64,000 nt of DNA, from NCBI RefSeq assembly GCF_004216895.1, contig NZ_SGXE01000001.1, positions 434,001 through 498,000 of the forward strand, read 5' to 3'. Source of the DNA: Aquimarina brevivitae. Its GTDB lineage: Bacteria > Bacteroidota > Bacteroidia > Flavobacteriales > Flavobacteriaceae. The notes under the pieces are model-generated. The model saw only the letters and a list, made by a program, of their open reading frames with translations. It searched no databases and was not told the DNA's origin. Shown here one piece after another: positions 1 through 64,000 of this stretch. The translations under genes were made by a program, and so were the position numbers. How positions within the stretch are numbered: position 1 is the stretch's first letter; the number at the start of each line of letters is the position of its first letter.

Positions 1-1
1 A

Positions 2-814
2 AATGTAAAACCCAACTCCTACCTTAAAATCAAATCGGGTTGGTTTTTGGGCACCAAAGTGCAGATGGATTCCATTTTTGAAAATAATGAAGAGGCCGCT
101 GCCGTAAAAGAAGAAGTAGATAAACCCAAAGAAAATCAGTTTTTAGACAATCGCAAGTCGGTGCTTAAGGACTTGCTAAACAGCAATCTGGTCGATGAGG
201 ATGCCACACTTAATGTGATCCATAAATCAGGTCGCTATGCGTTTACCCTACAAGGGCATACTCTGATTAATGAACAGGTCGTCTATGTAATCGATTTTGA
301 GCCCAAGCGAGGCGAGGATTTTAAAGGTCAACTCTATATCAATACCGAAGATTATGCCGTGGTACGTGTGGATTATCAAAATGTCAAAAACCTAAAACGT
401 GTCAAGTTATTTGGTTTTAGCTATACAGACAATAGGTACAGCGGTAAAACGATCTTTGCAAAAGGCCCTAATGGTAAATATGCCATCCAATTTATGGAAA
501 AAATCAGGGGAGCGCGTTTTGGGGTAGATCGTCCACTAAAAATTATTGAAAAAAATAAATTCGTCAGCGGCCGCAGAAAGCAAAATGAATTATCCCTGGG
601 GATTGATGTTGGGGCAGCTTCTAAAACTAAGTATGAAGTTGTTGTTTTTGACACCCAACCGCTAAGTGCAGATCAATATACGGCAACAACCGAAGATAAG
701 ACGATAACACCCAAATATATGGAACAGTATGATCCCTCCTATTGGCAAGGGCATACCATAATTGAACCCAATACGGCCATCAAAGAATTTACAGTTTTAG
801 AAAATGGGTGGTAG
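2..814 (+). CDS. Carboxypeptidase-regulatory-like secreted protein, 3' part only
   Basis: The reading frame is open from base 2 to the stop at 814, so the gene starts outside the window. The visible part lines up end to end with the C-terminal half of the next gene (1421-2899). Shared blocks include GWF near the edge, FEPKRG, FKG-LY-N-ED, VRVDYQNVK, LFGFSY, VDRPLK-IEKNK, GRRKQNEL and the ending YDP-YW-G--IIEPN-AI. The two are tandem paralogues. The N-terminal signal peptide and beta-sandwich domain expected from the neighbour are not visible here. Function is not established; the family is presumed exported or cell-surface. No downstream terminator was found. Confidence 0.75.
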   Translation, partial: NVKPNSYLKIKSGWFLGTKVQMDSIFENNEEAAAVKEEVDKPKENQFLDNRKSVLKDLLNSNLVDEDATLNVIHKSGRYAFTLQGHTLINEQVVYVIDFEPKRGEDFKGQLYINTEDYAVVRVDYQNVKNLKRVKLFGFSYTDNRYSGKTIFAKGPNGKYAIQFMEKIRGARFGVDRPLKIIEKNKFVSGRRKQNELSLGIDVGAASKTKYEVVVFDTQPLSADQYTATTEDKTITPKYMEQYDPSYWQGHTIIEPNTAIKEFTVLENGW

Positions 815-1420
815 TTGGTTAGTAGTTGAGTACTTTAGTTTTGGAGGATATGAGTCCTTGAGTACACGATTATCTGAGCGATTAGAACATTGAAGTTATG
901 GGTTGTGAGTTTAGAGTTATAGATACCGAATTCAGAAGAGTTTAATTTTTTAATTATCCTGTATACCTCAGTGAATAAATGTCCCAAGAAATAGCTACGT
1001 AGAAAATGAAGTGAACGGAACGGTCAAGTAAAATTCGTAAGAAGAAGTACGTATCTACCTATCGATGATATAAATGATAAACTACCAGATTAAATAATGC
1101 AATGAGGTTTCATTTTACAAAGTGCAGTAAACGAGATTTTCAGTAGACATTTCTTAAGACTAGACTTTTTTGGTTCTTTTTTGGGCAATGCAAAAAAGAA
1201 TAAAAGGAGAAGTACATATATAAAAGTATTCGAATGATTGAGCAAGTGAGTAATTATTACATCGAATGATTTTTTGTTTCACAAAAAATTGTATCGAGAT
1301 GCAATTGGTATTTCTAAGCAACTAACCAGAAACAACAAACTACAAACCATCTACTTATCTATTTCATCATTGCAGGGGATTGCGTATATTGTAGGGATAT
1401 TTACCGGATTAAAGTGTTAT
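815..1420. other. Intergenic region without a recognised gene
   Basis: About 600 bases separate the two paralogous genes. I see no open frame with coding character, no clear terminator and no RNA gene. The segment around 1160-1210 contains short T-rich and A-rich runs that partly mirror each other. If the longest open frame of the next gene were used, the CDS would begin at 1274, but those extra residues do not look like part of the family. Confidence 0.5.
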
Positions 1421-2899
1421 ATGCCCCCTGGACATCTTTTACTTACGTTATGTTTTACCTGCACCGTTACACTGCTAAGTGGACAAACGATCAACTCGCG
1501 CGTGGTAGATCAAAACACCAACGAACCCGTTCCCTATGCTACTATAATACTATCCGAAGATCAGGGGATTATTGCTAATGAAGAAGGAAAGTTCAGTTTT
1601 GTACTCACAGAACTCAAAACTACTACCGACTCCATCTATATTTCTTCTATGGGCTACGAAAAACTGGCTATTGCTCTAAAGCAACCGATTGACAGCATCC
1701 TGTATATAGCTCCCAAAGAAATTGAACTTAAAGGCATTTATCTATCCAACAAAAAATTAGATATCGATGAAATTATGGATCGGGTCGAAGAAGGATTAGC
1801 GACACATTATGATTTTGAACTGTCCAGAAAGAAACTCTTTTTTCGACAAACGAATAAGAACAATATCGACCGACTGCAGCTAAAGTTTAAGGAATCCACC
1901 ATCGAAGAACTTAACAAGGCTCTTATCGATAGTATCGGAAACTCTATTCCTAAGCGTTCCACCTTTTATTTAGAAGCCTTGTGCAACTTTTATGGCAATA
2001 CGGAGCAACAACGATTACAAATTATCAAAGGGGCGCGCTTGTACAATAAAAACAACGTGAGCTCTGTGCAAAGTTTGGTTAAGAAATTAGAAGTCATTTT
2101 TAAAGAAAACATCAAACCCGATTCCTATATCAAAGTAAAGTCCGGTTGGTTTAGCCAAAAGGTAGAGGTAGATTCTATCCTTAATGCCAATAAAGGATCC
2201 GAGCACCAACAAAATCTATTTTTTAAAACCCGAAAAACCAATCTTAGCCGCCTATTTGCAGAGCTTATTATTCAAGAAGATAGCAAACTCGATGTGATCG
2301 ACCGTTCGGGTAAATATGAGTTTAGCGTACAGGATTATACCTCTATCGATGACGATGCCGCCTACGTAATTCATTTTGAGCCGAAGCGAGGTGCAGATTT
2401 TAAGGGTACCCTATACGTTAATATGGAAGATTTTGCCATTATGCGCGTAGACTATCAAAACGTAAAGCCCTTAAAAAATGTAGGGCTGTTTGGATTTAGT
2501 TACAACGAAAATGTATACAAAGGCAAAACCATTTTTACCAAAAGCAAAACAGGCAAATACTACCCGCGTTATATCGAAAAGATCACCGGTAAAGTGGTTG
2601 GCGTTGACCGCCCACTAAAAGTCATCGAAAAAAACAAAAATGTCAAAGGAAGACGCAAGCAAAACGAACTGTTGATGGACATCGATGTGGTCAACAGTAT
2701 TGTCACCAAGAATGAGGTCGTTATTTTTGAATATGAAACCATCAGTGAAAGCACTTATCTTGGGGTTATCGAAAACAAAAACACTAAAGTCAATTACCTG
2801 GCAAAATACGATCCCGCCTACTGGAGCGGATATAATATCATAGAGCCTAATCAAGCTATCCGAAGCTATACCGCGAATCAAGAAGAGCTCAGTAATTAG
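1421..2899 (+). CDS. Carboxypeptidase-regulatory-like domain protein, secreted
   Basis: This 492-residue protein starts with a hydrophobic signal-type stretch (about residues 3-21) ending near LLSGQ. A beta-sandwich of the carboxypeptidase D regulatory-like (CarboxypepD_reg-like) type follows at about residues 23-100, with the pattern V-D-x-N-T-N-E-P-V-P-Y-A-T-I-I and later G-K-F-S-F. The remaining ~350 residues match the truncated gene at the left edge and have no domain I can name. I chose the ATG at 1421 because the longer frame from 1274 puts 49 atypical residues before the signal peptide. Such proteins in Bacteroidota are usually periplasmic or outer-membrane associated; the role here is unknown. 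Confidence 0.75.
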   Translation: MPPGHLLLTLCFTCTVTLLSGQTINSRVVDQNTNEPVPYATIILSEDQGIIANEEGKFSFVLTELKTTTDSIYISSMGYEKLAIALKQPIDSILYIAPKEIELKGIYLSNKKLDIDEIMDRVEEGLATHYDFELSRKKLFFRQTNKNNIDRLQLKFKESTIEELNKALIDSIGNSIPKRSTFYLEALCNFYGNTEQQRLQIIKGARLYNKNNVSSVQSLVKKLEVIFKENIKPDSYIKVKSGWFSQKVEVDSILNANKGSEHQQNLFFKTRKTNLSRLFAELIIQEDSKLDVIDRSGKYEFSVQDYTSIDDDAAYVIHFEPKRGADFKGTLYVNMEDFAIMRVDYQNVKPLKNVGLFGFSYNENVYKGKTIFTKSKTGKYYPRYIEKITGKVVGVDRPLKVIEKNKNVKGRRKQNELLMDIDVVNSIVTKNEVVIFEYETISESTYLGVIENKNTKVNYLAKYDPAYWSGYNIIEPNQAIRSYTANQEELSN

Positions 2900-2924
2900 C
2901 CGTGTTAGCGTTGGTAACTTTTGG

Positions 2925-3028
2925 GCGTTACCACTATCCCGATTAGCATCGGGCCGCGGTCGGGCTATACGCTACAATTCCTCAGCTGATGGTTCAGCTT
3001 GCGGGATTTTCGCTACTATCCCTAACGC
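2925..3028. repeat. Structured intergenic element with GCGTTA...TAACGC ends
   Basis: The segment is bounded by GCGTTA (2925-2930) and its complement TAACGC (3023-3028). Inside are two perfect small hairpins: CCCGAT/ATCGGG (2938-2943 with 2948-2953) and AGCTGA/TCAGCT (2984-2989 with 2994-2999). Two similar sub-blocks, one with CGCTACAATTCC and one with CGCTACTATCCC, give internal repetition. It is more GC-rich than its surroundings. From memory, closely similar GC-rich intergenic blocks recur in many Flavobacteria genomes, which suggests a dispersed REP-like or structured element. Copy number cannot be judged from this window. Confidence 0.5.
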
Positions 3029-3135
3029 AGTATAGTAGTCTACAGAAAAAAAATACGATCAATAACCATACAATCAAAAAATAATGTAACATTGTCTACT
3101 ATGCTTACGAGTTCGTTAAGAGTACCATTAAATCA

Positions 3136-3636
3136 ATGAATAACATGCTTACCAAACACATCATTTCAGGATTCCTATTTGGGTTGTCGGTATCCCTGAT
3201 TTCCTGGACAGTAGGATTGATTCTCAACAGTATACTTGCTAAGCGTAGGTATTACCAAAAGCTGTCTCACCTTAACTTTATAACAAGTTCTAAACTAAAT
3301 CGTAGGATCGGGCTACGCTATTTTAAATGGGTGGTAAAAAACACCCCTTTTAAATATTTTAATACACAGCTCAAATTGGGACCCAAAAACAAAGACCTAC
3401 GCCAAATTAGATATCAGATGACACTTGCCGAAACCAGTCATTTAATCGGGTTTATCCTCGTAATGCTTGTTGCAGTTTACTATAGTATAACCAAAGGCTT
3501 GGTATTTGGTAGTTTTGTAATGCTGGCTAACATACTCATGAATTTATATCCTAGCTTATTACAACAACAAAATAAAAGAAGGATTGATCAGCTAATAAGA
3601 AAGCTGAATAATGTAAACAGAGATACAGTCAGGTAA
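3136..3636 (+). CDS. CrtO-like (glycosyl-diaponeurosporenoate acyltransferase family) membrane protein
   Basis: This 166-residue protein has an N-terminal membrane segment (about residues 9-33) and two hydrophobic segments near 100-135. Late motifs are AETSHLIGF and NLYPSLLQQQNKRR. An E-x2-H motif followed by an Asn-x-Tyr-Pro-x3-Leu-Gln-x3-Asn-Arg signature is what I associate with the CrtO acyltransferase-like family, which in Staphylococcus acts in staphyloxanthin synthesis. No other carotenoid gene lies nearby, so the substrate here is open. The assignment rests on remembered motif shape and could be wrong. The gene stands alone between the intergenic repeat and the HAD-like gene. Confidence 0.5.
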   Translation: MNNMLTKHIISGFLFGLSVSLISWTVGLILNSILAKRRYYQKLSHLNFITSSKLNRRIGLRYFKWVVKNTPFKYFNTQLKLGPKNKDLRQIRYQMTLAETSHLIGFILVMLVAVYYSITKGLVFGSFVMLANILMNLYPSLLQQQNKRRIDQLIRKLNNVNRDTVR

Positions 3637-3737
3637 TCCATAGAAACTACAAAACTTAAAGTTTATCAGCACAAGAACAAATAAATGCATCGAGAGTTGA
3701 TAAAGCATTAATTCATAAATTGTAAAAAAATCAAGCA

Positions 3738-4199
3738 GTGAATAAGACAACACTTATCTTGGATTTGGATGGAGTATTGATTACAAATCCCATTTGGAAA
3801 CCTGATGAAATTGATTCAGATGGATACTCTAAATTCAATAGTGACTGTGTTGAAAATTTAAACACTCTTTTAGCAATGGCTAGTTTTGAAATGTGGCTAA
3901 GCTCTACAAGGAGAACGGTAAAGAGTTTAGATGATTTCAATAGGATTTTTAAACACCGAAATATTAAACAAGAGATCAACGGTTTTCTACCAAAATATCC
4001 GGAACTTAATTCAAGAAAAGAGGAAATAGTTCAGTTTTTGGATCAATTTAAAATATCAGATTTCTTAATTATTGATGATGATAAATCATTAAACGGACTA
4101 GAACTACTAATCAAAGAAAAGTTAGTGCTAACAGAGTTTATGAAAGGGTTTAATCGTGACAAGCTTGAAGAAGCAAAAACTACATTAGCAAGCAAATAA
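3738..4199 (+). CDS. HAD-superfamily-like hydrolase
   Basis: The 153-residue product begins with LILDLDGVLI (about residues 5-14), the classical DxDG(V/T) nucleophile motif of the HAD superfamily. A second acidic patch, LIIDDDKSLNG near residue 110, fits HAD motif IV. The Ser/Thr (motif II) position may be LSSTRR near residue 54. It most resembles the small HAD proteins sometimes annotated as Swiss-army-knife RNA-repair-like HADs, but I cannot confirm a substrate. The start is a GTG at 3738; an ATG start would remove the nucleophile motif. It is monocistronic, with no partner gene adjacent. Confidence 0.6.
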   Translation: MNKTTLILDLDGVLITNPIWKPDEIDSDGYSKFNSDCVENLNTLLAMASFEMWLSSTRRTVKSLDDFNRIFKHRNIKQEINGFLPKYPELNSRKEEIVQFLDQFKISDFLIIDDDKSLNGLELLIKEKLVLTEFMKGFNRDKLEEAKTTLASK

Positions 4200-4295
4200 C
4201 TAAAGCCAAGCTTACTCCAACTTCAATGTCTTAAGCAAAGCTGTAAAGTAGTAATCCTCCTGATCCGGAATAATGATGGTTTTATAAGCCGTATT

Positions 4296-4634
4296 CTAAA
4301 TCATGTAATACGAATGGTTTTCTGTGGATAGCGAAGCGTTGTGTACGCGTACCAACTCCTGAATAAAATTATTAATAAGCAACACTTCGTTGTAAGAAAT
4401 TTCTCTGCGTATGGTCGGACCGTCACTTTGGTACACCAAATAATCCACTCTAAAACTTAGCGATTTCTTTTCGCCGTGTAAAGGTACAAACGCAAAGGTG
4501 AAATCCTTAGAAGCAAATATTTTATTGATGTTTTGTGAAGTCGGCTCTACTTGTTTCGCACAACTGCCGATCAGTAGTAAGAGAGGTAACCCTAATACGA
4601 GTAAGAAATATCTTTGAGTATACGTGCTGCACAT
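4296..4634 (-). CDS. Small lipoprotein, apparently truncated by an in-frame amber codon
   Basis: The protein begins with a type II signal peptide and lipobox LIGSC (Cys25), so it should be a lipid-anchored envelope protein. It ends after 112 residues at a TAG (4296-4298). The same frame then stays open for 27 more codons down to a TAA at 4212-4214. That stretch has normal coding character, including IIPDQEDYYF and LLKTLKLE. The full-length ancestral product was therefore probably about 140 residues. Either the gene carries a recent nonsense mutation, or the base is a sequencing error. Function is unknown; no domain is recognisable. Confidence 0.6.
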   Translation of the reverse strand: MCSTYTQRYFLLVLGLPLLLLIGSCAKQVEPTSQNINKIFASKDFTFAFVPLHGEKKSLSFRVDYLVYQSDGPTIRREISYNEVLLINNFIQELVRVHNASLSTENHSYYMI

Positions 4635-4653
4635 GATATACTAAGATAAAAAA

Positions 4654-4705
4654 ATAAGTTGGACCACTGTCTACACCTTTCAATGCCCGACGTAATCCAA
4701 CTTAT
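4654..4705 (-). terminator. Rho-independent terminator after the 207-residue lipoprotein gene
   Basis: A perfect 10-bp stem (4654-4663 with 4696-4705) encloses a 32-nt loop. On the minus strand the stem is followed by a run of seven T. It lies 39 bases past the stop of the lipoprotein gene at 4744-5367. Confidence 0.6.
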
Positions 4706-4743
4706 CCAAATATAAATAAATGTAAGTTTGTTGCTTGGTTTGC

Positions 4744-5367
4744 TTAGTTTAAGAAACGCTTTAAATTTTCTTCAAAATCCACACCGTTTACATTACTTAC
4801 TAATAAGGCCATTCCGCCTGTCTTAGAAGCTACAGTATATTCTGTTTGAAATCTGCGCTCCTTTTTGTGTGCTTTTACGTATTTTAATTTCACCACTTTA
4901 GCTTCGTTGGTAAAGAAATACCTTCCGTGGATTCTTTTATAACGTACTTCTTGCTTGTTAGACTCATCCTTTAACTCGTTATTTAACTTGGCAACATACT
5001 TTGCAGCTAAATAATCATCAAAAACGATGAAGTTAGTAGCATATACAAATACATGATTCGCTACATTATTCTTATCAGCAAAAACTTCGAATTCAGTTTC
5101 TTTAGCTTCAATTTCTTGAAGTTGATCTAAAGCAATACCTCTAAATTTAGAATCTTTTGGCAATGCGTTTAATCGATTTTTAAACTCTTCAACAGAAACT
5201 AATTCATAGTTACTAGATAGTACAATTTTGTTGTTCTTAAAAACAATTTTATTGTTTTTAGATTTTGAAATTTCCGCGCTAGTAGTGGAAGATTTCTCTC
5301 CAAATCCAGGGATTTCGCAGCTCGATAATAAGGCTGCAGCAGTTAATAATAGTAGAATTTTCTTCAT
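4744..5367 (-). CDS. Hypothetical lipoprotein
   Basis: The 207-residue protein starts with a short type II signal peptide, lipobox LLSSC with Cys17. After a Ser/Thr/Lys-rich spacer, the rest (about residues 50-207) is a charged alpha/beta sequence with no motif I recognise. It has no transmembrane segments other than the signal. The gene is followed by a terminator and separated from hemF by 75 bases, so it may share the hemF transcript or be independent. Function is unknown. Confidence 0.6.
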   Translation of the reverse strand: MKKILLLLTAAALLSSCEIPGFGEKSSTTSAEISKSKNNKIVFKNNKIVLSSNYELVSVEEFKNRLNALPKDSKFRGIALDQLQEIEAKETEFEVFADKNNVANHVFVYATNFIVFDDYLAAKYVAKLNNELKDESNKQEVRYKRIHGRYFFTNEAKVVKLKYVKAHKKERRFQTEYTVASKTGGMALLVSNVNGVDFEENLKRFLN

Positions 5368-5442
5368 AAGGGCATAGGTGTTAAATTTGGGTTAAGATTT
5401 TAATTGTAGCCCCTTAAAATCAATGCAATATACTAATTAATT

Positions 5443-6360
5443 TTAATAATCCAACCATTCAACGATATTTTTAAGCACTTTAACTAATTTTTCTTCTTCT
5501 GATCCCGTTTCAGGATGATGATCATATACCCATTGAACCCTTGGTGGCAGGCTCATGAGGATACTTTCTATCCTCCCATTTGTCTTTAACCCAAAAAGTG
5601 TCCCTTTATCGTGTACTAAGTTGAATTCTACATATCTACCACGACGAATTTCTTGCCAATCGCGTTCTTTTTGACCGTATTCCAAGTTCTTTCGCCTTTC
5701 AACAATAGGCACATAGGCTTCTAAAAAACTATCCCCTACCTCCGAAACAAAATTAAACCAATCGCTCATGGCCATCTGTTCATTTTTCTTACAATAGTCA
5801 AAAAATAAACCTCCTATGCCACGTGCTTCCCCTCTATGGGCATTATAAAAGTAGCTATCACACTTTTTCTTGTACTCGGTATAAAATTCAGGGTGGTGTT
5901 TATCACAGGCTTGTTTACATACCTGGTGAAAGTGTTTTGCGTCTTCTTCAAAAAGATAATAGGGTGTAAGGTCTTGTCCTCCTCCAAACCATTGATCTAC
6001 GATATTGCCCTGTTTATCATACATTTCAAAATAGCGCCAGTTGGCGTGTACCGTTGGAACCATAGGACTCTTAGGGTGTAATACTAATGATAAGCCACAG
6101 GCAAAAAAATCTACATCTCCTACCGTAAAATAATTTTGCATCGCTTTCGGCAACGGACCATGTACTGCTGAGATGTTCACCCCTCCTTTTTCAAAAACCT
6201 TTCCATTTTCAATCACCCGGGTTCTACCACCGCCACCTTCTTCACGTTTCCATATATCTTCTTTAAAACGGGCTTCCCCATCTATAGCTTCGAGTTTAGC
6301 CGTTATCGTATCCTGTAATTCCTGAATGTAAGCGTAAAATCTATCTTTAATAGGTTCCAT
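5443..6360 (-). CDS. hemF: Oxygen-dependent coproporphyrinogen III oxidase
   Basis: HemF decarboxylates two propionates of coproporphyrinogen III to give protoporphyrinogen IX, using O2. The 305-residue length is normal for the family. Diagnostic blocks are present in order: WKREEGGGGRTRV...GKVFEKGGVN (residues 37-62), HPKSPMVPTVHANWRYFEM (95-113) and WFGGGQDLTPYY (124-135), plus AHRGEARGIGGLFFDY. The start codon overlaps the stop of the upstream EI24 gene as TAATG, so the two are probably translationally coupled. It is the last haem gene of the minus-strand cluster. Its presence implies an aerobic route; the anaerobic HemN enzyme is not in the window. Confidence 0.97.
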   Translation of the reverse strand: MEPIKDRFYAYIQELQDTITAKLEAIDGEARFKEDIWKREEGGGGRTRVIENGKVFEKGGVNISAVHGPLPKAMQNYFTVGDVDFFACGLSLVLHPKSPMVPTVHANWRYFEMYDKQGNIVDQWFGGGQDLTPYYLFEEDAKHFHQVCKQACDKHHPEFYTEYKKKCDSYFYNAHRGEARGIGGLFFDYCKKNEQMAMSDWFNFVSEVGDSFLEAYVPIVERRKNLEYGQKERDWQEIRRGRYVEFNLVHDKGTLFGLKTNGRIESILMSLPPRVQWVYDHHPETGSEEEKLVKVLKNIVEWLDY

Positions 6361-7145
6361 TAAGCAATTGCTTTTGTTTCATTATTGGGTTGCGCCTCTT
6401 GTAACTTTCCTTCCCGTTGTAATAATTTAACGGTTTCCGTTGAGGCCGCTACTACAGCTATAGGTAAAGTAATTATAAGTCCTAGTACGGGTATAAAAAG
6501 CATCAGTATAAAAATAATACCATTACCAATAGCTACCCCTTTATGTTTACGTACAAACTGAACACTTTCTTTATATTTAAAAAAGCGTTCCATAGTGTAA
6601 TCCATATTTCCAAAACCTACATAATATGCCTGAATCACAAAAATAAGGATGGTCGCTACAATCCCAATAACCGGGATAAAGCTCAAAAATATGAGCGGAA
6701 TGACGAACAATAGTTCTTTTAGCAAGTTTCTGCCGTTGATTCTAATGCCACGGATCAATAGTTTCCCAAAAGAGCTGTGTTCACTTTTAGGTGCTTTAGT
6801 ACCCAGGATGTGCGCTTCCACTTTTTCAGACACCGGACTCATAAAAGGTGCAGATAAAGCCAATACGATATGTTTGTAGAGCACTAAGCCGATGGCGATA
6901 ATAAACAAACCTGCAATCCAGTTACTAATAACTAAAAAGGTCTCTGATCCCCAATCCCACATCCAAATCTTGGCGATATACGCGCCTAAATTATCTGAGA
7001 ACACATACGCCATGCTGAAAAAGAAAATACCTGTCAAAAGACTGATTAAAATAGGAATACCAAAATATTTCCACAATTTAAGCTTGGATAACAATCCAAA
7101 AGCACCAAAATAGGCCTTGATGCCTTTACCTATATTTTTAAACAT
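6360..7145 (-). CDS. EI24-domain (CysZ-like) integral membrane protein
   Basis: The protein has 261 residues with about five hydrophobic segments (near 22-47, 68-95, 140-175 and 205-235). The N-terminal region GIKAYFGAFGLLSKLKLWKY and the mid-region with a repeated hydrophobic helix pair are typical of the EI24/CysZ-like family. In some bacteria CysZ transports sulfate, but many EI24 proteins have no proven role. Its stop overlaps the hemF start (TAATG), placing it in the haem cluster. A link to haem or porphyrin movement would be only inference. The C-terminal ~25 residues are polar and likely cytoplasmic. Confidence 0.75.
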   Translation of the reverse strand: MFKNIGKGIKAYFGAFGLLSKLKLWKYFGIPILISLLTGIFFFSMAYVFSDNLGAYIAKIWMWDWGSETFLVISNWIAGLFIIAIGLVLYKHIVLALSAPFMSPVSEKVEAHILGTKAPKSEHSSFGKLLIRGIRINGRNLLKELLFVIPLIFLSFIPVIGIVATILIFVIQAYYVGFGNMDYTMERFFKYKESVQFVRKHKGVAIGNGIIFILMLFIPVLGLIITLPIAVVAASTETVKLLQREGKLQEAQPNNETKAIA

Positions 7146-7244
7146 AACGTTTTCAATTTATAAGTTATTTGTTGATAAGTCGCAGATTTCTTGAAATGTT
7201 TCATTTCCAAATAATCAATCTTTTAATTTATTCATTTAGGTCAA

Positions 7245-7730
7245 TTACTCAATACAAATCAATTGGTTAGGATACTTCTTTATATCCTGTTGTTTTGAAA
7301 TTAAAACTGCCTCAGCCACTTGTGAGCGTATAAGCTCCATTATTGCTGCTGTAGAATTTTCAGGATTCATTAAAAAGAGTTCTCTACCTATTCTATTATT
7401 ATGCAAATCCATAGCTTTTTCTATTGCATTGTTTGGGGATAGTTCCTCATGCAAATCTGTAAATTGCTTTACCCAACTAGCAGCAGCTTCCGCATTACCA
7501 GTAATTGCATAAGCATGGCGTGCTATTAAAGCATTCCACAAGGCATGGCGAAATGCATTAGCAGGTCCATGTCCGTGGTGTACCTTATCATATAACCGAT
7601 CACAGATCGCAATAGTCTCTTTGGTAGCCCTAAAGGTTGGATAGATCTTAAGAGGATGACGAATGAAAAGCAATGCTAATCTTCTTAATTCTTTAAAAGC
7701 CAATCCCTTTATGACTCGCCAAATATTCAC
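7245..7730 (-). CDS. DUF6973-type conserved protein
   Basis: This 161-residue protein contains HGHGPANAFRHALWNALIA (about residues 52-70), then FTDLHEEL and AMDLHNNRIGR. Conserved His, Asn and Arg residues in a helical context match the DUF6973 family as I remember it. That family is uncharacterised, and the His/Asp/Arg pattern hints at a metal or phosphate site. The ATG overlaps the hemE stop by one base (TAATG), so it is co-translated with hemE. No signal peptide is convincing. A role in haem metabolism is suggested only by position. Confidence 0.65.
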   Translation of the reverse strand: MNIWRVIKGLAFKELRRLALLFIRHPLKIYPTFRATKETIAICDRLYDKVHHGHGPANAFRHALWNALIARHAYAITGNAEAAASWVKQFTDLHEELSPNNAIEKAMDLHNNRIGRELFLMNPENSTAAIMELIRSQVAEAVLISKQQDIKKYPNQLICIE

Positions 7731-8755
7731 TAGCCTCGGTATTCCTTAACGGTATCCACAAACGCTTTAGCGTGATCCACCGGAATATTAGGTAATATCC
7801 CATGTCCTAAATTAGCTACATAGCTATCCTTACCAAAATCAGTAATCATCTGATTAACCATTTTTTTGATTTCTGGGATAGGCGATAGCAGTCTCGAGGG
7901 ATCAAAATTACCCTGAAGCGTTATGTTACCACCAGTAAGGTATCTTGCATTTTTTGCAGAACAAGTCCAATCAACCCCAAGCGCAGCAGCTCCTGATTTC
8001 GCCATATCCTGTAAGGCAAACCAACAACCTTTTCCAAAAACAATCACCTCAGTTTCATCTTTTAAGGCATCAATAATCTGTTGAATGTATTTCCAGGAAA
8101 ACTCCTTATAATCTACAGGAGATAACATACCGCCCCAGCTATCAAACACCTGTACAGCATTTACACCAGTAGCAACCTTAGCTTTTAAATAAGCAATGGT
8201 AGTATCGGTAATCTTTTGAAGTAATTGATGTGCTGCCTCAGGTTGAGAAAAGCAAAACCCTTTGGCCAAATCAAAATTCTTTGACCCTTGTCCTTGTACG
8301 GCATAGCATAAAATCGTCCAGGGCGAACCTGCAAATCCAATAAGCGGCACACGATTGTCTAACATTTCTTTGGTGAGCGTTATCGCATCCATCACATAAC
8401 CTAATTCTTCTTGTATATTAGGTACTACTACCTGATCGACATCTTTTTGCGATCGTATCGGATTAGGCAACCAGGGCCCTACCCCAGGCTTCATCTCCAC
8501 TTCAATGTTCATCGCTTGCGGAATAACCAAAATATCACTAAACAATATCGCTGCATCAGGGCCAATAATATCTATAGGCTGTACCGTTATTTCGGCAGCC
8601 AGTTCCGGAGTACGACAACGGGTAAAAAAATCATATTTTTCCTTTAAGGCCATAAATTCCGGAAGGTATCTTCCTGCCTGACGCATCATCCAAACAGGTG
8701 GTCGTTCTACCGTTTCACCTCGTAATGCTTTAAGAAACAAATCGTTCTTTATCAT
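7730..8755 (-). CDS. hemE: Uroporphyrinogen decarboxylase
   Basis: HemE removes four carboxyl groups from uroporphyrinogen III to give coproporphyrinogen III in the cytoplasm. The 341-residue length fits. The N-terminal signature [16 protein letters not shown] (residues 20-34) carries the invariant Arg pair that grips the substrate. [22 protein letters not shown] and a late [22 protein letters not shown] block are also typical. It follows hemD by 15 bases and overlaps the DUF6973 gene by one base, so it sits inside a single transcript running hemA to hemF. Confidence 0.98.
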
Positions 8756-8770
8756 ACTTTTATACTTTGT

Positions 8771-9436
8771 CTATAATTCGTTTTTAAAATACTTGCTTAC
8801 CTGCACAATCACATTCTCAATAGTCGGTTTTTTTGCAATTATTACATGGTCAGTATACCATTGCGCATCAGCTGCGGTCGTTGGACCTATACAAAAGGCT
8901 CTGGATGCTTCAACATAGTTGCTGGCAACATAACTTTTAACTCCAGAGGGACTAAAAAAAAGGACACCATCGAATTGCCGTTCAAAACTTTTTAAATTCG
9001 CTAGCGTTTTATACACCACTGTTTCTGTAATTGAAATGTTGTGTTCCTGTAATATATGTGGTAACTCATCTCTCCGTATGTTTCCACAAAAAAAATGAAA
9101 AGCCTGATCCGCATAGTGTTCGATAATACCTTTTGCCAATTCCGAAGCACTGTCCGCAACGAGCTGTACCTGAAAACCTAATTCTTCTAAGGCTAACCTT
9201 GTTTTTTCGCCCACACAATAGCAATGTTGAATCCTCAGCTTAGCAGAAGCTACCGCTTTGACAGCATTTTTGCTTGTAAATATCGCATTCGTGATTAATT
9301 CACCATCATACGTAAACGCTACAGCTGAGGTATGAATACTATTATATTCTACATAGGCCACACCCGCATTGAGCAACAGCTCTTTTTGAGATGGTGACAA
9401 TAATTTAGTGGATAATATGGTAGGCGTATTCTTCAA
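8771..9436 (-). CDS. hemD: Uroporphyrinogen-III synthase
   Basis: HemD closes and inverts ring D of hydroxymethylbilane to make uroporphyrinogen III. The family is poorly conserved in sequence. This 221-residue protein has the expected two-domain pattern and the C-terminal block FSPSGVKSYVA...AFCIGPTTAADA, which is the most conserved part. Its position directly after hemC (one base between the stop of hemC and its ATG) and before hemE makes the call firm. Confidence 0.92.
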   Translation of the reverse strand: MKNTPTILSTKLLSPSQKELLLNAGVAYVEYNSIHTSAVAFTYDGELITNAIFTSKNAVKAVASAKLRIQHCYCVGEKTRLALEELGFQVQLVADSASELAKGIIEHYADQAFHFFCGNIRRDELPHILQEHNISITETVVYKTLANLKSFERQFDGVLFFSPSGVKSYVASNYVEASRAFCIGPTTAADAQWYTDHVIIAKKPTIENVIVQVSKYFKNEL

Positions 9437-9437
9437 A

Positions 9438-10349
9438 TCAAGCCAGCTTTTCTTTGATCTCCTTCATTAATGCGGCGCCTCCATTATGAAGTATGTCTTT
9501 TGCACAATGTGCTCCAAATCCTTGACGTTTAGCTAAGGAAATGGTTTGAGTAACTTCAATTTTATGGCTTCCATCTAGCGAAAACAAAGCACCTTCGAAA
9601 TGCAACTGATCCTCTTTAATGGTTGCAAGTGCACCAATAGGCGCGGTACAACCTCCTTCTAAAGTTCTAAGAAATTCGCGTTCAATATGAACACATTGTT
9701 GTGTTGGTTCGTGATTTAAATGTGCTAAGGTTTCTTTACAAAAATCATCTTCTTGCTTTACCACCACTAACATCGCTCCCTGCGCTGGAGCAGGAATCAT
9801 CCAATCTAAATCTATGCAATGTTCTGGTTTTAAATTAATGCGTTCTAATCCAGCAGCTGCGAAAATTGCTCCATTCCAGGGGTTGTCTTCTAATTTTTGC
9901 ATCCTGGTATTGACATTTCCTCTAAGGTCAACCACCGTATGATTAGGATAACGGTGCAACCACTGGGCTTGTCTTCGTAAACTACCGGTAGCAATAGTAC
10001 CTGCTTGTTGTAAAAAGTCCAGCCCTTTATGTACCAATACATCCTTAACATTTGCTCGCTTTAGTACAGCACCTTCTATAATACCGTGTGGCAATTGCGT
10101 GGGTACGTCTTTCATAGAATGAACTGCAATATCAATATCGCCCTTTAGCATCGCTACATCTAAGGTTTTAGTAAAAATACCTGTGATTCCCAATTCGTAT
10201 AAGGGTTTATCCAGTACCAGGTCCCCAGTGGATTTCACAGGTACCAGTTGCGTAGCATACCCAAGCGCTTCCAATTGATCTTTTACGGTGTTGGCTTGCC
10301 ATAAGGCAAGTTCACTATCTCTGGTTCCGATTCGGATTTCTTTGGTCAA
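9438..10349 (-). CDS. hemC: Hydroxymethylbilane synthase (porphobilinogen deaminase)
   Basis: HemC joins four porphobilinogen units on a covalently bound dipyrromethane cofactor. The 303-residue protein has the N-terminal IGTRDSELALWQA, the catalytic Asp in HSMKDVP (Asp81), the arginine-rich GSLRRQAQW and DLRGNVNTR blocks, and the cofactor-attachment Cys in LRTLEGGCTAPIGA (Cys234). All key residues are intact. It starts three bases after hemA ends and abuts hemD, consistent with one operon. Confidence 0.98.
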   Translation of the reverse strand: MTKEIRIGTRDSELALWQANTVKDQLEALGYATQLVPVKSTGDLVLDKPLYELGITGIFTKTLDVAMLKGDIDIAVHSMKDVPTQLPHGIIEGAVLKRANVKDVLVHKGLDFLQQAGTIATGSLRRQAQWLHRYPNHTVVDLRGNVNTRMQKLEDNPWNGAIFAAAGLERINLKPEHCIDLDWMIPAPAQGAMLVVVKQEDDFCKETLAHLNHEPTQQCVHIEREFLRTLEGGCTAPIGALATIKEDQLHFEGALFSLDGSHKIEVTQTISLAKRQGFGAHCAKDILHNGGAALMKEIKEKLA

Positions 10350-10352
10350 GAA

Positions 10353-11603
10353 TTATTTATTTTGAAGTTGAAACACTTTGCGAATCAATTCGATACTCTC
10401 ATCCGAGGTACTATTGTCTTCTCTTAAATGATTGGCAAAATGATTGGTTATTTTTTGAATGATCCTATCGCCTAATAGCTCCGCTTGCTTTTCATCAAAA
10501 CCACTGTATTTTTTACGTTGATGATTAATTTCAGAGTCTTTTAAATATGCTAATTTCTTCTTTAAGGCTCTTATGGTTGGTGCAAATTTTCGAGTTTCTA
10601 ACCAACTATTAAAGTCTAACTTAATTTCTTCAATTATTTCCTCTGCTTGCGGTATGTATTGCTTTCTACGCTGCAAGGTATCATCCGTCATTTTGGAAAG
10701 ATAATCGAGATGTACCAAGGATACGTTAGGTAACTCACTAACATCGTCTGCAACGTTTTTTGGTATAGATAAATCGAGGATCAGTAATGGTTTATTGGTA
10801 TAAATTAACTGTTTGGAAATAGTCGGCTTTTGTGCACCTGTGGCTACAATTAAAATATCAGTGTTTTTAATCTCAGCTTGTATATTGGCATAATCCTTAA
10901 CCACCAGATTAAATTTACCAGCTACCTTTTCTGCTTTTTGTTTAGTTCTATTAATCAGTACGATATGATCGTTCTGTGTATGTTTTATTAAATTTTCGCA
11001 GGTATTTCTTCCAATCTTACCGGTACCAAACAACAAAATATTTTTGTCCGAAATGTTTTCGACATTCTTTAATATGTACTGTACAGAAGCAAAGGATACA
11101 GAGGTAGCCCCCGATGAAATTTCTGTTTCGTTCTTGATACGTTTGCTTGCTTGTATCACTGCATTAATCAACCGCTCTAAAAAAGGATTCGTAAGGTCAT
11201 ATTTTTTAGACAATTTGAAACTTCGTTTTAGCTGACTAATAATTTCAAAATCTCCCAAAATTTGGCTGTCTAATCCAGTCCCGACGCGAAACATGTGATT
11301 AACCGCTTGATTATTCTTATGCACATACGCCACTTTCTCAAATTCTTCCACGGTTCCATGGGTATGCTCACATAATAACTTAATCAGCTGAAAGGGATGC
11401 TGTGCAAACCCATGCAATTCCGTACGGTTACAGGTAGAAGTTACCAATAGACCTTCTATGCCCTCTTGTGAGGCTTGTAGCAAAATAGCTTCGCAGGCTT
11501 CATCACTGACACTAAAGTGACCTCTGATTTCTGCATCAGCTTTTTTATAGCTAAGACCTATGGTATAAAAATGTGTTCCTTTTGCTTGTAGATGAGGCTC
11601 CAT
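10353..11603 (-). CDS. hemA: Glutamyl-tRNA reductase
   Basis: HemA reduces glutamyl-tRNA(Glu) to glutamate-1-semialdehyde, the committed step of the C5 route to haem. With the ATG at 11603 the protein has 416 residues. The catalytic Cys lies in TSTCNRTEL (Cys58), followed by an NADPH-binding GTGKIGRN segment and the C-terminal dimerisation helices. The longer frame from 11630 was rejected: family members start near HFYTIGLSYKKADAEIRG, and an exact TAnnTTTG box overlaps the longer start. It is the first gene of the haem operon and is divergent from an AraC-type regulator. Confidence 0.96.
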   Translation of the reverse strand: MEPHLQAKGTHFYTIGLSYKKADAEIRGHFSVSDEACEAILLQASQEGIEGLLVTSTCNRTELHGFAQHPFQLIKLLCEHTHGTVEEFEKVAYVHKNNQAVNHMFRVGTGLDSQILGDFEIISQLKRSFKLSKKYDLTNPFLERLINAVIQASKRIKNETEISSGATSVSFASVQYILKNVENISDKNILLFGTGKIGRNTCENLIKHTQNDHIVLINRTKQKAEKVAGKFNLVVKDYANIQAEIKNTDILIVATGAQKPTISKQLIYTNKPLLILDLSIPKNVADDVSELPNVSLVHLDYLSKMTDDTLQRRKQYIPQAEEIIEEIKLDFNSWLETRKFAPTIRALKKKLAYLKDSEINHQRKKYSGFDEKQAELLGDRIIQKITNHFANHLREDNSTSDESIELIRKVFQLQNK

Positions 11604-11627
11604 CCAATACTTTAAAATTTTCCAAAA

Positions 11628-11635
11628 CAAAAATA
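11628..11635 (-). promoter_or_regulatory. Candidate -7 box for the hemA operon
   Basis: TATTTTTG on the minus strand matches the Bacteroidota TAnnTTTG consensus exactly and ends 24 bases before the chosen hemA ATG. No well-placed TTG -33 element is visible, so support is partial. Confidence 0.3.
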
Positions 11636-11730
11636 TTCTTCTTAATTGATAAAAAATAACGCCAAAAGGTTTTAAAGTGTCGGCATATGATAATACTTTC
11701 TTAAAATAGCGAAATAATGCGAAAAAGCCC

Positions 11731-11738
11731 TATTTTTG
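11731..11738 (+). promoter_or_regulatory. Candidate -7 box for the AraC-type regulator
   Basis: TATTTTTG on the plus strand is an exact TAnnTTTG match, 64 bases before the regulator's ATG. The -33 element is not obvious. It lies back to back with the hemA box about 100 bases away. Confidence 0.3.
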
Positions 11739-11802
11739 TATAGGTAGCAACGATTAATTTTGTAGTATTTTAGAATTATTCTAAATAAAAAAGAAACAGT
11801 AG

Positions 11803-12696
11803 ATGGAAATTGAATTAAAAAATAACGCTCCGGGATTATTAGAAGAAACCAAAATTGAAGAAGGGTTTCATATTCTGAAGTTTAGTAATGAAAGTAATGA
11901 AGTTCAACGAGTTATCCGCGACATAGACAGTAGTTATATTCAATTTCACTTTTGTATTAAAGGGGCAGCAACTTTTAATTTTAACAATGGAAGTTACGCC
12001 ATCAATCTAGATGAAGAAAACTCCTTACTGTTATACAATCCACAGCGTGATTTACCGATGAATTTAGAACTACAAAAAGACTCTTGGTTGATCACCATAT
12101 TGGTTTCTATTAAAAAATTTCATTCCCTATTTTCTAGAGAAGCAGATTACATACCATTTCTAAGTACTGAAAATAAGGGTAAAAAATACTATTCAGACGG
12201 TAGCATTAGTCCGTCCATGGCAGTAGTGCTGAACCAATTGATGAACTTTAGCCTACACCCATCTATTAAACTACTGTATTTTAAGGGAAAAGTATACGAA
12301 CTGATCAGCTTATATTTTAACAGACCCGAAGACGCCGATGTGGAACAATGCCCGTTTTTAGTGGACGAAGAAAACGTATTGAAAATCAAAAAGGCTAAAG
12401 AAATTATCATCAACCGTATGGCAGAACCGCCAACATTACAGGAATTGGCTAACGAAATCGGATTACCACTAACGAAATTAAAAGATGGGTTCAAACAAAT
12501 TTATGGAGAACCGGTCTATACTTTTTTATTTGATTATAAAATGGAAGTTGCACGGCAGCTACTAGCCACAGGGAACTTAAATGTAAATGAGGTTGGATTA
12601 AAGGTAGGCTATAGTACCGCAAGTCATTTCATTGCTGCGTTTCGAAAAAAGTTTGGCACCACCCCAAAGAAGTATGTTATGAGTTTGCACTCATAA
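11803..12696 (+). CDS. AraC-family transcriptional regulator
   Basis: The protein has 297 residues. Residues ~1-180 form a beta-rich cupin-like sensing domain. Residues ~197-297 contain the two helix-turn-helix units, with TLQELANEIGLPLTKLKDGFK and then the AraC signature NVNEVGLKVGYSTASHFIAAFRKKFGTTPKKY. It is transcribed away from hemA with about 200 bases between the two starts, which makes control of the haem operon a reasonable inference. Related Flavobacteria regulators often sit beside hemA. The ligand is unknown. Confidence 0.9.
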   Translation: MEIELKNNAPGLLEETKIEEGFHILKFSNESNEVQRVIRDIDSSYIQFHFCIKGAATFNFNNGSYAINLDEENSLLLYNPQRDLPMNLELQKDSWLITILVSIKKFHSLFSREADYIPFLSTENKGKKYYSDGSISPSMAVVLNQLMNFSLHPSIKLLYFKGKVYELISLYFNRPEDADVEQCPFLVDEENVLKIKKAKEIIINRMAEPPTLQELANEIGLPLTKLKDGFKQIYGEPVYTFLFDYKMEVARQLLATGNLNVNEVGLKVGYSTASHFIAAFRKKFGTTPKKYVMSLHS

Positions 12697-12700
12697 TACT

Positions 12701-12874
12701 TTATTTAGAAGAAGAAGGTATACCTACCCCTTTTTGCAAAGATACTATAGAATCGTACATGCCTTTGTCATCTTCGGATACATCGCCTACCACATGTACA
12801 TATTCAAATTGCTCTAAGAGTTCTAAAATAAAAGGGAGTTTTTCATTCTCCACGTCTAAGATAATTCGTTTCAT
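12701..12874 (-). CDS. Small conserved-looking protein, 57 residues
   Basis: An open frame from ATG (12872-12874) to TAA (12701-12703) encodes 57 residues beginning MKRIILDVENEKLPFILELL and ending GIPSSSK. It has regular alpha/beta character, with a beta strand, a helix and an acidic D-V-S-E-D-D-K segment, and normal codon use. It resembles the small proteins of Bacteroidota with a conserved MKR(I/L)(I/L)(L/V)(D/E)V start often found as single genes. It is convergent with the AraC-type gene, with five bases between stops. Function unknown; no toxin partner is visible. Confidence 0.6.
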   Translation of the reverse strand: MKRIILDVENEKLPFILELLEQFEYVHVVGDVSEDDKGMYDSIVSLQKGVGIPSSSK

Positions 12875-13071
12875 TTCAATTGCTTTTTGATAGACTAAAA
12901 ATACAAAAATAATTTTGGTTCTGTCACTGCCTAATTGGATTTAACGCATAGCTATTCTCCCTTGGTAATTTCACTAAAGTTACTTTTACCAATCGATCAA
13001 TAAGAAAGTCTTATCATTTTTTTATCATTCTACCTTGATATACTTTGTATTTTTGCTCAAAATTATACAAC

Positions 13072-14115
13072 ATGGGTAAAGGAGTTTTACTGGTTAATTT
13101 AGGCTCACCGGATAGCACAGATCCAAAGGATGTAAAAACCTATTTAGATGAGTTTTTAATGGACCCCAGGGTTATTGATGTCCCTTATTGGGCAAGAACT
13201 TTGCTAGTTCGTGGAATTATTTTGAATACAAGACCTAAAAAATCGGCTGAAGCTTATCAAAAAATATGGTGGGAAGAAGGCTCACCACTCATTGTCCTCT
13301 CCGAACGCTTACGCGATAAGGTACAAGAAAAAAGTACGTTACCGATCGGCTTGGCTATGCGCTATGGTTCAATGAGTATTAAAAAAGGACTGCAAGAGTT
13401 AGTGGCCAAAGGGGTTGATGACGTATTATTGGTTCCTCTGTATCCACAATTTGCTATGGCAACTACGGAAACCATTTTGGTCCTGGCAGAAGAGTTACAA
13501 ACCAAATATTTTCCTGGTCTCAAATTAAGTTCACTTCCTCCATTTTATAACAACCCCGACTATATAAATGTTCTTGCTCAAAGTATAAAAGAACAACTAG
13601 ATACCATCGATTACGAGCAGCTCTTGTTTTCATACCACGGCGTACCCGAGCGGCATATTAAAAAGAGTGATGTGACTAAATCGCATTGCAAAATAGATGG
13701 CAGCTGTTGTAAAACGCCTTCGCCAGCACATCAATATTGCTATCGTCATCAATGTTTTGAAACCACACGTTTAGTCGCTGAAAAACTTCAACTCAAAGAA
13801 GGTACATATTTCACTTCCTTTCAATCTCGATTAGGGTTTGACCCATGGCTTAAACCGTATACAGATAGAACTATAGAACGTATGGGTAAACAAGGTATTC
13901 AAAAAATGGCTATTGTAACTCCGGCTTTTGTATCAGACTGTCTCGAAACCTTAGAGGAAATAGCTATGGAAGGTGAAGAAATTTTTCACGAAGTAGGTGG
14001 TAAAGATTTTACCACTATTCCTTGTTTAAACGACCGAGAAGACTGGGCAAGCTTGTTATCAAATTGGATCGAGAATTGGGTAGCTCACAAAGACCCATTA
14101 GTAGTAGAGGCATAA
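13072..14115 (+). CDS. hemH: Ferrochelatase
   Basis: HemH inserts Fe2+ into a porphyrin. With the ATG at 13072 the protein has 347 residues. GKGVLLVNLGSPD starts the Rossmann-like fold, and the catalytic His is in SYHGVPERH (His189). A C-terminal FVSDCLETLEEI block provides the conserved Glu. A cysteine cluster (Cys206, 212, 213, 223, 228) sits just after the catalytic loop and may bind an Fe-S cluster, as in some bacterial ferrochelatases. The longer frame from 13045 adds nine atypical residues. It is followed seven bases later by a MATE transporter gene. Confidence 0.96.
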   Translation: MGKGVLLVNLGSPDSTDPKDVKTYLDEFLMDPRVIDVPYWARTLLVRGIILNTRPKKSAEAYQKIWWEEGSPLIVLSERLRDKVQEKSTLPIGLAMRYGSMSIKKGLQELVAKGVDDVLLVPLYPQFAMATTETILVLAEELQTKYFPGLKLSSLPPFYNNPDYINVLAQSIKEQLDTIDYEQLLFSYHGVPERHIKKSDVTKSHCKIDGSCCKTPSPAHQYCYRHQCFETTRLVAEKLQLKEGTYFTSFQSRLGFDPWLKPYTDRTIERMGKQGIQKMAIVTPAFVSDCLETLEEIAMEGEEIFHEVGGKDFTTIPCLNDREDWASLLSNWIENWVAHKDPLVVEA

Positions 14116-14122
14116 TAACTTT

Positions 14123-15508
14123 ATGGCAAAGGTATCATCAGAAGCACTAGGACAAGAATCAATAGGTAAATTACTTATCAAGCAAGCAGTTCCGGCCTCT
14201 ATTGGTATTTTGGTAATGTCATTGAACGTGTTGATTGATTCTATTTTTGTAGGTAACTGGATAGGATCAATTGCAATTGCCGCTATAAATGTCGTTTTAC
14301 CTGTATCGTTTTTTATTGCGGCTTTAGGCATGTCTATTGGTATCGGAGGATCGAGTATTATTTCTAGGGCTTTAGGTGCTAACCAAAAGGAAAAAGCTCT
14401 GCATACCTTTGGAAACCAAATAACGCTAACCTTTATTTGCACAGTTTCGTTAGTGGTATTAGGACTCATTTTTGTCGACGATATCATTCCCCGATTTGGT
14501 GGTAAAGGAGACATCTTTGATCCTGCCAAAATATATTACGTTATCGTACTCTATGGTGTACCCATACTTGGTTTTGCTATGATGGGAAATACCGTAATCA
14601 GGGCAGAGGGAAAACCTAAAACTGCTATGATTGCCATGATCATTCCTACGATAAGCAATCTAGTCATGGATTACATATTTATCAACATCTTAGATATGGG
14701 AATGTACGGTGCTGCCTGGGCAACGACCGGTTCTTATTTAGCCTGCTTCCTATACATCTTTTGGTTTTTCTCCTCAAAAAAATCGGAACTCACCATTCGA
14801 TTTCACCATCTTGGACTTCAAAAAGAAATTGTACGCGAAATTGCTTCTTTAGGTGGAGTAACCTTAGCACGTCAAGCCGTAGTTAGTATCACCTATTTGC
14901 TAATGAACAATATTTTATATGACATTGGCCAGGAAGGATTGGTTGCGGTATATGCCATTATAGGAAGAATGCTAATGTTTGCACTCTTTCCTGTATTTGG
15001 TGTTACGCAAGGCTTCTTACCTATAGCTGGGTATAATTACGGTGCTCATAAATATCCCAGAGTCCGAAAATCTATCAATACAGCAATATTGTATGCCTCT
15101 GTAATGGCAAGCGTCGTTTTTATAGGATTAATGATTTTTCCAGCAGAAATTGCTTCTCTATTTATCAGTAACGATCCGTCTATGAGCGCCAAGGAACTGG
15201 AGCTCAACAACTTTGTGCTAACTAATGCTGCAACTCCTATGCGACTGGTATTTTTAGCTACTCCAATCATAGCGCTTCAGCTTATTGGAGCTGCCTATTT
15301 TCAGGCGATTGGAAAGGCAATACCTGCCCTCTTACTTACGCTATCCAGACAGGGTTTTTTCTTTATACCTTTAGTACTAATTTTACCGCATTTCTTTGGA
15401 GAACTTGGTGTATGGTTATCGTTTCCGGTAGCAGATATTTTAGCGACTATAGTAACCGCTTATTTTTTAAATAAAGAAATACGTAAAGAACTAATCACTA
15501 CTTCATAG
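14123..15508 (+). CDS. MATE-family multidrug/Na+ antiporter
   Basis: The protein has 461 residues with about twelve predicted membrane segments in two homologous halves. The MATE pattern is clear: an N-terminal IGKLLIKQAVPASIGILVM, then PVSFFIAALGMSIGIGGSSIISRALGANQKEKA, and the related second half beginning VREIASLGGVTLARQAVVS. Such pumps expel cationic drugs or metabolites using Na+ or H+ gradients. It starts seven bases after hemH, suggesting co-transcription. Whether it moves a tetrapyrrole is speculation. Confidence 0.92.
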   Translation: MAKVSSEALGQESIGKLLIKQAVPASIGILVMSLNVLIDSIFVGNWIGSIAIAAINVVLPVSFFIAALGMSIGIGGSSIISRALGANQKEKALHTFGNQITLTFICTVSLVVLGLIFVDDIIPRFGGKGDIFDPAKIYYVIVLYGVPILGFAMMGNTVIRAEGKPKTAMIAMIIPTISNLVMDYIFINILDMGMYGAAWATTGSYLACFLYIFWFFSSKKSELTIRFHHLGLQKEIVREIASLGGVTLARQAVVSITYLLMNNILYDIGQEGLVAVYAIIGRMLMFALFPVFGVTQGFLPIAGYNYGAHKYPRVRKSINTAILYASVMASVVFIGLMIFPAEIASLFISNDPSMSAKELELNNFVLTNAATPMRLVFLATPIIALQLIGAAYFQAIGKAIPALLLTLSRQGFFFIPLVLILPHFFGELGVWLSFPVADILATIVTAYFLNKEIRKELITTS

Positions 15509-15642
15509 ATAATTGTGCTTATCGAATTTTGGTTAAAAAAAAGTAAAATTCTTTTTCAATCCTCAATTATTCATCACTTTAGTAGACTTACGAATATAGA
15601 AGAATTCTTATTTTTTGGATAACAACTCAAAACGCAACTCAT

Positions 15643-18600
15643 ATGCAATCTAAGCTTACAACCCTTATTTTAGTTTTTGTACTCATACTTGGAGGTATAC
15701 ATTCCTCCGTTTCGCAAAACCTTGATGAAAAAATATATGACGCCCTTGAGTACCGACTCATCGGTCCTTTTCGTGGAGGTCGAAGTGCCGCTGTAACAGG
15801 AGTTCCGGGCAAGCCTAATCTGTTTTATTTTGGTGCTACCGGAGGAGGAGTTTGGAAAACCACTGATGGCGGTCGTACCTGGGAGAATATTTCTGATGGT
15901 TTTTTTGGTGGCTCTATCGGATCTATTGCCATTGCCAAGAGTGATCCCAATGTCATTTATGTAGGTGGTGGTGAAAAAACCTTGCGAGGTAATGTTTCCT
16001 CTGGGTACGGCGTATGGAAGAGTGTCGATGCTGGGAAAACCTGGACCGCTTCAGGATTACCTAAAAGTAGACACATTCCTCGCATCAGCATCCATCCAGA
16101 TAATCCAGATATCGTATACGCCGCAGTATTGGGAAACATCTATAAACCAACCGAAAATCGAGGCGTATACAAAAGTATAGATGGTGGTAAAAATTGGAAA
16201 AAGGTGCTTTTTGCAAATGAAAATGCAGGAGCTGTTGATTTTACCTTGGACCCTAATAATCCGAGGATTATGTACGCTTCTACCTGGAATGCCAGGAGAA
16301 CACCATATAGCCTGAGTTCTGGAGGAGAAGGATCGGCCCTGTGGAAAAGTACAGATAGTGGTGAAAGCTGGAAAGAAATTTCAACAAACAAAGGGTTTCC
16401 TAAGGATACCCTGGGAATCATTGGAGTTACCGTATCGCCTGCCAATAGCGAAAGAGTTTGGGCTATCGTGGAGAATAAAGATAAAGGAGGTGTCTACCGA
16501 AGTGAAGATGGAGGAGCAACTTGGAACCTATTAAATAGTGATAGAAGCCTACGGCAAAGAGCTTGGTATTATACCCGTATTTATGCGGACCCTAAAGATG
16601 AGGATATTGTTTATGTGGTCAACGTTTCCTATCACAAAAGTAAAGATGGAGGAAGAAATTTTAGCAGCTATCGCGCCCCTCATGGAGATCACCACGACCT
16701 ATGGATTGCACCCGAAGATCCGGATCGCATGATTATCGGTGATGATGGTGGTGCGCAAATAACGTATGACGGTGGAGAAACCTGGAGTACCTATCACAAC
16801 CAGCCTACCTCACAGTTTTATCGCGTTACCACGGATAATAGTTTTCCATATCGAATCTATGCCGCACAACAAGATAATTCTACGATTCGCATCGACCATA
16901 GAACTACAGGTTGGAGCATTACAGAAGATGACTGGGAACCTACTGCCGGTGGCGAATCTGCGCATATCGCTGTAGACCCAGAGAATAATGATATTGTTTA
17001 TGGAGGAAGCTATGATGGCTTTTTAACGCGAGTGAATCACGAAAAAGAAACCGTCCGTTCTATCAGCGTTTGGCCGGATAATCCGATGGGGCACGGAGCA
17101 GAAGATATGAAATACCGTTTTCAGTGGAATTTTCCGATAATGTTTTCAGAGCATAACCCAAATCGGTTGTACACATTTTCTAACCACGTACATGTTACTG
17201 AAAACGAAGGTCAAAGTTGGGAGGTCATCAGTCCGGATTTAACCCGCAATGATCCTAGCAAACTAAAATCATCCGGAGGTCCTATCACACAGGATAATAC
17301 TTCCGTAGAATACTATTGTACGATATTCGCCGCTGCAGAAAGCCCGTTGAAAGAAGGATTGCTTTGGGTAGGTAGTGATGACGGACTAGTACACGTTAGT
17401 AAAGATGGCGGAAAGAATTGGGAAAATGTAACGCCAAAAGGTATGCCAGATTGGATGATGATTAATAGTATCGATCCAAGTCATTTTGACGAGGGTACTT
17501 GCTATATCGCCGGTACTAAATATAAATCTGGTGATTTTTCACCTTACTTATACAAAACGACCGATTATGGTAAAAACTGGACAAAAATTACTGATGGAAT
17601 AGCTGCAGAGCATTTTACCAGAGTGGTAAGAGAAGATCCTAACAAAAAAGGACTCTTATACGCAGGTACCGAAACCGGAATGTACATTTCCTTTAACGAT
17701 GGTAAAAATTGGAAACCTTTTCAATTGAATCTTCCAATTGTACCTATTACAGATTTAGCGTTAAAAGACAATAATCTCATTGTAGCCACACAAGGAAGAA
17801 GTTTATGGGTCATCGATGATTTAACCGTATTGCATCAATTACAAGAAAATGCTGCGAAGGATATGTTATTTAAGCCAAAACCTACCTATCGTATGGCAGG
17901 TGGAAGCGTTAAAGATTCTAAAACCAGCGGTACTAATCATCCGGCAGGAGTAATGACCTATTTTTATCTGAATACCTATGATACCAAAAAAGATACCATA
18001 ACACTTACCTACTTAACTTCGACTAATGACACTATTAAATCTTATAGTACTGCTGCAAAGGAGGAAAAAGACAAATTAAAAGACATTGAAGAAGGTAGCA
18101 ATCTATTTTTATGGAATATGCGTGGTGATGGCGCGGAAGAATTAAAAGGCATGATCCTATGGTGGGCTAATCTTAATGCTCCCAAAGCTGTACCTGGAAC
18201 TTATCAGGTAAGCCTAAGTAAGAATGGCAATGAAATAGATAAGCAATCTTTTGTAATAAAAGCAGACCCAAGAAGTGAAGCTACACAGGCCGATATGCAG
18301 CAACAGTTTGACTTTATAACTGATGTCAATAAGACCGTGGATAAAGCGCATAAATCCATCAAAAAAATACGCAAGATTAATGAGCAACTCGAAGCCTTCG
18401 AAAAGCAATACAAGGACAATGAAAAAACCAAAGAATTAGTTGAAAAGGCAAAAGAATTGCAAAAGCAATTTTCAGCAATAGAAAAAGCACTCTATCAAAC
18501 CAAAAACAGAAGTAATCAGGATCCACTAAACTTTCCGATAAAGTTGACCAATAAATTAGGGCATCTTAATTCTTTAGTAGGTATGGGAGATTTTGGTCCG

Positions 18601-18750
18601 ACTGCTCAGGATATAGCGGTTAAAAATGAGCTTACACAAAAGATCAATGCACAATTGGACACCTTTGATCAATTAATTTCTGATGAAATTAAAGCTTTTA
18701 ATGACGCATTTAATACCTTGCAACTTAATTATCTTTTGGTAGAAGAATAA
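15643..18750 (+). CDS. Secreted BNR/VPS10-like beta-propeller protein
   Basis: This 1035-residue protein has a signal peptide (about residues 1-25, ending SVSQN). Many Asp-box (BNR) motifs follow through residue ~700, for example GVWKTTDGGRTW, GVWKSVDAGKTW, GVYKSIDGGKNW, GVYRSEDGGATW and VSKDGGKNWENV. These make two or more beta-propellers like those of the sortilin/VPS10 and sialidase superfamilies. Residues ~740-1035 form a beta-sandwich-like region and a Lys/Glu-rich helical end. There is no type IX sorting tail. Enzymatic activity is not shown; many relatives are annotated only as glycosyl-hydrolase-like. hemJ follows after 10 bases. Confidence 0.85.
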   Translation: MQSKLTTLILVFVLILGGIHSSVSQNLDEKIYDALEYRLIGPFRGGRSAAVTGVPGKPNLFYFGATGGGVWKTTDGGRTWENISDGFFGGSIGSIAIAKSDPNVIYVGGGEKTLRGNVSSGYGVWKSVDAGKTWTASGLPKSRHIPRISIHPDNPDIVYAAVLGNIYKPTENRGVYKSIDGGKNWKKVLFANENAGAVDFTLDPNNPRIMYASTWNARRTPYSLSSGGEGSALWKSTDSGESWKEISTNKGFPKDTLGIIGVTVSPANSERVWAIVENKDKGGVYRSEDGGATWNLLNSDRSLRQRAWYYTRIYADPKDEDIVYVVNVSYHKSKDGGRNFSSYRAPHGDHHDLWIAPEDPDRMIIGDDGGAQITYDGGETWSTYHNQPTSQFYRVTTDNSFPYRIYAAQQDNSTIRIDHRTTGWSITEDDWEPTAGGESAHIAVDPENNDIVYGGSYDGFLTRVNHEKETVRSISVWPDNPMGHGAEDMKYRFQWNFPIMFSEHNPNRLYTFSNHVHVTENEGQSWEVISPDLTRNDPSKLKSSGGPITQDNTSVEYYCTIFAAAESPLKEGLLWVGSDDGLVHVSKDGGKNWENVTPKGMPDWMMINSIDPSHFDEGTCYIAGTKYKSGDFSPYLYKTTDYGKNWTKITDGIAAEHFTRVVREDPNKKGLLYAGTETGMYISFNDGKNWKPFQLNLPIVPITDLALKDNNLIVATQGRSLWVIDDLTVLHQLQENAAKDMLFKPKPTYRMAGGSVKDSKTSGTNHPAGVMTYFYLNTYDTKKDTITLTYLTSTNDTIKSYSTAAKEEKDKLKDIEEGSNLFLWNMRGDGAEELKGMILWWANLNAPKAVPGTYQVSLSKNGNEIDKQSFVIKADPRSEATQADMQQQFDFITDVNKTVDKAHKSIKKIRKINEQLEAFEKQYKDNEKTKELVEKAKELQKQFSAIEKALYQTKNRSNQDPLNFPIKLTNKLGHLNSLVGMGDFGPTAQDIAVKNELTQKINAQLDTFDQLISDEIKAFNDAFNTLQLNYLLVEE

Positions 18751-18760
18751 AAAAGTAAGC

Positions 18761-19303
18761 ATGTACGATTACATAAAATCCCTGCATCTCATCTTTGTAA
18801 TAACTTGGTTTGCAGGGCTTTTTTATATCCCCAGGTTGTTTGTGTATCAAATCGAGGCGGCGACAAAACCATCACCTGAAAAAGAGATTTTAGGAAAACA
18901 ATTGAAGCTCATGGCCAAACGGCTTTGGTATATCATTACCTGGCCTTCTGCTATCCTTGCAACTCTATTTGCGGTTTGGTTATTAGTTTTACAGCCAGGG
19001 TGGTTACAGCAAGCTTGGATGCAGGTCAAATTAGGGTTCATCGTTTTGCTGTTTTTGTATCACCTAAAATCCCATCAAATCTTTAAGCAGTTACAAAACG
19101 ACATTTATAAATGGAGTTCTAATCAAATGCGCATCTGGAATGAAGGGTCTACCATTATTCTTTTTTCGGTCATCTTTTTAGTGATCGTCAAAGATGCTGT
19201 CAACTGGATTTATGGAACCCTTGCCATTGTTCTACTTGCTGTTTTACTTATGCTGGGCATCAAATTATATAAAAGAATTCGTGATAAAAACCCTGAGGCT
19301 TGA
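18761..19303 (+). CDS. hemJ: HemJ-type protoporphyrinogen IX oxidase
   Basis: HemJ is a membrane enzyme that oxidises protoporphyrinogen IX to protoporphyrin IX when HemG and HemY are absent. The 180-residue protein has four to five membrane segments. The N-terminal signature SLHLIFVITWFAGLFYIPRL (residues 7-26) contains the conserved His9 and Arg25. A second block, MQVKLGFIVLLFLYH, carries the conserved Lys and His. It fills the gap between hemF (5443-6360) and hemH (13072-14115), though it lies about 5 kb from hemH and is co-oriented with the preceding BNR gene. Confidence 0.88.
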   Translation: MYDYIKSLHLIFVITWFAGLFYIPRLFVYQIEAATKPSPEKEILGKQLKLMAKRLWYIITWPSAILATLFAVWLLVLQPGWLQQAWMQVKLGFIVLLFLYHLKSHQIFKQLQNDIYKWSSNQMRIWNEGSTIILFSVIFLVIVKDAVNWIYGTLAIVLLAVLLMLGIKLYKRIRDKNPEA

Positions 19304-19384
19304 GGGTAAGGGGTAAGTTGTATGGGCGCGCCTTAGCTAACTTCTTACTTTTCCTTATCTTCGTGGCTGATAAGCACTACTTGT

Positions 19385-20242
19385 ATGATTAAATCGATGA
19401 CCGGTTTTGGGAAATGTATTTTACAACTCCCCTCAAAAAAAATTACTATTGAAGTAAAATCACTGAATAGTAAAAATCTAGATATCAACGCCAGAATACC
19501 TTCTCAGTACAGAGAAAAAGAATTGCAAATGCGAAATGCGATTGCCAATGCACTACAACGAGGCAAGGTTGATCTTAGCCTTTATGTAGAAGTTACTGGC
19601 GAAGAAAATTCTACTCAAATCAATCAAGAAATTGTTAAGGATTATATCCGTCAATTAGAAGCCATACATCCAACCGACAAAACAGAATTATTGAAAATGG
19701 CTGTTCGCATGCCAGATTCTCTTAAAACGGTACGCGACGAGATAGACGAAGAAGAATTTATAGCTATAACAGATACACTGACTAAAGCTTTAGAGGAAAT
19801 CAACGACTATCGAAGCGACGAAGGCAAAGCCTTAGAAGAAGACTTTTTATTACGCATCAATAATATCAAACAGTTATTAGACAATGTAATAGAAATTGAT
19901 CCTGAACGTATTGCCGCAGTGCGTGAACGCCTGGAGAAAGCCGTAGCAGATCTGAAAGAAGAGGTCGATAAAAATCGTTTTGAACAAGAGCTTATTTATT
20001 ACCTCGAAAAATATGATATCACCGAGGAAAAAGTGCGATTGTCCAATCACTTGAGCTACTTTATTGAGAGCACTAAATCTGAAGACTCCAACGGAAAAAA
20101 ACTAGGCTTTATAAGTCAGGAAATTGGTCGGGAGATCAATACCATTGGTAGCAAGGCGAACTACGCCCCAATGCAACAATTGGTAGTACAAATGAAAGAT
20201 GAACTCGAAAAGATCAAAGAACAACTGCTAAACGTATTATAA
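19385..20242 (+). CDS. yicC: YicC-family endoribonuclease
   Basis: The 285-residue protein begins MIKSMTGFGK, the family hallmark. It continues with VEVKSLNSK-type residues and ends with the conserved GKKLGFISQEIGREINTIGSKA block near residues 240-265. YicC proteins are endoribonucleases that cleave RNA and affect small-RNA turnover in E. coli. The stop overlaps the ATG of gmk as TAATG, and nadD follows, a gene order common in Bacteroidota. Confidence 0.93.
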   Translation: MIKSMTGFGKCILQLPSKKITIEVKSLNSKNLDINARIPSQYREKELQMRNAIANALQRGKVDLSLYVEVTGEENSTQINQEIVKDYIRQLEAIHPTDKTELLKMAVRMPDSLKTVRDEIDEEEFIAITDTLTKALEEINDYRSDEGKALEEDFLLRINNIKQLLDNVIEIDPERIAAVRERLEKAVADLKEEVDKNRFEQELIYYLEKYDITEEKVRLSNHLSYFIESTKSEDSNGKKLGFISQEIGREINTIGSKANYAPMQQLVVQMKDELEKIKEQLLNVL

Positions 20243-20829
20243 TGCATCAAGGTAAATTAATCGTACTTTCTGCACCATCAGGTAGTGGCAAAACCACCCT
20301 AGTACGGTATTTGTTAAATTGCGAAGAATTGAATTTAGGATTCTCCATATCCGCTGCGTCCAGAGAGCCAAGAGCAGGAGAAATACACGGAACAGATTAT
20401 TATTTTTTATCCCTAAGAGAGTTTAAGGATAAAATAAAAGCGGATGAGTTTTTAGAGTGGGAAGAAGTGTATCGTGATAATTTTTATGGTACGCTAAAAA
20501 CAGAGGTGCAACGCCTATGGGATAATGGTAAGCACGTCATCTTTGATATTGATGTGGTTGGCGGTTTAGATATAAAGCGTATTTATCCTGAAAGGACTTT
20601 AGCCATTTTTGTGAAGCCACCGAGCATTGATGAGCTTAAAATTCGTTTGAAAAAGCGCAAAACCGAATCTGAAGATAAAATCAACATGCGGGTAGCCAAA
20701 GCTTCTACCGAACTGGCTACCGCACCACAGTTTGATGCGATTGTAACCAATGACGATTTGGAAAAAGCAAAACAAGAAGTCTATCAATTGGTTAAAAAGT
20801 TTTTGGATACCTCCAGTAGTGCTACATAA
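20242..20829 (+). CDS. gmk: Guanylate kinase
   Basis: Gmk phosphorylates GMP to GDP. The 195-residue protein has the P-loop APSGSGKTTL (Gly14, Lys17, Thr18), the GMP-binding SAASREPRAGEIHGTDYYF and EWEEVYRDNFYGT, and the lid region with LKKRKTES. Length and motifs are complete. It overlaps yicC by one base and is 42 bases upstream of nadD. Confidence 0.97.
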   Translation: MHQGKLIVLSAPSGSGKTTLVRYLLNCEELNLGFSISAASREPRAGEIHGTDYYFLSLREFKDKIKADEFLEWEEVYRDNFYGTLKTEVQRLWDNGKHVIFDIDVVGGLDIKRIYPERTLAIFVKPPSIDELKIRLKKRKTESEDKINMRVAKASTELATAPQFDAIVTNDDLEKAKQEVYQLVKKFLDTSSSAT

Positions 20830-20871
20830 AAAAGTGATACATACCTTTACGCTAAAGAACACCATTACTGT

Positions 20872-21453
20872 ATGAAAAAAATAGGTTTATACTTTGGTAC
20901 CTTTAATCCCATACATATTGGGCATCTGGCCATAGCCAATCATATGGCCGAATTTTCAGATCTTGAAGAAATTTGGATGATAGTTACACCCCATAATCCT
21001 TTTAAGAATAAAAGCTCTTTACTGGATAATCATCACCGTTATGAAATGGTTTATCGAGCTACTGCCACATACGGCAAGCTTACACCCAGTGATATTGAAT
21101 TTAAATTACCACAACCGAATTACACAGTCAATACGCTAATACACCTACAAGAAAAGTATCCAGAGTATCATTTTAACCTTATTATGGGCGAAGACAATCT
21201 AAAAAGCTTCCATAAATGGAAGAACTATGAAGTCATTTTAGAAAATCACGAATTGTTTGTGTACCCTAGAATTTCGAAAGACACTGTGGAAAACGAATTT
21301 TTACATCACGCTAAAATTCATAGAATTGATGCTCCGGTTATGGAAATCTCCTCTACATTTATACGGCAATCTATTGCCGATCAAAAAAACATAAGACCGC
21401 TATTGCCTGAAGCAGTTTGGCAATATATTGATGAAATGAATTTCTATAAATAA
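20872..21453 (+). CDS. nadD: Nicotinate-nucleotide adenylyltransferase
   Basis: NadD transfers AMP from ATP to nicotinate mononucleotide in NAD synthesis. The 193-residue protein shows the nucleotidyltransferase motif GTFNPIHIGHL (residues 9-19), with His15 and His18. The C-terminal ISSTFIRQSI motif is complete. It closes the yicC-gmk-nadD run and is followed at once by a bidirectional terminator. Confidence 0.96.
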   Translation: MKKIGLYFGTFNPIHIGHLAIANHMAEFSDLEEIWMIVTPHNPFKNKSSLLDNHHRYEMVYRATATYGKLTPSDIEFKLPQPNYTVNTLIHLQEKYPEYHFNLIMGEDNLKSFHKWKNYEVILENHELFVYPRISKDTVENEFLHHAKIHRIDAPVMEISSTFIRQSIADQKNIRPLLPEAVWQYIDEMNFYK

Positions 21454-21480
21454 AAAAGCCTGGATCTCTCCAGGCTTTTT
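21453..21480. terminator. Bidirectional terminator between nadD and the enoyl-CoA hydratase gene
   Basis: The stem is AGCCTGGA/TCCAGGCT with a TCTC loop (21465-21468), flanked by A-run and T-run on either side. It can therefore stop both convergent genes. Confidence 0.8.
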
Positions 21481-21487
21481 ATATAAA

Positions 21488-22267
21488 TTATTTCCCAGGA
21501 AAGTTGGGAGGTCTCTTTTCTAAGAATGCGGTAGTTCCCTCTTTAAAGTCTTCAGTACCGAAACAATTACCAAATTGGGCAATTTCTACTTTAAAACCAT
21601 CTACGCTTTCATCATATGCTGCATTAACCGCTTTGATCGCTCCTGCGATCGCCACACTGGAGTTTCTCATTATTTTAGAAGCTAACTTTTCTGTAAATAC
21701 TATTAATTCTTCAAGACTAACTACGTGATTCACTAATCCATATTGTAATGCTTGTTTAGCATCCACCATACCAGCCGTCATAATCATTTCCATAGCGCGA
21801 CCCTTACCCACTAATTGCGGTAAGCGTTGGGTTCCTCCATATCCTGGTATAACACCAAGCGATACTTCGGGTAATCCCATTTTTGCGTTTTCGCTAGCCA
21901 CTCTAAAATGAGCTGCCATAGCCAATTCTAATCCACCACCTAAGGCAAATCCATTTACCGCTGCAATCACTGGAGTTGACAAATTAGCTACAAAATCAAA
22001 TAGAAGCTCCTGCCCTTTAGCCGCCAGGCTACCTCCTTCTTCCACAGAGAAATCAGCAAACTCACTGATATCAGCACCAGCCACAAAAGCTTTTTCTCCG
22101 GTACCGGTAATTATTATCACCTTGGTATTTTTATCTTCATCCGCGCTTTTAAATGCTTGATGTAATTCTTGTATGGTTTCTCTATTAAGGGCATTTAATT
22201 TTGAGGGACGATTGATCGTAATCGTAGTAATTCCCTCTTTAGTTGATGATGTTATGTTGTTATACAT
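21488..22267 (-). CDS. Enoyl-CoA hydratase/isomerase (crotonase family)
   Basis: This 259-residue protein has the crotonase fold signatures. An oxyanion-hole segment GADISEFA lies near residue 66, and NGFALGGGLELAMA and GLPEVSLGVIPGYGGTQRL follow. The last two carry Glu residues at the positions used for water activation, consistent with hydratase activity in fatty-acid beta-oxidation or butyryl-CoA metabolism. Exact chain-length specificity cannot be read. The sensor kinase gene lies just upstream on the same strand, nine bases away. Confidence 0.9.
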   Translation of the reverse strand: MYNNITSSTKEGITTITINRPSKLNALNRETIQELHQAFKSADEDKNTKVIIITGTGEKAFVAGADISEFADFSVEEGGSLAAKGQELLFDFVANLSTPVIAAVNGFALGGGLELAMAAHFRVASENAKMGLPEVSLGVIPGYGGTQRLPQLVGKGRAMEMIMTAGMVDAKQALQYGLVNHVVSLEELIVFTEKLASKIMRNSSVAIAGAIKAVNAAYDESVDGFKVEIAQFGNCFGTEDFKEGTTAFLEKRPPNFPGK

Positions 22268-22276
22268 AGTAAAAGA

Positions 22277-23779
22277 TTAATTATGATTGTTTTGTGTTGT
22301 CGACTCTTGAAATTCTCTTGGAAACTTTACTTTAAAAACAGTGCCCTTTCCTTCGCGAGAGGTAAAGGTAATATTTCCATTATAGGTTTCCACAATATTC
22401 TTTACCATTCCTAATCCTAACCCCATTCCACTACTTTTGGTCGTAAATTTAGGTTCAAATATTTTCTTACTGTTTTCTTCAGAAATACCAATCCCATTAT
22501 CCGCCACAGTAATAATTACCTCTTGATTTTCGGTAAATACATCAACAACTATTTTTGGATCTCTGTCTTTAGGTATCGCTTGTATGGCATTTTTGACTAG
22601 ATTGGTCACTACACGGATCAGCTGTGTTCGGTCCAATTTAGCAATAATACCTTCCTTTTCTTCAGGAGAAACAATATAAACTTCATTAAAAATATCCAAC
22701 GCCATACGTACAATCTTCACCACATCCAGGGTTTCATTCTTTTGAGCTGGCATTTGTGCAAAGGTAGAAAAAGCAGATGCTATTGAACTCATAGTGTCTA
22801 TTTGCTGTATTAAGGTATTACTATACTCCTGTACCTTTTGAGTTATGTTGGGATCTGTTGGGTCAAATTTTCTATGAAAACTTTGCACGGTTAAACGCAT
22901 TGGGGTCAGTGGGTTTTTAATCTCATGGGCTACTTGTTTGGCCATCTCGCGCCAGGCGGCTTCTCGTTCATTCCTGGCTAACAAGGCCGCACTTTCCTCT
23001 AATTCATCGATCATACTATTATAGGCAGTAACTAATGAAGAAATCTCTTCACTGGTTTCGCCAATCTCTATTCGCTTATTATTTTTATCCAACCGGGTTT
23101 GATCAATAGTATCTGATATCGTCTTTAATGATCTGGTAATATATCGCGATAAAAGATACGCCAAAGCGATAGCGATCATAAGCATAAATAAATAGACCTG
23201 ACCTAATCTTTTTAAGAATTCGTAGAGTTCGCGTTGAATAAAATCATCATTTTCAATATATGGGATGTTGAGTATGGCCAAAGGTTTGGCTTTATTATCC
23301 GTGATATAGGCATAAGAAGACAAAAACTCCTCTCCATCACGTTCTGTTTTGATCAAAAAGCGCTTATCCACGATTACATCTAAGGTGTCTAATAGCTTTT
23401 GATCTAATCCTTTTTCATTTTTCACAAAGGTAGGATCTGATTTAAGCAATGGCTTTCCTTCTAAACTATAAATATTTATGGGTAAAGAATGCTCCTCAGC
23501 GATTTGATAAATTCTACCTTCTTGATCATTTCGGTAACTTTCTCTAAAGATTAGCACAATATTATCTTTGGTAACAGGATATGTTGTACTTCGTAGTACA
23601 TTATCAATAGCCACCTTGATCCGTTCTTCCTTTCGCTGTAAGCGATCTTTATGATACTCTTCAGACTCTTCCTTATACTGATAAATGGTCACCGTAGCAA
23701 TAAGAATAGAAGCCAACATAACCAATACGGTCATGGAGATAAATATTCTTGTACTTAGTGAAAGCTTAGATAAGTTCAT
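22277..23779 (-). CDS. Membrane sensor histidine kinase (HAMP, NtrY-like)
   Basis: With the ATG at 23779 the protein has 500 residues. It has a first membrane helix (about 12-35), an extracytoplasmic sensor region and a second helix near 195-218. A HAMP linker and a HisKA domain with AHEIKNPLTPMRL follow, then an HATPase domain with NLVKNAIQAI, VADNGIGI and GMGLGLGMVKNIV. The longer frame from 23806 adds nine unlikely residues. No response-regulator gene is adjacent, so it is an orphan kinase here. The periplasmic signal is unknown. Confidence 0.88.
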   Translation of the reverse strand: MNLSKLSLSTRIFISMTVLVMLASILIATVTIYQYKEESEEYHKDRLQRKEERIKVAIDNVLRSTTYPVTKDNIVLIFRESYRNDQEGRIYQIAEEHSLPINIYSLEGKPLLKSDPTFVKNEKGLDQKLLDTLDVIVDKRFLIKTERDGEEFLSSYAYITDNKAKPLAILNIPYIENDDFIQRELYEFLKRLGQVYLFMLMIAIALAYLLSRYITRSLKTISDTIDQTRLDKNNKRIEIGETSEEISSLVTAYNSMIDELEESAALLARNEREAAWREMAKQVAHEIKNPLTPMRLTVQSFHRKFDPTDPNITQKVQEYSNTLIQQIDTMSSIASAFSTFAQMPAQKNETLDVVKIVRMALDIFNEVYIVSPEEKEGIIAKLDRTQLIRVVTNLVKNAIQAIPKDRDPKIVVDVFTENQEVIITVADNGIGISEENSKKIFEPKFTTKSSGMGLGLGMVKNIVETYNGNITFTSREGKGTVFKVKFPREFQESTTQNNHN

Positions 23780-23837
23780 AGTCTTATTTGAGGGTAAAGA
23801 TAACAAATATCAAACCAAAAAAATTTTTCTAAAATTA

Positions 23838-23866
23838 TTGAAAAACGAGCTAATTGGCTAACTTTA
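23838..23866 (+). promoter_or_regulatory. Candidate promoter of the oligopeptide ABC ATPase gene
   Basis: TTG at 23838-23840 is followed after 18 bases by TAACTTTA (23859-23866), close to the Bacteroidota TTG-N19-TAnnTTTG arrangement. It lies 16 bases before the ATG. Confidence 0.35.
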
Positions 23867-23881
23867 CACGAGTTTACACCT

Positions 23882-25576
23882 ATGGAAGAGACAACGCTAC
23901 TTCAGATAAAAAATCTTAATCTTTCATTTACCACTAATGAATTTAATAAACAGGTGTTATTTGATGTTAACCTATCACTTAAAGCCAACAGTATACTGGG
24001 TGTAGTTGGCGAATCTGGAAGTGGTAAGTCGGTCACTGCCTTATCCATTTTAAAGCTCTTTCCTCAAAAAATAACCGAAGTCAGTAGCGGAACTATCGTT
24101 TATAGAGAACAGAATTTACTGGATTTACCCCCTAAATCCTTACAAAGCATTCGAGGAAATGAAATTTCTATGATCTTTCAAGAACCTATGAGCTCCTTAA
24201 ATCCTTCTATGCGGTGTGGCAAACAGGTGGAAGAAATTATACGATTACATCAAAAAATTAGTGCTAAAGCTGCCAAGACCGAAGTGCTTTCCCTCTTTGA
24301 AAAAGTAAAATTACCGGATGTAAGCCGCGCATACTCCTCATATCCTCATCAATTAAGCGGTGGCCAAAAACAAAGGGTAATGATTGCGATGGCAATTGCC
24401 TGTAGACCTAAAATATTAATAGCTGATGAACCCACAACAGCTCTTGATGTAACCGTACAAAAAGAAATCATTAAGTTATTACAAGGATTGCAGCGTGAAT
24501 ATCAAATGAGTATTATTTTTATTTCTCACGATTTATCGCTGGTATCTGAAATTGCCGATGAAGTCGCCGTTATGTATCAAGGTCGTGTTGTAGAATACAG
24601 TACAGTCTCTCAAATTTTTCACCATCCAAAACAATCCTACACCCAAGCTTTATTAAAGGCAAAGCCATCAATGCTTAATAGACCTAGACGACTACCGACC
24701 ATTAAACAGTTGCTAGCAAATAAAGAGCAGAAATCTAACATCATAACACCCGAAGAACGAAAAGAAAAGCATAAAACACTTTATAGTAAACCTCCTTTAT
24801 TGGAAGTGAAAAATTTAGAAAAGACCTTTTTTACTACCCGTGGATTTATGAAAAAGAAAGGCTTCAAAGCAGTGGATGATGTAAGTTTTAACTTATACGA
24901 AGGAGAAACTTTAGGGTTAGTGGGGGAATCCGGTTGTGGGAAATCCACCTTAGGAAATCTGATTTTAAATCTTGAAACAGCGGATCGCGGAGCGGTATAT
25001 TACAAAGGTCAGGATATTACCAATTTATCCAATGCGGCATTTAGATCGTTTCGAAAAGATATCCAGCTCATTTTTCAAGATCCTTTTGCATCCCTTAATC
25101 CCAGATTATCTGTTGGACAAGCCATTCTTGAACCGATGCAAGCACATCGTATGTATGCCTCCCAGCAAGAACGCAAGGATAAAGTGATTGAATTACTAGA
25201 AGCAGTGGGGCTAAGTGCTGAGCATTACAATCGATATCCGCATGAATTTAGTGGTGGTCAACGACAACGTATTGGGATTGCCAGAACTATTGCCTTAGCA
25301 CCTAAATTAATTATCTGCGATGAATCAGTAAGTGCATTGGATATTTCTGTACAAGCACAGGTATTGAACTTATTAAACGATTTAAAAGAAGAGTATGGTT
25401 TTACCTACCTTTTCATTTCGCATGACCTTAGCGTGGTGAAATATATGTCTGACCAATTATTAGTAATGAGCGAAGGAAAGATCGTAGAAAAAGGTGAGGC
25501 AGATGAAGTCTATGCAAACCCAAAAAATCCGTATACACAAAAACTTATCCAAGCCATACCAAAAGGCATTATATAA
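23882..25576 (+). CDS. Fused di/oligopeptide ABC transporter ATPase (DppD-DppF type)
   Basis: This 564-residue protein holds two complete ABC ATPase domains in tandem. The first (about residues 5-260) has Walker A GESGSGKSVT, signature LSGGQKQR and Walker B ILIADEPTTALDV. The second (about 305-555) has GESGCGKST, FSGGQRQR and LIICDESVSALD. The oligopeptide-loop C-terminus (PYTQ..L..AIP) follows each domain. The two halves correspond to the separate DppD and DppF subunits of peptide uptake systems. No permease or binding-protein gene is adjacent, so its membrane partners must be elsewhere. A hairpin terminator follows. Confidence 0.92.
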   Translation: MEETTLLQIKNLNLSFTTNEFNKQVLFDVNLSLKANSILGVVGESGSGKSVTALSILKLFPQKITEVSSGTIVYREQNLLDLPPKSLQSIRGNEISMIFQEPMSSLNPSMRCGKQVEEIIRLHQKISAKAAKTEVLSLFEKVKLPDVSRAYSSYPHQLSGGQKQRVMIAMAIACRPKILIADEPTTALDVTVQKEIIKLLQGLQREYQMSIIFISHDLSLVSEIADEVAVMYQGRVVEYSTVSQIFHHPKQSYTQALLKAKPSMLNRPRRLPTIKQLLANKEQKSNIITPEERKEKHKTLYSKPPLLEVKNLEKTFFTTRGFMKKKGFKAVDDVSFNLYEGETLGLVGESGCGKSTLGNLILNLETADRGAVYYKGQDITNLSNAAFRSFRKDIQLIFQDPFASLNPRLSVGQAILEPMQAHRMYASQQERKDKVIELLEAVGLSAEHYNRYPHEFSGGQRQRIGIARTIALAPKLIICDESVSALDISVQAQVLNLLNDLKEEYGFTYLFISHDLSVVKYMSDQLLVMSEGKIVEKGEADEVYANPKNPYTQKLIQAIPKGII

Positions 25577-25608
25577 GATCAAAAGACAACTTAAAGATGA
25601 CATAAAAA

Positions 25609-25643
25609 AAACCTGTTAAACTTCAATACAGGTTAACAGGTTT
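25609..25643 (+). terminator. Hairpin terminator after the ABC ATPase gene
   Basis: A perfect 11-bp stem, AAACCTGTTAA with TTAACAGGTTT (25609-25619 and 25633-25643), encloses a 13-nt loop. The downstream T-run is short, so termination strength is uncertain. Confidence 0.55.
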
Positions 25644-25689
25644 CGTTCATCACGACTTGGGGGAAGTGTGATTGATTAACAACAAAAAA

Positions 25690-25791
25690 TCACATCAACA
25701 AAAATACTTTTTTAGCTAAGTACATGCAATTAGAAATCAATTCCATAGTGGGTTTTACGGATTTCTGAATACGATTTATACGTTTTTTCAT
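25690..25791 (-). CDS. Possible 33-residue peptide gene
   Basis: An ATG at 25791 opens a 33-residue frame ending at TGA 25690. It begins MKKRINRIQKSVKPTMELIS, is strongly basic in its first third, and ends with a hydrophobic KKVFLLM. It is the only sensible small frame in the 560 bases between the ABC gene and scoB. I cannot show that it is translated. It could also be chance in AT-rich DNA; the rest of this intergenic stretch (25792-26139) holds nothing I recognise. Confidence 0.2.
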   Translation of the reverse strand: MKKRINRIQKSVKPTMELISNCMYLAKKVFLLM

Positions 25792-26139
25792 AATAGGGCA
25801 ATAAAAGGGGTTAAAAAATTATAATTCTTGTCAACTATTCCGATTAAGTAAGTGGATTCTTAAACGGAGCACTAAAATGCAAAAAATATCTCAATTTCAC
25901 GTTTAAATACTCAATAAATCGATGAAAAACACAAAATTTTAACATTTATTAGATTAAGTCCTGATTTTAGGCTTAAAGTAATACTCTAACGTCGAATAAA
26001 TAAACTATACTTTGTAGTTTTTTTCCTACTTATAAGCCTTAAATCTTATACTTATTAACTAAACGTAGTATTTTATAATTTAGTATTCGTCCTGACTAAA
26101 AAAGAATTCGTAAGTGAGCTCTAAGTAAGTGAGGTAATC

Positions 26140-26793
26140 TTACAATTCCATTTCTGGAATCGTACCTTCAACAATTAGGGTTCCTGCTGTTGCCTTTTTG
26201 ATATCTTCCACACTTACTCCTGGGGCTCGTTCTATTAATTTAAATCCCTTATCCGTTACTTCAATTACCGCCATATTAGTAACAATCTTTTTGACACATT
26301 TTACACCCGTCAATGGCAGTGTACATGATTTAAGTAATTTAGACTCGCCTGCTCTATTGGTATGCATCATAGCTACGATAATATTCTCTGCACTAGCCAC
26401 CAAATCCATAGCACCTCCCATTCCTTTTACCATTTTACCTGGGATTTTCCAATTGGCAATGTCTCCATTTTCCGCTACTTCCATAGCGCCCAAAATGGTT
26501 AAATCTACGTGTTTACCGCGTATCATACTAAAACTCATCGCTGAATCAAAAAATGAAGCTCCTGGCAGCGTTGTAATGGTTTGTTTACCGGCGTTGATGA
26601 TATCTGCATCCTCTTCACCTTCAAAAGGAAATGGCCCCATACCTAATACCCCATTTTCACTTTGAAACTCTACCTGAATATGATCGGGAATGTAATTCGC
26701 CACCAAGGTAGGAATACCAATACCTAAATTTACGAAGTACCCATCTTCTAATTCTTTCGCAATGCGTTTAGCGATTCCGTTCTTATCTAACAT
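26140..26793 (-). CDS. scoB: 3-oxoacid CoA-transferase subunit B
   Basis: Subunit B of the CoA-transferase that moves CoA from succinyl-CoA to acetoacetate or a related acid. The 217-residue protein begins with the typical IAKRIAKELEDGYFVNLGIGIPTLV and has the active-site Glu in FQSENGVLGMGP (about residue 46). It ends in a family-like GTLIVEGTIPEMEL. It follows subunit A after 35 bases, so the two are co-transcribed. Succinyl-CoA as donor is by family convention. Confidence 0.93.
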   Translation of the reverse strand: MLDKNGIAKRIAKELEDGYFVNLGIGIPTLVANYIPDHIQVEFQSENGVLGMGPFPFEGEEDADIINAGKQTITTLPGASFFDSAMSFSMIRGKHVDLTILGAMEVAENGDIANWKIPGKMVKGMGGAMDLVASAENIIVAMMHTNRAGESKLLKSCTLPLTGVKCVKKIVTNMAVIEVTDKGFKLIERAPGVSVEDIKKATAGTLIVEGTIPEMEL

Positions 26794-26828
26794 GTTATTT
26801 TGTCTTTTTTTGGTAACTGACCGTTTGC

Positions 26829-27527
26829 TTACTTTTTTCTTACTGTACGTTGTTCAATTCGTTTTTCATAGTTTTTGCCTTGAAAAATACGTTGTACAAA
26901 TATCCCAGGAATATGGATTTGATTAGGGTCTAATTCTCCTGCAGGGACTAATTCCTCCACTTCGGCAACGGTAATCTTTGCAGCACCACACATACAAGGA
27001 TTAAAATTTCGTGCCGTCCCCTTAAATATAAGATTTCCGGCTTCATCACCTTTCCACGCCTTAACAAAGGCAAAATCAGCTTCAAAGGCTTTTTCTAAGA
27101 TATACATCTTACCGTTAAATTCTCTTGATTCTTTACCTTCTCCAACCTCTGTACCGTATCCGGCGGGTGTATAGAAGGCAGGAAAGCCAGCTTGTGCAGC
27201 TCTGCAACGTTCAGCTAATGTACCTTGTGGTATTAACTCCACGTCAAGTTCTCCACTTAACATTTGACGCTCAAACTCTTCGTTTTCACCAACATAAGAA
27301 GACACCATCTTCTTAATTTGTTTTTTTTGAAGTAATAGTCCAAGCCCAAAATCATCGACACCAGCATTATTGGATATACAGGTCAACCCTTTTACATTTT
27401 GGCGTACTAATTCTGCTATTGCATTTTCTGGAATACCACAAAGCCCAAATCCTCCAAGCATAAGGGTCATATTATCGGCAACACCTTGGAGTGCGTCGGA
27501 GACACCTTTTACCGTTTTAGTGATCAT
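26829..27527 (-). CDS. scoA: 3-oxoacid CoA-transferase subunit A
   Basis: Subunit A, 232 residues, with the family motifs [13 protein letters not shown] (about residues 25-37) and [30 protein letters not shown]. It forms the CoA-binding half of the enzyme with subunit B directly downstream. Together they activate short-chain keto acids, which fits with the enoyl-CoA hydratase nearby. The acceptor acid is not determined by sequence. Confidence 0.93.
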
Positions 27528-27628
27528 AGTTGTTTTAATTTTAGCACTTAAAAGTACTAAAAAAAGAATAGTCTACAGAAGCAACTTGAAGAAGTTTGTA
27601 TACGCTATGTTATGAAGTTACCTTACTA

Positions 27629-29959
27629 TTAAAAACCAAATTCTTCATCTACATCGATATTCTCTTCGGTAGTTTTTTTGTATTCCTCACAATCGATTTG
27701 AATGGTTAAATTTTCCGGTACCGGAAACGCTTCTTTAGAAACATCTAACGCTTTATCAGCATAGCATTTTTTCATATACAAGGCCCAGATTGGCAAAGCC
27801 ATAGTAGCTCCCTGTCCGTATTGTGTAGATGAAAAATGTGTAGCTCGTTCTTCGCCACCAACCCATACCCCGGTACACAAGTTAGGGACGATCCCCATGA
27901 ACCAGCCATCACTTTGATTTTGTGTAGTTCCGGTTTTACCGGCAATTGGGTTTTCAAATAAATAAGGATATCCGGTAATTACATTTTTGAAATCATAACG
28001 ATCCCTCGGACCTGTACGTAGTCGTACTCCTGATCCTGACTGTGTTACCCCTTCCATTAAATTGATAGTGACAAAAGCTGCTTCTTTACTAATCACATCT
28101 CGTGTCTCTGGTACAAATTGATAGAGTATGGTTCCATTACTATCTTGTATGCTTGTAATAGTTACAGGCTTAGTATAGATACCTTGGTTAGCAAACGTAC
28201 TATACGCGCCTACCATCTCGGATAATTTTAAATCAACAGATCCCAAGGCTATAGAAGCTACTGGCTGTATATCCGATTCAATTCCAGATTTCCTGGCCAA
28301 TCTTATTATGGTTTCTGGCCCAATACGATCCATTAATCGCGCAGATACTGTATTTACGGATTGTGCTAATGCATCTTTTAAACTAAGGTAACCTGCATAC
28401 TCCCCATCACTGTTTTTTGGCGTCCAATCTTCAGTTACCCCATGTTTACCTGCTGGTATGGTTACCTGTGCTACTGGTAAGGTATCACAAGGAGATAACT
28501 TAAGCTGATCAATCGCGGTGGCATACACAAAGGGTTTAAAAGTAGAACCCACTTGTCGAGCGCCCTGGTTAACCTGATCGTACTTAAAATACTTATAATC
28601 TACTCCTCCTACCCAAGCTTTAATATAACCCGTTTGAGGTTCCATAGACATTAAACCCGAACGTAAATACGCTTTGTGATACAAAATGGAGTCTCTAGGT
28701 GTCATAATGGTATCCTTATATCCATCCCAAGAGAATACTTTCATTTCTGTTTTCTTGGTAAACGTATCAAATATCTCAGGATCTGACATCCCTTGTTGTT
28801 TTAATACATAATACCGATCCGAGTTTTTCATTCCTCGCATGATGATCCGTTCGCGTTCTTCGCTAGATATATCTCTAAATGGAGAGGTTTTATTGGTTTT
28901 TTCTTGTTTTAAAAATTCCTTCTGTAGATTAGCCATATGCTCACGTACAGCTTCTTCAGCATACTTTTGCATACGCGAGTCGATACTTACATTGATCCTC
29001 AGACCATCTCTATAGATATCGAAATACATATCATTTCCTTCCTCATCTTTGCCCTTCGGATGGGCTTTGGCCCAATCACTTACCCAATCTCTTACATATT
29101 GCCTAAAATAAGTGGCAATACCGTCATCATGGTCTTCTGGATTGTAGTCTAATTTTAATGGAATTGCCTGAAGACTATCCTTTTCCTTTTCACTGAGGTA
29201 TCCATATTTAGCCATCTGGGCTAATACAGTATTTCGTCTGGTTTCCACCAACTCAGGTCGTCTTCTAGGGTTATATAAGGAAGAATTTTTAAGCATACCC
29301 ACTAATGTGGCAGCTTCTTCAATCTTTAACTGCTTCGGATTAGCTCTATTGAAATAAATTCTAGAGGCTGAACCAATACCAATAGCTTGATTCAAAAAAT
29401 CATACTTGTTCAAATACATAGCAATGATCTCTTGCTTAGTATATTGTCTTTCTAATCGCGTGGCTATCACCCATTCCTGTACCTTTTGTAGGTATCTTTC
29501 CCATCGATTTTGAGATCCCCCTGTAAATAATTGTTTTGCTAATTGCTGAGTAATTGTACTAGCCCCACCTCTTGACCCCAAAAACAATATTGCCCTTAAC
29601 GTACCCCTGGCATCAATACCAGAATGTTCATAATAGCGGGCATCCTCGGTAGCAATCAATGCTTCTACAACATGATCTGGCAAATCTTCAAAAAGTACTG
29701 GTGTTCTATTTTCTCTAAAAAATGTTCCTATTTGTTTACCGTCAGCAGAAATGATTTGGGTAGCCAGATCATTTTGTGGATTCTCTAATTCCTCAAAAGT
29801 GGGCATTTCTCCAAATACTCCCCAACTCGCCAATAGAAAAATAAAAACTACTGCTACAATACCGGTAGCAAATAGTATCCAAAACCATTTGATATATGTA
29901 AAAACGTTGAAAGATTTTTTGTCTTTATTTTTTGTAGGTGTTGTTGATTTTTTTGCCAT
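27629..29959 (-). CDS. Class A penicillin-binding protein 1A
   Basis: This bifunctional peptidoglycan synthase has 776 residues. After a single N-terminal membrane helix (about 22-47) comes a GT51 glycosyltransferase domain with ATEDARYYEHSGID and GGASTITQQLAKQL. A transpeptidase domain then has STFKPF (nucleophile Ser), SVNTV and KTGTTQNQSDGWF. All catalytic motifs are intact. The ATG overlaps the gldH stop (TAATG), giving a ricT-gldH-pbp1A unit, an order I recall from other Flavobacteria. Confidence 0.95.
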   Translation of the reverse strand: MAKKSTTPTKNKDKKSFNVFTYIKWFWILFATGIVAVVFIFLLASWGVFGEMPTFEELENPQNDLATQIISADGKQIGTFFRENRTPVLFEDLPDHVVEALIATEDARYYEHSGIDARGTLRAILFLGSRGGASTITQQLAKQLFTGGSQNRWERYLQKVQEWVIATRLERQYTKQEIIAMYLNKYDFLNQAIGIGSASRIYFNRANPKQLKIEEAATLVGMLKNSSLYNPRRRPELVETRRNTVLAQMAKYGYLSEKEKDSLQAIPLKLDYNPEDHDDGIATYFRQYVRDWVSDWAKAHPKGKDEEGNDMYFDIYRDGLRINVSIDSRMQKYAEEAVREHMANLQKEFLKQEKTNKTSPFRDISSEERERIIMRGMKNSDRYYVLKQQGMSDPEIFDTFTKKTEMKVFSWDGYKDTIMTPRDSILYHKAYLRSGLMSMEPQTGYIKAWVGGVDYKYFKYDQVNQGARQVGSTFKPFVYATAIDQLKLSPCDTLPVAQVTIPAGKHGVTEDWTPKNSDGEYAGYLSLKDALAQSVNTVSARLMDRIGPETIIRLARKSGIESDIQPVASIALGSVDLKLSEMVGAYSTFANQGIYTKPVTITSIQDSNGTILYQFVPETRDVISKEAAFVTINLMEGVTQSGSGVRLRTGPRDRYDFKNVITGYPYLFENPIAGKTGTTQNQSDGWFMGIVPNLCTGVWVGGEERATHFSSTQYGQGATMALPIWALYMKKCYADKALDVSKEAFPVPENLTIQIDCEEYKKTTEENIDVDEEFGF

Positions 29960-30456
29960 TATTCGTTGGGTTTACTCGCATTTTCAATTCTAAAACCGAT
30001 GTCTGTAATTCCTTCCAAGGAATTAACACCGAGTACCTCTCCATTATTACGCATCGCATGTTGAATGGTAACTTTGTAAGTGCCTTGCTCTACAAAACGC
30101 ACTTTTTCCTTATACCAGAGTTTGTTTTCTTTGAGGTCAGAAAATCCGGTTCCAAGCCATTCTCCATTGGGGGCAGCCATTTCATATTCTAAGGTATCCG
30201 TAACGATTTTACCATTAGGAAATTCCATGGCGCTAATTAAAAATAGATTGCTGTAGGGATAATTATTATTGTTTCGAATATTGATAAATAAATTATAGGT
30301 AGCAGTGGAGTCCAATTGTGGTAATTTAAATTCAACTACTTCACTCTTCTCCCAGCTTTGCGAAACCGTTTTATAGGAATCATAAACGCTATTACGATCA
30401 CAAGACTGAAACACCAAAAAAGTACACAATGCTATTCCTAACTTACTTTTTATCAT
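29959..30456 (-). CDS. gldH: Gliding motility lipoprotein GldH
   Basis: The 165-residue protein starts with a lipoprotein signal and Cys19 in FQSCDRN. It then shows the GldH pattern YDSYKTVSQSWEK, LFINIRNNNNYPYSNLFL and TYKVTIQHAMR. GldH is needed for gliding and type IX secretion in Flavobacterium johnsoniae. I use the ATG at 30456; the longer frame from 30624 lies entirely inside the basic tail of the upstream ricT gene. It overlaps ricT by 14 bases and pbp1A by one base. Confidence 0.9.
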   Translation of the reverse strand: MIKSKLGIALCTFLVFQSCDRNSVYDSYKTVSQSWEKSEVVEFKLPQLDSTATYNLFINIRNNNNYPYSNLFLISAMEFPNGKIVTDTLEYEMAAPNGEWLGTGFSDLKENKLWYKEKVRFVEQGTYKVTIQHAMRNNGEVLGVNSLEGITDIGFRIENASKPNE

Positions 30457-31705
30457 TCTTACGCTGCGGAGGTTTTTGTTTATTTCCTTTATTATTTTGT
30501 TTTTTTCGCCTTCTCTGATTGCCCGAAGATTGTTGATTTTTGGTGTCTTTTGGCTTAGCCGTTGTAGGCTTTCTTTTATTTCGACTTTTTCTTCGTTTTT
30601 TATTGCGTTTGGTTTTTGTATCAAAACGTGTAAGACTGTCTTGACCTACAACGTTTTCAAAATCCACTTTAGTATCTTCAATTAATTCTGAAGCGTACTC
30701 CTCTAAACTGGCAACAGTTTGATTGTTCTGATTAGCCTCAATGATTTCATTGGCATATTCTACGGATATTTTATGCCAGTGCATCCACTCTCCTTCATAT
30801 GCGTACCAGAGCAATCCTTTAAAAATATCTATTTTTTGACAAACCGCAATTCCTTTTTCGGTCTTTAGCTTTATGTCGGTTTTGGGAAACTCCTTTAGGG
30901 CATCGATATAAGCATCTAATTCGTAATTAAGGCAGCATTTAAGCTTTCCGCACTGCCCTGCGAGTTTTTGTGGGTTAAGAGATAGTTGCTGATATCGTGC
31001 AGCACTGGTATTAACCGATCTAAAATCTGTAAGCCAAGTTGAACAGCATAATTCTCTACCGCAAGAGCCAATACCCCCTAATCGTGCGGCTTCTTGTCGA
31101 AAACCAACTTGGCGCATTTCAATTCGGATATTGAACTCCTGTGCATAATCTTTAATCAGTTGTCTAAAGTCTACACGCTCCTCAGCAGTGTAATAAAAAG
31201 TAGCTTTGGAACCATCGCCCTGAAACTCAATATCAGAAATCTTCATTTGTAATTGCAGACGGATCGCAATTTCTCTGGCACGCACTTTCATTGCTTCCTC
31301 TCGATCTCGCGATTTTTGCCAGATATCAATATCTTTTTGAGAGGCTTTTCGATATACTTTTTTAACCTCTTCACTATCTACATCAACCTTCTTCTTTTTC
31401 ATTTGTATTCTTACCAATTCTCCGGTAAGAGATACAATACCTACATCATGACCTGGTGAGGCTTCAGTAGCCACCACATCCCCTATACTTAATGACAAGT
31501 TTTCGGTATTTTTGAAAAAGGCTTTTCTTCCATTTTTGAATCTAACTTCTACACACGCAAATGGCGCAACACCTCCTGGTAGAGACATATTGGATAACCA
31601 ATCAAATACAGTGAGCTTATTACAGCCATCCGTACCACAAGTTCCATTATTTTTGCACCCTTTTGGTTGTCCGTCTTTTCCGGAAGAACAACTACTACAG
31701 CCCAT
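30443..31705 (-). CDS. ricT: RicT/PSP1-domain regulatory iron-sulfur protein
   Basis: This 420-residue protein has a Cys-rich N-terminus (Cys3, 6, 17, 23, 28). A PSP1 domain with GSKATFYYTAEERVDFRQL follows, then the Cys motifs GSCGRELCCSTW and GQCGKLKCCLNYE. In Bacillus, RicT (YaaT) joins RicA and RicF in a complex binding Fe-S clusters that affects RNA processing. The last ~65 residues are a strongly basic Lys/Arg/Gln tail, probably unstructured and RNA-binding. Its 3' end overlaps gldH. Confidence 0.9.
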   Translation of the reverse strand: MGCSSCSSGKDGQPKGCKNNGTCGTDGCNKLTVFDWLSNMSLPGGVAPFACVEVRFKNGRKAFFKNTENLSLSIGDVVATEASPGHDVGIVSLTGELVRIQMKKKKVDVDSEEVKKVYRKASQKDIDIWQKSRDREEAMKVRAREIAIRLQLQMKISDIEFQGDGSKATFYYTAEERVDFRQLIKDYAQEFNIRIEMRQVGFRQEAARLGGIGSCGRELCCSTWLTDFRSVNTSAARYQQLSLNPQKLAGQCGKLKCCLNYELDAYIDALKEFPKTDIKLKTEKGIAVCQKIDIFKGLLWYAYEGEWMHWHKISVEYANEIIEANQNNQTVASLEEYASELIEDTKVDFENVVGQDSLTRFDTKTKRNKKRRKSRNKRKPTTAKPKDTKNQQSSGNQRRRKKQNNKGNKQKPPQRKNDKK

Positions 31706-31842
31706 ACATCATTTTATATTGAGATTTACTCGTTTACTAAAAACGGAAAATACAGTTCTACATTTACTACTTACGCAGTATCCTAATGGTTAAATATACT
31801 ATGAAATTCTAATACTCCATAGGATATTTACGGTTTTCAATT

Positions 31843-32874
31843 TTATTTTTTGTAGATCAGTGCTTCTGATCTTCCTTTTTTGAAAATCTTATTACTATTT
31901 TGTTTTCCTCTGCGCAATGCTTTTTGTTCTTCATAAGGTAATCTATTGATGGTAACACACTCGTCCGAACAACAGTTTTCCATCTTTTGAGCACACTCCT
32001 CACATTGAATAAATAGCAGGTGGCAGGCTTCATTAGCACAATTGACATGGGTATCACAAGGCTTACCGCATTGATGGCAGTTGGAGATCACTTCTTCACC
32101 TATTTTCTCTGCCCTTCTATGGTCAAAAACAAAATTTTTACCTAAAAATTTATTTTCTAATTTACACTCTTCAACTTGGCGTGCATATTCAATAATACCA
32201 CCTTCCAATTGATATACGTTCTTGAACCCTTTGTGCTTGTAATAAGCACTAGCTTTTTCACATCGAATACCACCAGTACAATACATTACCAGTTTTTTGT
32301 CTTCTTTATGCGGCTTTAGGTCTTCTTCAATAATGTCCAAAGAATCTCTAAAGGTATCCACGTCTGGTGTGATTGCATTTTTAAAATGGCCGATTTCACT
32401 CTCATAGTGATTACGCATGTCAACTAAGATCGTATTAGGATCTTCAATTAGTTCATTAAAGGTTGCTGCATCTACGTGGACTCCCTTATTGGTTACATCA
32501 AAGGTCTCATCATTTAAGCCATCGGCTAAAATCTTGTCTCTAACCTTAATTTTTAATTTCAAAAACGATTTATCGTCTTGTTCACGAGCTATATTAAGAC
32601 GTACTCCTTCTAAAAAAGTAATACTATCTAAATGGGTTTTGAACTTGTTAAAATTTGGAGCTGGTACTGAAAGTTGTGCATTAATACCTTCTCTAGCAAC
32701 ATAAATTCTACCCAGAACGTCCAATTCGCTCCAATGAATAAATAAATGATCTCTGAAAATTTGAGGGTTTCCTACGTGTGCATATTGATAAAAAGAAAGC
32801 GTTAGCCGTTCTAGTCCGGCCTCCTCAATTAATGCTTCCCTTTCTTTTGCACTTAATTTGTTGTACAGTTGCAT
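31843..32874 (-). CDS. trhO: tRNA uridine(34) hydroxylase (rhodanese-domain)
   Basis: TrhO hydroxylates U34 of tRNA in the ho5U pathway. With the ATG at 32874 the protein has 343 residues. An N-terminal acylphosphatase-like region (REGINAQLSVP) precedes a rhodanese domain with the catalytic Cys in MYCTGGIRCEKAS (Cys199). A Cys-rich C-terminus, CHQCGKPCDTHVNCANEACH, may bind zinc. The longer frame from 32997 adds 41 residues without family match and runs into a terminator hairpin. Confidence 0.92.
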   Translation of the reverse strand: MQLYNKLSAKEREALIEEAGLERLTLSFYQYAHVGNPQIFRDHLFIHWSELDVLGRIYVAREGINAQLSVPAPNFNKFKTHLDSITFLEGVRLNIAREQDDKSFLKLKIKVRDKILADGLNDETFDVTNKGVHVDAATFNELIEDPNTILVDMRNHYESEIGHFKNAITPDVDTFRDSLDIIEEDLKPHKEDKKLVMYCTGGIRCEKASAYYKHKGFKNVYQLEGGIIEYARQVEECKLENKFLGKNFVFDHRRAEKIGEEVISNCHQCGKPCDTHVNCANEACHLLFIQCEECAQKMENCCSDECVTINRLPYEEQKALRRGKQNSNKIFKKGRSEALIYKK

Positions 32875-32975
32875 GCTATACCTTCGTTTTAAGTTAAAAG
32901 AAATAAAATTAAGCTGCAAAACTACTAATACCTGCTGAATGTGGCAAGATTTACCGACGCGTAGTTGCATAAAAA

Positions 32976-33007
32976 AATGCTGTGGTAGTTTTACCACAGC
33001 ATTTTTT
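32976..33007 (-). terminator. Strong hairpin terminator between trhO and recA
   Basis: A perfect 12-bp stem, AATGCTGTGGTA with TACCACAGCATT, has a 4-nt loop and A/T runs on both sides. It lies between divergent genes, so it cannot serve either of them. It fits as the end of the small minus-strand frame at 33065-33151. Confidence 0.75.
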
Positions 33008-33064
33008 GGCCAATTCGTTACTAATATTTTAATTTATTCAATATCTAAAATATTCTTAACGAAG

Positions 33065-33151
33065 CTAGCCACCTTCAACAATACAGCTACTTACATATGT
33101 ACCTGCATACGAATCCGGGTTGTTTGATATGACTCTTTTAAGAAACTTCAT
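33065..33151 (-). CDS. Candidate 28-residue peptide with its own terminator
   Basis: On the minus strand an ATG at 33151 opens a 28-codon frame that starts MKFLKRVISNNPDSYAG, contains a single Cys near the end (SSC) and stops after VEGG at 33065. An AGGGAGATAT sequence just before the ATG could serve as a ribosome site. A strong terminator follows about 60 bases downstream, which otherwise has no gene to serve. The basic start and Gly-Gly end recall peptide precursors or small proteins, but no homologue is known to me. Confidence 0.4.
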   Translation of the reverse strand: MKFLKRVISNNPDSYAGTYVSSCIVEGG

Positions 33152-33247
33152 ATATCTCCCTTCTTCATTTTTGTTCTGATTGCTTTCCCTTTAGATGTAG
33201 TACATTCAAAAAGGTTGCGTACTGATCTTCCTTTTTATGGTAAAAGT

Positions 33248-33281
33248 CAACAAATAAATTCTTTGCAGAATTTATTTGTTG
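33248..33281. other. Inverted repeat in the recA upstream region
   Basis: A perfect 15-bp stem (33248-33262 with 33267-33281) with a TTGC loop lies about 100 bases before recA. It is AT-rich, with arm CAACAAATAAATTCT. It could be a regulator site, an RNA hairpin in the recA leader or a terminator. Nothing decides between these. Confidence 0.5.
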
Positions 33282-33377
33282 TTAATAATCAATTGAAAAA
33301 CGAGCTAGTAACTCTAAAAAAGAAACACTACTTTAGCAAACATTATTTACGATATATCAACAAAGATTTAAAGAAAA

Positions 33378-34385
33378 ATGAGTTCGGAAAAAGATGCAAA
33401 ATTAAAGGCACTTAAGCTAACCCTAGATAAATTAGACAAAGCCTATGGTAAAGGTACTGTGATGAAAATGGGTGACAGTGCTGTACAAGAAGTTGATGTG
33501 ATATCTACAGGTTCTCTAGGGTTAGATTTGGCACTTGGTGTAGGTGGCTATCCAAGAGGGCGAGTGATAGAAATATTTGGGCCAGAATCCTCTGGTAAAA
33601 CGACCTTAACCTTACACGCAATAGCGGAAGCACAGAAAGCTGGTGGTATTGCAGCATTTATTGATGCAGAACATGCTTTTGATCGTTTTTATGCTAAAAA
33701 GCTAGGGGTTAATATTGATGACTTAATTATATCGCAGCCAGATCACGGAGAGCAGGCTTTAGAAATTGCCGATAACCTAATTCGATCTGGTGCAATAGAT
33801 ATCATAGTGATTGACTCGGTAGCTGCGCTAACACCAAAAAGTGAAATTGAAGGTGAAATGGGAGATTCTAAAATGGGGTTACACGCTCGATTAATGTCTC
33901 AAGCACTAAGAAAACTAACGAGTTCCATAAGCAAAACTAATTGTACGGTTATCTTTATCAACCAGTTAAGAGAAAAAATTGGTGTAATGTTTGGTAACCC
34001 AGAGACTACCACTGGAGGTAACGCGTTGAAATTTTATGCTTCTGTTCGATTGGATATTAGACGATCTGCACAAATTAAAGATAGCAATAGCGAGGTGCAA
34101 GGGAATAAGACTCGAGTTAAGGTTGTTAAAAATAAAGTAGCTCCGCCATTTAGAACTGCAGAGTTTGATATTATGTATGGCGAAGGGGTTTCTAAAACTG
34201 GAGAGATTATTGATATTGGTGTGAACTATGAAATAGTTAAGAAAAGTGGTTCTTGGTTTAGCTATGAAGACACCAAACTAGGTCAGGGGCGTGATGCCGT
34301 TAAAAATCTCCTTAATGACAATCCTGAGTTAATGGAAGAACTTGAAGGTAAAATAAAAGAAGCGATTAAAATCGTTACAGAATAA
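33378..34385 (+). CDS. recA: Recombinase RecA
   Basis: RecA binds single-stranded DNA and drives strand exchange and the SOS response. The 335-residue protein has Walker [10 protein letters not shown], the FIDAEHAFD and [13 protein letters not shown] segments, loop L1 [20 protein letters not shown], and loop L2 around [21 protein letters not shown]. It begins [19 protein letters not shown], typical of Flavobacteriaceae. No LexA box was seen upstream. A terminator follows directly. Confidence 0.98.
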
Positions 34386-34410
34386 AACGAATTTAATTAC
34401 CATTTAAAAA

Positions 34411-34436
34411 ATCCTGTCCTTTGACAGGATTTTTTT
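34411..34436 (+). terminator. Terminator of recA
   Basis: The 8-bp stem ATCCTGTC/GACAGGAT (34411-34418 and 34423-34430) has a CTTT loop and is followed by six further T, 26 bases after the recA stop. Confidence 0.85.
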
Positions 34437-34519
34437 ATACCTTAAACGCAACCTTAACGCTTTTGATTCATCTAATCTATAGAAGATTATATGTTTTAAA
34501 CTAAATTTTGATTTGATCC

Positions 34520-34942
34520 ATGAAAAGAACCACCTTTCTATTGCTTTTGTTTGTGATGTTAGGAGTGTCTTCTTGCTTCGATGATGATGCTGATGGGACT
34601 CGTTTTTATTATGAGTTAATACCAATAGAAGCGGTAGATATCCCTAATCAATTTGTCAGTGGAGAAACCTATACCATAACTACCTCGTATTACAGGCCTT
34701 CGACCTGTCATAGCTTTTCTGGCTATGATTATAACAGGATCGGCAATGAACGAACAGTATCAGTAGTTAATGTAGTTGTTGACCGAATGAATTGCGAGGA
34801 TATAGAGCCTACGCGTTTTACGGAAGCCTCATTTGATTTTTTTGTTGGTGATGAAAGCGCATACGTCTTCAGATTTTGGAATGGAAGAAATGATGAAGGT
34901 GAAAATGAATTTATTACGATAGAAGTACCCGTAATCCAATAG
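34520..34942 (+). CDS. Small hypothetical lipoprotein
   Basis: The 140-residue product has a lipoprotein signal with Cys19 in GVSSCFDDDADG. A beta-rich domain follows with two Cys (near residues 59 and 94) that might form a disulfide. No domain is recognised. The gene lies 20 bases before the ECF sigma gene and may be part of the same transcript. The acidic stretch after the Cys could act as a surface-export signal in Bacteroidota, though that is only suggestive. Confidence 0.7.
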   Translation: MKRTTFLLLLFVMLGVSSCFDDDADGTRFYYELIPIEAVDIPNQFVSGETYTITTSYYRPSTCHSFSGYDYNRIGNERTVSVVNVVVDRMNCEDIEPTRFTEASFDFFVGDESAYVFRFWNGRNDEGENEFITIEVPVIQ

Positions 34943-34962
34943 CACATCTAAAAATATACTGA

Positions 34963-35514
34963 GTGAGTTTAAAAAGACTCATAAAAAAATGCAAAAAGCA
35001 AGACATTAAAGCGCAAGAACAATTGTACCGACTGTTTGCAGGTAAACTATTTTCGCTTTGCCTTAAATATTGTACTAATTATAGCGCTGCTGAGGATACC
35101 TTACAGGACTCCTTTATCACTATTTTTGCCAAAATTGATCAGTATAAAGGAAAGGGATCTTTTGAAGGGTGGCTTAAACGAATTACAATTAATACGGCGC
35201 TTCAAAAGTATCGAAAACAAAAAGTTTTTGATATTGTTGATGAAGACCTCATCATCGATACCGAAGTAGCCGTGGAAGAAGATGAAATTAGTTTGAACTA
35301 CTTATTACAGCTGATCCAAGAACTTCCGGATAGATATCGATTGGTATTCAACCTGTATGTTCTTGACGAATATTCGCACAAGGAGATTGCTAAAATGTTA
35401 AACATATCGGTAGGAACTTCAAAATCGAATCTTGCTAGAGCACGACATATTTTAAAAGAAAAAATAGAAACAAAACAACATAGTTATTTTACTACAATTA
35501 AGGTGGAAGGATGA
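34963..35514 (+). CDS. ECF-type RNA polymerase sigma factor
   Basis: The 183-residue protein has a sigma-2 region with AAEDTLQDSFITIF and FEGWLKRITINTALQKYRK. The sigma-4 region has LPDRYRLVFNLYVLDEYSHKEIAKMLNISVGTSKSNLARAR. It starts at a GTG (34963). Its stop overlaps the ATG of the next gene by four bases, an ATGA arrangement. It probably directs transcription of its own operon, including the membrane/outer-membrane fusion below, in response to an envelope signal. Confidence 0.93.
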   Translation: MSLKRLIKKCKKQDIKAQEQLYRLFAGKLFSLCLKYCTNYSAAEDTLQDSFITIFAKIDQYKGKGSFEGWLKRITINTALQKYRKQKVFDIVDEDLIIDTEVAVEEDEISLNYLLQLIQELPDRYRLVFNLYVLDEYSHKEIAKMLNISVGTSKSNLARARHILKEKIETKQHSYFTTIKVEG

Positions 35515-36965
35515 ATAACAACAAAAATTTAGATAGACTTTTTCAGGAAAAATTCAGGGATTTTGAAGTTATGCCAGATGAATCTGTATGGAAAAGAATT
35601 AAGGCCCATCAACAAAAGAAAAAAAGAGGTTTTTTAGTCCTACCGCTATGGTATAAAGTAGCAGGAGTTGCCGCTGCTTTAGCGATAGTATTCACGCTAT
35701 TTTATACAAATTTTAAAGAAGAAAGTACTCCGAGCTTAGTGGATACTCCGAAAGAAGAAGTCCCAAACGATATTTCTAACAAAAATAATACGAGAATAAC
35801 ATCTGATACTAAAACAAAACCAGAAGCTAGGCCAAAAACTACTGGAGGAACTGAAACAACAACTTCTAATGGCAAAACCATTAACCGTAATGACAATGCG
35901 ACTGCCCAAACTTCGTCGTTATCTACGCCTGATAACATAAGCAAAAACCATACTAAATCCACTTACGCTGCAAACAAGACAAACGAAAATAACTTCACAG
36001 AAAGTGGAGCAACAGGTACCAAAAACAGTTTAGCTGCTACTCCTGCAGTTGATCAACAAATTAAGCAAGACAATGAAGATGCTACTACTGGAAATACTTC
36101 AAGCAGTTTAGCCAGTACGACACCCCTAGTAAAAAAGGATGAGGAGGCAGCAGCAAACGCATCAACACTTGATGACAAAAAATCCATTTTTGATGCGATC
36201 AAAGAAAATAAATCCAAACCAACCGAAAAGGTAGCTAATCGCGATAAAAAATGGAATGTTTCACCCATTCTGGCTCCTGTTTATTATGATCATGAAGGAA
36301 ACGGATCTTCGGTTGATTCTCGCTTTTCTGACAATGGTAAAGCAGGACAACTTAATCTGAGTTATGGGGTTCAACTAGCTTACCAATTAAGCGATAAGCT
36401 AAGTGTAAGAACTGGTTTAAGCAAGGTAGATCTAAGTTATAATACCAAAGATGTAGGTTTTAGCCCGACGATTTCCGGCCAAAATCTAAAAAACGTAGAT
36501 TATAATGCCAACGCCAATGCCATCTATATCACAGATCTGGATCCCAGTGGAAGTACTTCATTGGCAAGTGATATAAATAGTGAAGTCGTTAGCGTAAAAC
36601 AGAATGAAGGACTATTAAATCATAGATTTAATTACCTGGAAGTACCTTTAGAATTAAAATATGCCCTGTTGGATAATAAAATAGGGCTAAATATGATAGG
36701 TGGGATTAGTACACTTTTTCTACAAGGAAATGAGCTATCAATACTTTCTGGTGACTTCGTAACACCTGTAGGACGAATTAATAACCTAAACGAAGTTAGC
36801 TTTAGCGGTAATCTTGGAGTAGGTTTAGACTATAAGCTAACCGATTCGTTCTTAATCAATGTTGAACCCATATTTAAATATCAGTTCAATGCGATTGATG
36901 ACAATGAAGGTAACTTTAGACCTTACTATTTTGGGTTGTATACAGGAGTAAGTTTTAAATTTTAA
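35511..36965 (+). CDS. Anti-sigma-like N-terminus fused to an outer-membrane beta-barrel domain
   Basis: The 484-residue protein starts with a cytoplasmic segment (1-45, LDRLFQEKFRDFEVMPDESVWKRI) and a single membrane helix (about 47-66). Those are what ECF anti-sigma factors show. A long low-complexity Thr/Ser/Asn/Lys region (about 70-245) leads to an ~240-residue beta-rich domain ending in YTGVSFKF, typical of outer-membrane barrels. It is translationally coupled to the sigma gene. The protein would thus span the envelope, possibly passing a signal from the outer membrane to the sigma factor. Confidence 0.8.
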   Translation: MNNNKNLDRLFQEKFRDFEVMPDESVWKRIKAHQQKKKRGFLVLPLWYKVAGVAAALAIVFTLFYTNFKEESTPSLVDTPKEEVPNDISNKNNTRITSDTKTKPEARPKTTGGTETTTSNGKTINRNDNATAQTSSLSTPDNISKNHTKSTYAANKTNENNFTESGATGTKNSLAATPAVDQQIKQDNEDATTGNTSSSLASTTPLVKKDEEAAANASTLDDKKSIFDAIKENKSKPTEKVANRDKKWNVSPILAPVYYDHEGNGSSVDSRFSDNGKAGQLNLSYGVQLAYQLSDKLSVRTGLSKVDLSYNTKDVGFSPTISGQNLKNVDYNANANAIYITDLDPSGSTSLASDINSEVVSVKQNEGLLNHRFNYLEVPLELKYALLDNKIGLNMIGGISTLFLQGNELSILSGDFVTPVGRINNLNEVSFSGNLGVGLDYKLTDSFLINVEPIFKYQFNAIDDNEGNFRPYYFGLYTGVSFKF

Positions 36966-36969
36966 CCGC

Positions 36970-37713
36970 TTAGCGCTCCAAATCCTTTTGTAAACTGTTT
37001 AAAATAATTGCTCTGGTTTTTTCTTTGAGAGATCTTTTGTCATTTTGCGTAAGACCCACAGTGGGTATTTCTTTGTGAATCAGCGCCCGCATTTTTCCGG
37101 GACTGCAGGTAAAAAATTGATACGAAAACCGTTTTTTGTTATCGTAAAACGTCAAAGGTAAAATTGGAATTTGATGATCAATAGCTAATCGGAATGCTCC
37201 ATCTTTGAACTCATCCAAAACCAGTTCCAAATCATCCGGCACTCCACCTTCAGGAAAAATACATATGCTAGTACCTCCTTGCAATCGAGCGTGAGCCCTA
37301 TCAAAAACCTCTTTTCTACTTCTTTGACTGTTACGATCCACCAATATACACGTCCTTTTGTAGAAAAATCCAAAAATAGGAATCTTTGCCAGTTCTTTTT
37401 TACCTACAAATACAAATGGATGATCTACACAGTGCAGCATGAGCATTATATCTGTCATCGAAGTATGATTAGCAACCACCATATAACTTTTTCCTGGTAA
37501 TACCTCTTCATTCGATTTAACTTTGGGTATAAAGCCCATTCCGTATAACACAATTCTGGCCCAAACCCTGGCTAGTGTAAAGAACTGAGGATACCATTTT
37601 TCGGTAGAAGAAAGTATCAATAGTATAGGAAATAATACAATGATAGGGATTGCCACCAATAGGTAGAACCATATGCGATACAGTATAATAAGAATGCCTC
37701 GTAATATGAACAT
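36970..37713 (-). CDS. plsC: 1-acyl-sn-glycerol-3-phosphate acyltransferase
   Basis: PlsC-type enzymes add the second acyl chain to make phosphatidic acid. With the ATG at 37713 the protein has 247 residues. Two N-terminal hydrophobic segments precede the catalytic NHTSMTDI (HX4D). Then come KKELAKIPIFGFFYKR and the substrate-binding IFPEGGVPDD. A 37-residue N-terminal extension of the open frame is rejected because it is not hydrophobic and overlaps the divergent intergenic region. It is convergent with the sigma operon. Confidence 0.9.
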   Translation of the reverse strand: MFILRGILIILYRIWFYLLVAIPIIVLFPILLILSSTEKWYPQFFTLARVWARIVLYGMGFIPKVKSNEEVLPGKSYMVVANHTSMTDIMLMLHCVDHPFVFVGKKELAKIPIFGFFYKRTCILVDRNSQRSRKEVFDRAHARLQGGTSICIFPEGGVPDDLELVLDEFKDGAFRLAIDHQIPILPLTFYDNKKRFSYQFFTCSPGKMRALIHKEIPTVGLTQNDKRSLKEKTRAIILNSLQKDLER

Positions 37714-37847
37714 AGGCTCAAAAATACACAATTGCTTTGACCTATGTGAACAAAAAAGTACCTTTGCGCTCGTAAAATGAACAACAAGTGTCAGTATGTC
37801 TTTGTTGTGAATATGACAAGTCAATAAAACTCATTTAAAAGCCTATT

Positions 37848-38816
37848 ATGTCTCGAATTTTGACCGGTGTGCAAAGTACAGGAACTCCGCATTTAGGGAA
37901 TCTTCTTGGTGCCATTATCCCAGCTATAGAAATGGCTAATCAACCTGATAATGAATCGTTTTTGTTTATTGCTGATATGCATTCCTTAACTCAGATTAAA
38001 GATGCTGCTACTCTACGCGATAACACCTACTCCACTGCTGCTACCTGGTTAGCTTTTGGACTAGACATTGATAAAACTGTTTTTTATCGACAGAGTGATA
38101 TTCCACAGGTTACGGAATTGTCCTGGTATCTAAGTTGCTACTTTCCGTATCAACGATTGACATTGGCCCATTCTTTTAAAGATAAGGCGGACCGTCTAGA
38201 AGATGTAAATGCAGGATTGTTTACCTACCCTATGCTTATGGCTGCAGACATCCTGTTATATGATGCAGAGATCGTACCGGTAGGAAAAGATCAATTGCAG
38301 CATCTTGAAATGACCAGAGATGTTGCCTCTAGGATTCATAATCAAGTTGGAGAACTATTTGTTTTACCTGAAGCTCAGGTACAGCAAGATACTATGTATG
38401 TTCCCGGTACCGATGGCGCAAAAATGAGTAAGTCCAAAGGTAATATCATTAACCTATTTTTACCGGACAAAAAGCTTCGTAAGCAAATAATGACCATACA
38501 AACAGATAGCACTCCGCTCGAAGAACCTAAAGATCCAGATACTTGTAATGTTTTTGCTTTGTATAAACTAATCGCTACTCCTTCGCAAACTGCAGCAATG
38601 CGTGCTAATTATGAAGGAGGTAATTATGGGTATGGACACGCTAAACAAGCTTTATATGAGCTGATCATCGAAAAGTATGCCATCCAACGTGAAAAATATA
38701 ATTACTATATGCAAAACCTCAATGAAGTAGATGAAGCACTTGCCGTAGGGGCCAAAAAAGCTTCAGACATTGCCAACGCGGTGTTGCAGCGAGTTCGCGA
38801 AAAGATGGGGTATTAG
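37848..38816 (+). CDS. trpS: Tryptophanyl-tRNA synthetase
   Basis: TrpS charges tRNA(Trp). The 322-residue protein has the class I HIGH-like motif HLGN in GVQSTGTPHLGNLLGA (residues 15-18). The KMSKS motif is in GTDGAKMSKSKGN, and MLMAADILLYDAEIVPVGKDQLQH lies between. It is divergent from plsC and convergent with the HExxH gene downstream. Confidence 0.97.
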   Translation: MSRILTGVQSTGTPHLGNLLGAIIPAIEMANQPDNESFLFIADMHSLTQIKDAATLRDNTYSTAATWLAFGLDIDKTVFYRQSDIPQVTELSWYLSCYFPYQRLTLAHSFKDKADRLEDVNAGLFTYPMLMAADILLYDAEIVPVGKDQLQHLEMTRDVASRIHNQVGELFVLPEAQVQQDTMYVPGTDGAKMSKSKGNIINLFLPDKKLRKQIMTIQTDSTPLEEPKDPDTCNVFALYKLIATPSQTAAMRANYEGGNYGYGHAKQALYELIIEKYAIQREKYNYYMQNLNEVDEALAVGAKKASDIANAVLQRVREKMGY

Positions 38817-38855
38817 GTAGTACCCCAAAGTTAACATAGAAGTTCTTAGTATTCA

Positions 38856-40295
38856 TTATGCAATAGTTTGTATAAGTTCTTGTAAAGCTTCTGTTTCAAT
38901 CCTAGTTGAATCATAGGTAAAGTTTGACAAAGTGCGATAGGATGGATGATATAATTGTTGATACAATTCAGCTCTTGATCGTTGAGAGTCCTCTTGTTGT
39001 AGAAACGATACTGCAGATTCAATAGGTAAATTAGGTCTTGCATAAATCACTTTTGCCCCTAAATCTCTATAAAATTGCAAAAGACGATTTAAAAACGATG
39101 AATTAGTAAAGAAACTATGCTCTGCGCTTAAACAAAGGATTTTATCTGATTGTTCTGTAAGTAAAAAATGATGGAGTTGAAGTTGCATAAATTCAATTTC
39201 TTCAAGATCTAAAACCCCAGTATTCATCCAATTTTGTAGCATTTCCTGAGTTGAAAATTTAGTGCTATTCCTAAAAATCTTTGCCACCTCTTCAGAACCG
39301 TATAATGCTATTTGCTTCTTTTGTATCACCGCAGACTTAGACCAAATTTCCAAACATACTTCTTTACTGTATACAATGTCTTTTTGACCGTGTTTTGCCA
39401 ATGAGGAAGCCAACTGGTATTTCTCAGGGCTATCTGGACCTATAATCACTATGGGGTTATTTTTTTTCTGTTGTATTTCCTTTTTACAAATGTTTAGACA
39501 GCTATTGATCTCATCCAAAGCCCAAGGAATAAAGCTGTTTACAAACGCTTTACCTTGATCCGTAAGTTTTGCATTTTTGGAAATGATTTCAATACCCTTT
39601 TTAAGACGAAGTGCATTGTGAAGCATTAAACTTAATAGCGTGTTTTTTAGATTTGGTTTTTGCTGGTATAAAATGCGATCTAGTTTAAGCACGTGTGTAA
39701 ATGCATAAACGCCATGAAAAAGTGCAGCCATGGGTCTGGGAATATCTAACCGAATCGGACTATCAAAAAGCTCTTCATCACCATTTATAAACAAGGGTAA
39801 CTTAGATTCAAAATGTTGGCCTAAACAAAACAATTTATTATGCGCCATCTCGTGCACCAAGGCCTGAGCTAACAACAAGGGGTTATGTACGGTTGCCCAG
39901 ATTGCTCCCAATGTATTTTTAGGCTGATGACTGTTTGACCCTGCATAATCTTCGGAGTCTACAACCCCCTTAATTAAAACCGGATTAAATGCTGTAATCA
40001 ATGCTCCTATTTGGTGATAGGCTTCTGGCCAAAGCTTCAGTAGTTCTTCTGCCTTTTTTATGCTAGGATGATCGAATGGAGCGTGTTGAAACTCTTCTAA
40101 AAAAGATGCGGGCCAATCAAAATGACGCAATGCCGTGGTTCCAAAAATGGTAGGTTCACCTGCAGTAGCAGCTGCCGTTTTAACAAATGAGGTATCTTGA
40201 CTATAGTGTAAAAATAAATTTGTATCACTACTATCTGGCTGCATTACAGCCATTTTTTCCCAATCTTGTAATCGAATTGCTGTATTAACTTCCAT
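38856..40295 (-). CDS. HExxH peptide beta-hydroxylase-like domain fused to a degenerate shikimate-kinase-like domain
   Basis: This 479-residue protein has the metal-binding HEMAH (residues 148-152) in LLLAQALVHEMAHNKL. The pattern IRLDIPRPMAALFHGVYAFTHVL (about 181-203) follows. Together these match the HExxH domain, described in databases as an alpha-ketoglutarate-type peptide beta-hydroxylase, found beside radical SAM/SPASM enzymes such as the FxsB family. Residues ~280-479 look like a second domain. It starts IVIIGPDSPEKYQLASSLA, a P-loop-like strand-loop without the Gly-Lys-Ser/Thr, and ends RSRAELYQQLYHPSYRTLS, which recalls the shikimate-kinase fold. Its ATG overlaps the upstream 277-residue gene by 11 bases. 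It is the last gene of the operon. Confidence 0.75.
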   Translation of the reverse strand: MEVNTAIRLQDWEKMAVMQPDSSDTNLFLHYSQDTSFVKTAAATAGEPTIFGTTALRHFDWPASFLEEFQHAPFDHPSIKKAEELLKLWPEAYHQIGALITAFNPVLIKGVVDSEDYAGSNSHQPKNTLGAIWATVHNPLLLAQALVHEMAHNKLFCLGQHFESKLPLFINGDEELFDSPIRLDIPRPMAALFHGVYAFTHVLKLDRILYQQKPNLKNTLLSLMLHNALRLKKGIEIISKNAKLTDQGKAFVNSFIPWALDEINSCLNICKKEIQQKKNNPIVIIGPDSPEKYQLASSLAKHGQKDIVYSKEVCLEIWSKSAVIQKKQIALYGSEEVAKIFRNSTKFSTQEMLQNWMNTGVLDLEEIEFMQLQLHHFLLTEQSDKILCLSAEHSFFTNSSFLNRLLQFYRDLGAKVIYARPNLPIESAVSFLQQEDSQRSRAELYQQLYHPSYRTLSNFTYDSTRIETEALQELIQTIA

Positions 40296-41118
40296 GTTGT
40301 AAACCTGCTTTAAATGATTTAGAGTCTGAGACCCTTAGAAATGATTTTTTGCGATACGGGAATCTCTTCCCTGATGCTCCTTCTATCGGATAAGAGGATC
40401 CATCTAGCTGCACAGTATATGCGATGGGTGTAGCATCTGTATCATAAGCCAGCTTAACTACCGGGGTTCTCAGTTCGCAAATCCCATGCATTACAGACCA
40501 TTCCACTGGCCAGCTGTAGATTTCTTGTAACCAATTCAATTCTTCTACAAAACCATAGCTTTCCATATTTTCGAACAAAAGATCAATTTGTTTCCTTTGG
40601 TTTGAACAATCCAGACAACATCGATGCTGTGGACCTACCGTGACGATCAATTTTTGAAAAAAAACACTACTATCACTAGTCTCAGGTAGTTTTATCAGTT
40701 CCTCTTCCTGGACTATCCCATGCGTTGTTAAGGCTGCCTGCCAAATTTGTTCTTTTTGAGAATGTTGCCTAGCTCTACGGGTAGCTACAATACAACAACT
40801 ACTGTTTTCGCTGGTAACACTTAATTGATGGGTCAACCTTATTTCGTAAAATACCGGCCCTGTTTCGGTTTTTTTACCTAAAAAGACAACTTCAAGGTCA
40901 ATTGGTAGTTCCTTAATCCGATCAAGTATTTTAAAATACATAGCGCCTTCTACTATCAGGATAAATGACCTGCACTTACTATCCGTAATCATACGTATTG
41001 TAGTATCGATAATCGCATTATCTACTTTAACAAAGCGAGTAGCCCATACGTTCTCTGCGGCATCACTTACCCAGGCTATCGTTTTAAACCCAGGAATATT
41101 ATACGCTAGCTGTTGCAT
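40285..41118 (-). CDS. Unrecognised 277-residue protein of the radical SAM operon
   Basis: I do not recognise a domain. There is no signal peptide or membrane segment. The N-terminal ~100 residues alternate strands and helices. A Cys cluster, RCCLDC at about residues 166-171 (Cys167, 168, 171), and two further Cys near 108-109 could bind a metal. A basic C-terminal segment, GKRFPYRKKSFLRVSDSKSF, follows. It overlaps radical SAM by 20 bases and the HExxH gene by 11 bases, so it is tightly coupled with both. A role as an accessory, scaffold or substrate-recognition protein is inferred only from position. Confidence 0.65.
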   Translation of the reverse strand: MQQLAYNIPGFKTIAWVSDAAENVWATRFVKVDNAIIDTTIRMITDSKCRSFILIVEGAMYFKILDRIKELPIDLEVVFLGKKTETGPVFYEIRLTHQLSVTSENSSCCIVATRRARQHSQKEQIWQAALTTHGIVQEEELIKLPETSDSSVFFQKLIVTVGPQHRCCLDCSNQRKQIDLLFENMESYGFVEELNWLQEIYSWPVEWSVMHGICELRTPVVKLAYDTDATPIAYTVQLDGSSYPIEGASGKRFPYRKKSFLRVSDSKSFKAGLQHGS

Positions 41119-42298
41119 GAGATTGTTGTTTTTGTTGAAGAGCTACTTTAGTAAGTAGCATTTTTATCGATGGATTTATTCCATTACTCCACCCTTCGAC
41201 AAGTTTAGCCTCTATAAAAGAACGGATAGGATGTGTTGATAAAGGTGTTTTACCCTCGGCTACCATTTGATCTTCCGTGATTTGAAATAGCGATTTCCAA
41301 ACTTTGCAGTGTTCGGTTCTATTACGCCAGTCTCCTACTAAAGAAGTGCCGGGGCAATGCCCTTTGCACATGGCAAAGAAGCGACAGCCTTTACAGCCTC
41401 CATTTTCTTGTGGAGTATTATATAAGGCTAGGTAACGCGCATAAGTGGGTAAGCCTGATTTTACAAAATCGATACCTTCTTTATTGGTCCTACCACAGTT
41501 ACTGCGTTGTCCATTACCTTCAACTCCACGAACAGCAGAGGTGGTATAAGGATCACACCCCGTCCAAACACAACTTACCCCGTGATCATCAGCACTCATT
41601 AAGTTTCTAATCTCTCTAAAAATGTCAAATTTTAGCTGATGAAGTTCATCTTCTAACTGATGAAAAAATAGCAAGGTGTCGATATTTTGTTGCTCACTTA
41701 AATGATATACCGCTCTAATACTTTCGCTTTCTACTTCCATAAGATGTAATCTAGCCGATCGCACTCCCATTCTATCTAATTGCTTGATCCACTCCCCCAT
41801 TTGATGACGCTTTTCTGCAGTACCCACATTACCTCTGTGGAGTGTGATGATAATAGAAGGTTGTAACCCTTCATCGCACAATTTAGTAATGGCATCCTCA
41901 GATTGTTGCGTCATTTTTCGAGTACGCTCTAATGAACCTGCCCATCGTACGTCATTCAGCGCTTTAGGCCCATCAATAGATACACCAACACTAACTTTAT
42001 ATTTCTTAAATAATGCAATATGTGCCTGTGTAATAAGTGATCCATTGGTCTGTATGGAATTTTGTCCAAATTGCTGCAGCCCCCAGGCCCATAATTTCTC
42101 AAGATCTTCTATAGGCACCATGAGCGCTTCTCCACCAAAAAGAGTAAAGTCCTTCCCTTCTTGTAGAATTGCCTTCTTCATTTTTTCTATGTCATAAGGT
42201 TTCTGGGTTGAATCCTCCACATCTCTTTGCGGATGCTGATAACAATACTGACAGGCGATATTACATTTGACCCCTAATGGTCTTACTTCTACTCCCAT
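41099..42298 (-). CDS. Radical SAM/SPASM peptide-modifying enzyme
   Basis: The 399-residue protein carries the SAM-binding [4Fe-4S] motif CNIACQYC (Cys12, 16, 19) at its N-terminus. FTLFGGEALM (near residue 55) and QTNGSLIT follow. The C-terminal half has eight Cys (243, 248, 268, 302, 305, 311, 315, 331) in the order CVWTGCDPY, RSNCGRT, GGCKGCRFF, MCKGHCPG and EHCKVW. This is a SPASM domain that should hold auxiliary Fe-S clusters. Such enzymes introduce crosslinks, epimerise or otherwise alter peptides. It starts 18 bases after the large repeat-tailed gene and overlaps the next gene by 20 bases, pointing to the large protein as substrate. Confidence 0.9.
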   Translation of the reverse strand: MGVEVRPLGVKCNIACQYCYQHPQRDVEDSTQKPYDIEKMKKAILQEGKDFTLFGGEALMVPIEDLEKLWAWGLQQFGQNSIQTNGSLITQAHIALFKKYKVSVGVSIDGPKALNDVRWAGSLERTRKMTQQSEDAITKLCDEGLQPSIIITLHRGNVGTAEKRHQMGEWIKQLDRMGVRSARLHLMEVESESIRAVYHLSEQQNIDTLLFFHQLEDELHQLKFDIFREIRNLMSADDHGVSCVWTGCDPYTTSAVRGVEGNGQRSNCGRTNKEGIDFVKSGLPTYARYLALYNTPQENGGCKGCRFFAMCKGHCPGTSLVGDWRNRTEHCKVWKSLFQITEDQMVAEGKTPLSTHPIRSFIEAKLVEGWSNGINPSIKMLLTKVALQQKQQSHATASV

Positions 42299-42316
42299 GT
42301 GTTCTTAATTTTGAGA

Positions 42317-45010
42317 TTAAATACCTTTATCGACATGGGTTCCGGCATCCTCGTGCTTATCGGCATGGATACCGATATGCAATATATCTCCGTGTATCCC
42401 TACATTAACTCCACCGTGAACCGTAGCATTAAGGTGAGCGTGCAAGCTGATATCTGAATTCAGGACCATATTACTATTCACCCCTACATTGCCACTTACT
42501 CCTAAATCACCACCTACAAATGCTGCATCTAAATGTTCAGAAACGTTTATTGGAGGCGAGGTAGCATCCGCATGCGCTGCTGGTGGCATCATCATATCAA
42601 AATGCTGACTGGGATCAATATCAATAAGCGTTACATTAAAAGCCGGTGTGGATACGCTTTTACTAACATCTAGATCCGCATGCTCGCTAAAATGATGTCC
42701 ACCTACGATAGGTAGATCCGCGTGCTTATCTGCATGCACATTGACCAAATGTCCTAAGTCCGCGTGGAAGCTCTCTGAAGGTATACCAGGAGCAATTTTT
42801 ATAGGAAAATCTACAGTACCATCCACATGATAACTATCTGGTAATTTTGCCAGCGCCTCAAATAGTTGTGGAATTGAGGTTTTATATACGTGGTATAATA
42901 CATTGACCACAAAGGCTCCTCCACTAATGAGTCCTTTACCTAAAACACTAATATAATTGGTCACATCGGCAAAGTAACTTGCAAAGATAGATGTAGCTTC
43001 TGCTACAATTTTTTGTTCGATATGCTGTGCAAGGTTACCTAAGTCTCTAAGATTAGTACCTACATCAAATTTAAACCCAAATTTTTCGCCATTAAAATCA
43101 AAACTGGCATCTACCAAAGCTGACAATGCTCCATTGATAAACGATACCGATAAAGTACCGGTCATAGTATCGTTAATAGTAATAGTTCCTAAATTTATTC
43201 CACCTATTGTTATTGAAGGTTTTGCATTTATTCCTATGGAAAGACTACTATCAAAAGACATCTTGGTACCCCCGTCCTTAAACTTTACATCTATCTTATC
43301 TTCCAAAAATCCAAGATTTGACTGCACGTGAATATCTAAAGCAGTGGGTGATACAGAAGCATCAACCACTTCTTCCATCCCTAAAATTTCAGCATCTACA
43401 CTAACATCAAAGGACTCAACTGTAGTATCAAAATCAAAATAGGCACCTCCTGCTTTTACATCGTGTCCAGCCTGTCCCTTACCTGTTAAGGATATAGAAC
43501 CATCTAATAGATTAATGGGGTCAATGCTCGCCTGCCCTTTTATACCCGTACCTTGGTTAATCATTAATGCCGAATAGGTATGGAATCCCCAAAAATCAAT
43601 AGCCGCGTTATACCCTATACCCACCTGGCATTGTGTGCCATCTGGTAATTGCTGTGCCTTATCACACCAGTAAAACATAAGATCTTCAAAACTGAATTCA
43701 CTTAGTGCCTTTGGCAAGGTTATGCCGCTATCAATTACTGAATTAAAAATTACCGGAAGACTCAGGTTTTTAGTTTCACAATACAGCAATGACGGATTAG
43801 GAAGATCGTCCGTAAATTCCATGGTAATGGCAAACTTTTCATCGAGTTTAGTTTTAGCCTGTCCTAAAAGGAATGCTCCTTCTAAGGTAATACCTGCACC
43901 TGTTTCAACACCAAAAGAGACATCCAATCCAACACCAACGTCTTCTAAGGTGACACCATAAAAGTCAAATGGATATATGATTTCTGTATCGCTATTTAGT
44001 GTGGCTTGTATGGTGCCTGTTCCATCAGAATAGGTAAATGAAATAGCTCCGGTAACCTGAATTTCATTTACATCTGGTTTTGCAGGAATTTTTATTGGTA
44101 ACTCCAAGGTACCTTGTAAACTAATAGACGGTGTCGAGGTTATATCCATTTCGATCCCTGATAATTGAATCTTGGAATAGCCAGGTAAACCAAAAGATTT
44201 TTCGATAGCTGCCTTGACTTCAAAACTAGTTTTCGTCAAGTCGATACTGATTTGTAAAGGAATGTTTTGTAAGCTTTTTGACATTTCATTAGTCAACACT
44301 TGCAGTGGCGTTTTACCTGCATTGGCTTGTAATGCTAATGTGGAAACAAATTCTACTCCGTCGACTACTCCAGTAATTCCAACAATTTTGAGTTTATCAT
44401 CCTTAAAATCTGAAATGACAATAGCAGAATCTGAAAATTGCAGATCATTAAATACAGTTAGTGTACTATCAATTTTTGATAGATTAAAGGCTTGCGAAAC
44501 TCCAATTCCTAAAGCTGCGCCCCATGTACCCGAATTATTTTTTACAAATAGCTCTACTTCTCCCCAACTTGTTTTGGCGTCAAGATCTAAAGAATACTTC
44601 TTATCTGTTGTATTAAAGTTTGTATTAAAGCTTATACTAGTCACAGAAAGCCCAGACAAATTAGCAGGTAAGGTGAAGGTTTTAGTTAAGAAATGCTTTA
44701 CCATCGTATTTACGGTGGATAAATCCTTTGAAGAAGCTCCTAAACTCCACGTAATACTGCCGTCACTTTCTTCAGTAAATCCCCAACTCGCGGTGAGGTG
44801 AACGCCGAATAAAATAAAATTACCAGTCAACGTTACTTTAGATCCCGAACAAGCAACCGTAGCATTGCTAAAGGTTAGTTTATCCGTTTTTAATACGTTT
44901 TTGATAAAGTCATCTACGGTTACAGCTGTAACTAAGCTATTAGGAAAAGTAATGGCACCTTTACCGGTGGCATTTTTTAATTCCGAGCACAAGGTTGCTA
45001 TATTGCTCAT
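42317..45010 (-). CDS. Large protein with a C-terminal His-x-Asp repeat tail; candidate substrate
   Basis: The 897-residue protein has no signal peptide or membrane segment and starts MSNIATLCSELKN. Residues ~1-725 are beta-rich and repetitive in style, with patterns like amphipathic strands followed by Gly, Asp and Thr turns, without a domain I can name. Residues 726-897 carry about twelve His-x-Asp motifs: HVD, HAD (six), HFD, HLD, HGD, HED and HVD near the end. The rest of the protein has almost none. The last residues are HADKHEDAGTHVDKGI. It is the first gene of the operon with the radical SAM and HExxH enzymes. I infer it carries the modified tail; that is not proven. Confidence 0.8.
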   Translation of the reverse strand: MSNIATLCSELKNATGKGAITFPNSLVTAVTVDDFIKNVLKTDKLTFSNATVACSGSKVTLTGNFILFGVHLTASWGFTEESDGSITWSLGASSKDLSTVNTMVKHFLTKTFTLPANLSGLSVTSISFNTNFNTTDKKYSLDLDAKTSWGEVELFVKNNSGTWGAALGIGVSQAFNLSKIDSTLTVFNDLQFSDSAIVISDFKDDKLKIVGITGVVDGVEFVSTLALQANAGKTPLQVLTNEMSKSLQNIPLQISIDLTKTSFEVKAAIEKSFGLPGYSKIQLSGIEMDITSTPSISLQGTLELPIKIPAKPDVNEIQVTGAISFTYSDGTGTIQATLNSDTEIIYPFDFYGVTLEDVGVGLDVSFGVETGAGITLEGAFLLGQAKTKLDEKFAITMEFTDDLPNPSLLYCETKNLSLPVIFNSVIDSGITLPKALSEFSFEDLMFYWCDKAQQLPDGTQCQVGIGYNAAIDFWGFHTYSALMINQGTGIKGQASIDPINLLDGSISLTGKGQAGHDVKAGGAYFDFDTTVESFDVSVDAEILGMEEVVDASVSPTALDIHVQSNLGFLEDKIDVKFKDGGTKMSFDSSLSIGINAKPSITIGGINLGTITINDTMTGTLSVSFINGALSALVDASFDFNGEKFGFKFDVGTNLRDLGNLAQHIEQKIVAEATSIFASYFADVTNYISVLGKGLISGGAFVVNVLYHVYKTSIPQLFEALAKLPDSYHVDGTVDFPIKIAPGIPSESFHADLGHLVNVHADKHADLPIVGGHHFSEHADLDVSKSVSTPAFNVTLIDIDPSQHFDMMMPPAAHADATSPPINVSEHLDAAFVGGDLGVSGNVGVNSNMVLNSDISLHAHLNATVHGGVNVGIHGDILHIGIHADKHEDAGTHVDKGI

Positions 45011-45162
45011 AAGATTTTGATTTGTGTGAATGATTGGTTTTAAGGTTGAAAAAGAGGCAATTAAAAATAGCTACTTGTTTCATTTCACTAATTTCGGGTA
45101 AACTAGTTGATATAAAAAAGGGTATTTATACGTATTTTTTACGGTGATGCCACAACACAAAA

Positions 45163-45182
45163 AATCCCTCAACCGAGGGATT
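45163..45182 (-). terminator. Terminator after the 207-residue Cys-rich lipoprotein gene
   Basis: The stem AATCCCTC/GAGGGATT (45163-45170 and 45175-45182) has a 4-nt loop and is followed by a short T-run on the minus strand. It separates the lipoprotein gene from the repeat-tail operon. Confidence 0.75.
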
Positions 45183-45205
45183 CTACCAACCATTTTATAA
45201 GGTGC

Positions 45206-45829
45206 TTATCTTTCAAAGCCTTTTTCTACCGCCAGTATTGCGTTAAAGGTTCCATTTTCTTCATTGGCAATAACAGGATATCTACCTGGCTGTACCACAT
45301 TGCCGTGTAACCCCAATTCTCTAGACGTTTCTGCATCCAGTATCATCGCTTCTTCTAGCACTAGAGTATTCCCTTTAAAAAAGCCTTCTTGCTGATAGAA
45401 CTGTAATCCTGCGACGGCTTCGTTCAATGCAAAAGGAACCGCCTGTTCTTCTGGATTAATTTTTAACTCTAACTTATCTCTAAATGATAGAAATTCTCTT
45501 GGATTGATTTTTTCATAAATAATCCAGGGATCCAAAATATCTATCCAACAAGGAATTATATAACAAGGATCAAAGATGATATCTGGTATGCAGATTCGAT
45601 AAATCTGACAGATACTCGGAAAACCAGAATAACATCTTCCACTTATTTTTAATCCTCTCTTTACATAATAATAACATATTCCGCCATGAATTTTGGCTAA
45701 TGTACTTTCAAGATCAACGATCTCTTCATCTATAGATTGTACTTGTTGTTGTTCATCGATTGTTTCTTTATCACAAGCGCTTAACAGGCATAGCGTTACT
45801 AACGCTACTATTAAAAATGAATTTTTCAT
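45206..45829 (-). CDS. Cys-rich lipoprotein, paralogue of the gene upstream
   Basis: The 207-residue protein begins with a lipoprotein signal and Cys19 in LLSACDKE. The middle is rich in Cys, Ile, Tyr and Pro (ICYYYVKRGLK, RICIPDII, CYIIPCWIDILDPW). The C-terminal half shares the pattern DPW-SF-D-NP-EQ-VP with the gene at 45929-46636. The two are clearly homologous. No known domain. A terminator follows it, and a strong terminator lies before it, so it has its own transcript unless read through. Confidence 0.7.
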   Translation of the reverse strand: MKNSFLIVALVTLCLLSACDKETIDEQQQVQSIDEEIVDLESTLAKIHGGICYYYVKRGLKISGRCYSGFPSICQIYRICIPDIIFDPCYIIPCWIDILDPWIIYEKINPREFLSFRDKLELKINPEEQAVPFALNEAVAGLQFYQQEGFFKGNTLVLEEAMILDAETSRELGLHGNVVQPGRYPVIANEENGTFNAILAVEKGFER

Positions 45830-45856
45830 AATAATTAGGTTTTAAGATTAAAAAAA

Positions 45857-45895
45857 TCCCCTAGGACCAGCGGTTGGTTTGCTGGTCTTAGGGGA
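45857..45895 (-). terminator. Terminator after the 235-residue Cys-rich lipoprotein gene
   Basis: A 15-bp stem with one mismatch (45857-45871 with 45881-45895) and a 9-nt loop is followed by six T on the minus strand. It lies between the two paralogous lipoprotein genes. Confidence 0.85.
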
Positions 45896-45928
45896 GTATA
45901 TTGTTTAGGATACTTCTTAGCGTGGGTA

Positions 45929-46636
45929 TTATCCTTTACTTAGTCTGATTATAATGTTAAAAGTACCTTCTTTTTTATTATAAATCACGGGGTATTTACC
46001 TGATTTTATGAGGTTTAAACCTGTATTTAGCATTTTTGACATCTCCGGATCTAGTTTAATGTTATTTTTTAACTTAAAATAAATATTGGGTTGCGGGTTT
46101 GGTTCTCCACTGACGTAATCAAGATTATATGAAACTGCCATATCTTTAATTGCAGGATGCTCCTTGTACGTCTGCAATACAAGTAGATTTTCAGTTAATC
46201 GAATAGGTACCATTTGTTCTTTAGGATTAAGATCTATTGGATACCTGTCTTTAAATGAGACCAGGTATTCTGGTTTTAAGAACTTCAATACTTCCCAGGG
46301 ATCTTGAATGTTCCAATCACAAGGTATGATCTTACACGGATTTACTAAGATTAATGGAGGCTCTATTTGTATAAATGGATTGGGTAGACAATCCATAATT
46401 ACACAATTATTCAGCGGATCGTATTGACAAGTTGCCCTTCCGGATACCGGGTGGGTAACTTTCTTGGCATATAACTGTAAGGTAAATCTGCAGAATTCTC
46501 CAGAGGGTCCTTTAGCTTCTATTTGCTGTTCTACAGCAGTTTGGTTTTCTTCAACTTCTATTATAGACTCTTCTGTACAAGAATAACATAAAAGTATTAG
46601 CAAAGTGATACAAGTGATTGATTGTGTTGTTTTCAT
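45929..46636 (-). CDS. Cys-rich lipoprotein, paralogue of the gene downstream
   Basis: The 235-residue protein has a lipoprotein signal with Cys20 in LCYSCTEES. A central segment with spaced Cys follows (CRFTLQLYAKK, ATCQYDP, NCVIMDCLPNP, NPCKIIPCDWNIQDPW). The C-terminal half, with SFKDR, LNPKEQMVP and GKYPVIYNKKEGTFN, matches the gene at 45206-45829. The Cys likely form disulfides outside the cytoplasm. No domain is recognised. Its location before the radical SAM operon is suggestive but is not proof of a shared function. Confidence 0.7.
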   Translation of the reverse strand: MKTTQSITCITLLILLCYSCTEESIIEVEENQTAVEQQIEAKGPSGEFCRFTLQLYAKKVTHPVSGRATCQYDPLNNCVIMDCLPNPFIQIEPPLILVNPCKIIPCDWNIQDPWEVLKFLKPEYLVSFKDRYPIDLNPKEQMVPIRLTENLLVLQTYKEHPAIKDMAVSYNLDYVSGEPNPQPNIYFKLKNNIKLDPEMSKMLNTGLNLIKSGKYPVIYNKKEGTFNIIIRLSKG

Positions 46637-46757
46637 AATACATAGTATTTAGATTAAAAAATGAGTGTAGTGCTAAACGATGCACTAATGACTAAACATC
46701 TTAGCCACCGTACTCATTAGTGTAGCTATGTATTAAAAAGTAAACCTAGGAAATCAT

Positions 46758-47153
46758 TTACTTTACCAAAACACCTCTCTGATCTAAGACCGGTAATTCT
46801 TGCATGGCATTTTCGTTAATGCTATGCTTTCTGAAGATGTATTTTTTATCATACAATTTACCCTCTGCAAAGAAGGTTACCGTAAATTCATTGGTAAAGG
46901 CTAGTAGCTCTTCTTGAATAACTTCAATTTTAGCAGCAGATTTTGCGGCAACCGTTCCAAGCCCATGGCGAAGAAGAGACGTTTTTCTATCCCCTTGATA
47001 GCCTTTGGTAACGACAAGTACACCTTCAATAGGTATTTCTTTATCGTTAATCAAATAAGCATTCCAATCTTGGGATAAAAACTCAGCATTCCATTCGTGC
47101 ACTACCGCCACGTATACATCTTTGACAACCGGTATTTCTATATCTTTTTTCAA
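46758..47153 (-). CDS. Conserved protein next to pheS
   Basis: The 131-residue product has no signal peptide. It begins with KDVYVAVVHEWNAEFLSQDW, and later residues form a beta-rich alternation ending VLDQRGVLVK. Homologues of this type appear next to pheS in Bacteroidota and are sometimes mis-named as phenylalanyl-tRNA synthetase subunits. I see no synthetase domain in it. It starts 21 bases after the pheS stop and is probably co-transcribed. Function unknown. Confidence 0.65.
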   Translation of the reverse strand: MKKDIEIPVVKDVYVAVVHEWNAEFLSQDWNAYLINDKEIPIEGVLVVTKGYQGDRKTSLLRHGLGTVAAKSAAKIEVIQEELLAFTNEFTVTFFAEGKLYDKKYIFRKHSINENAMQELPVLDQRGVLVK

Positions 47154-47173
47154 AAGAATGTGATCAGTATTGA

Positions 47174-48193
47174 TTAAAAAGCAGACTTAAACTGTTCTAA
47201 AAAGCGTAAATCATTTTCGCTAAGCATTCTGATATCTGAGATGCCATATTGCAGTAAAGCAATGCGATCAATTCCCATACCAAAGGCAAAACCACTGTAC
47301 TCTTCTGGGTCAATTCCACAGTTTTTTAGCACGTTAGGATCAACCATTCCGCAACCCATAATCTCCAACCAACCGGTACCTTTGGTCATCCTATAATCAG
47401 TTTCGGTCTCTAGGCCCCAATATACATCCACCTCAGCACTAGGCTCTGTAAAGGGAAAGTAAGAAGGTCGTAATCGTATTTTTGACTTACCAAACATCTC
47501 GGTAGTAAAATATTGTAAGGTCTGTTTGAGGTCTGCAAAGGAAACGCCTTTATCAATATACAATCCTTCCACCTGATGAAAGAAACAATGTGATCTGGCA
47601 GAAATCGCTTCATTTCTGTATACACGACCTGGTGATATGGTTCTGATCGGAGGCTTTTTATTCTCCATATAGCGCACCTGTACCGAAGAGGTATGTGTAC
47701 GTAATAATATATCCGGATCGGTTTGAATAAAAAACGTATCCTGCATATCTCGTGCCGGGTGATATTCTGGTAGGTTTAATGCTGTAAAGTTATGCCAATC
47801 ATCTTCGATCTCTGGACCTTCACTTACGTTAAATCCAATACGCGAAAAGATATCTACAATTTTATTTTTAACCAGCGAGATTGGGTGTCGAGCTCCGATT
47901 TCAATAGGCTCCCCAGGGCGGGTTAAATCCCCATAAATTCCCTTCTCTTCTTCTTGAGATTCTATTTCGTCCTTAAGCTCTTTTACTTTTTGCTCTGCAG
48001 CATTTTTTAAGGCATTGATAGCTTGCCCAAATTCTTTTTTCTGATCATTGGCAATATTCTTAAACTCGGCGAAGAAATCATTAATTAAACCTTTCTTTCC
48101 TGAAAATTTAATTCTAAAAGCTTCAATTTCTTCTTTAGATTTTGCTTTAAAATCCTCTACTTCGGCAATGTATTCTTTAATCTTATCAATCAT
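47174..48193 (-). CDS. pheS: Phenylalanyl-tRNA synthetase alpha subunit
   Basis: PheS forms, with PheT, the tetrameric synthetase for tRNA(Phe). The 339-residue protein has an N-terminal coiled-coil region (about 1-90) and the class II core. Motif 2 is in ISPGRVYRNEAISARSHCFFHQVEGL, and motif 3 is in GFAFGMGIDRIALLQYGISDIR near the end. Length is typical. pheT is not within the window. Confidence 0.97.
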   Translation of the reverse strand: MIDKIKEYIAEVEDFKAKSKEEIEAFRIKFSGKKGLINDFFAEFKNIANDQKKEFGQAINALKNAAEQKVKELKDEIESQEEEKGIYGDLTRPGEPIEIGARHPISLVKNKIVDIFSRIGFNVSEGPEIEDDWHNFTALNLPEYHPARDMQDTFFIQTDPDILLRTHTSSVQVRYMENKKPPIRTISPGRVYRNEAISARSHCFFHQVEGLYIDKGVSFADLKQTLQYFTTEMFGKSKIRLRPSYFPFTEPSAEVDVYWGLETETDYRMTKGTGWLEIMGCGMVDPNVLKNCGIDPEEYSGFAFGMGIDRIALLQYGISDIRMLSENDLRFLEQFKSAF

Positions 48194-48253
48194 TTTGATT
48201 CGCTTAATGGAAGGGCAAATTTAGGGTAAATTACCGTATTACGAAAAGCTTTT

Positions 48254-48958
48254 TCAGTTCTTATCAAGCGGTTTTCGCTTCAAATTATCCAAATAGATAT
48301 ATTGCATTAAACAAAATACGGCTAAGCCACCGAACAGATGCCATAACCAATGGGTGCCCATATAAAATAATTCGAGGTCAGTAATTTTATCGACTGACCG
48401 AAATAAAATGGCTACCCCAAAGATTACAAAAGCAGCCACCACCCATTTCAAATTTTTTCCTTTAGTGTATACTAAATACGTAACAATAGGGACTAAAACG
48501 GTCAACGCAGTGACCACATAGCCTATGGAAATTCTTAACCCTTTAGGAAAAGGTAGGTTACGTATAGCAAAAGAAATCGATAGTATTAATCCTATGGCTA
48601 ACAATCTCTTCCACCAGATTGGTGTTAATTTGGTAATAAAATAAATTACTACCGCAGCACATAATAGCATGATAGGCACCCAATCCAGATACAGCCAAAA
48701 TTGATGACTTCGGGTACCGTGATAGGTCATCCCACCAACCAGACTAATCAACATTACCGGTAAGCATAGAGCGATAAAAGTATGATCCTTTAGCTCTTTG
48801 TATAGTTTAATTGAAAAATAGAGTATAATACCCAAAAAAAATAGATTACTAAAGGTGTTGAAAGGTTCAACAGGTAATCTACCCATATCCGTCTCTTTAT
48901 AGATCGGCCCGGAATCATTGGGAGCAACAAGATCATTTATCAAAAAAATTACCTTCAT
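48254..48958 (-). CDS. CREST-superfamily (ceramidase-like) membrane protein
   Basis: The 234-residue protein has about seven membrane segments. The motif set EPFNTFSNL, GMTYHGTRSHQFWLYLDWVPI (His with downstream Asp) and GTHWLWHLFGG near the end is that of the CREST superfamily. That superfamily includes alkaline ceramidases and haemolysin III-like proteins. The His/Asp residues probably bind Zn2+. Substrate is unknown. It follows a 118-residue gene and lies in the pheS cluster. Confidence 0.75.
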   Translation of the reverse strand: MKVIFLINDLVAPNDSGPIYKETDMGRLPVEPFNTFSNLFFLGIILYFSIKLYKELKDHTFIALCLPVMLISLVGGMTYHGTRSHQFWLYLDWVPIMLLCAAVVIYFITKLTPIWWKRLLAIGLILSISFAIRNLPFPKGLRISIGYVVTALTVLVPIVTYLVYTKGKNLKWVVAAFVIFGVAILFRSVDKITDLELFYMGTHWLWHLFGGLAVFCLMQYIYLDNLKRKPLDKN

Positions 48959-48992
48959 TGTTGTGTTTGAACTAAAGAAATGATATTACAAA

Positions 48993-49349
48993 CTATTCTA
49001 TAAATTGCGCTTCGAGGAAATAATTAACGATAGCTTCTTTCATTAAGACCGACTGCTCCCCTGCTTTAAGATTTGGTAGTTGCTCTTTTATTTTATAATG
49101 TGGCCAGCCTTGTTCATCAATATAATCAAACTCGTAGTATCCATAGGGCTCCAAAAGTCTACAAATGGCAATATGCATCAAATCCAGCTTTTCATCTTTT
49201 TTAAAACGACGATGAATTTGTCCTAACTCCTGAACGCCGATTAAGTAAATAACACCATCAAGATCTAAATCCTCACCTTCGGCAAACTGATGTGATAATT
49301 TGCTGATCAAATTTTGCCATCGCTCTTTTAACTTTTCATCCCTTGCCAT
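48993..49349 (-). CDS. Conserved hypothetical protein
   Basis: This 118-residue protein is mostly helical, with KLKERWQNLISKLSHQF near the start and DLMHIAICRLLEPYGYYEFDYIDEQGWPHY in the second half. No known domain, membrane segment or signal. Its length and composition fit a widespread Bacteroidota family of unknown role. It is the first gene of a minus-strand run leading to the CREST protein. The paired palindromes at 49430-49466 lie about 80 bases upstream of its start and might control it. Confidence 0.6.
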   Translation of the reverse strand: MARDEKLKERWQNLISKLSHQFAEGEDLDLDGVIYLIGVQELGQIHRRFKKDEKLDLMHIAICRLLEPYGYYEFDYIDEQGWPHYKIKEQLPNLKAGEQSVLMKEAIVNYFLEAQFIE

Positions 49350-49429
49350 AGCTTTTTTTTGACAAAGATAGTGGAGACACCTTATATCTCAGCATAATTT
49401 TTAAATTCTCTACCTAAACCGTCAAAATA

Positions 49430-49466
49430 TGTGTATTAGGATACACAACTGTGTAAATTTTACACA
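49430..49466. promoter_or_regulatory. Two adjacent palindromes sharing TGTGTA/TACACA half-sites
   Basis: The first is TGTGTATTAGGATACACA (49430-49447) and the second is TGTGTAAATTTTACACA (49450-49466), two bases apart. Both are perfect inverted repeats with the same half-site, spaced 6 and 5 bases. They look like two operators for one dimeric regulator. Confidence 0.5.
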
Positions 49467-49469
49467 ACA

Positions 49470-49664
49470 TGTATTTTTAGTTTATTATTAATATTTTGAT
49501 TTTGAATTGTTTAAATAACGGCACATGTATTGGATCGACTTAAAGAGCAGCAAATGATTGCTATACCATCGTAAACATTATATTAGCCAAGTTAACACCA
49601 ACCATCAACTAACTCAACTATAACTAAACTTGGATAAACGAGGTTCATAGAACCTCGTTTTTTT
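49470..49664 (+). ncRNA. Candidate small RNA ending at an orphan terminator
   Basis: No coding frame is apparent between the palindromes and the terminator, yet a strong plus-strand terminator (49636-49664) lies before the next gene's start at 49797. The stretch is AT-rich. The 5' end is not defined. A small untranslated RNA, or the 5' leader of the TPR gene with an attenuator, would fit. Confidence 0.3.
49636..49664 (+). terminator. Orphan rho-independent terminator on the plus strand
   Basis: The stem AAACGAGGTTC/GAACCTCGTTT (49636-49646 and 49650-49660) has a 3-nt loop and four more T follow. No plus-strand gene lies upstream for many kilobases. Confidence 0.8.
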
Positions 49665-49796
49665 ATATCTATATATCCAGATTTCTATTATCTTAGTGTA
49701 ATTGGATACATCGATTCCCAGATCTGCAATATTCATCTAACCAAAATGTAACTCGCTTACTAGCTTGATAGGCTGTGTTTCTATTAAAATTCAAAA

Positions 49797-51161
49797 ATGA
49801 AAAATCAGATCTTGTTCTTTTTCAAATTATGTATAGGTGTAGTTGCTTATTCTCAAGTAAACAATCCAGTTTGTATGGAAAACCTATCCCTCTTTACGCA
49901 ACACGCAAAAGTGAAAAACTACGAAGCGGCATTTACACCTTGGCGACAAGTCCGAACTACCTGCCCAGATATACATATCGCCACTTACGTCTATGGTGAA
50001 CGAATTCTACAGCACAAAATAAAAACGTCGGGTGGTTCATTGAAAAAAAATTACATTACAGAGTTGGTTGGGCTTTATAATGATGCCAACAAATATTTCC
50101 CTAAGAAATACACCTTAGCTAGCACTGCCACAGATAAGGCAATTCTTCTTTATGATAATAGCAGCGCTGATACACAATCAATTTATAAAATTTTAGACCA
50201 GGCCTTTAAAAAAGATCTAGCCGGTTTTAATAATCCAAAAGGACTTTATCTCTATATAGCTTCAGCGATAGATTTATATCGCAACCGGCAAAAGAGTTTA
50301 CAAGAGATTTTGGATATCTATGATCAGGTTATGGATAAAATCGATCATGAGAAACAAAAGCAACTAACCATTATTGATCCTTTACTTTCCAAAGAACAAA
50401 ACGGGATACTCAATCGAAGAGAGCAACGAGATTTAAAGCAGGCAAGAGCGAAGAAATCAAACTATAATAAGGTTGAAGCGTCAATGGAAGGTAAGTTGGG
50501 TAGTATAGCAGACTGTAACAAGCTTATGCAATTATACAGTCAAAACCTTGAATCCAAAAAGAATGATCCCGAGTGGTTAGTCCGTGCAGCGACTTGGCTT
50601 TATAAAAAAGAATGCACAAATACCGCACTATTTGATCAAGTAGTAATGCCATTGCAGTATTATCCACCTACCGCTAACAGTGTTTTTTATTTAGGCCTAC
50701 TCTACCATAAAAAAAACAACCCTACTAATGCATTAAATTATTATCAAAAAGCGATTAGAGACGCTAATAATAATTATGATAGAGCACAAATTGCATTAGC
50801 TATCGCCAATCAATATAAAAATCTAAATCAGTTAGAGAATTCAAGAAATTTTGCTCAGATAGCACTTAGTTATCAGCCTTCATTAGGTAAGGCTTACTTA
50901 TTAATCGCCAATTTATATGCTCGTAGTGCCAATGCTTGTGGTGATTCCACTTTTGCAAAAAGAGCAGTATACTGGTTAGCTTCAAAAACTGCAGCCTTGG
51001 CAAAACAAGTAGATCCAGGTCTTCAAAATGAAGCCATCAAGGCAAGTCGCTCCTATAGCAGCAGAGCACCATCAAAAGAAGAGGTTACACAATCTGGAAT
51101 GACCGGTAAAACTATTCATTTTAGTTGCTGGATTAATGGCAGTATTCGTGTTCCGGATTAA
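49797..51161 (+). CDS. Secreted TPR-like protein
   Basis: The 454-residue product has a signal-like N-terminus ending near VVAYSQVNN. Helical repeats follow, for example TNALNYYQKAIRDANNNYDRAQIALAIANQYKNL and NFAQIALSYQPSLGKAYLLIANLYA, which look like tetratricopeptide repeats near the C-terminal half. A coiled segment of Lys/Arg residues lies near 190-225. No enzymatic domain. TPR proteins of this kind in Flavobacteria often act in envelope assembly. Confidence 0.7.
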   Translation: MKNQILFFFKLCIGVVAYSQVNNPVCMENLSLFTQHAKVKNYEAAFTPWRQVRTTCPDIHIATYVYGERILQHKIKTSGGSLKKNYITELVGLYNDANKYFPKKYTLASTATDKAILLYDNSSADTQSIYKILDQAFKKDLAGFNNPKGLYLYIASAIDLYRNRQKSLQEILDIYDQVMDKIDHEKQKQLTIIDPLLSKEQNGILNRREQRDLKQARAKKSNYNKVEASMEGKLGSIADCNKLMQLYSQNLESKKNDPEWLVRAATWLYKKECTNTALFDQVVMPLQYYPPTANSVFYLGLLYHKKNNPTNALNYYQKAIRDANNNYDRAQIALAIANQYKNLNQLENSRNFAQIALSYQPSLGKAYLLIANLYARSANACGDSTFAKRAVYWLASKTAALAKQVDPGLQNEAIKASRSYSSRAPSKEEVTQSGMTGKTIHFSCWINGSIRVPD

Positions 51162-51209
51162 TATGAAATTTCAAAAAAATCATAGTAAAAACTCCTTAAC
51201 AAAGCTTCT

Positions 51210-52292
51210 ATGCGTTTACTTAAATTACTACTCATTCTACTAGCAATTGGCATCGTTTCTTGTAAAAAAAAAGACAGTAAAGATATAAAGGTTACTACGA
51301 CACCTCATCATAAAAAAGTAATCGGCTTTCACCCCTATCAAAATGAAGGCCTGCATCAACGGTATGATTACGATCAATTATCTGCTTTAGCATATACCTC
51401 GGTTGCTCTTGATCCAGCGAGCGGAGAACTATTAGCGCTAAACAATTGGGAGAAAACCACCACAATTGACTCTATGCTCTCCAAAGGCGGCAAGGTATAT
51501 ATAACTATTCAGTTGCGTCATCTTAGTGAAGCAAAAGAATCACTTTCACCCTCAGCTTTATTAAAAAATAAAACAATAATGACTAAAAGCATTACTAATA
51601 TTCAGTATTTATTAGACCTCCGCAAGGCTGATGGAGTTGTTTTTGATCTTGATAACCTCGACACAAATGATTCAGCTGGTTTTACGAAGTATATGATTTC
51701 TTTGGCTTGCCAATTAAAGCCTGATCAAGAGTTGTTAATTATACTACCCGCTGTACAACCAAATTACCTGGATATCTACAGTTTAAATCAATATGTAGAC
51801 TCTTTTATTTTATCTGAAAAGGGATATTGGGATACAGAAAATAATACCGTCGGACCTGTCGCACCAATACGAAGCAAAAAAAACAGTATCCGCTCCTCAG
51901 TAAAAAACTATTTGGCATTGGGGGTACCTAAAGAAAAACTAATACTATCCGTACCCTACTATGGCAGTTTATGGAAGATAACTCAAAAGACTGATAGTAC
52001 ACAAGCTGCTACATTTTTGAAGTACTTGACGTATAAAAATATTAAGAATGCTTACCCACAAAAGGTAAAATATGATTCGTTAGCAAAAAGTGCGTATATT
52101 GAGATGGTTGTTGATGGAAGTCAACTACAACTATGGTTTGACAATCCACAAACCTTAGCAGCAAAATATGATTTTGTAAATCAGAATGATCTGGGCGGGG
52201 TGGCTTTATCCTATCTAGGCCATGATGACGGATATGCTGAACTGTGGAATCTACTCGATGAAAAGTTTAATCAACAAACAGCTTCTAAGTAA
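51210..52292 (+). CDS. GH18-like lipoprotein with altered catalytic motif
   Basis: The 360-residue protein has a lipoprotein signal (Cys18 in IGIVSCKK). It then shows a (beta/alpha)8-type pattern including VIGFHPYQNEG, KVYITIQ, ADGVVFDLDNLD (residues 140-151), ILSVPYYGS and LGGVALSYLGHDD. GH18 chitinases use DGxDxDxE. Here the aligned residues are D141, V144, D146 and D148, so the catalytic Glu is Asp and one Asp is Val. It may bind carbohydrate without cleaving it, or have a modified activity. It follows the TPR gene after 48 bases. Confidence 0.75.
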   Translation: MRLLKLLLILLAIGIVSCKKKDSKDIKVTTTPHHKKVIGFHPYQNEGLHQRYDYDQLSALAYTSVALDPASGELLALNNWEKTTTIDSMLSKGGKVYITIQLRHLSEAKESLSPSALLKNKTIMTKSITNIQYLLDLRKADGVVFDLDNLDTNDSAGFTKYMISLACQLKPDQELLIILPAVQPNYLDIYSLNQYVDSFILSEKGYWDTENNTVGPVAPIRSKKNSIRSSVKNYLALGVPKEKLILSVPYYGSLWKITQKTDSTQAATFLKYLTYKNIKNAYPQKVKYDSLAKSAYIEMVVDGSQLQLWFDNPQTLAAKYDFVNQNDLGGVALSYLGHDDGYAELWNLLDEKFNQQTASK

Positions 52293-52397
52293 ATCTATGT
52301 TCAAAATATATTGATTATTGAAAACCAAGTCTGGAACAGAATTTGTAACAACTTATTTTTAAAACAGTTATCTATGCATCGCTTTAATTTTTTTATT

Positions 52398-53198
52398 ATG
52401 AAGTATTTATCAATAGTAGTATTTTTATTCGTTACATTAAGCTGTGGTAACAATACGCCTGAAAGCTATACAGAAGAATATCCCATAGAACAAGCTTTTG
52501 AAACCGCTTATGAAAATGATGTGGAATCCACTGCAAAAGAAGCGGTCAGTCGAAAATTAATCAAAGAAGGGACTATTGCGTTTGAAACCCAAAGTATTCC
52601 TGAAACACGAAAGCAGGTTCTTGCTGCCATAAAGAAATATAATGCTTACATTTCTTCAGATCAAGAATATAACTACACCGATCGAAAAAGCAATGCACTA
52701 GTTATTAGAGTACCTGCAGCAGATTTTGACAATTTATTGAACTCCGCTACGGCTGGAGTTTCTCAATTTGATACTAAGGAAATAAAAGTTAAGGATGTTA
52801 CCGAAGAATTTTTGGACGTAGAGACTCGGATTGCTAATAAAAAGAAGCTGGAGACCCGCTATTTAGAGTTATTAACCAAAGCCAATAGTGTGACGGAAAT
52901 GTTAGAGGTTGAAAAACAAATAGGGGAGTTACGCGCGGATATTGAAGCTATGGAAGGCAGGTTAAACTATCTTAAAAATAAAGTCTCCTTTGCTACAATA
53001 CACTTAACATTTTACAAAACATTAGCAACAGAAACCGCCTTTGGTAGTAAATTTAAAAATGGTTTTAAAAACGGCTGGGAAAATTTTATATGGTTTTTTG
53101 TAGTGCTTACCAATATCTGGCCTTTCATTCTCATCCTGATTTTACTACTAGTTGGTCTGAGATGGTATTTAAAACGAAAGAAAAAGGAGAAAAAATAG
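52398..53198 (+). CDS. DUF4349 lipoprotein
   Basis: With the ATG at 52398 the protein has 266 residues and starts with a lipoprotein signal (Cys16 in FVTLSCGNN). Residues ~45-200 form the DUF4349 core, with RKLIKEGTIAFETQ, SDQEYNYTDRKSNALVIRVPAADFD and a coiled-coil VTEMLEVEKQIGELRADIEAMEGRLNYL. A C-terminal membrane helix (about 233-258) and a basic end follow. The open frame from 52311 adds 29 unlikely residues. Function of DUF4349 is unknown; envelope location is expected. Confidence 0.8.
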   Translation: MKYLSIVVFLFVTLSCGNNTPESYTEEYPIEQAFETAYENDVESTAKEAVSRKLIKEGTIAFETQSIPETRKQVLAAIKKYNAYISSDQEYNYTDRKSNALVIRVPAADFDNLLNSATAGVSQFDTKEIKVKDVTEEFLDVETRIANKKKLETRYLELLTKANSVTEMLEVEKQIGELRADIEAMEGRLNYLKNKVSFATIHLTFYKTLATETAFGSKFKNGFKNGWENFIWFFVVLTNIWPFILILILLLVGLRWYLKRKKKEKK

Positions 53199-53286
53199 TT
53201 TGAATTAGCAACTAGACTAGGAACACACCTAATAGATGGTTTTGGCTACCATCTATTTCTTATATTTGATCCTCAATACAGTGTCA

Positions 53287-53808
53287 ATGAATTATCTTGA
53301 TATTATTTTAGGCATCCTTTTACTCTGGGGATTAATTCGAGGTTTAATGAAAGGCTTATTTGTTTCTTTAGCTTCTTTGATTGCCTTGATCGCAGGGGTT
53401 TATATCGCAATACATTTTTCGTATGTGGTGGGAGACTACTTAAAACAATACGTAGATTGGCAAGAAAATGCGGTAAAACTATCCGCATTTGCTATCACAT
53501 TCATTTTAGTTGTAGTACTCATCTCTTTATTAGGAAGGATTTTAACCAAGATTGCAGATTATGCTGCTTTGGGTATCCTCAATAAACTATTAGGTGCTGT
53601 ATTTGGATTGCTAAAGTTTGCTTTTATTGCTAGCGTTATCCTCATGTTTGTAGATGCTATTAACGAAAAAATCACCTTTATAGAAGAAGAGACGAAAGCG
53701 AACTCCATTCTTTATCAACCCGTACGCAAACTTGCTCCTATGATACTGCCGACAATTTTAAAAGAAGTACCTAAGCATACGGAAACTACCACAACAAAGG
53801 AAGCTTGA
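53287..53808 (+). CDS. CvpA-family membrane protein
   Basis: With the ATG at 53287 the protein has 173 residues and four membrane helices. The N-terminal MNYLDIILGILLLWGLIRGLMKGLFVSLASLI is the CvpA family pattern. The CvpA name comes from colicin V production in E. coli; the family broadly affects envelope function. The longer frame from 53236 is rejected as a non-family extension. Confidence 0.82.
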   Translation: MNYLDIILGILLLWGLIRGLMKGLFVSLASLIALIAGVYIAIHFSYVVGDYLKQYVDWQENAVKLSAFAITFILVVVLISLLGRILTKIADYAALGILNKLLGAVFGLLKFAFIASVILMFVDAINEKITFIEEETKANSILYQPVRKLAPMILPTILKEVPKHTETTTTKEA

Positions 53809-53823
53809 TTTGGATAGGTAATT

Positions 53824-55671
53824 TTACCTTTCCACAATCGCGGCAACACAACTTTTAAAATCATCAAATAACAAATCCTCTGGTATTAAATCGGGAATAA
53901 TATCTATTTTTCGCATGAGATAGTCTGGCTGCTCCTGCAATCCAATAATACTAACCTGTTTTCCATTAGTTGTTAAGTCAAATATTATATCCTCTAAGGC
54001 ATATACACCGGTCTGATCAATATAGGGTACTAAATCCATTCGAATGATAATCACCGAAGCTGTATCTGGTATTTGTTTAGCCATTTCATGTAACTCACTA
54101 GTGAACCCAAAAAATACAGGTCCATGAAGATGTTTAATGAATAGCTTTTTTCTTAGTGCGTCATCGATGTTCAGCTCATCGCTCCAGGCTTCCTCCTCCT
54201 CTGGCTTTGTGGCTAACAGCCCTTTAAAGGAGTCTACTCTGGATAAACTGGCCGTAACTTCTCCCATTTTTTTCATAAAAATCAAGGAAGCTAATACCAA
54301 ACCTATACCAACAGCGTATACCAGGTTCCAAAAAATAGAAAGTACCATGACCAATAACATAATCACTACTTCGAATTTTGGCATTTTTGGGATGGCTTTC
54401 AATCCTTTGTAATCCATTACTCCGATACCCACGGTTATTAATATCCCCGCCAAAACTGCAGCAGGAATTTGCGACGCTACTTCTCCCAAGGCAAGTAATA
54501 CAACTAACAAGAGTATCCCTGCAATCATACCCGAAAGTTTGGATTTACCACCGGCGTTAATATTAACCACTGTTCGAATTGTCGCACCAGCACCAGGGAT
54601 CCCACCAAAAAATGCAGCAATGCTATTCCCTATTCCCTGCCCTATTAATTCTCTATTAGGATTATGCTTTGTTTTCGTCATATTATCCGCGATCACCGAA
54701 GTCAGTAGTGAGTCTATGGCACCTAAAAAAGAAAGCGATAAAGCCGTAAGGATATATGGTGAAATCGAGCTCCAAGAAAAATTGGTAAATATGGCAAAGT
54801 TGATCTCAGGAAAACCCGATGGAATTTCTTGAATGGGTCTATAGTCTAATCCAAAACCATACGCAACACCGGAGACGGCTAATAAGGCAACTAAAGTACT
54901 AGGTACTGCTGTGGTAATACGCTTAAAACCAAAAATAATTAGTATCGTAACTAAACTAAGAATCAGTTCTAGATAGTTTATTTTTTGTATTGCTCTTGGC
55001 ATACTGTTTATTGCACCAATCACCCCCGAAGACTCCGACGCTGCGAGTGCCTTTGCCTCTTCTTCAATATCCTTTTCATCTAAACTCCCTACTTCATCAA
55101 TGGTAGCACTGAAATTAGTTAAGGTAAGTGTACCCTCCTCTACATCTTCTTGTATGGTCTTTTCTAACAAGTTCTGCTTCGCAGGTTCCACAAGTGTTGC
55201 TATGAACTCACTATCTTCTTTTGGGTAATACCCAATTGCCGGTAAGATTTGTGTTATTAAAATCATTAAACCAATAGCCGTCATAAAACCTGAAATCACA
55301 GGATATGGAATGTACTTGATATATTTTCCTAAACCTGCAGCTCCTAACCCAATCTGAAATACCCCGGCTAAAAGAAAAATAGTTAATATAGCTGGTAAAG
55401 CAGCTTCTACATCTCCATTGTAAGTAGCAATCAGCCCCGAAATTACTACCATACTCACAGCAGTCATCGGTGCCGTAGGGCCTGATATTTGGGTACTGGT
55501 ACCACCAAATAGTGCGGCAAAAAACCCAATAAAAATGGCACCGTACAGCCCTGCACTAGGTCCAAGACCTGAGGAAACCCCAAATGCTAATGCTAATGGC
55601 AATGCAACAATTCCTGCGGTTAATCCACCAAAGGCATCGCCCTTAATGTTAGAAAACAAGCTTTTCATCAT
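53824..55671 (-). CDS. SulP-family anion permease with STAS domain
   Basis: With the ATG at 55671 the protein has 615 residues. It has ten or more membrane segments and an N-terminal GDAFGGLTAGIVALPLALAFGVSSG block. GIPGAGATIRTVVNINAGGKSKLSGM carries the anion-site region. A C-terminal STAS domain has LHGPVFFGFTSELHEMA and YIDQTGVYALEDI. An acidic insertion (about residues 155-225, rich in Glu) is longer than in the neighbour. It lies beside a beta-carbonic anhydrase and a second SulP gene, which makes bicarbonate a likely substrate. Confidence 0.88.
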   Translation of the reverse strand: MMKSLFSNIKGDAFGGLTAGIVALPLALAFGVSSGLGPSAGLYGAIFIGFFAALFGGTSTQISGPTAPMTAVSMVVISGLIATYNGDVEAALPAILTIFLLAGVFQIGLGAAGLGKYIKYIPYPVISGFMTAIGLMILITQILPAIGYYPKEDSEFIATLVEPAKQNLLEKTIQEDVEEGTLTLTNFSATIDEVGSLDEKDIEEEAKALAASESSGVIGAINSMPRAIQKINYLELILSLVTILIIFGFKRITTAVPSTLVALLAVSGVAYGFGLDYRPIQEIPSGFPEINFAIFTNFSWSSISPYILTALSLSFLGAIDSLLTSVIADNMTKTKHNPNRELIGQGIGNSIAAFFGGIPGAGATIRTVVNINAGGKSKLSGMIAGILLLVVLLALGEVASQIPAAVLAGILITVGIGVMDYKGLKAIPKMPKFEVVIMLLVMVLSIFWNLVYAVGIGLVLASLIFMKKMGEVTASLSRVDSFKGLLATKPEEEEAWSDELNIDDALRKKLFIKHLHGPVFFGFTSELHEMAKQIPDTASVIIIRMDLVPYIDQTGVYALEDIIFDLTTNGKQVSIIGLQEQPDYLMRKIDIIPDLIPEDLLFDDFKSCVAAIVER

Positions 55672-55797
55672 GATGTATATTTTCAAGTTAGGTTCCTTCT
55701 AAAATAAAAAGTCTTTTTAATAATGTCCTATGATTTTGTACTAAAAAAAACCGATGTAAAAATTACACCGGTTATTTTTCATATCATAATTGCTTCA

Positions 55798-56427
55798 CTA
55801 TTCAAAAAATGTAACGTTACCATTACTGATATCATACATCCCCCCTACAATTTTGATTTCTTTATTTTCTTCCATCTCCTGAAGAATCGGACTTTGTCTT
55901 CGGATATTTTCTATAGCAAATAAAACATTTTTAGTTGCTACATTATCCACGAAGTCCAAATTTTTAGAGTTTCGTAGGCTCTCATCTTTGGGTTCCTCTA
56001 CAGCTTTTACCGCAGGCTTTATCTTACTTAGCATAGTGGTAAGATTACCTAACTTGGCATCATCACAAGCACCTTTAATAGCACCACAACTGGTATGGCC
56101 TAACACCACAATCAATTTGGTTCCTGCTAATTTACAAGCAAACTCCATACTACCTAAGATATCTTCATTGATGAAATTACCTGCGATCCGAACACTAAAA
56201 ATATCTCCTAAGCCCTGATCAAAAACTAATTCTGCCGATACTCTAGAGTCAATACAACTCAATATCGTAGCAAATGGAAATTGCCCATCTCTGGTTTCGT
56301 TGACTTGCTCCAACAAATTTCGATTTGCTTTAAGATTATTCTGAAATCGTTCATTTCCTTCCTGTAAAAACTGTAATGCTTTATCAGGAGTCATAGTCGA
56401 TTGTGTCTCTTTAGTATGTGCTTTCAT
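55798..56427 (-). CDS. Beta-class carbonic anhydrase
   Basis: The enzyme interconverts CO2 and bicarbonate with a Zn2+ centre. The 209-residue protein has the metal ligands Cys58 in CIDSR (with Asp60-Arg62 dyad), His111 and Cys114 in GHTSCGAIKGA. FSVRIAGNFIN lies between. All residues of the site are present. It is flanked by two SulP transporters on the same strand, giving a transport/hydration cluster. Confidence 0.95.
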   Translation of the reverse strand: MKAHTKETQSTMTPDKALQFLQEGNERFQNNLKANRNLLEQVNETRDGQFPFATILSCIDSRVSAELVFDQGLGDIFSVRIAGNFINEDILGSMEFACKLAGTKLIVVLGHTSCGAIKGACDDAKLGNLTTMLSKIKPAVKAVEEPKDESLRNSKNLDFVDNVATKNVLFAIENIRRQSPILQEMEENKEIKIVGGMYDISNGNVTFFE

Positions 56428-56479
56428 TTTATTTTACTTTGCGTGTCAAACCTAATTCGTTCTGATCAATTAGGTTGTG

Positions 56480-58075
56480 TTAAACTGGTTTTACTTTTTT
56501 TGGATTTAGGTTAAAGAAATCAATATAGCTTTCAGGGTTTTCTACTGTCCCCCGTTGTGAAATCAATTTTATAGTTATATCTCTATTTTTAGCCTTTTGC
56601 GAAAAGTCTTCTAATATTTCTATAATATCATTATCCAAATATGTTGTTTTGGATACATCTAAGGTAAGATATGTCCCTTCAGATAATCTATCTAGTTCTT
56701 TTAAAATAGCCCCTTTGTTAAAAAACGTTACTTCTTCTGCTAACGTCATTTTTATTATATCCATTCCATTATCAGTTTCTTCTATATGTAAAAAATGAGA
56801 ATTCTGGTAGCTTTTAATTAAGATCACAACGATACCTACACCTAATCCTAAAGAAATACCGATCAAAAGATCCGTAAATACTATTCCTACAACGGTAACC
56901 ATAAAAGGAACAAATTGTTTCCAACCTAACAAGTACATTTTCTTAAACAATGCCGGCTTCGCCAATTTATAACCCACCAAAAATAAAATGGCAGCTAGTA
57001 CTGATAGAGGAATCTTGTTTAATAAAGTTGGAATGATAATAATTGAAATTAAGAGAAAAAATCCATGAACAATAGCCGATACTTTTGTCTTACCACCGGA
57101 TTGTATGTTCGCAGAACTACGAACAATAACCTGTGTAATAGGTAGTCCTCCTATAAACCCAGAGATTACATTTCCTGCTCCCTGAGCTAAAAGCTCTCTA
57201 TTAGTTGGTGTTACACGTTTATCCGGATCCAATTTATCAGTAGCTTCAACACACAATAACGTTTCTAAACTTGCTACCAAGGCTATAGTAAACGCCGTTA
57301 TCCAAATTTCGGGATTTCCTATCACTGAAAAGTTAGGAAAGCTAAATTGAGCAATAAAGGAATCTACATCTTCTGGTACAGGAACACTTACTAGATGCTC
57401 CTTGGAAATAGCAAATAATTGTGTGTCTTTGGTTAATACATAAAAAACAATACCGACCACCACAGCAACCAATGGCCCTTGAATTAACTGAAAAATTTTA
57501 GCCTTTTTAGTCAAAACTCGATCCCATAAGATTAATATGGCCATACCGATGATCGCAATTATAGTAGCACCTGGACTGATAGCGTTAATAGCATTTAAAA
57601 TCTCTGAAAAAGTATTCTCACCGTCAACCTGAAAAAATGCCCAATCTCCTTCTGGATCTGCATCATATCCAAAAAAGTGAGGGATTTGTTTTAGAATAAT
57701 GATAATTCCTATCCCTGTCAACATTCCCTTTATCACTGAAGAAGGAAAATAATAACCAATGATTCCGGCACGTAACACACCAAAAAGAATCTGAATAGCT
57801 CCTCCAAGGACTACTGCCACAAGAAAGTTTTCAAAACCTCCTAAGGTTCCAATTGCGGTAAAAACAATTGCCGCTAAACCTGCAGCGGGTCCACTAACCC
57901 CAATTTGAGAGCCACTCAATGCTCCAACAACAATACCCCCAATAATCCCAGCAATTAAGCCCGAAAATAGTGGAGCGCCACTAGCTAATGCAATACCTAA
58001 ACATAAAGGTAATGCAACGAAAAAAACTACTATACTAGCTGGTATGTCGTTTTTTAAATATTTGATATAATTCAT
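56480..58075 (-). CDS. SulP-family anion permease (bicarbonate-type candidate)
   Basis: With the ATG at 58075 the protein has 531 residues. It starts NDIPASIVVFFVALPLCLGIALASGAPLFSG, has about ten to twelve membrane segments and the SulP motif GNVISGFIGGLPITQVIVRSSANIQSGGKTKVSA. It ends in a STAS-like domain with TYLTLDVSKTTYLDNDIIEILE. The ATG at 58075 is preferred over 58117, which adds 14 residues without family match. Genomic pairing with carbonic anhydrase (57 bases downstream) supports bicarbonate transport. Confidence 0.88.
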   Translation of the reverse strand: MNYIKYLKNDIPASIVVFFVALPLCLGIALASGAPLFSGLIAGIIGGIVVGALSGSQIGVSGPAAGLAAIVFTAIGTLGGFENFLVAVVLGGAIQILFGVLRAGIIGYYFPSSVIKGMLTGIGIIIILKQIPHFFGYDADPEGDWAFFQVDGENTFSEILNAINAISPGATIIAIIGMAILILWDRVLTKKAKIFQLIQGPLVAVVVGIVFYVLTKDTQLFAISKEHLVSVPVPEDVDSFIAQFSFPNFSVIGNPEIWITAFTIALVASLETLLCVEATDKLDPDKRVTPTNRELLAQGAGNVISGFIGGLPITQVIVRSSANIQSGGKTKVSAIVHGFFLLISIIIIPTLLNKIPLSVLAAILFLVGYKLAKPALFKKMYLLGWKQFVPFMVTVVGIVFTDLLIGISLGLGVGIVVILIKSYQNSHFLHIEETDNGMDIIKMTLAEEVTFFNKGAILKELDRLSEGTYLTLDVSKTTYLDNDIIEILEDFSQKAKNRDITIKLISQRGTVENPESYIDFFNLNPKKVKPV

Positions 58076-58185
58076 GATATGAAAAAGAATTTTAGTAATT
58101 GGAAATGTTAGGTACATCTACAACTACTTTTTATATTACTAAATTGAGGTGAAACTACATATAATGGCGTAACCCATTATATTTA

Positions 58186-58557
58186 CTAAACTATACTGCC
58201 TTCAGGAGGAGGAGTAGCAAATTCGAGATATACTGAAGTGTTTGTTAAGCTATTGTAGGAAAATTGGTGCGTTTTAACGGTATCACTATCATCTGCAGCC
58301 TTTGTACCGTATTGAAAAAATTTATCCTTATCCTTAGTATCTTCTTTTTCAGAACTTTCTTTTTCTACCGGTTCTGAATTTTCTTCTGTACCATCTATTA
58401 TAAACGCAACTTCTTCATTACTATAAAATGAAATCAGGTTCACTCCATAGTTAACAATTGTTAAGGCTATGCCAATGACAATTAAAAATTTTGCTATGTG
58501 TTTTTTGTTTATCAACGGTTTTATTTGGTCTACCAAAGATAATAGTATTACTTTCAA
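58186..58557 (-). CDS. Small single-span membrane protein
   Basis: The 123-residue product has one membrane helix (about residues 22-45). A Glu/Lys/Ser/Asp-rich segment (about 58-82) is followed by a short beta-like tail (HQFSYNSLTNTSVYLEF). No domain is recognised. It lies between the SulP gene and batE and shares their strand, but its link with either is unclear. Confidence 0.5.
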   Translation of the reverse strand: MKVILLSLVDQIKPLINKKHIAKFLIVIGIALTIVNYGVNLISFYSNEEVAFIIDGTEENSEPVEKESSEKEDTKDKDKFFQYGTKAADDSDTVKTHQFSYNSLTNTSVYLEFATPPPEGSIV

Positions 58558-58592
58558 AAACCGTTAAATCCGTTTTAAATTTTAAAATTTTC

Positions 58593-59345
58593 TTAAAGTT
58601 CTTTTATATCCGCAGATGGAATCCAACCAATTTTACCGTCAGCCAATTTTATTTTCTTCCAATTATTTACCGTATCCGTTACTTGAAGCTTAGTCCCCTC
58701 GTGCAATTGAAAAATAGCTTCACTCCTTAAATTAGGCTCACTTTTCACATTAGCTTCTTGTGTAAAGACAATTGCAAACTTGTTGTTTTTTTGATAAGTA
58801 TATTGTTGATAGGCAAAAATAACAGCGATTAATGCCACCCCAAGAAACACCCAGGAACCAATAAAAAACAATCGCTTTTTTACAGAACTGGCGGCTATAA
58901 AATAAAGCAAGAACAGCACAACAAAGAAGATTACTCCGCTAACAGAAACCCAAGCCCATCCATCAATACTAAAAATTGAGGTAACTTTATCTATACTCTT
59001 AGCAATAAAACCTTGCGGCATTACTTCTATTTTGTCGATAGTAGAATTTTTAGCAAAAGCTAAATTGTTCTGTATATCCTCATCATCAGGAGCTAATTGC
59101 AAAGCCTTTTCATAATAATAAATACTGGGTCCAATATTACTTTGCTTGTAATACGCATTCGCCAAATTATAATATAGCGCTGCAGATTCCTTACCAGAAT
59201 CTAATATCGTTTTATAAGTAGCAATAGCTTGTTGATATTGCTCTTGATTATATAGTTGATTTGCTTTTTGAAATCTATCTTCCTCTTGTGCGCTGATTGT
59301 TGTGCTAACCAAAAAAAGGATTAAAATTAGTAAATGTCTCATCAT
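58593..59345 (-). CDS. batE: BatE, TPR and SH3-like membrane protein
   Basis: The 250-residue protein has a signal peptide (residues 1-19, ending STTISAQ). TPRs follow at about 22-105 (QYQQAIATYKTIL, SAALYYNLANAYYKQSNIGPSIYYYEKALQLAPDD). Two membrane helices (about 130-185) lead to a C-terminal SH3-like domain (NVKSEPNLRSEAIFQLHEGTKLQVT). It closes the Bat operon and follows batD after eight bases. Confidence 0.9.
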   Translation of the reverse strand: MMRHLLILILFLVSTTISAQEEDRFQKANQLYNQEQYQQAIATYKTILDSGKESAALYYNLANAYYKQSNIGPSIYYYEKALQLAPDDEDIQNNLAFAKNSTIDKIEVMPQGFIAKSIDKVTSIFSIDGWAWVSVSGVIFFVVLFLLYFIAASSVKKRLFFIGSWVFLGVALIAVIFAYQQYTYQKNNKFAIVFTQEANVKSEPNLRSEAIFQLHEGTKLQVTDTVNNWKKIKLADGKIGWIPSADIKEL

Positions 59346-59353
59346 GTCTTTTT

Positions 59354-61123
59354 TTATAGTTGTCTGTCTAATGATGAAATGACTCTCGATGCCTTGCTAT
59401 AGTCTTGTTCCATTGCTGAATTTGATGAAGGCGTATACCTTGCAAATTCACAACTCTCCAATAAACTAATGAATTCTATGCTTATCGCATCGTCTACCTC
59501 TTTGTCTTTGAGCAACCTGCTTATTCGATCCTTACTCATTTCACTAGTTTGAATATGAAGCTTTGCTTTTAAGTAATTGTGTAATGCACGCTCCATAGCA
59601 ATATAAAACTCCTTTTGGTTACCTAAATTCTTTTTCGCTTCTGATAAATATTTTCTAGCCAGTTTATCTGCCTTACGAATACGATTTCCACGTACATCAT
59701 TTCGTCTTTCTTCTCTTTTCTTTCCAAAAAACAGAAATAAAGGTATCGCTAATAAGGGTGTAGTTACGGCAAGCCAATATGCTGTCGACCCAAAAAATTT
59801 ATCAGCACCCTTAGGCTCCAGGTTAGCCTCCAACTTTAAAAATCTAAATTGATTCCCTAGCTGGGTAACTACTTGCTTATTGACAGAAGCATTACTATTT
59901 GTATTTGTTATAGAAGTAGAGCGATCCGGTCCTGTTTTTACATCAATAATAACCTCATCGGAAGTAATGGTTTTATAAGTCTCCGTTTTAAGGTCGAAAT
60001 AAGAAAAAGAAATGGATGGTATTGGATATTTACCTTTAGCTTGTGGAACTAAAGTATAGGTGTCCGAAATTGACCCTGCCATACCCGTTAAGTTAGTTCT
60101 CACCATTTCATTATGTTCAGGTTCATATTGTTCGATTCCACTAGGAACACTTAATGAAGGTAGGTCGAAGAGTTTTAGATTACCATTACCGCTAACCACT
60201 ACTTTTGCCTCCAAAGATTCGGTTGCATCCAGCTCTGTTTTGTTGGTTTTTACCTGAAAATCAAAAGAGCCCACAGCTCCATTAAAATCTGCCGGCTTAC
60301 CGTTTTGTGGTAAAGGTTTCACATTAATGGTTTTATTACCTGCTGCCACACGTTTGTTGACGGTAGAGTACAATCTTCCACCAAAAATATCACGTCGATT
60401 CGTAGGTACATCAACCGCTATGCTCAGTGTCAACGGTTCAATATCTAACTTTCCTGTTTTTTGTGGATACAACACTGTTTTTCGTAATACCACATATCGA
60501 TAAGGCTCTCCATCGTATTCGCCGTTTTCGATTTTTAATTGTTTCATGTCAATTGCCTGACTCCAAAAATCACTGTATTTGGGACTGTCGAGCTCTTTCC
60601 AATTGCTTACACTTATTCGTGGACTTACATAAAGCTTATACACCACAGTGATAGCTTCATTAATGTAGGGATTTGTTTTAGAAATTTCTGCAACGAGGTG
60701 CAGGTTTTCACTCGCGGTTAGGTCCGCATCATTACCATCCTTTGGTTTATCTACGGCTGCAGTTACCTCTACATTAACCGGAGTTGTTTTATACGTATTT
60801 CCATCTATTTCAATGGTGGCTTGCCCAATAGTGAACTTTCCTCTTTTATTTGGAGCTAAAAAGTAACTAAATGTTTTAGAGTACGATCGTTTACCATTGA
60901 TCCAAGAATTACTGATGGACTGGTTGGGGCCCCCGACAACCGTAAAACCGCTAAAACTTGGTGGCCTAAAATTGTCTCCATCTTGATTCATTTCAAAATC
61001 TACTCTAAGTCGTTCATTTACACCAAGTTTTTCTTTACTTACCTTAGCTTCAAAGGTAACCTGAGCTATACCGATCTGCCCGGCTAGCCATAGGATTGTA
61101 AGTAAAATTAACCTCAACTTCAT
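59354..61123 (-). CDS. batD: BatD, oxygen-tolerance protein
   Basis: The 589-residue protein has a signal peptide (1-20). Several beta-sandwich domains of the BatD family follow (about 22-440), with conserved FEMNQDGDNFRPPSFSGF and SKTFSYFLAPNKRGKFTIGQATIEIDG. One membrane helix (about 449-466) and a cytoplasmic end of about 120 residues complete it. Bat proteins act together in Bacteroides aerotolerance and Leptospira stress. It lies between batC and batE. Confidence 0.92.
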   Translation of the reverse strand: MKLRLILLTILWLAGQIGIAQVTFEAKVSKEKLGVNERLRVDFEMNQDGDNFRPPSFSGFTVVGGPNQSISNSWINGKRSYSKTFSYFLAPNKRGKFTIGQATIEIDGNTYKTTPVNVEVTAAVDKPKDGNDADLTASENLHLVAEISKTNPYINEAITVVYKLYVSPRISVSNWKELDSPKYSDFWSQAIDMKQLKIENGEYDGEPYRYVVLRKTVLYPQKTGKLDIEPLTLSIAVDVPTNRRDIFGGRLYSTVNKRVAAGNKTINVKPLPQNGKPADFNGAVGSFDFQVKTNKTELDATESLEAKVVVSGNGNLKLFDLPSLSVPSGIEQYEPEHNEMVRTNLTGMAGSISDTYTLVPQAKGKYPIPSISFSYFDLKTETYKTITSDEVIIDVKTGPDRSTSITNTNSNASVNKQVVTQLGNQFRFLKLEANLEPKGADKFFGSTAYWLAVTTPLLAIPLFLFFGKKREERRNDVRGNRIRKADKLARKYLSEAKKNLGNQKEFYIAMERALHNYLKAKLHIQTSEMSKDRISRLLKDKEVDDAISIEFISLLESCEFARYTPSSNSAMEQDYSKASRVISSLDRQL

Positions 61124-61156
61124 TTTAGTCTTTTTATTCGTTTATCGTGGTAGAAA

Positions 61157-62035
61157 TTACCAATCTTTATCTGTTTTTACTTTAGCACCTTTCACTTTTT
61201 CTGCATTGATCTTATCCTGGACTTTCTTTTCTTCGTTGCTCATTGCTTCTAACAAGTTTTTTACTTGCTGTGGAGATAACTGACCAGGAACCGGCTTAGG
61301 TTGCTGCTGCTCCTTTTTATCCCCTTCTCCATCCTTCTGATCTTTGTTTTGATCATCCTTTCGCTTACCCTCTTCATTTTTATCCTTATCCCCTTGCTCC
61401 TTTTTATCCTCATCACCTTCTTTGCCCTTATCGTCCTGGTCGCCTTCCTTGTCTTTTTTATCTTCCTTATTGTCGCCTTCTTTCTGGTCCTTATTGTCCT
61501 GATTCTTATTTTCGTCCTCGTTTTGATCCTTATTTTGTTGATCTTTATCTTTATTTTGGTCGTTTTGCTGTTGTTGTTTTTCCAGCATTTTCTTAGCTAA
61601 TGCTAAATTATATCGGGTTTGATCATCTGTAGGATCATTACGTAAGGCATTTTTATAAGCTTCTATAGCTTCTTTATATTTTTTCTGCTCCATATAGGTA
61701 TTACCCTGGTTATGAAAAGCCTTATGTTTTGCTTCTTTGGAGGTAGCAACTTTAGTAGACTCTGTATAGCGATTTAAGGCTTCATCATATTTCTCAGAAT
61801 TGTAATAAGCATTAGCCAAATTATATTTAGCAACGGTACTTTCTGGATTCTTTGCTATAGCTTTGCGATATTCTCCTTCAGCTTTTGGAAAATTATTGTT
61901 TTCTACCAATAATTCGTTTCCATTCGCAATGTATGCTGTTGCTTCTTTTGCAGCTTTTTTCAATGCTTTATCCTCCTGTGCATTTACTAATGAACAGCAA
62001 CAAATTATGATGATGTAGAACAGCTTCTTTTTCAT
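61157..62035 (-). CDS. batC: BatC, TPR protein with acidic/basic low-complexity region
   Basis: The 292-residue protein has a signal peptide (1-20). TPRs lie at about 44-148 (PKAEGEYRKAIAKNPESTVAKYNLANAYYN and KYKEAIEAYKNALRNDPTDDQTRYNLALA). A highly repetitive Lys/Asp/Glu/Gln/Asn stretch (153-245) and a short terminal helix pair complete it. Such tails are common in BatC. The codon bias of the repeat makes a mirror open frame on the other strand, which should be ignored. Confidence 0.9.
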   Translation of the reverse strand: MKKKLFYIIIICCCSLVNAQEDKALKKAAKEATAYIANGNELLVENNNFPKAEGEYRKAIAKNPESTVAKYNLANAYYNSEKYDEALNRYTESTKVATSKEAKHKAFHNQGNTYMEQKKYKEAIEAYKNALRNDPTDDQTRYNLALAKKMLEKQQQQNDQNKDKDQQNKDQNEDENKNQDNKDQKEGDNKEDKKDKEGDQDDKGKEGDEDKKEQGDKDKNEEGKRKDDQNKDQKDGEGDKKEQQQPKPVPGQLSPQQVKNLLEAMSNEEKKVQDKINAEKVKGAKVKTDKDW

Positions 62036-62040
62036 TTTAT

Positions 62041-63075
62041 TTATTCTTCATTAAATAAATTCAACTTTTTTAACCACGATGTTCTTCGTTCCAAGAAGAA
62101 AATATCTAAAAATAGTAACCCTAATCCCATCCCCAAAAACCACTGAAACTGATCCTTAAAATCAGCAAACTGCTTGGCTTCAAACTCTTTTTTATCCATA
62201 TTTTGCAGTATTTCAGTGACTTGCGTAACCACTTTATCTGTACTTCTACCATCAATGTATGTGCCATTTGCTTCTTCTGCAATTTCCTGCAAAATTGTCG
62301 GGTTTAGTTTGGTGATCACTGTCTCTCCCTGACTATTTTTCTTGTATTGTTGTACAATACCATTTTGCTTGATCGGTATGGGACCTCCTTTTGCAGATCC
62401 TACACCGATGGTGTAAATTTTTATACCTTGAGCTGCCGCTTCTTCTGCAATACTGCCTGTGTTACCCTGATGATCTTCTCCATCACTAATAATAAATAGC
62501 ACTCTGTTAGTTTGCTCCTCATCGTCATAATATGTTTTTGCCAATTCGATGGCTTCATTTATTGCGGTACCTTGAGAGGAAATCATATCTGTGTTCATAG
62601 ATTGAAGAAACATCTTACCAGATCCATAATCCGTAGTTATCGGTAACTGTGGAAAAGCACTACCTGCATAGCCTATAATTCCAATACGGTCACTTGCTAA
62701 ATTATTAATGATCTGTGTAACTAATTGTTTAGCTTTTTCTAATCGGCTCGGTGCAATATCTTCTGCAAGCATACTTTTGGATACATCGATAGCAAAAACA
62801 ATATCAACTCCTTCTCTTTTTACCGTTTCGAGCTTAGTACCAATTTTAGGATTCACTAATGCAACTACCAAACTGGCAAGCGCCAGGCTTACCACGATGA
62901 TTTTTAAAATAGATTTAAAAGTGGACCTATTAGGACTTAATCGCTTTAGTAATTCTTGATCAGCAAACTTTTTTTGAGCCGATTTTTTCCAAATCAACAT
63001 GGCGATAAATAGCACCAACAAAAAAGGTATGCTTAATAACAACCAGAAATATATTTTCTCTTCAAGTAAATACAT
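62041..63075 (-). CDS. batB: BatB, VWA-domain membrane protein
   Basis: The 344-residue protein has membrane helices at about 9-28 and 55-75. A VWA domain follows from about 88 to 270, with the MIDAS motif VFAIDVSKSM (Asp-x-Ser-x-Ser) and FIISDGEDHQG. A C-terminal helix lies at about 311-330. VWA proteins bind partners through the metal at the MIDAS site. It follows batA after 59 bases and precedes batC by five bases. Confidence 0.92.
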   Translation of the reverse strand: MYLLEEKIYFWLLLSIPFLLVLFIAMLIWKKSAQKKFADQELLKRLSPNRSTFKSILKIIVVSLALASLVVALVNPKIGTKLETVKREGVDIVFAIDVSKSMLAEDIAPSRLEKAKQLVTQIINNLASDRIGIIGYAGSAFPQLPITTDYGSGKMFLQSMNTDMISSQGTAINEAIELAKTYYDDEEQTNRVLFIISDGEDHQGNTGSIAEEAAAQGIKIYTIGVGSAKGGPIPIKQNGIVQQYKKNSQGETVITKLNPTILQEIAEEANGTYIDGRSTDKVVTQVTEILQNMDKKEFEAKQFADFKDQFQWFLGMGLGLLFLDIFFLERRTSWLKKLNLFNEE

Positions 63076-63134
63076 AGTGCCTTCTTTCTTATTTAGTTGC
63101 GAAATAGGTGAAACTCCTATTTGCCATTGGTGTT

Positions 63135-64000
63135 TTAAATAAAACTACGAAATAATGTATAGCGCAATAAAAACTCCACAAACAATAACAGCCCTGCTAG
63201 GAGTACTAGTGGTCGAAATTTTTCTTCATAGTTATAAAACTTAAACTCTTCTACATCTGTCTTTTCCAGCTTATCTATCTCTTCATAAATTTGTTCTAAT
63301 TTTTTATTGTTGGTCGCTCTAAAGTATTTTCCACCGGTTACTTTGGCAATTTCCTTTAGCAATTCTTCATCAATTTCTACCTGCACCCTACCGTATTGAA
63401 AGGATCCGTTGGGCAGAATTGCCACCGGTGCTAAGGCCATTCCATTAGTACCCAAACCAATGGTGTAGGTTTTAATGCCATATTCAACGGCTAGCTCAGA
63501 GGCTATTTTAGGATCAATAAAACCAGCATTATTAGACCCGTCGGTTAACAGAATGATTACTTTACTTTTTGCTTTGCTATCCTTTAATCTATTTACCGAT
63601 GTAGCTAAACCCATCCCTATAGCTGTACCATTTTCTAAAATATTATCATACCTCACTTCTTTTAACGAGGATAATACAATTGCTTTATCACTGGTTATTG
63701 GGGTTTTAGTAAAACTTTCTCCTGCATAGACAACCAACCCTATTCGATCATTAGGTCTACCTCCGATAAACTCCGCTGCCACATCCTTTAGAGCTTCTAG
63801 CCGATTTGGTCGTAAATCCTTAGCTAACATACTAGCAGAAACATCTATGGCCATAACAATATCTATACCCCTGGTCGTTTTTGTCTTAGTAGAGATATCA
63901 ACGGTTCGTGGTCTTGCTAGTGCAGTAATGATTAAGCTTAATACGATCAATCGTAATACAAATAAAACAGGCCTCAGTTTAGCAAGGATACTTGGGGTTG
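63135..64000 (-). CDS. batA: BatA, VWA-domain membrane protein, 5' end cut
   Basis: The frame is open to base 64000, past the track start, and continues with TPSILAKLRPVLFVLRLIVLSL, the BatA membrane helix. The gene therefore begins outside the window. The VWA domain has MAIDVSASMLAKDL and VIILLTDGSNNAGFIDP with intact MIDAS residues. Near the C-terminus come two short hydrophobic helices. It leads the operon batA-batB-batC-batD-batE. Confidence 0.93.
   Translation of the reverse strand, partial: TPSILAKLRPVLFVLRLIVLSLIITALARPRTVDISTKTKTTRGIDIVMAIDVSASMLAKDLRPNRLEALKDVAAEFIGGRPNDRIGLVVYAGESFTKTPITSDKAIVLSSLKEVRYDNILENGTAIGMGLATSVNRLKDSKAKSKVIILLTDGSNNAGFIDPKIASELAVEYGIKTYTIGLGTNGMALAPVAILPNGSFQYGRVQVEIDEELLKEIAKVTGGKYFRATNNKKLEQIYEEIDKLEKTDVEEFKFYNYEEKFRPLVLLAGLLLFVEFLLRYTLFRSFI

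Follow-up and report, generated by a model that had tools for sequence, protein, structure and literature searches.

A radical SAM/SPASM enzyme and a constant DUF483-like partner are associated with His-x-Asp motif arrays on large bacterial and phage proteins, a predicted site of cyclophane formation

The known cyclophane chemistry of radical SAM (rSAM) enzymes yields small peptides. In the His-Xaa-Ser (HxsA/B/C/D) system, an rSAM enzyme adjoins a protein that repeats a three-residue unit containing His. Precedents for three-residue cyclophanes (triceptides) include Tyr-Asp, His-Ala, His-Arg, Phe-Asn, and Trp-Asn/Asp, and a His-x-Asp crosslink is not described among the triceptides in the sections of PMC11002830 drawn on here. 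ChlH is a hydroxylase fused to a cyclophane-forming rSAM enzyme, and a HExxH enzyme is described that acts once the cyclophane has formed, hydroxylating Asp and His (PMC12636437, in part). The sections of PMC9062424 used here mention His-Xaa-Ser and HxsB/HxsC, and describe H(Y)NR clusters (Cluster 41), which we infer to be of the YhhB type. A 2024 paper on Thermus phages noted an rSAM/DUF483 module and suggested that it modifies DNA, based on cyanobacterial loci adjoining deazapurine genes (PMC11437467, in part); the words 'HxD' and 'histidine' are absent from its main text.

We analyzed a four-gene locus on the minus strand of the window, the 64-kb stretch of DNA under study. The tight packing described in an earlier note was confirmed from the ORF coordinates, with one 18-base gap followed by overlaps of 20 and 11 bases. 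The genes and their parts are as follows.
42317-45010, minus strand: first gene, ORF of 897 aa, giant protein
42830..45010, minus strand: body of the giant carrier, residues 1-727 (ORF, AlphaFold model)
42320..42829, minus strand: tail of the giant protein, residues 728-897, with 12 His-x-Asp (HxD) motifs; predicted substrate region
41099-42298, minus strand: second gene, ORF of 399 aa, radical SAM/SPASM enzyme (PF04055, Cys motifs, ChlB match), predicted three-residue cyclophane synthase
40285-41118, minus strand: third gene, ORF of 277 aa, constant partner, distantly DUF483-like (homologues in 76/77 loci, AlphaFold model)
38856-40295, minus strand: fourth gene, ORF of 479 aa, HExxH fusion protein
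39537..40043, minus strand: aKG-HExxH peptide beta-hydroxylase domain, residues 85-253 of the fourth protein (TIGR04267; HEMAH at residues 148-152)
38859..39458, minus strand: C-terminal domain of the fourth protein, putatively a shikimate-kinase-like P-loop domain, judged from a homologue

The three-residue repeat that had been noticed in the tail of the first protein is real. All 12 HxD motifs lie from residue 728 onward, where the last 172 residues would be expected to hold 1.98; in 100,000 composition shuffles a count of 12 was never attained. The tail is the sole stretch of the window with at least 3 HxD per 150 aa. In an alignment of 17 sequences including the window's own, from residue 735 on, the His and Asp of the motifs had a mean identity of 87% to the window copy, compared with 50% at other tail positions and 45% at the middle residue of the motif; the tail motif was absent from 2 of 19 giant sequences. 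The AlphaFold model (mean pLDDT 81.4) is beta-rich to about residue 650 and helical at 657-720, with pLDDT below 50 in the tail at 759-779, 828-831, and 869-887. A search of the PDB for folds like that of the body gave nothing at E<=0.001, and the giant protein had no Pfam or NCBIfam match at E<=1. The body was matched in 8 of 188 genomes, six of which lack the enzymes (five of these in one genus). The earlier note had held that homologues found regularly without the enzymes would refute its proposal, and on this point the outcome is divided: such relatives of the body do exist, but all six have 2 or 3 HxD in the entire protein and no array. Thus it is the tail, not the body, that goes with the enzymes.

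The second protein matched PF04055 (E 1.6e-10), and both C12-x3-C16-x2-C19 and the SPASM Cys spacing, C248-x14-G-x4-C268 and C302-x2-C305-x5-C311-x3-C315-x15-C331, were invariant in 18 aligned sequences. The assignment as radical SAM/SPASM, and with it the CxxxCxxC and Cys spacing expected of a peptide maturase, stands on PF04055 and these cysteines, while the SPASM model itself was not reported by Pfam at E<=1. The enzyme matched the rSAM domain of ChlB (9gm3) at E 6.5e-13. Its best NCBIfam scores, below cut-off, were to sulfatase and cyclophane maturase models, with 79 bits for a sulfatase maturase, the best-scoring model, and 71 for the cyclophane maturase AmcB; the ranthipeptide maturase PapB gave 45. 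Sulfatase maturase forms no crosslink. Among the 25 NCBIfam matches listed of 60, no known cyclophane maturase cut-off was reached (AmcB, 70.6 bits against 425; YhhB, 60 against 445; GrrM/OscB, 48.9 against 310; XyeB, 41.5 against 450), and HxsB/HxsC did not occur. The previous likening to FxsB does not hold for the enzyme, which scored 35.3 bits with a model whose cut-off is 370. None of three family members tested reached an NCBIfam cut-off among the matches listed. The family occurs beyond Bacteroidota, next to such repeats in many bacterial phyla and in phages, and at least 9 of the 120 matches listed of 2227 homologues themselves end in HxD-type repeats.

The third protein is the constant element. 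A homologue was found at 76 of 77 bacterial rSAM loci, 22 of which encode it as a fusion with the rSAM, and in 24 of 27 viral loci. Its AlphaFold model has a pLDDT of 95.5, and a PDB fold search gave no clear match. DUF483 (PF04467) was matched by 13 of 52 partner homologues at E<=0.01 (best 5.8e-7), whereas the window's own copy had no Pfam match at E<=1 and a single NCBIfam match at E<=1, vanXY, with 16.8 bits against a cut-off of 250. At some loci (L023, L065) the partners carry methyltransferase-like domains.

The fourth protein is, as had been claimed, a HExxH protein of the peptide beta-hydroxylase type: it matched TIGR04267 at E 4.9e-23 with 82 bits, above the cut-off of 40, contains the HExxH motif, and its H148, E149, and H152 were invariant in 16 sequences. 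It also matched ChlH (8s5f) at E 1.7e-4. The C-terminal domain matched no Pfam family in the window copy, where the P-loop is degenerate; the aligned homologue at locus L018 has an intact P-loop and a Pfam SKI match of 9.2e-6, above cut-off. HExxH was found at only a minority of loci (33/77 bacterial and 3/27 viral), suggesting that hydroxylation is optional. In Nannocystis the rSAM and HExxH enzymes are fused, with the partner between them.

We then compared the 77 bacterial loci, all chosen for encoding the rSAM, counting as an array at least 5 HxD in 150 aa and as near a distance within 4 kb of the rSAM. HxD arrays were near in 45 of 77 loci and farther out in 2, in a sample that is non-independent (10 Bradyrhizobium) and has near and far stretches of unequal length. 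Near counts for the control motifs were 0 for HxE, 0 for HxS, 2 for HxN, 3 for HxK, and 8 for the mirror motif DxH; no HxS array, the mark of the His-Xaa-Ser system, occurred at any of the 77 loci, near or far. Under a stricter whole-ORF test (Poisson p<1e-6), 28 of 77 loci had a near array and 1 had a far one. Sorted by eye, the 32 array-less loci comprised 20 with a small candidate precursor ending in HxD, 5 with three or four HxD, 3 with HxK, which form one clade in the rSAM, and 4 without a substrate candidate.

The association was also found in IMG/VR predicted viral contigs, a non-independent sample with several near-identical phage contigs, in which 26 of 27 had an array near the rSAM and none farther out. 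All 26 arrays lie upstream of the rSAM, 20 of them within 40 bases, and the sole array-less contig begins inside the rSAM gene. Cumys, phiMa, and phiLo, phages that have been cultured on Thermus thermophilus HB8, encode arrays of at least 53 motifs. Cumys gp13 has 54 HxD in 343 aa, and its gene lies between the tail genes and the rSAM, adjoining the rSAM and DUF483 genes; in phiLo, about 4.4 kb separate the array proteins from the rSAM, which is on the opposite strand. Cumys gp13 and phiMa_29 have 15 nonsynonymous differences; 2 of these, HYD to YYD and WTN to WTD, affect any of the 114 motif positions. The idea that the HxD tail of the giant protein is a likely substrate of the adjoining enzymes is strongly supported by this comparison across loci and phages.

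The substitutes inside the arrays retain aromatic-x-Asp/Asn. The 27 viral arrays contain 911 HxD against 184 expected, 70 other counted His (50 of them HxN), and 27 FxN against 4.7 expected, and YxD occurs 34 times against 14.4 expected in 46 bacterial arrays. Many aromatics other than His in the viral arrays are off-grammar: of the residues counted, YxD accounts for 20 of 119 Tyr, and FxN and FxD together for 54 of 109 Phe. At the level of sequence, this is the grammar of triceptides, whose aromatic-x-X3 motif is present in the window tail and in the bacterial and viral arrays.

We consider it likely that the rSAM and its partner form His-Asp three-residue cyclophanes in the HxD motifs; beta-hydroxylation of the array by the HExxH enzyme would follow. 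Observed gene order, the motif array and its conservation, the enzyme association across phyla and phages, a partner that is constant and at some loci fused, and the enzyme families all underlie this reading. Weighing against it are the sulfatase maturase as best-scoring model, the lower near count of the stricter test, the minority of loci with HExxH, the two giant sequences lacking the tail motif, the four loci with no substrate candidate, the remote arrays of phiLo, and the off-grammar viral aromatics. By analogy with known three-residue cyclophane enzymes, the rSAM would abstract a hydrogen at the third motif residue and the carbon radical would add to the aromatic ring, so that in each HxD a bond would link the Asp beta-carbon with the ring of the His. 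In both giant and phage proteins the body may serve as a recognition carrier, and the partner may bind substrate or enzyme. The product would be a stiffened, possibly metal-binding tail, kept on the protein. On the best reading, this would be a cyclophane synthase family whose targets are motif arrays, among them those in the tails of giant proteins.

The HxD association could equally be explained by another modification of His or Asp. One such account, which we consider improbable, is that the arrays are metal-binding tails tuned by the enzymes through beta-hydroxylation of Asp or His, or epimerisation, without a ring. Both residues naturally coordinate metals, some relatives (L022, L064) have a domain or gene of DUF364, annotated 'putative heavy-metal chelation', and the HExxH family is known to hydroxylate Asp and His (PMC12636437, in part). 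However, HExxH is absent at 24/27 viral and 44/77 bacterial loci, where the rSAM is present throughout by selection and the partner is far more constant, and changes of His to Tyr or Phe (Trp in one phage pair) and of Asp to Asn or Lys retain the aromatic-x-X3 register, a pattern more in keeping with ring formation than with metal binding. Also unlikely is non-cyclophane chemistry by the rSAM and partner on HxD, such as desaturation, backbone epimerisation, or a bond to another atom. The similarly low sulfatase, AmcB, and PapB scores and the methyltransferase-like partner domains would suit it, but the i,i+2 aromatic-x-Asp/Asn/Lys grammar matches known three-residue cyclophanes (PMC11002830, in part), and a YydG-epimerase-like rSAM is encoded as a separate gene in two small-precursor loci (L032, L064). 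The published DNA-modification proposal seems very improbable to us for this module, given the array gene at most 4 kb upstream at 26/27 viral loci, the HxD tails of some rSAMs themselves, and the linked small precursor-like proteins and peptide hydroxylase.

The cyclophane reading relates the locus to several described systems while setting it apart from each. Like ChlB/ChlH, it has both enzyme types, also fused in Nannocystis, but the window rSAM is distant from ChlB, substrate size differs, and we know of no DUF483-like partner of ChlB. With the triceptide rSAMs (XncB, OscB, YxdB, HaaB, YhhB) it shares a SPASM-type rSAM, the aromatic-x-X3 motif, and small precursors in some relatives. In contrast, the carriers here are giant and phage proteins, with a constant extra partner and the 54-motif array of Cumys gp13, the window rSAM reaches no named maturase cut-off, and instead of a small precursor with a leader peptide the window encodes a protein of 897 aa. 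H(Y)NR clusters likewise encode an rSAM and an Fe/aKG oxidase along with repeats of aromatic-x-X3 triplets in which the aromatic residue is His or Tyr, but have Arg at the third place, a peptide precursor, and a peptidase (PMC9062424, in part). The Thermus phage module (Cumys, phiMa) consists of the same three genes, which encode the rSAM, an uncharacterised protein, and a member of DUF483; our HxD reading, with the HxD protein as predicted substrate, is an alternative to the published DNA-modification guess (PMC11437467, in part).

The cyclophane motif grammar thus occurs here in arrays on giant cellular proteins and on a tail-region protein of Cumys. If true, this reading would give the rSAM family a substrate and a role, and the DUF483-like partner a function. 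More broadly, and here we see the chances as evenly balanced, bacteria and phages may share an unrecognised hardening of whole proteins, in which the rSAM and a DUF483-family partner would convert arrays of up to dozens of aromatic-x-Asp/Asn motifs to serial strained cyclophanes. Phage tail proteins, and cellular proteins of 900 to 2,700 residues, would then bear rods stitched by carbon-carbon bonds, and small RiPPs would be a single branch, derived or ancestral, of this machinery. The likely effect of stitching would be to make whole proteins stiffer or lend them a function, not to yield a small peptide. Were the arrays crosslinked, this would be a protein-stiffening post-translational modification, for which the cultured Thermus phages would be an easy test object.

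The earlier note described four tightly packed genes on one strand, and this arrangement was borne out: an 18-base gap is followed by overlaps of 20 and 11 bases. The cassette and its upstream neighbours are as follows.

42317-45010, minus strand, giant protein, open reading frame of 897 amino acids
41099-42298, minus strand, radical SAM/SPASM enzyme (rSAM), 399 amino acids
40285-41118, minus strand, partner protein, 277 amino acids
38856-40295, minus strand, HExxH fusion protein, 479 amino acids
45206-45829 and 45929-46636, upstream of the cassette, two putative Cys-containing lipoproteins (by eye)

The giant contains 12 His-x-Asp (HxD) motifs, every one after residue 727. When its last 172 residues were shuffled 100,000 times, no shuffle reached 12 (mean 1.98). 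Among 18 protein-database homologues (window's own excluded), 16 have 8 to 15 HxD beyond residue 700; the other two are P0138 with 0 and P0139 with 1. Across 17 tail-bearing sequences, window included, identity to the window from residue 735 averaged 87% at the motif His and Asp, 45% at the middle residue and 50% at other tail positions. The HED motif at 886 is almost restricted to the window (12%).

The same lipoprotein pair occurs in Aquimarina MMG016 (locus L014), between the cassette and trpS. This different placement suggests that the cassette has moved relative to the pair. The first lipoprotein (45206-45829) has relatives in 18 of 56 genomes searched.

The window rSAM matches PF04055, and its radical SAM and SPASM cysteines are invariant in 18 aligned sequences. 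Its best NCBIfam score was to sulfatase maturase (79 against a cut-off of 349), followed by AmcB, DynA and YhhB, and it fell far under the cut-off for every model among the matches listed. In the PDB it matched the rSAM domain of ChlB as well as sulfatase maturases. The fourth protein exceeds the cut-off of the aKG-HExxH hydroxylase model TIGR04267 and weakly resembles ChlH (E 1.7e-4). Its C-terminal domain has a P-loop and is shikimate-kinase-like in Mucilaginibacter (L018); the P-loop is lost in the window copy. The partner is predicted to fold confidently (pLDDT 95.5), with no clear match among solved structures. Pfam DUF483 was matched by 13 of 52 partner homologues, the window's own not among them. 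Some partners carry a further C-terminal domain, methyltransferase-like in L023 and L065 (below the Pfam cut-off) and DUF364 in L022 (above it).

Genome contigs were scanned once with an alignment of rSAM sequences, which recovered 77 bacterial loci from many phyla. The partner was present in 76, and the contig of the other (L034) stops 69 bases past the rSAM match. rSAM and partner are fused in 22 loci, HExxH was found in 33, and in three Nannocystis loci all three form a single protein. HxD arrays, defined as open reading frames with at least five HxD in 150 amino acids, lay near the rSAM (within 4 kb) in 45 of the 77 loci and farther out in 2; a stricter whole-ORF test gave 28 and 1. The same test found control motifs near the rSAM in 0 (HxE), 0 (HxS), 2 (HxN), 3 (HxK) and 8 (mirror DxH) loci. 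HxR (20 near, 26 far) and RxD (21 and 20) were equally common near and far, with counts inflated by GC-rich frames. Of the 45 array genes, 44 share the rSAM strand, 21 are separated from the rSAM by at most 60 bases and 20 encode at least 800 amino acids. In 13 of the 45 proteins, a simple text search picked up a twin-arginine-like pattern ahead of the array or close to it, which would suit export following cytoplasmic modification.

In some cases an HxD (often HGD) array sits at the end of the rSAM, as in L024, L027, L029, L031 and L042 and in 9 of the 120 rSAM homologues listed among 2227 found (including P0113, P0061, P0085 and P0115). This gives the impression that such an enzyme serves as its own substrate.

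The 32 loci without an array were inspected after the array test, and a candidate substrate was found in 28 and none in 4. In 20 it was a small protein of 59-107 amino acids with HxD at the very end or up to three residues before it (such as VHIDI, IHIDL), in two a 94-residue protein with three HxD, and in three a Nannocystis carrier with four HxD. HxK-tailed carriers were found in the remaining three (L059, cut by the contig end, L066 and L067), whose rSAMs group in a single clade with good support. By the rSAM tree, which has 77 rows and a bootstrap that had not fully settled, two changes account for the small type and five for the giants. L032, L062, L064 and L089 have an extra rSAM-like gene beside a small precursor ending HID[LIF]; the two tested (L032 and L064) were YydG-epimerase-like at about 100 bits, against a cut-off of 300. 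A DUF364 heavy-metal-chelation gene is likewise present in L064.

The association extends to phages. The IMG/VR scan yielded 27 contigs carrying an rSAM of 34 to 50% identity, some being near-copies. An array lay within 4 kb in 26, always upstream and in 20 separated from the rSAM match by no more than 40 bases; the remaining contig starts inside the rSAM gene. None of the 27 had an array beyond 4 kb. The partner was found in 24 and HExxH in 3. In L112, one of the neighbours upstream of the array gene has matches to tail fibre and spike families of PHROG.

A set of 50,697 phage records contained three with rSAM matches at E<=1e-20. Each is a phage cultured on Thermus thermophilus HB8, and identity to the window rSAM ranges from 51.0 to 52.5%. 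Cumys gp13 has 54 HxD in 343 amino acids, and phiMa_29 has 53. The Cumys order is an annotated tail collar fibre gene, one small gene, gp13, then the rSAM and DUF483 genes, a neighbourhood that points to tail structures. In phiLo the rSAM lacks an immediately adjacent array; two open frames starting about 4.4 kb away carry 72 (phiLo_137) and 101 (phiLo_136) HxD.

L134 14807-18601, strand opposite the rSAM, phiLo_136 and phiLo_137 (Thermus phage)

The motif grammar of the arrays was counted. HxD occurred 911 times in 27 viral arrays (184 expected) and 746 times in 46 bacterial arrays (131 expected). Of 70 viral-array His counted outside HxD, 50 were in HxN. FxN occurred 27 times in the viral arrays (4.7 expected) and FxD 27 times, together covering 54 of 109 Phe; YxD covered only 20 of 119 Tyr there and occurred 34 times in the bacterial arrays (14 expected). 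Between Cumys gp13 and phiMa_29, 2 of 15 nonsynonymous codon differences fall at one of the 114 motif positions. Neither breaks the grammar (HYD to YYD, WTN to WTD).

We also searched for matches to the giant, which were found in 8 of 188 relatives. The full-length giant, array and rSAM occur together in two of these, G025 and the window's own genome. In the other six, five of which belong to the same genus, relatives of the body occur without rSAM or partner; these are about 30% identical over part, contain two or three HxD in the whole protein and have SHWDHW or something close to it (SHWDHWS, THWDHW, THWDSW) at the end. A third rSAM genome, G005, has an rSAM-partner fusion without a giant match, and its locus has an rSAM-like neighbour in common with the small-precursor locus L062 (by eye). 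After the SHWDHW-type carriers comes a conserved protein about 260 amino acids long.

L013 2512-3300, L010 2487-3272, L011 2545-3360, conserved protein after the carrier
L012 2389-3189, L004 322-1083, further copies

The copies are 35-37% identical to that of L013, which had no significant Pfam or NCBIfam match; an alignment of the five had no PDB match. The protein is perhaps another tail-modifying enzyme.

The HxD-type arrays show the i,i+2 aromatic-x-X3 pattern that is characteristic of triceptides, three-residue cyclophanes made by rSAM enzymes. Bonds reported in print include Tyr-Asp, Trp-Asn/Asp, Phe-Asn, His-Ala and His-Arg (PMC11002830). We recognised no description of an HxD array as substrate in the literature covered on radical SAM, triceptides, YxdB, three-residue cyclophanes and DUF483, most subscription papers lying outside it. 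The rSAM module with its DUF483 partner, and the spread of the module in phages and prophages, are described in a paper on Thermus phages, which suggests a function in DNA modification (PMC11437467); its main text contains neither 'histidine' nor 'HxD'.

The association, the grammar, the constancy of the partner and the enzyme families are what the comparisons show. We propose that the enzyme and partner recognise the carrier, and that the rSAM would abstract a hydrogen and then form a C-C bond within each motif. HExxH may add beta-hydroxylation as an optional step, for which there is a precedent in Asp and His hydroxylation that requires a preinstalled cyclophane (PMC12636437). The mature tail would remain part of the protein.
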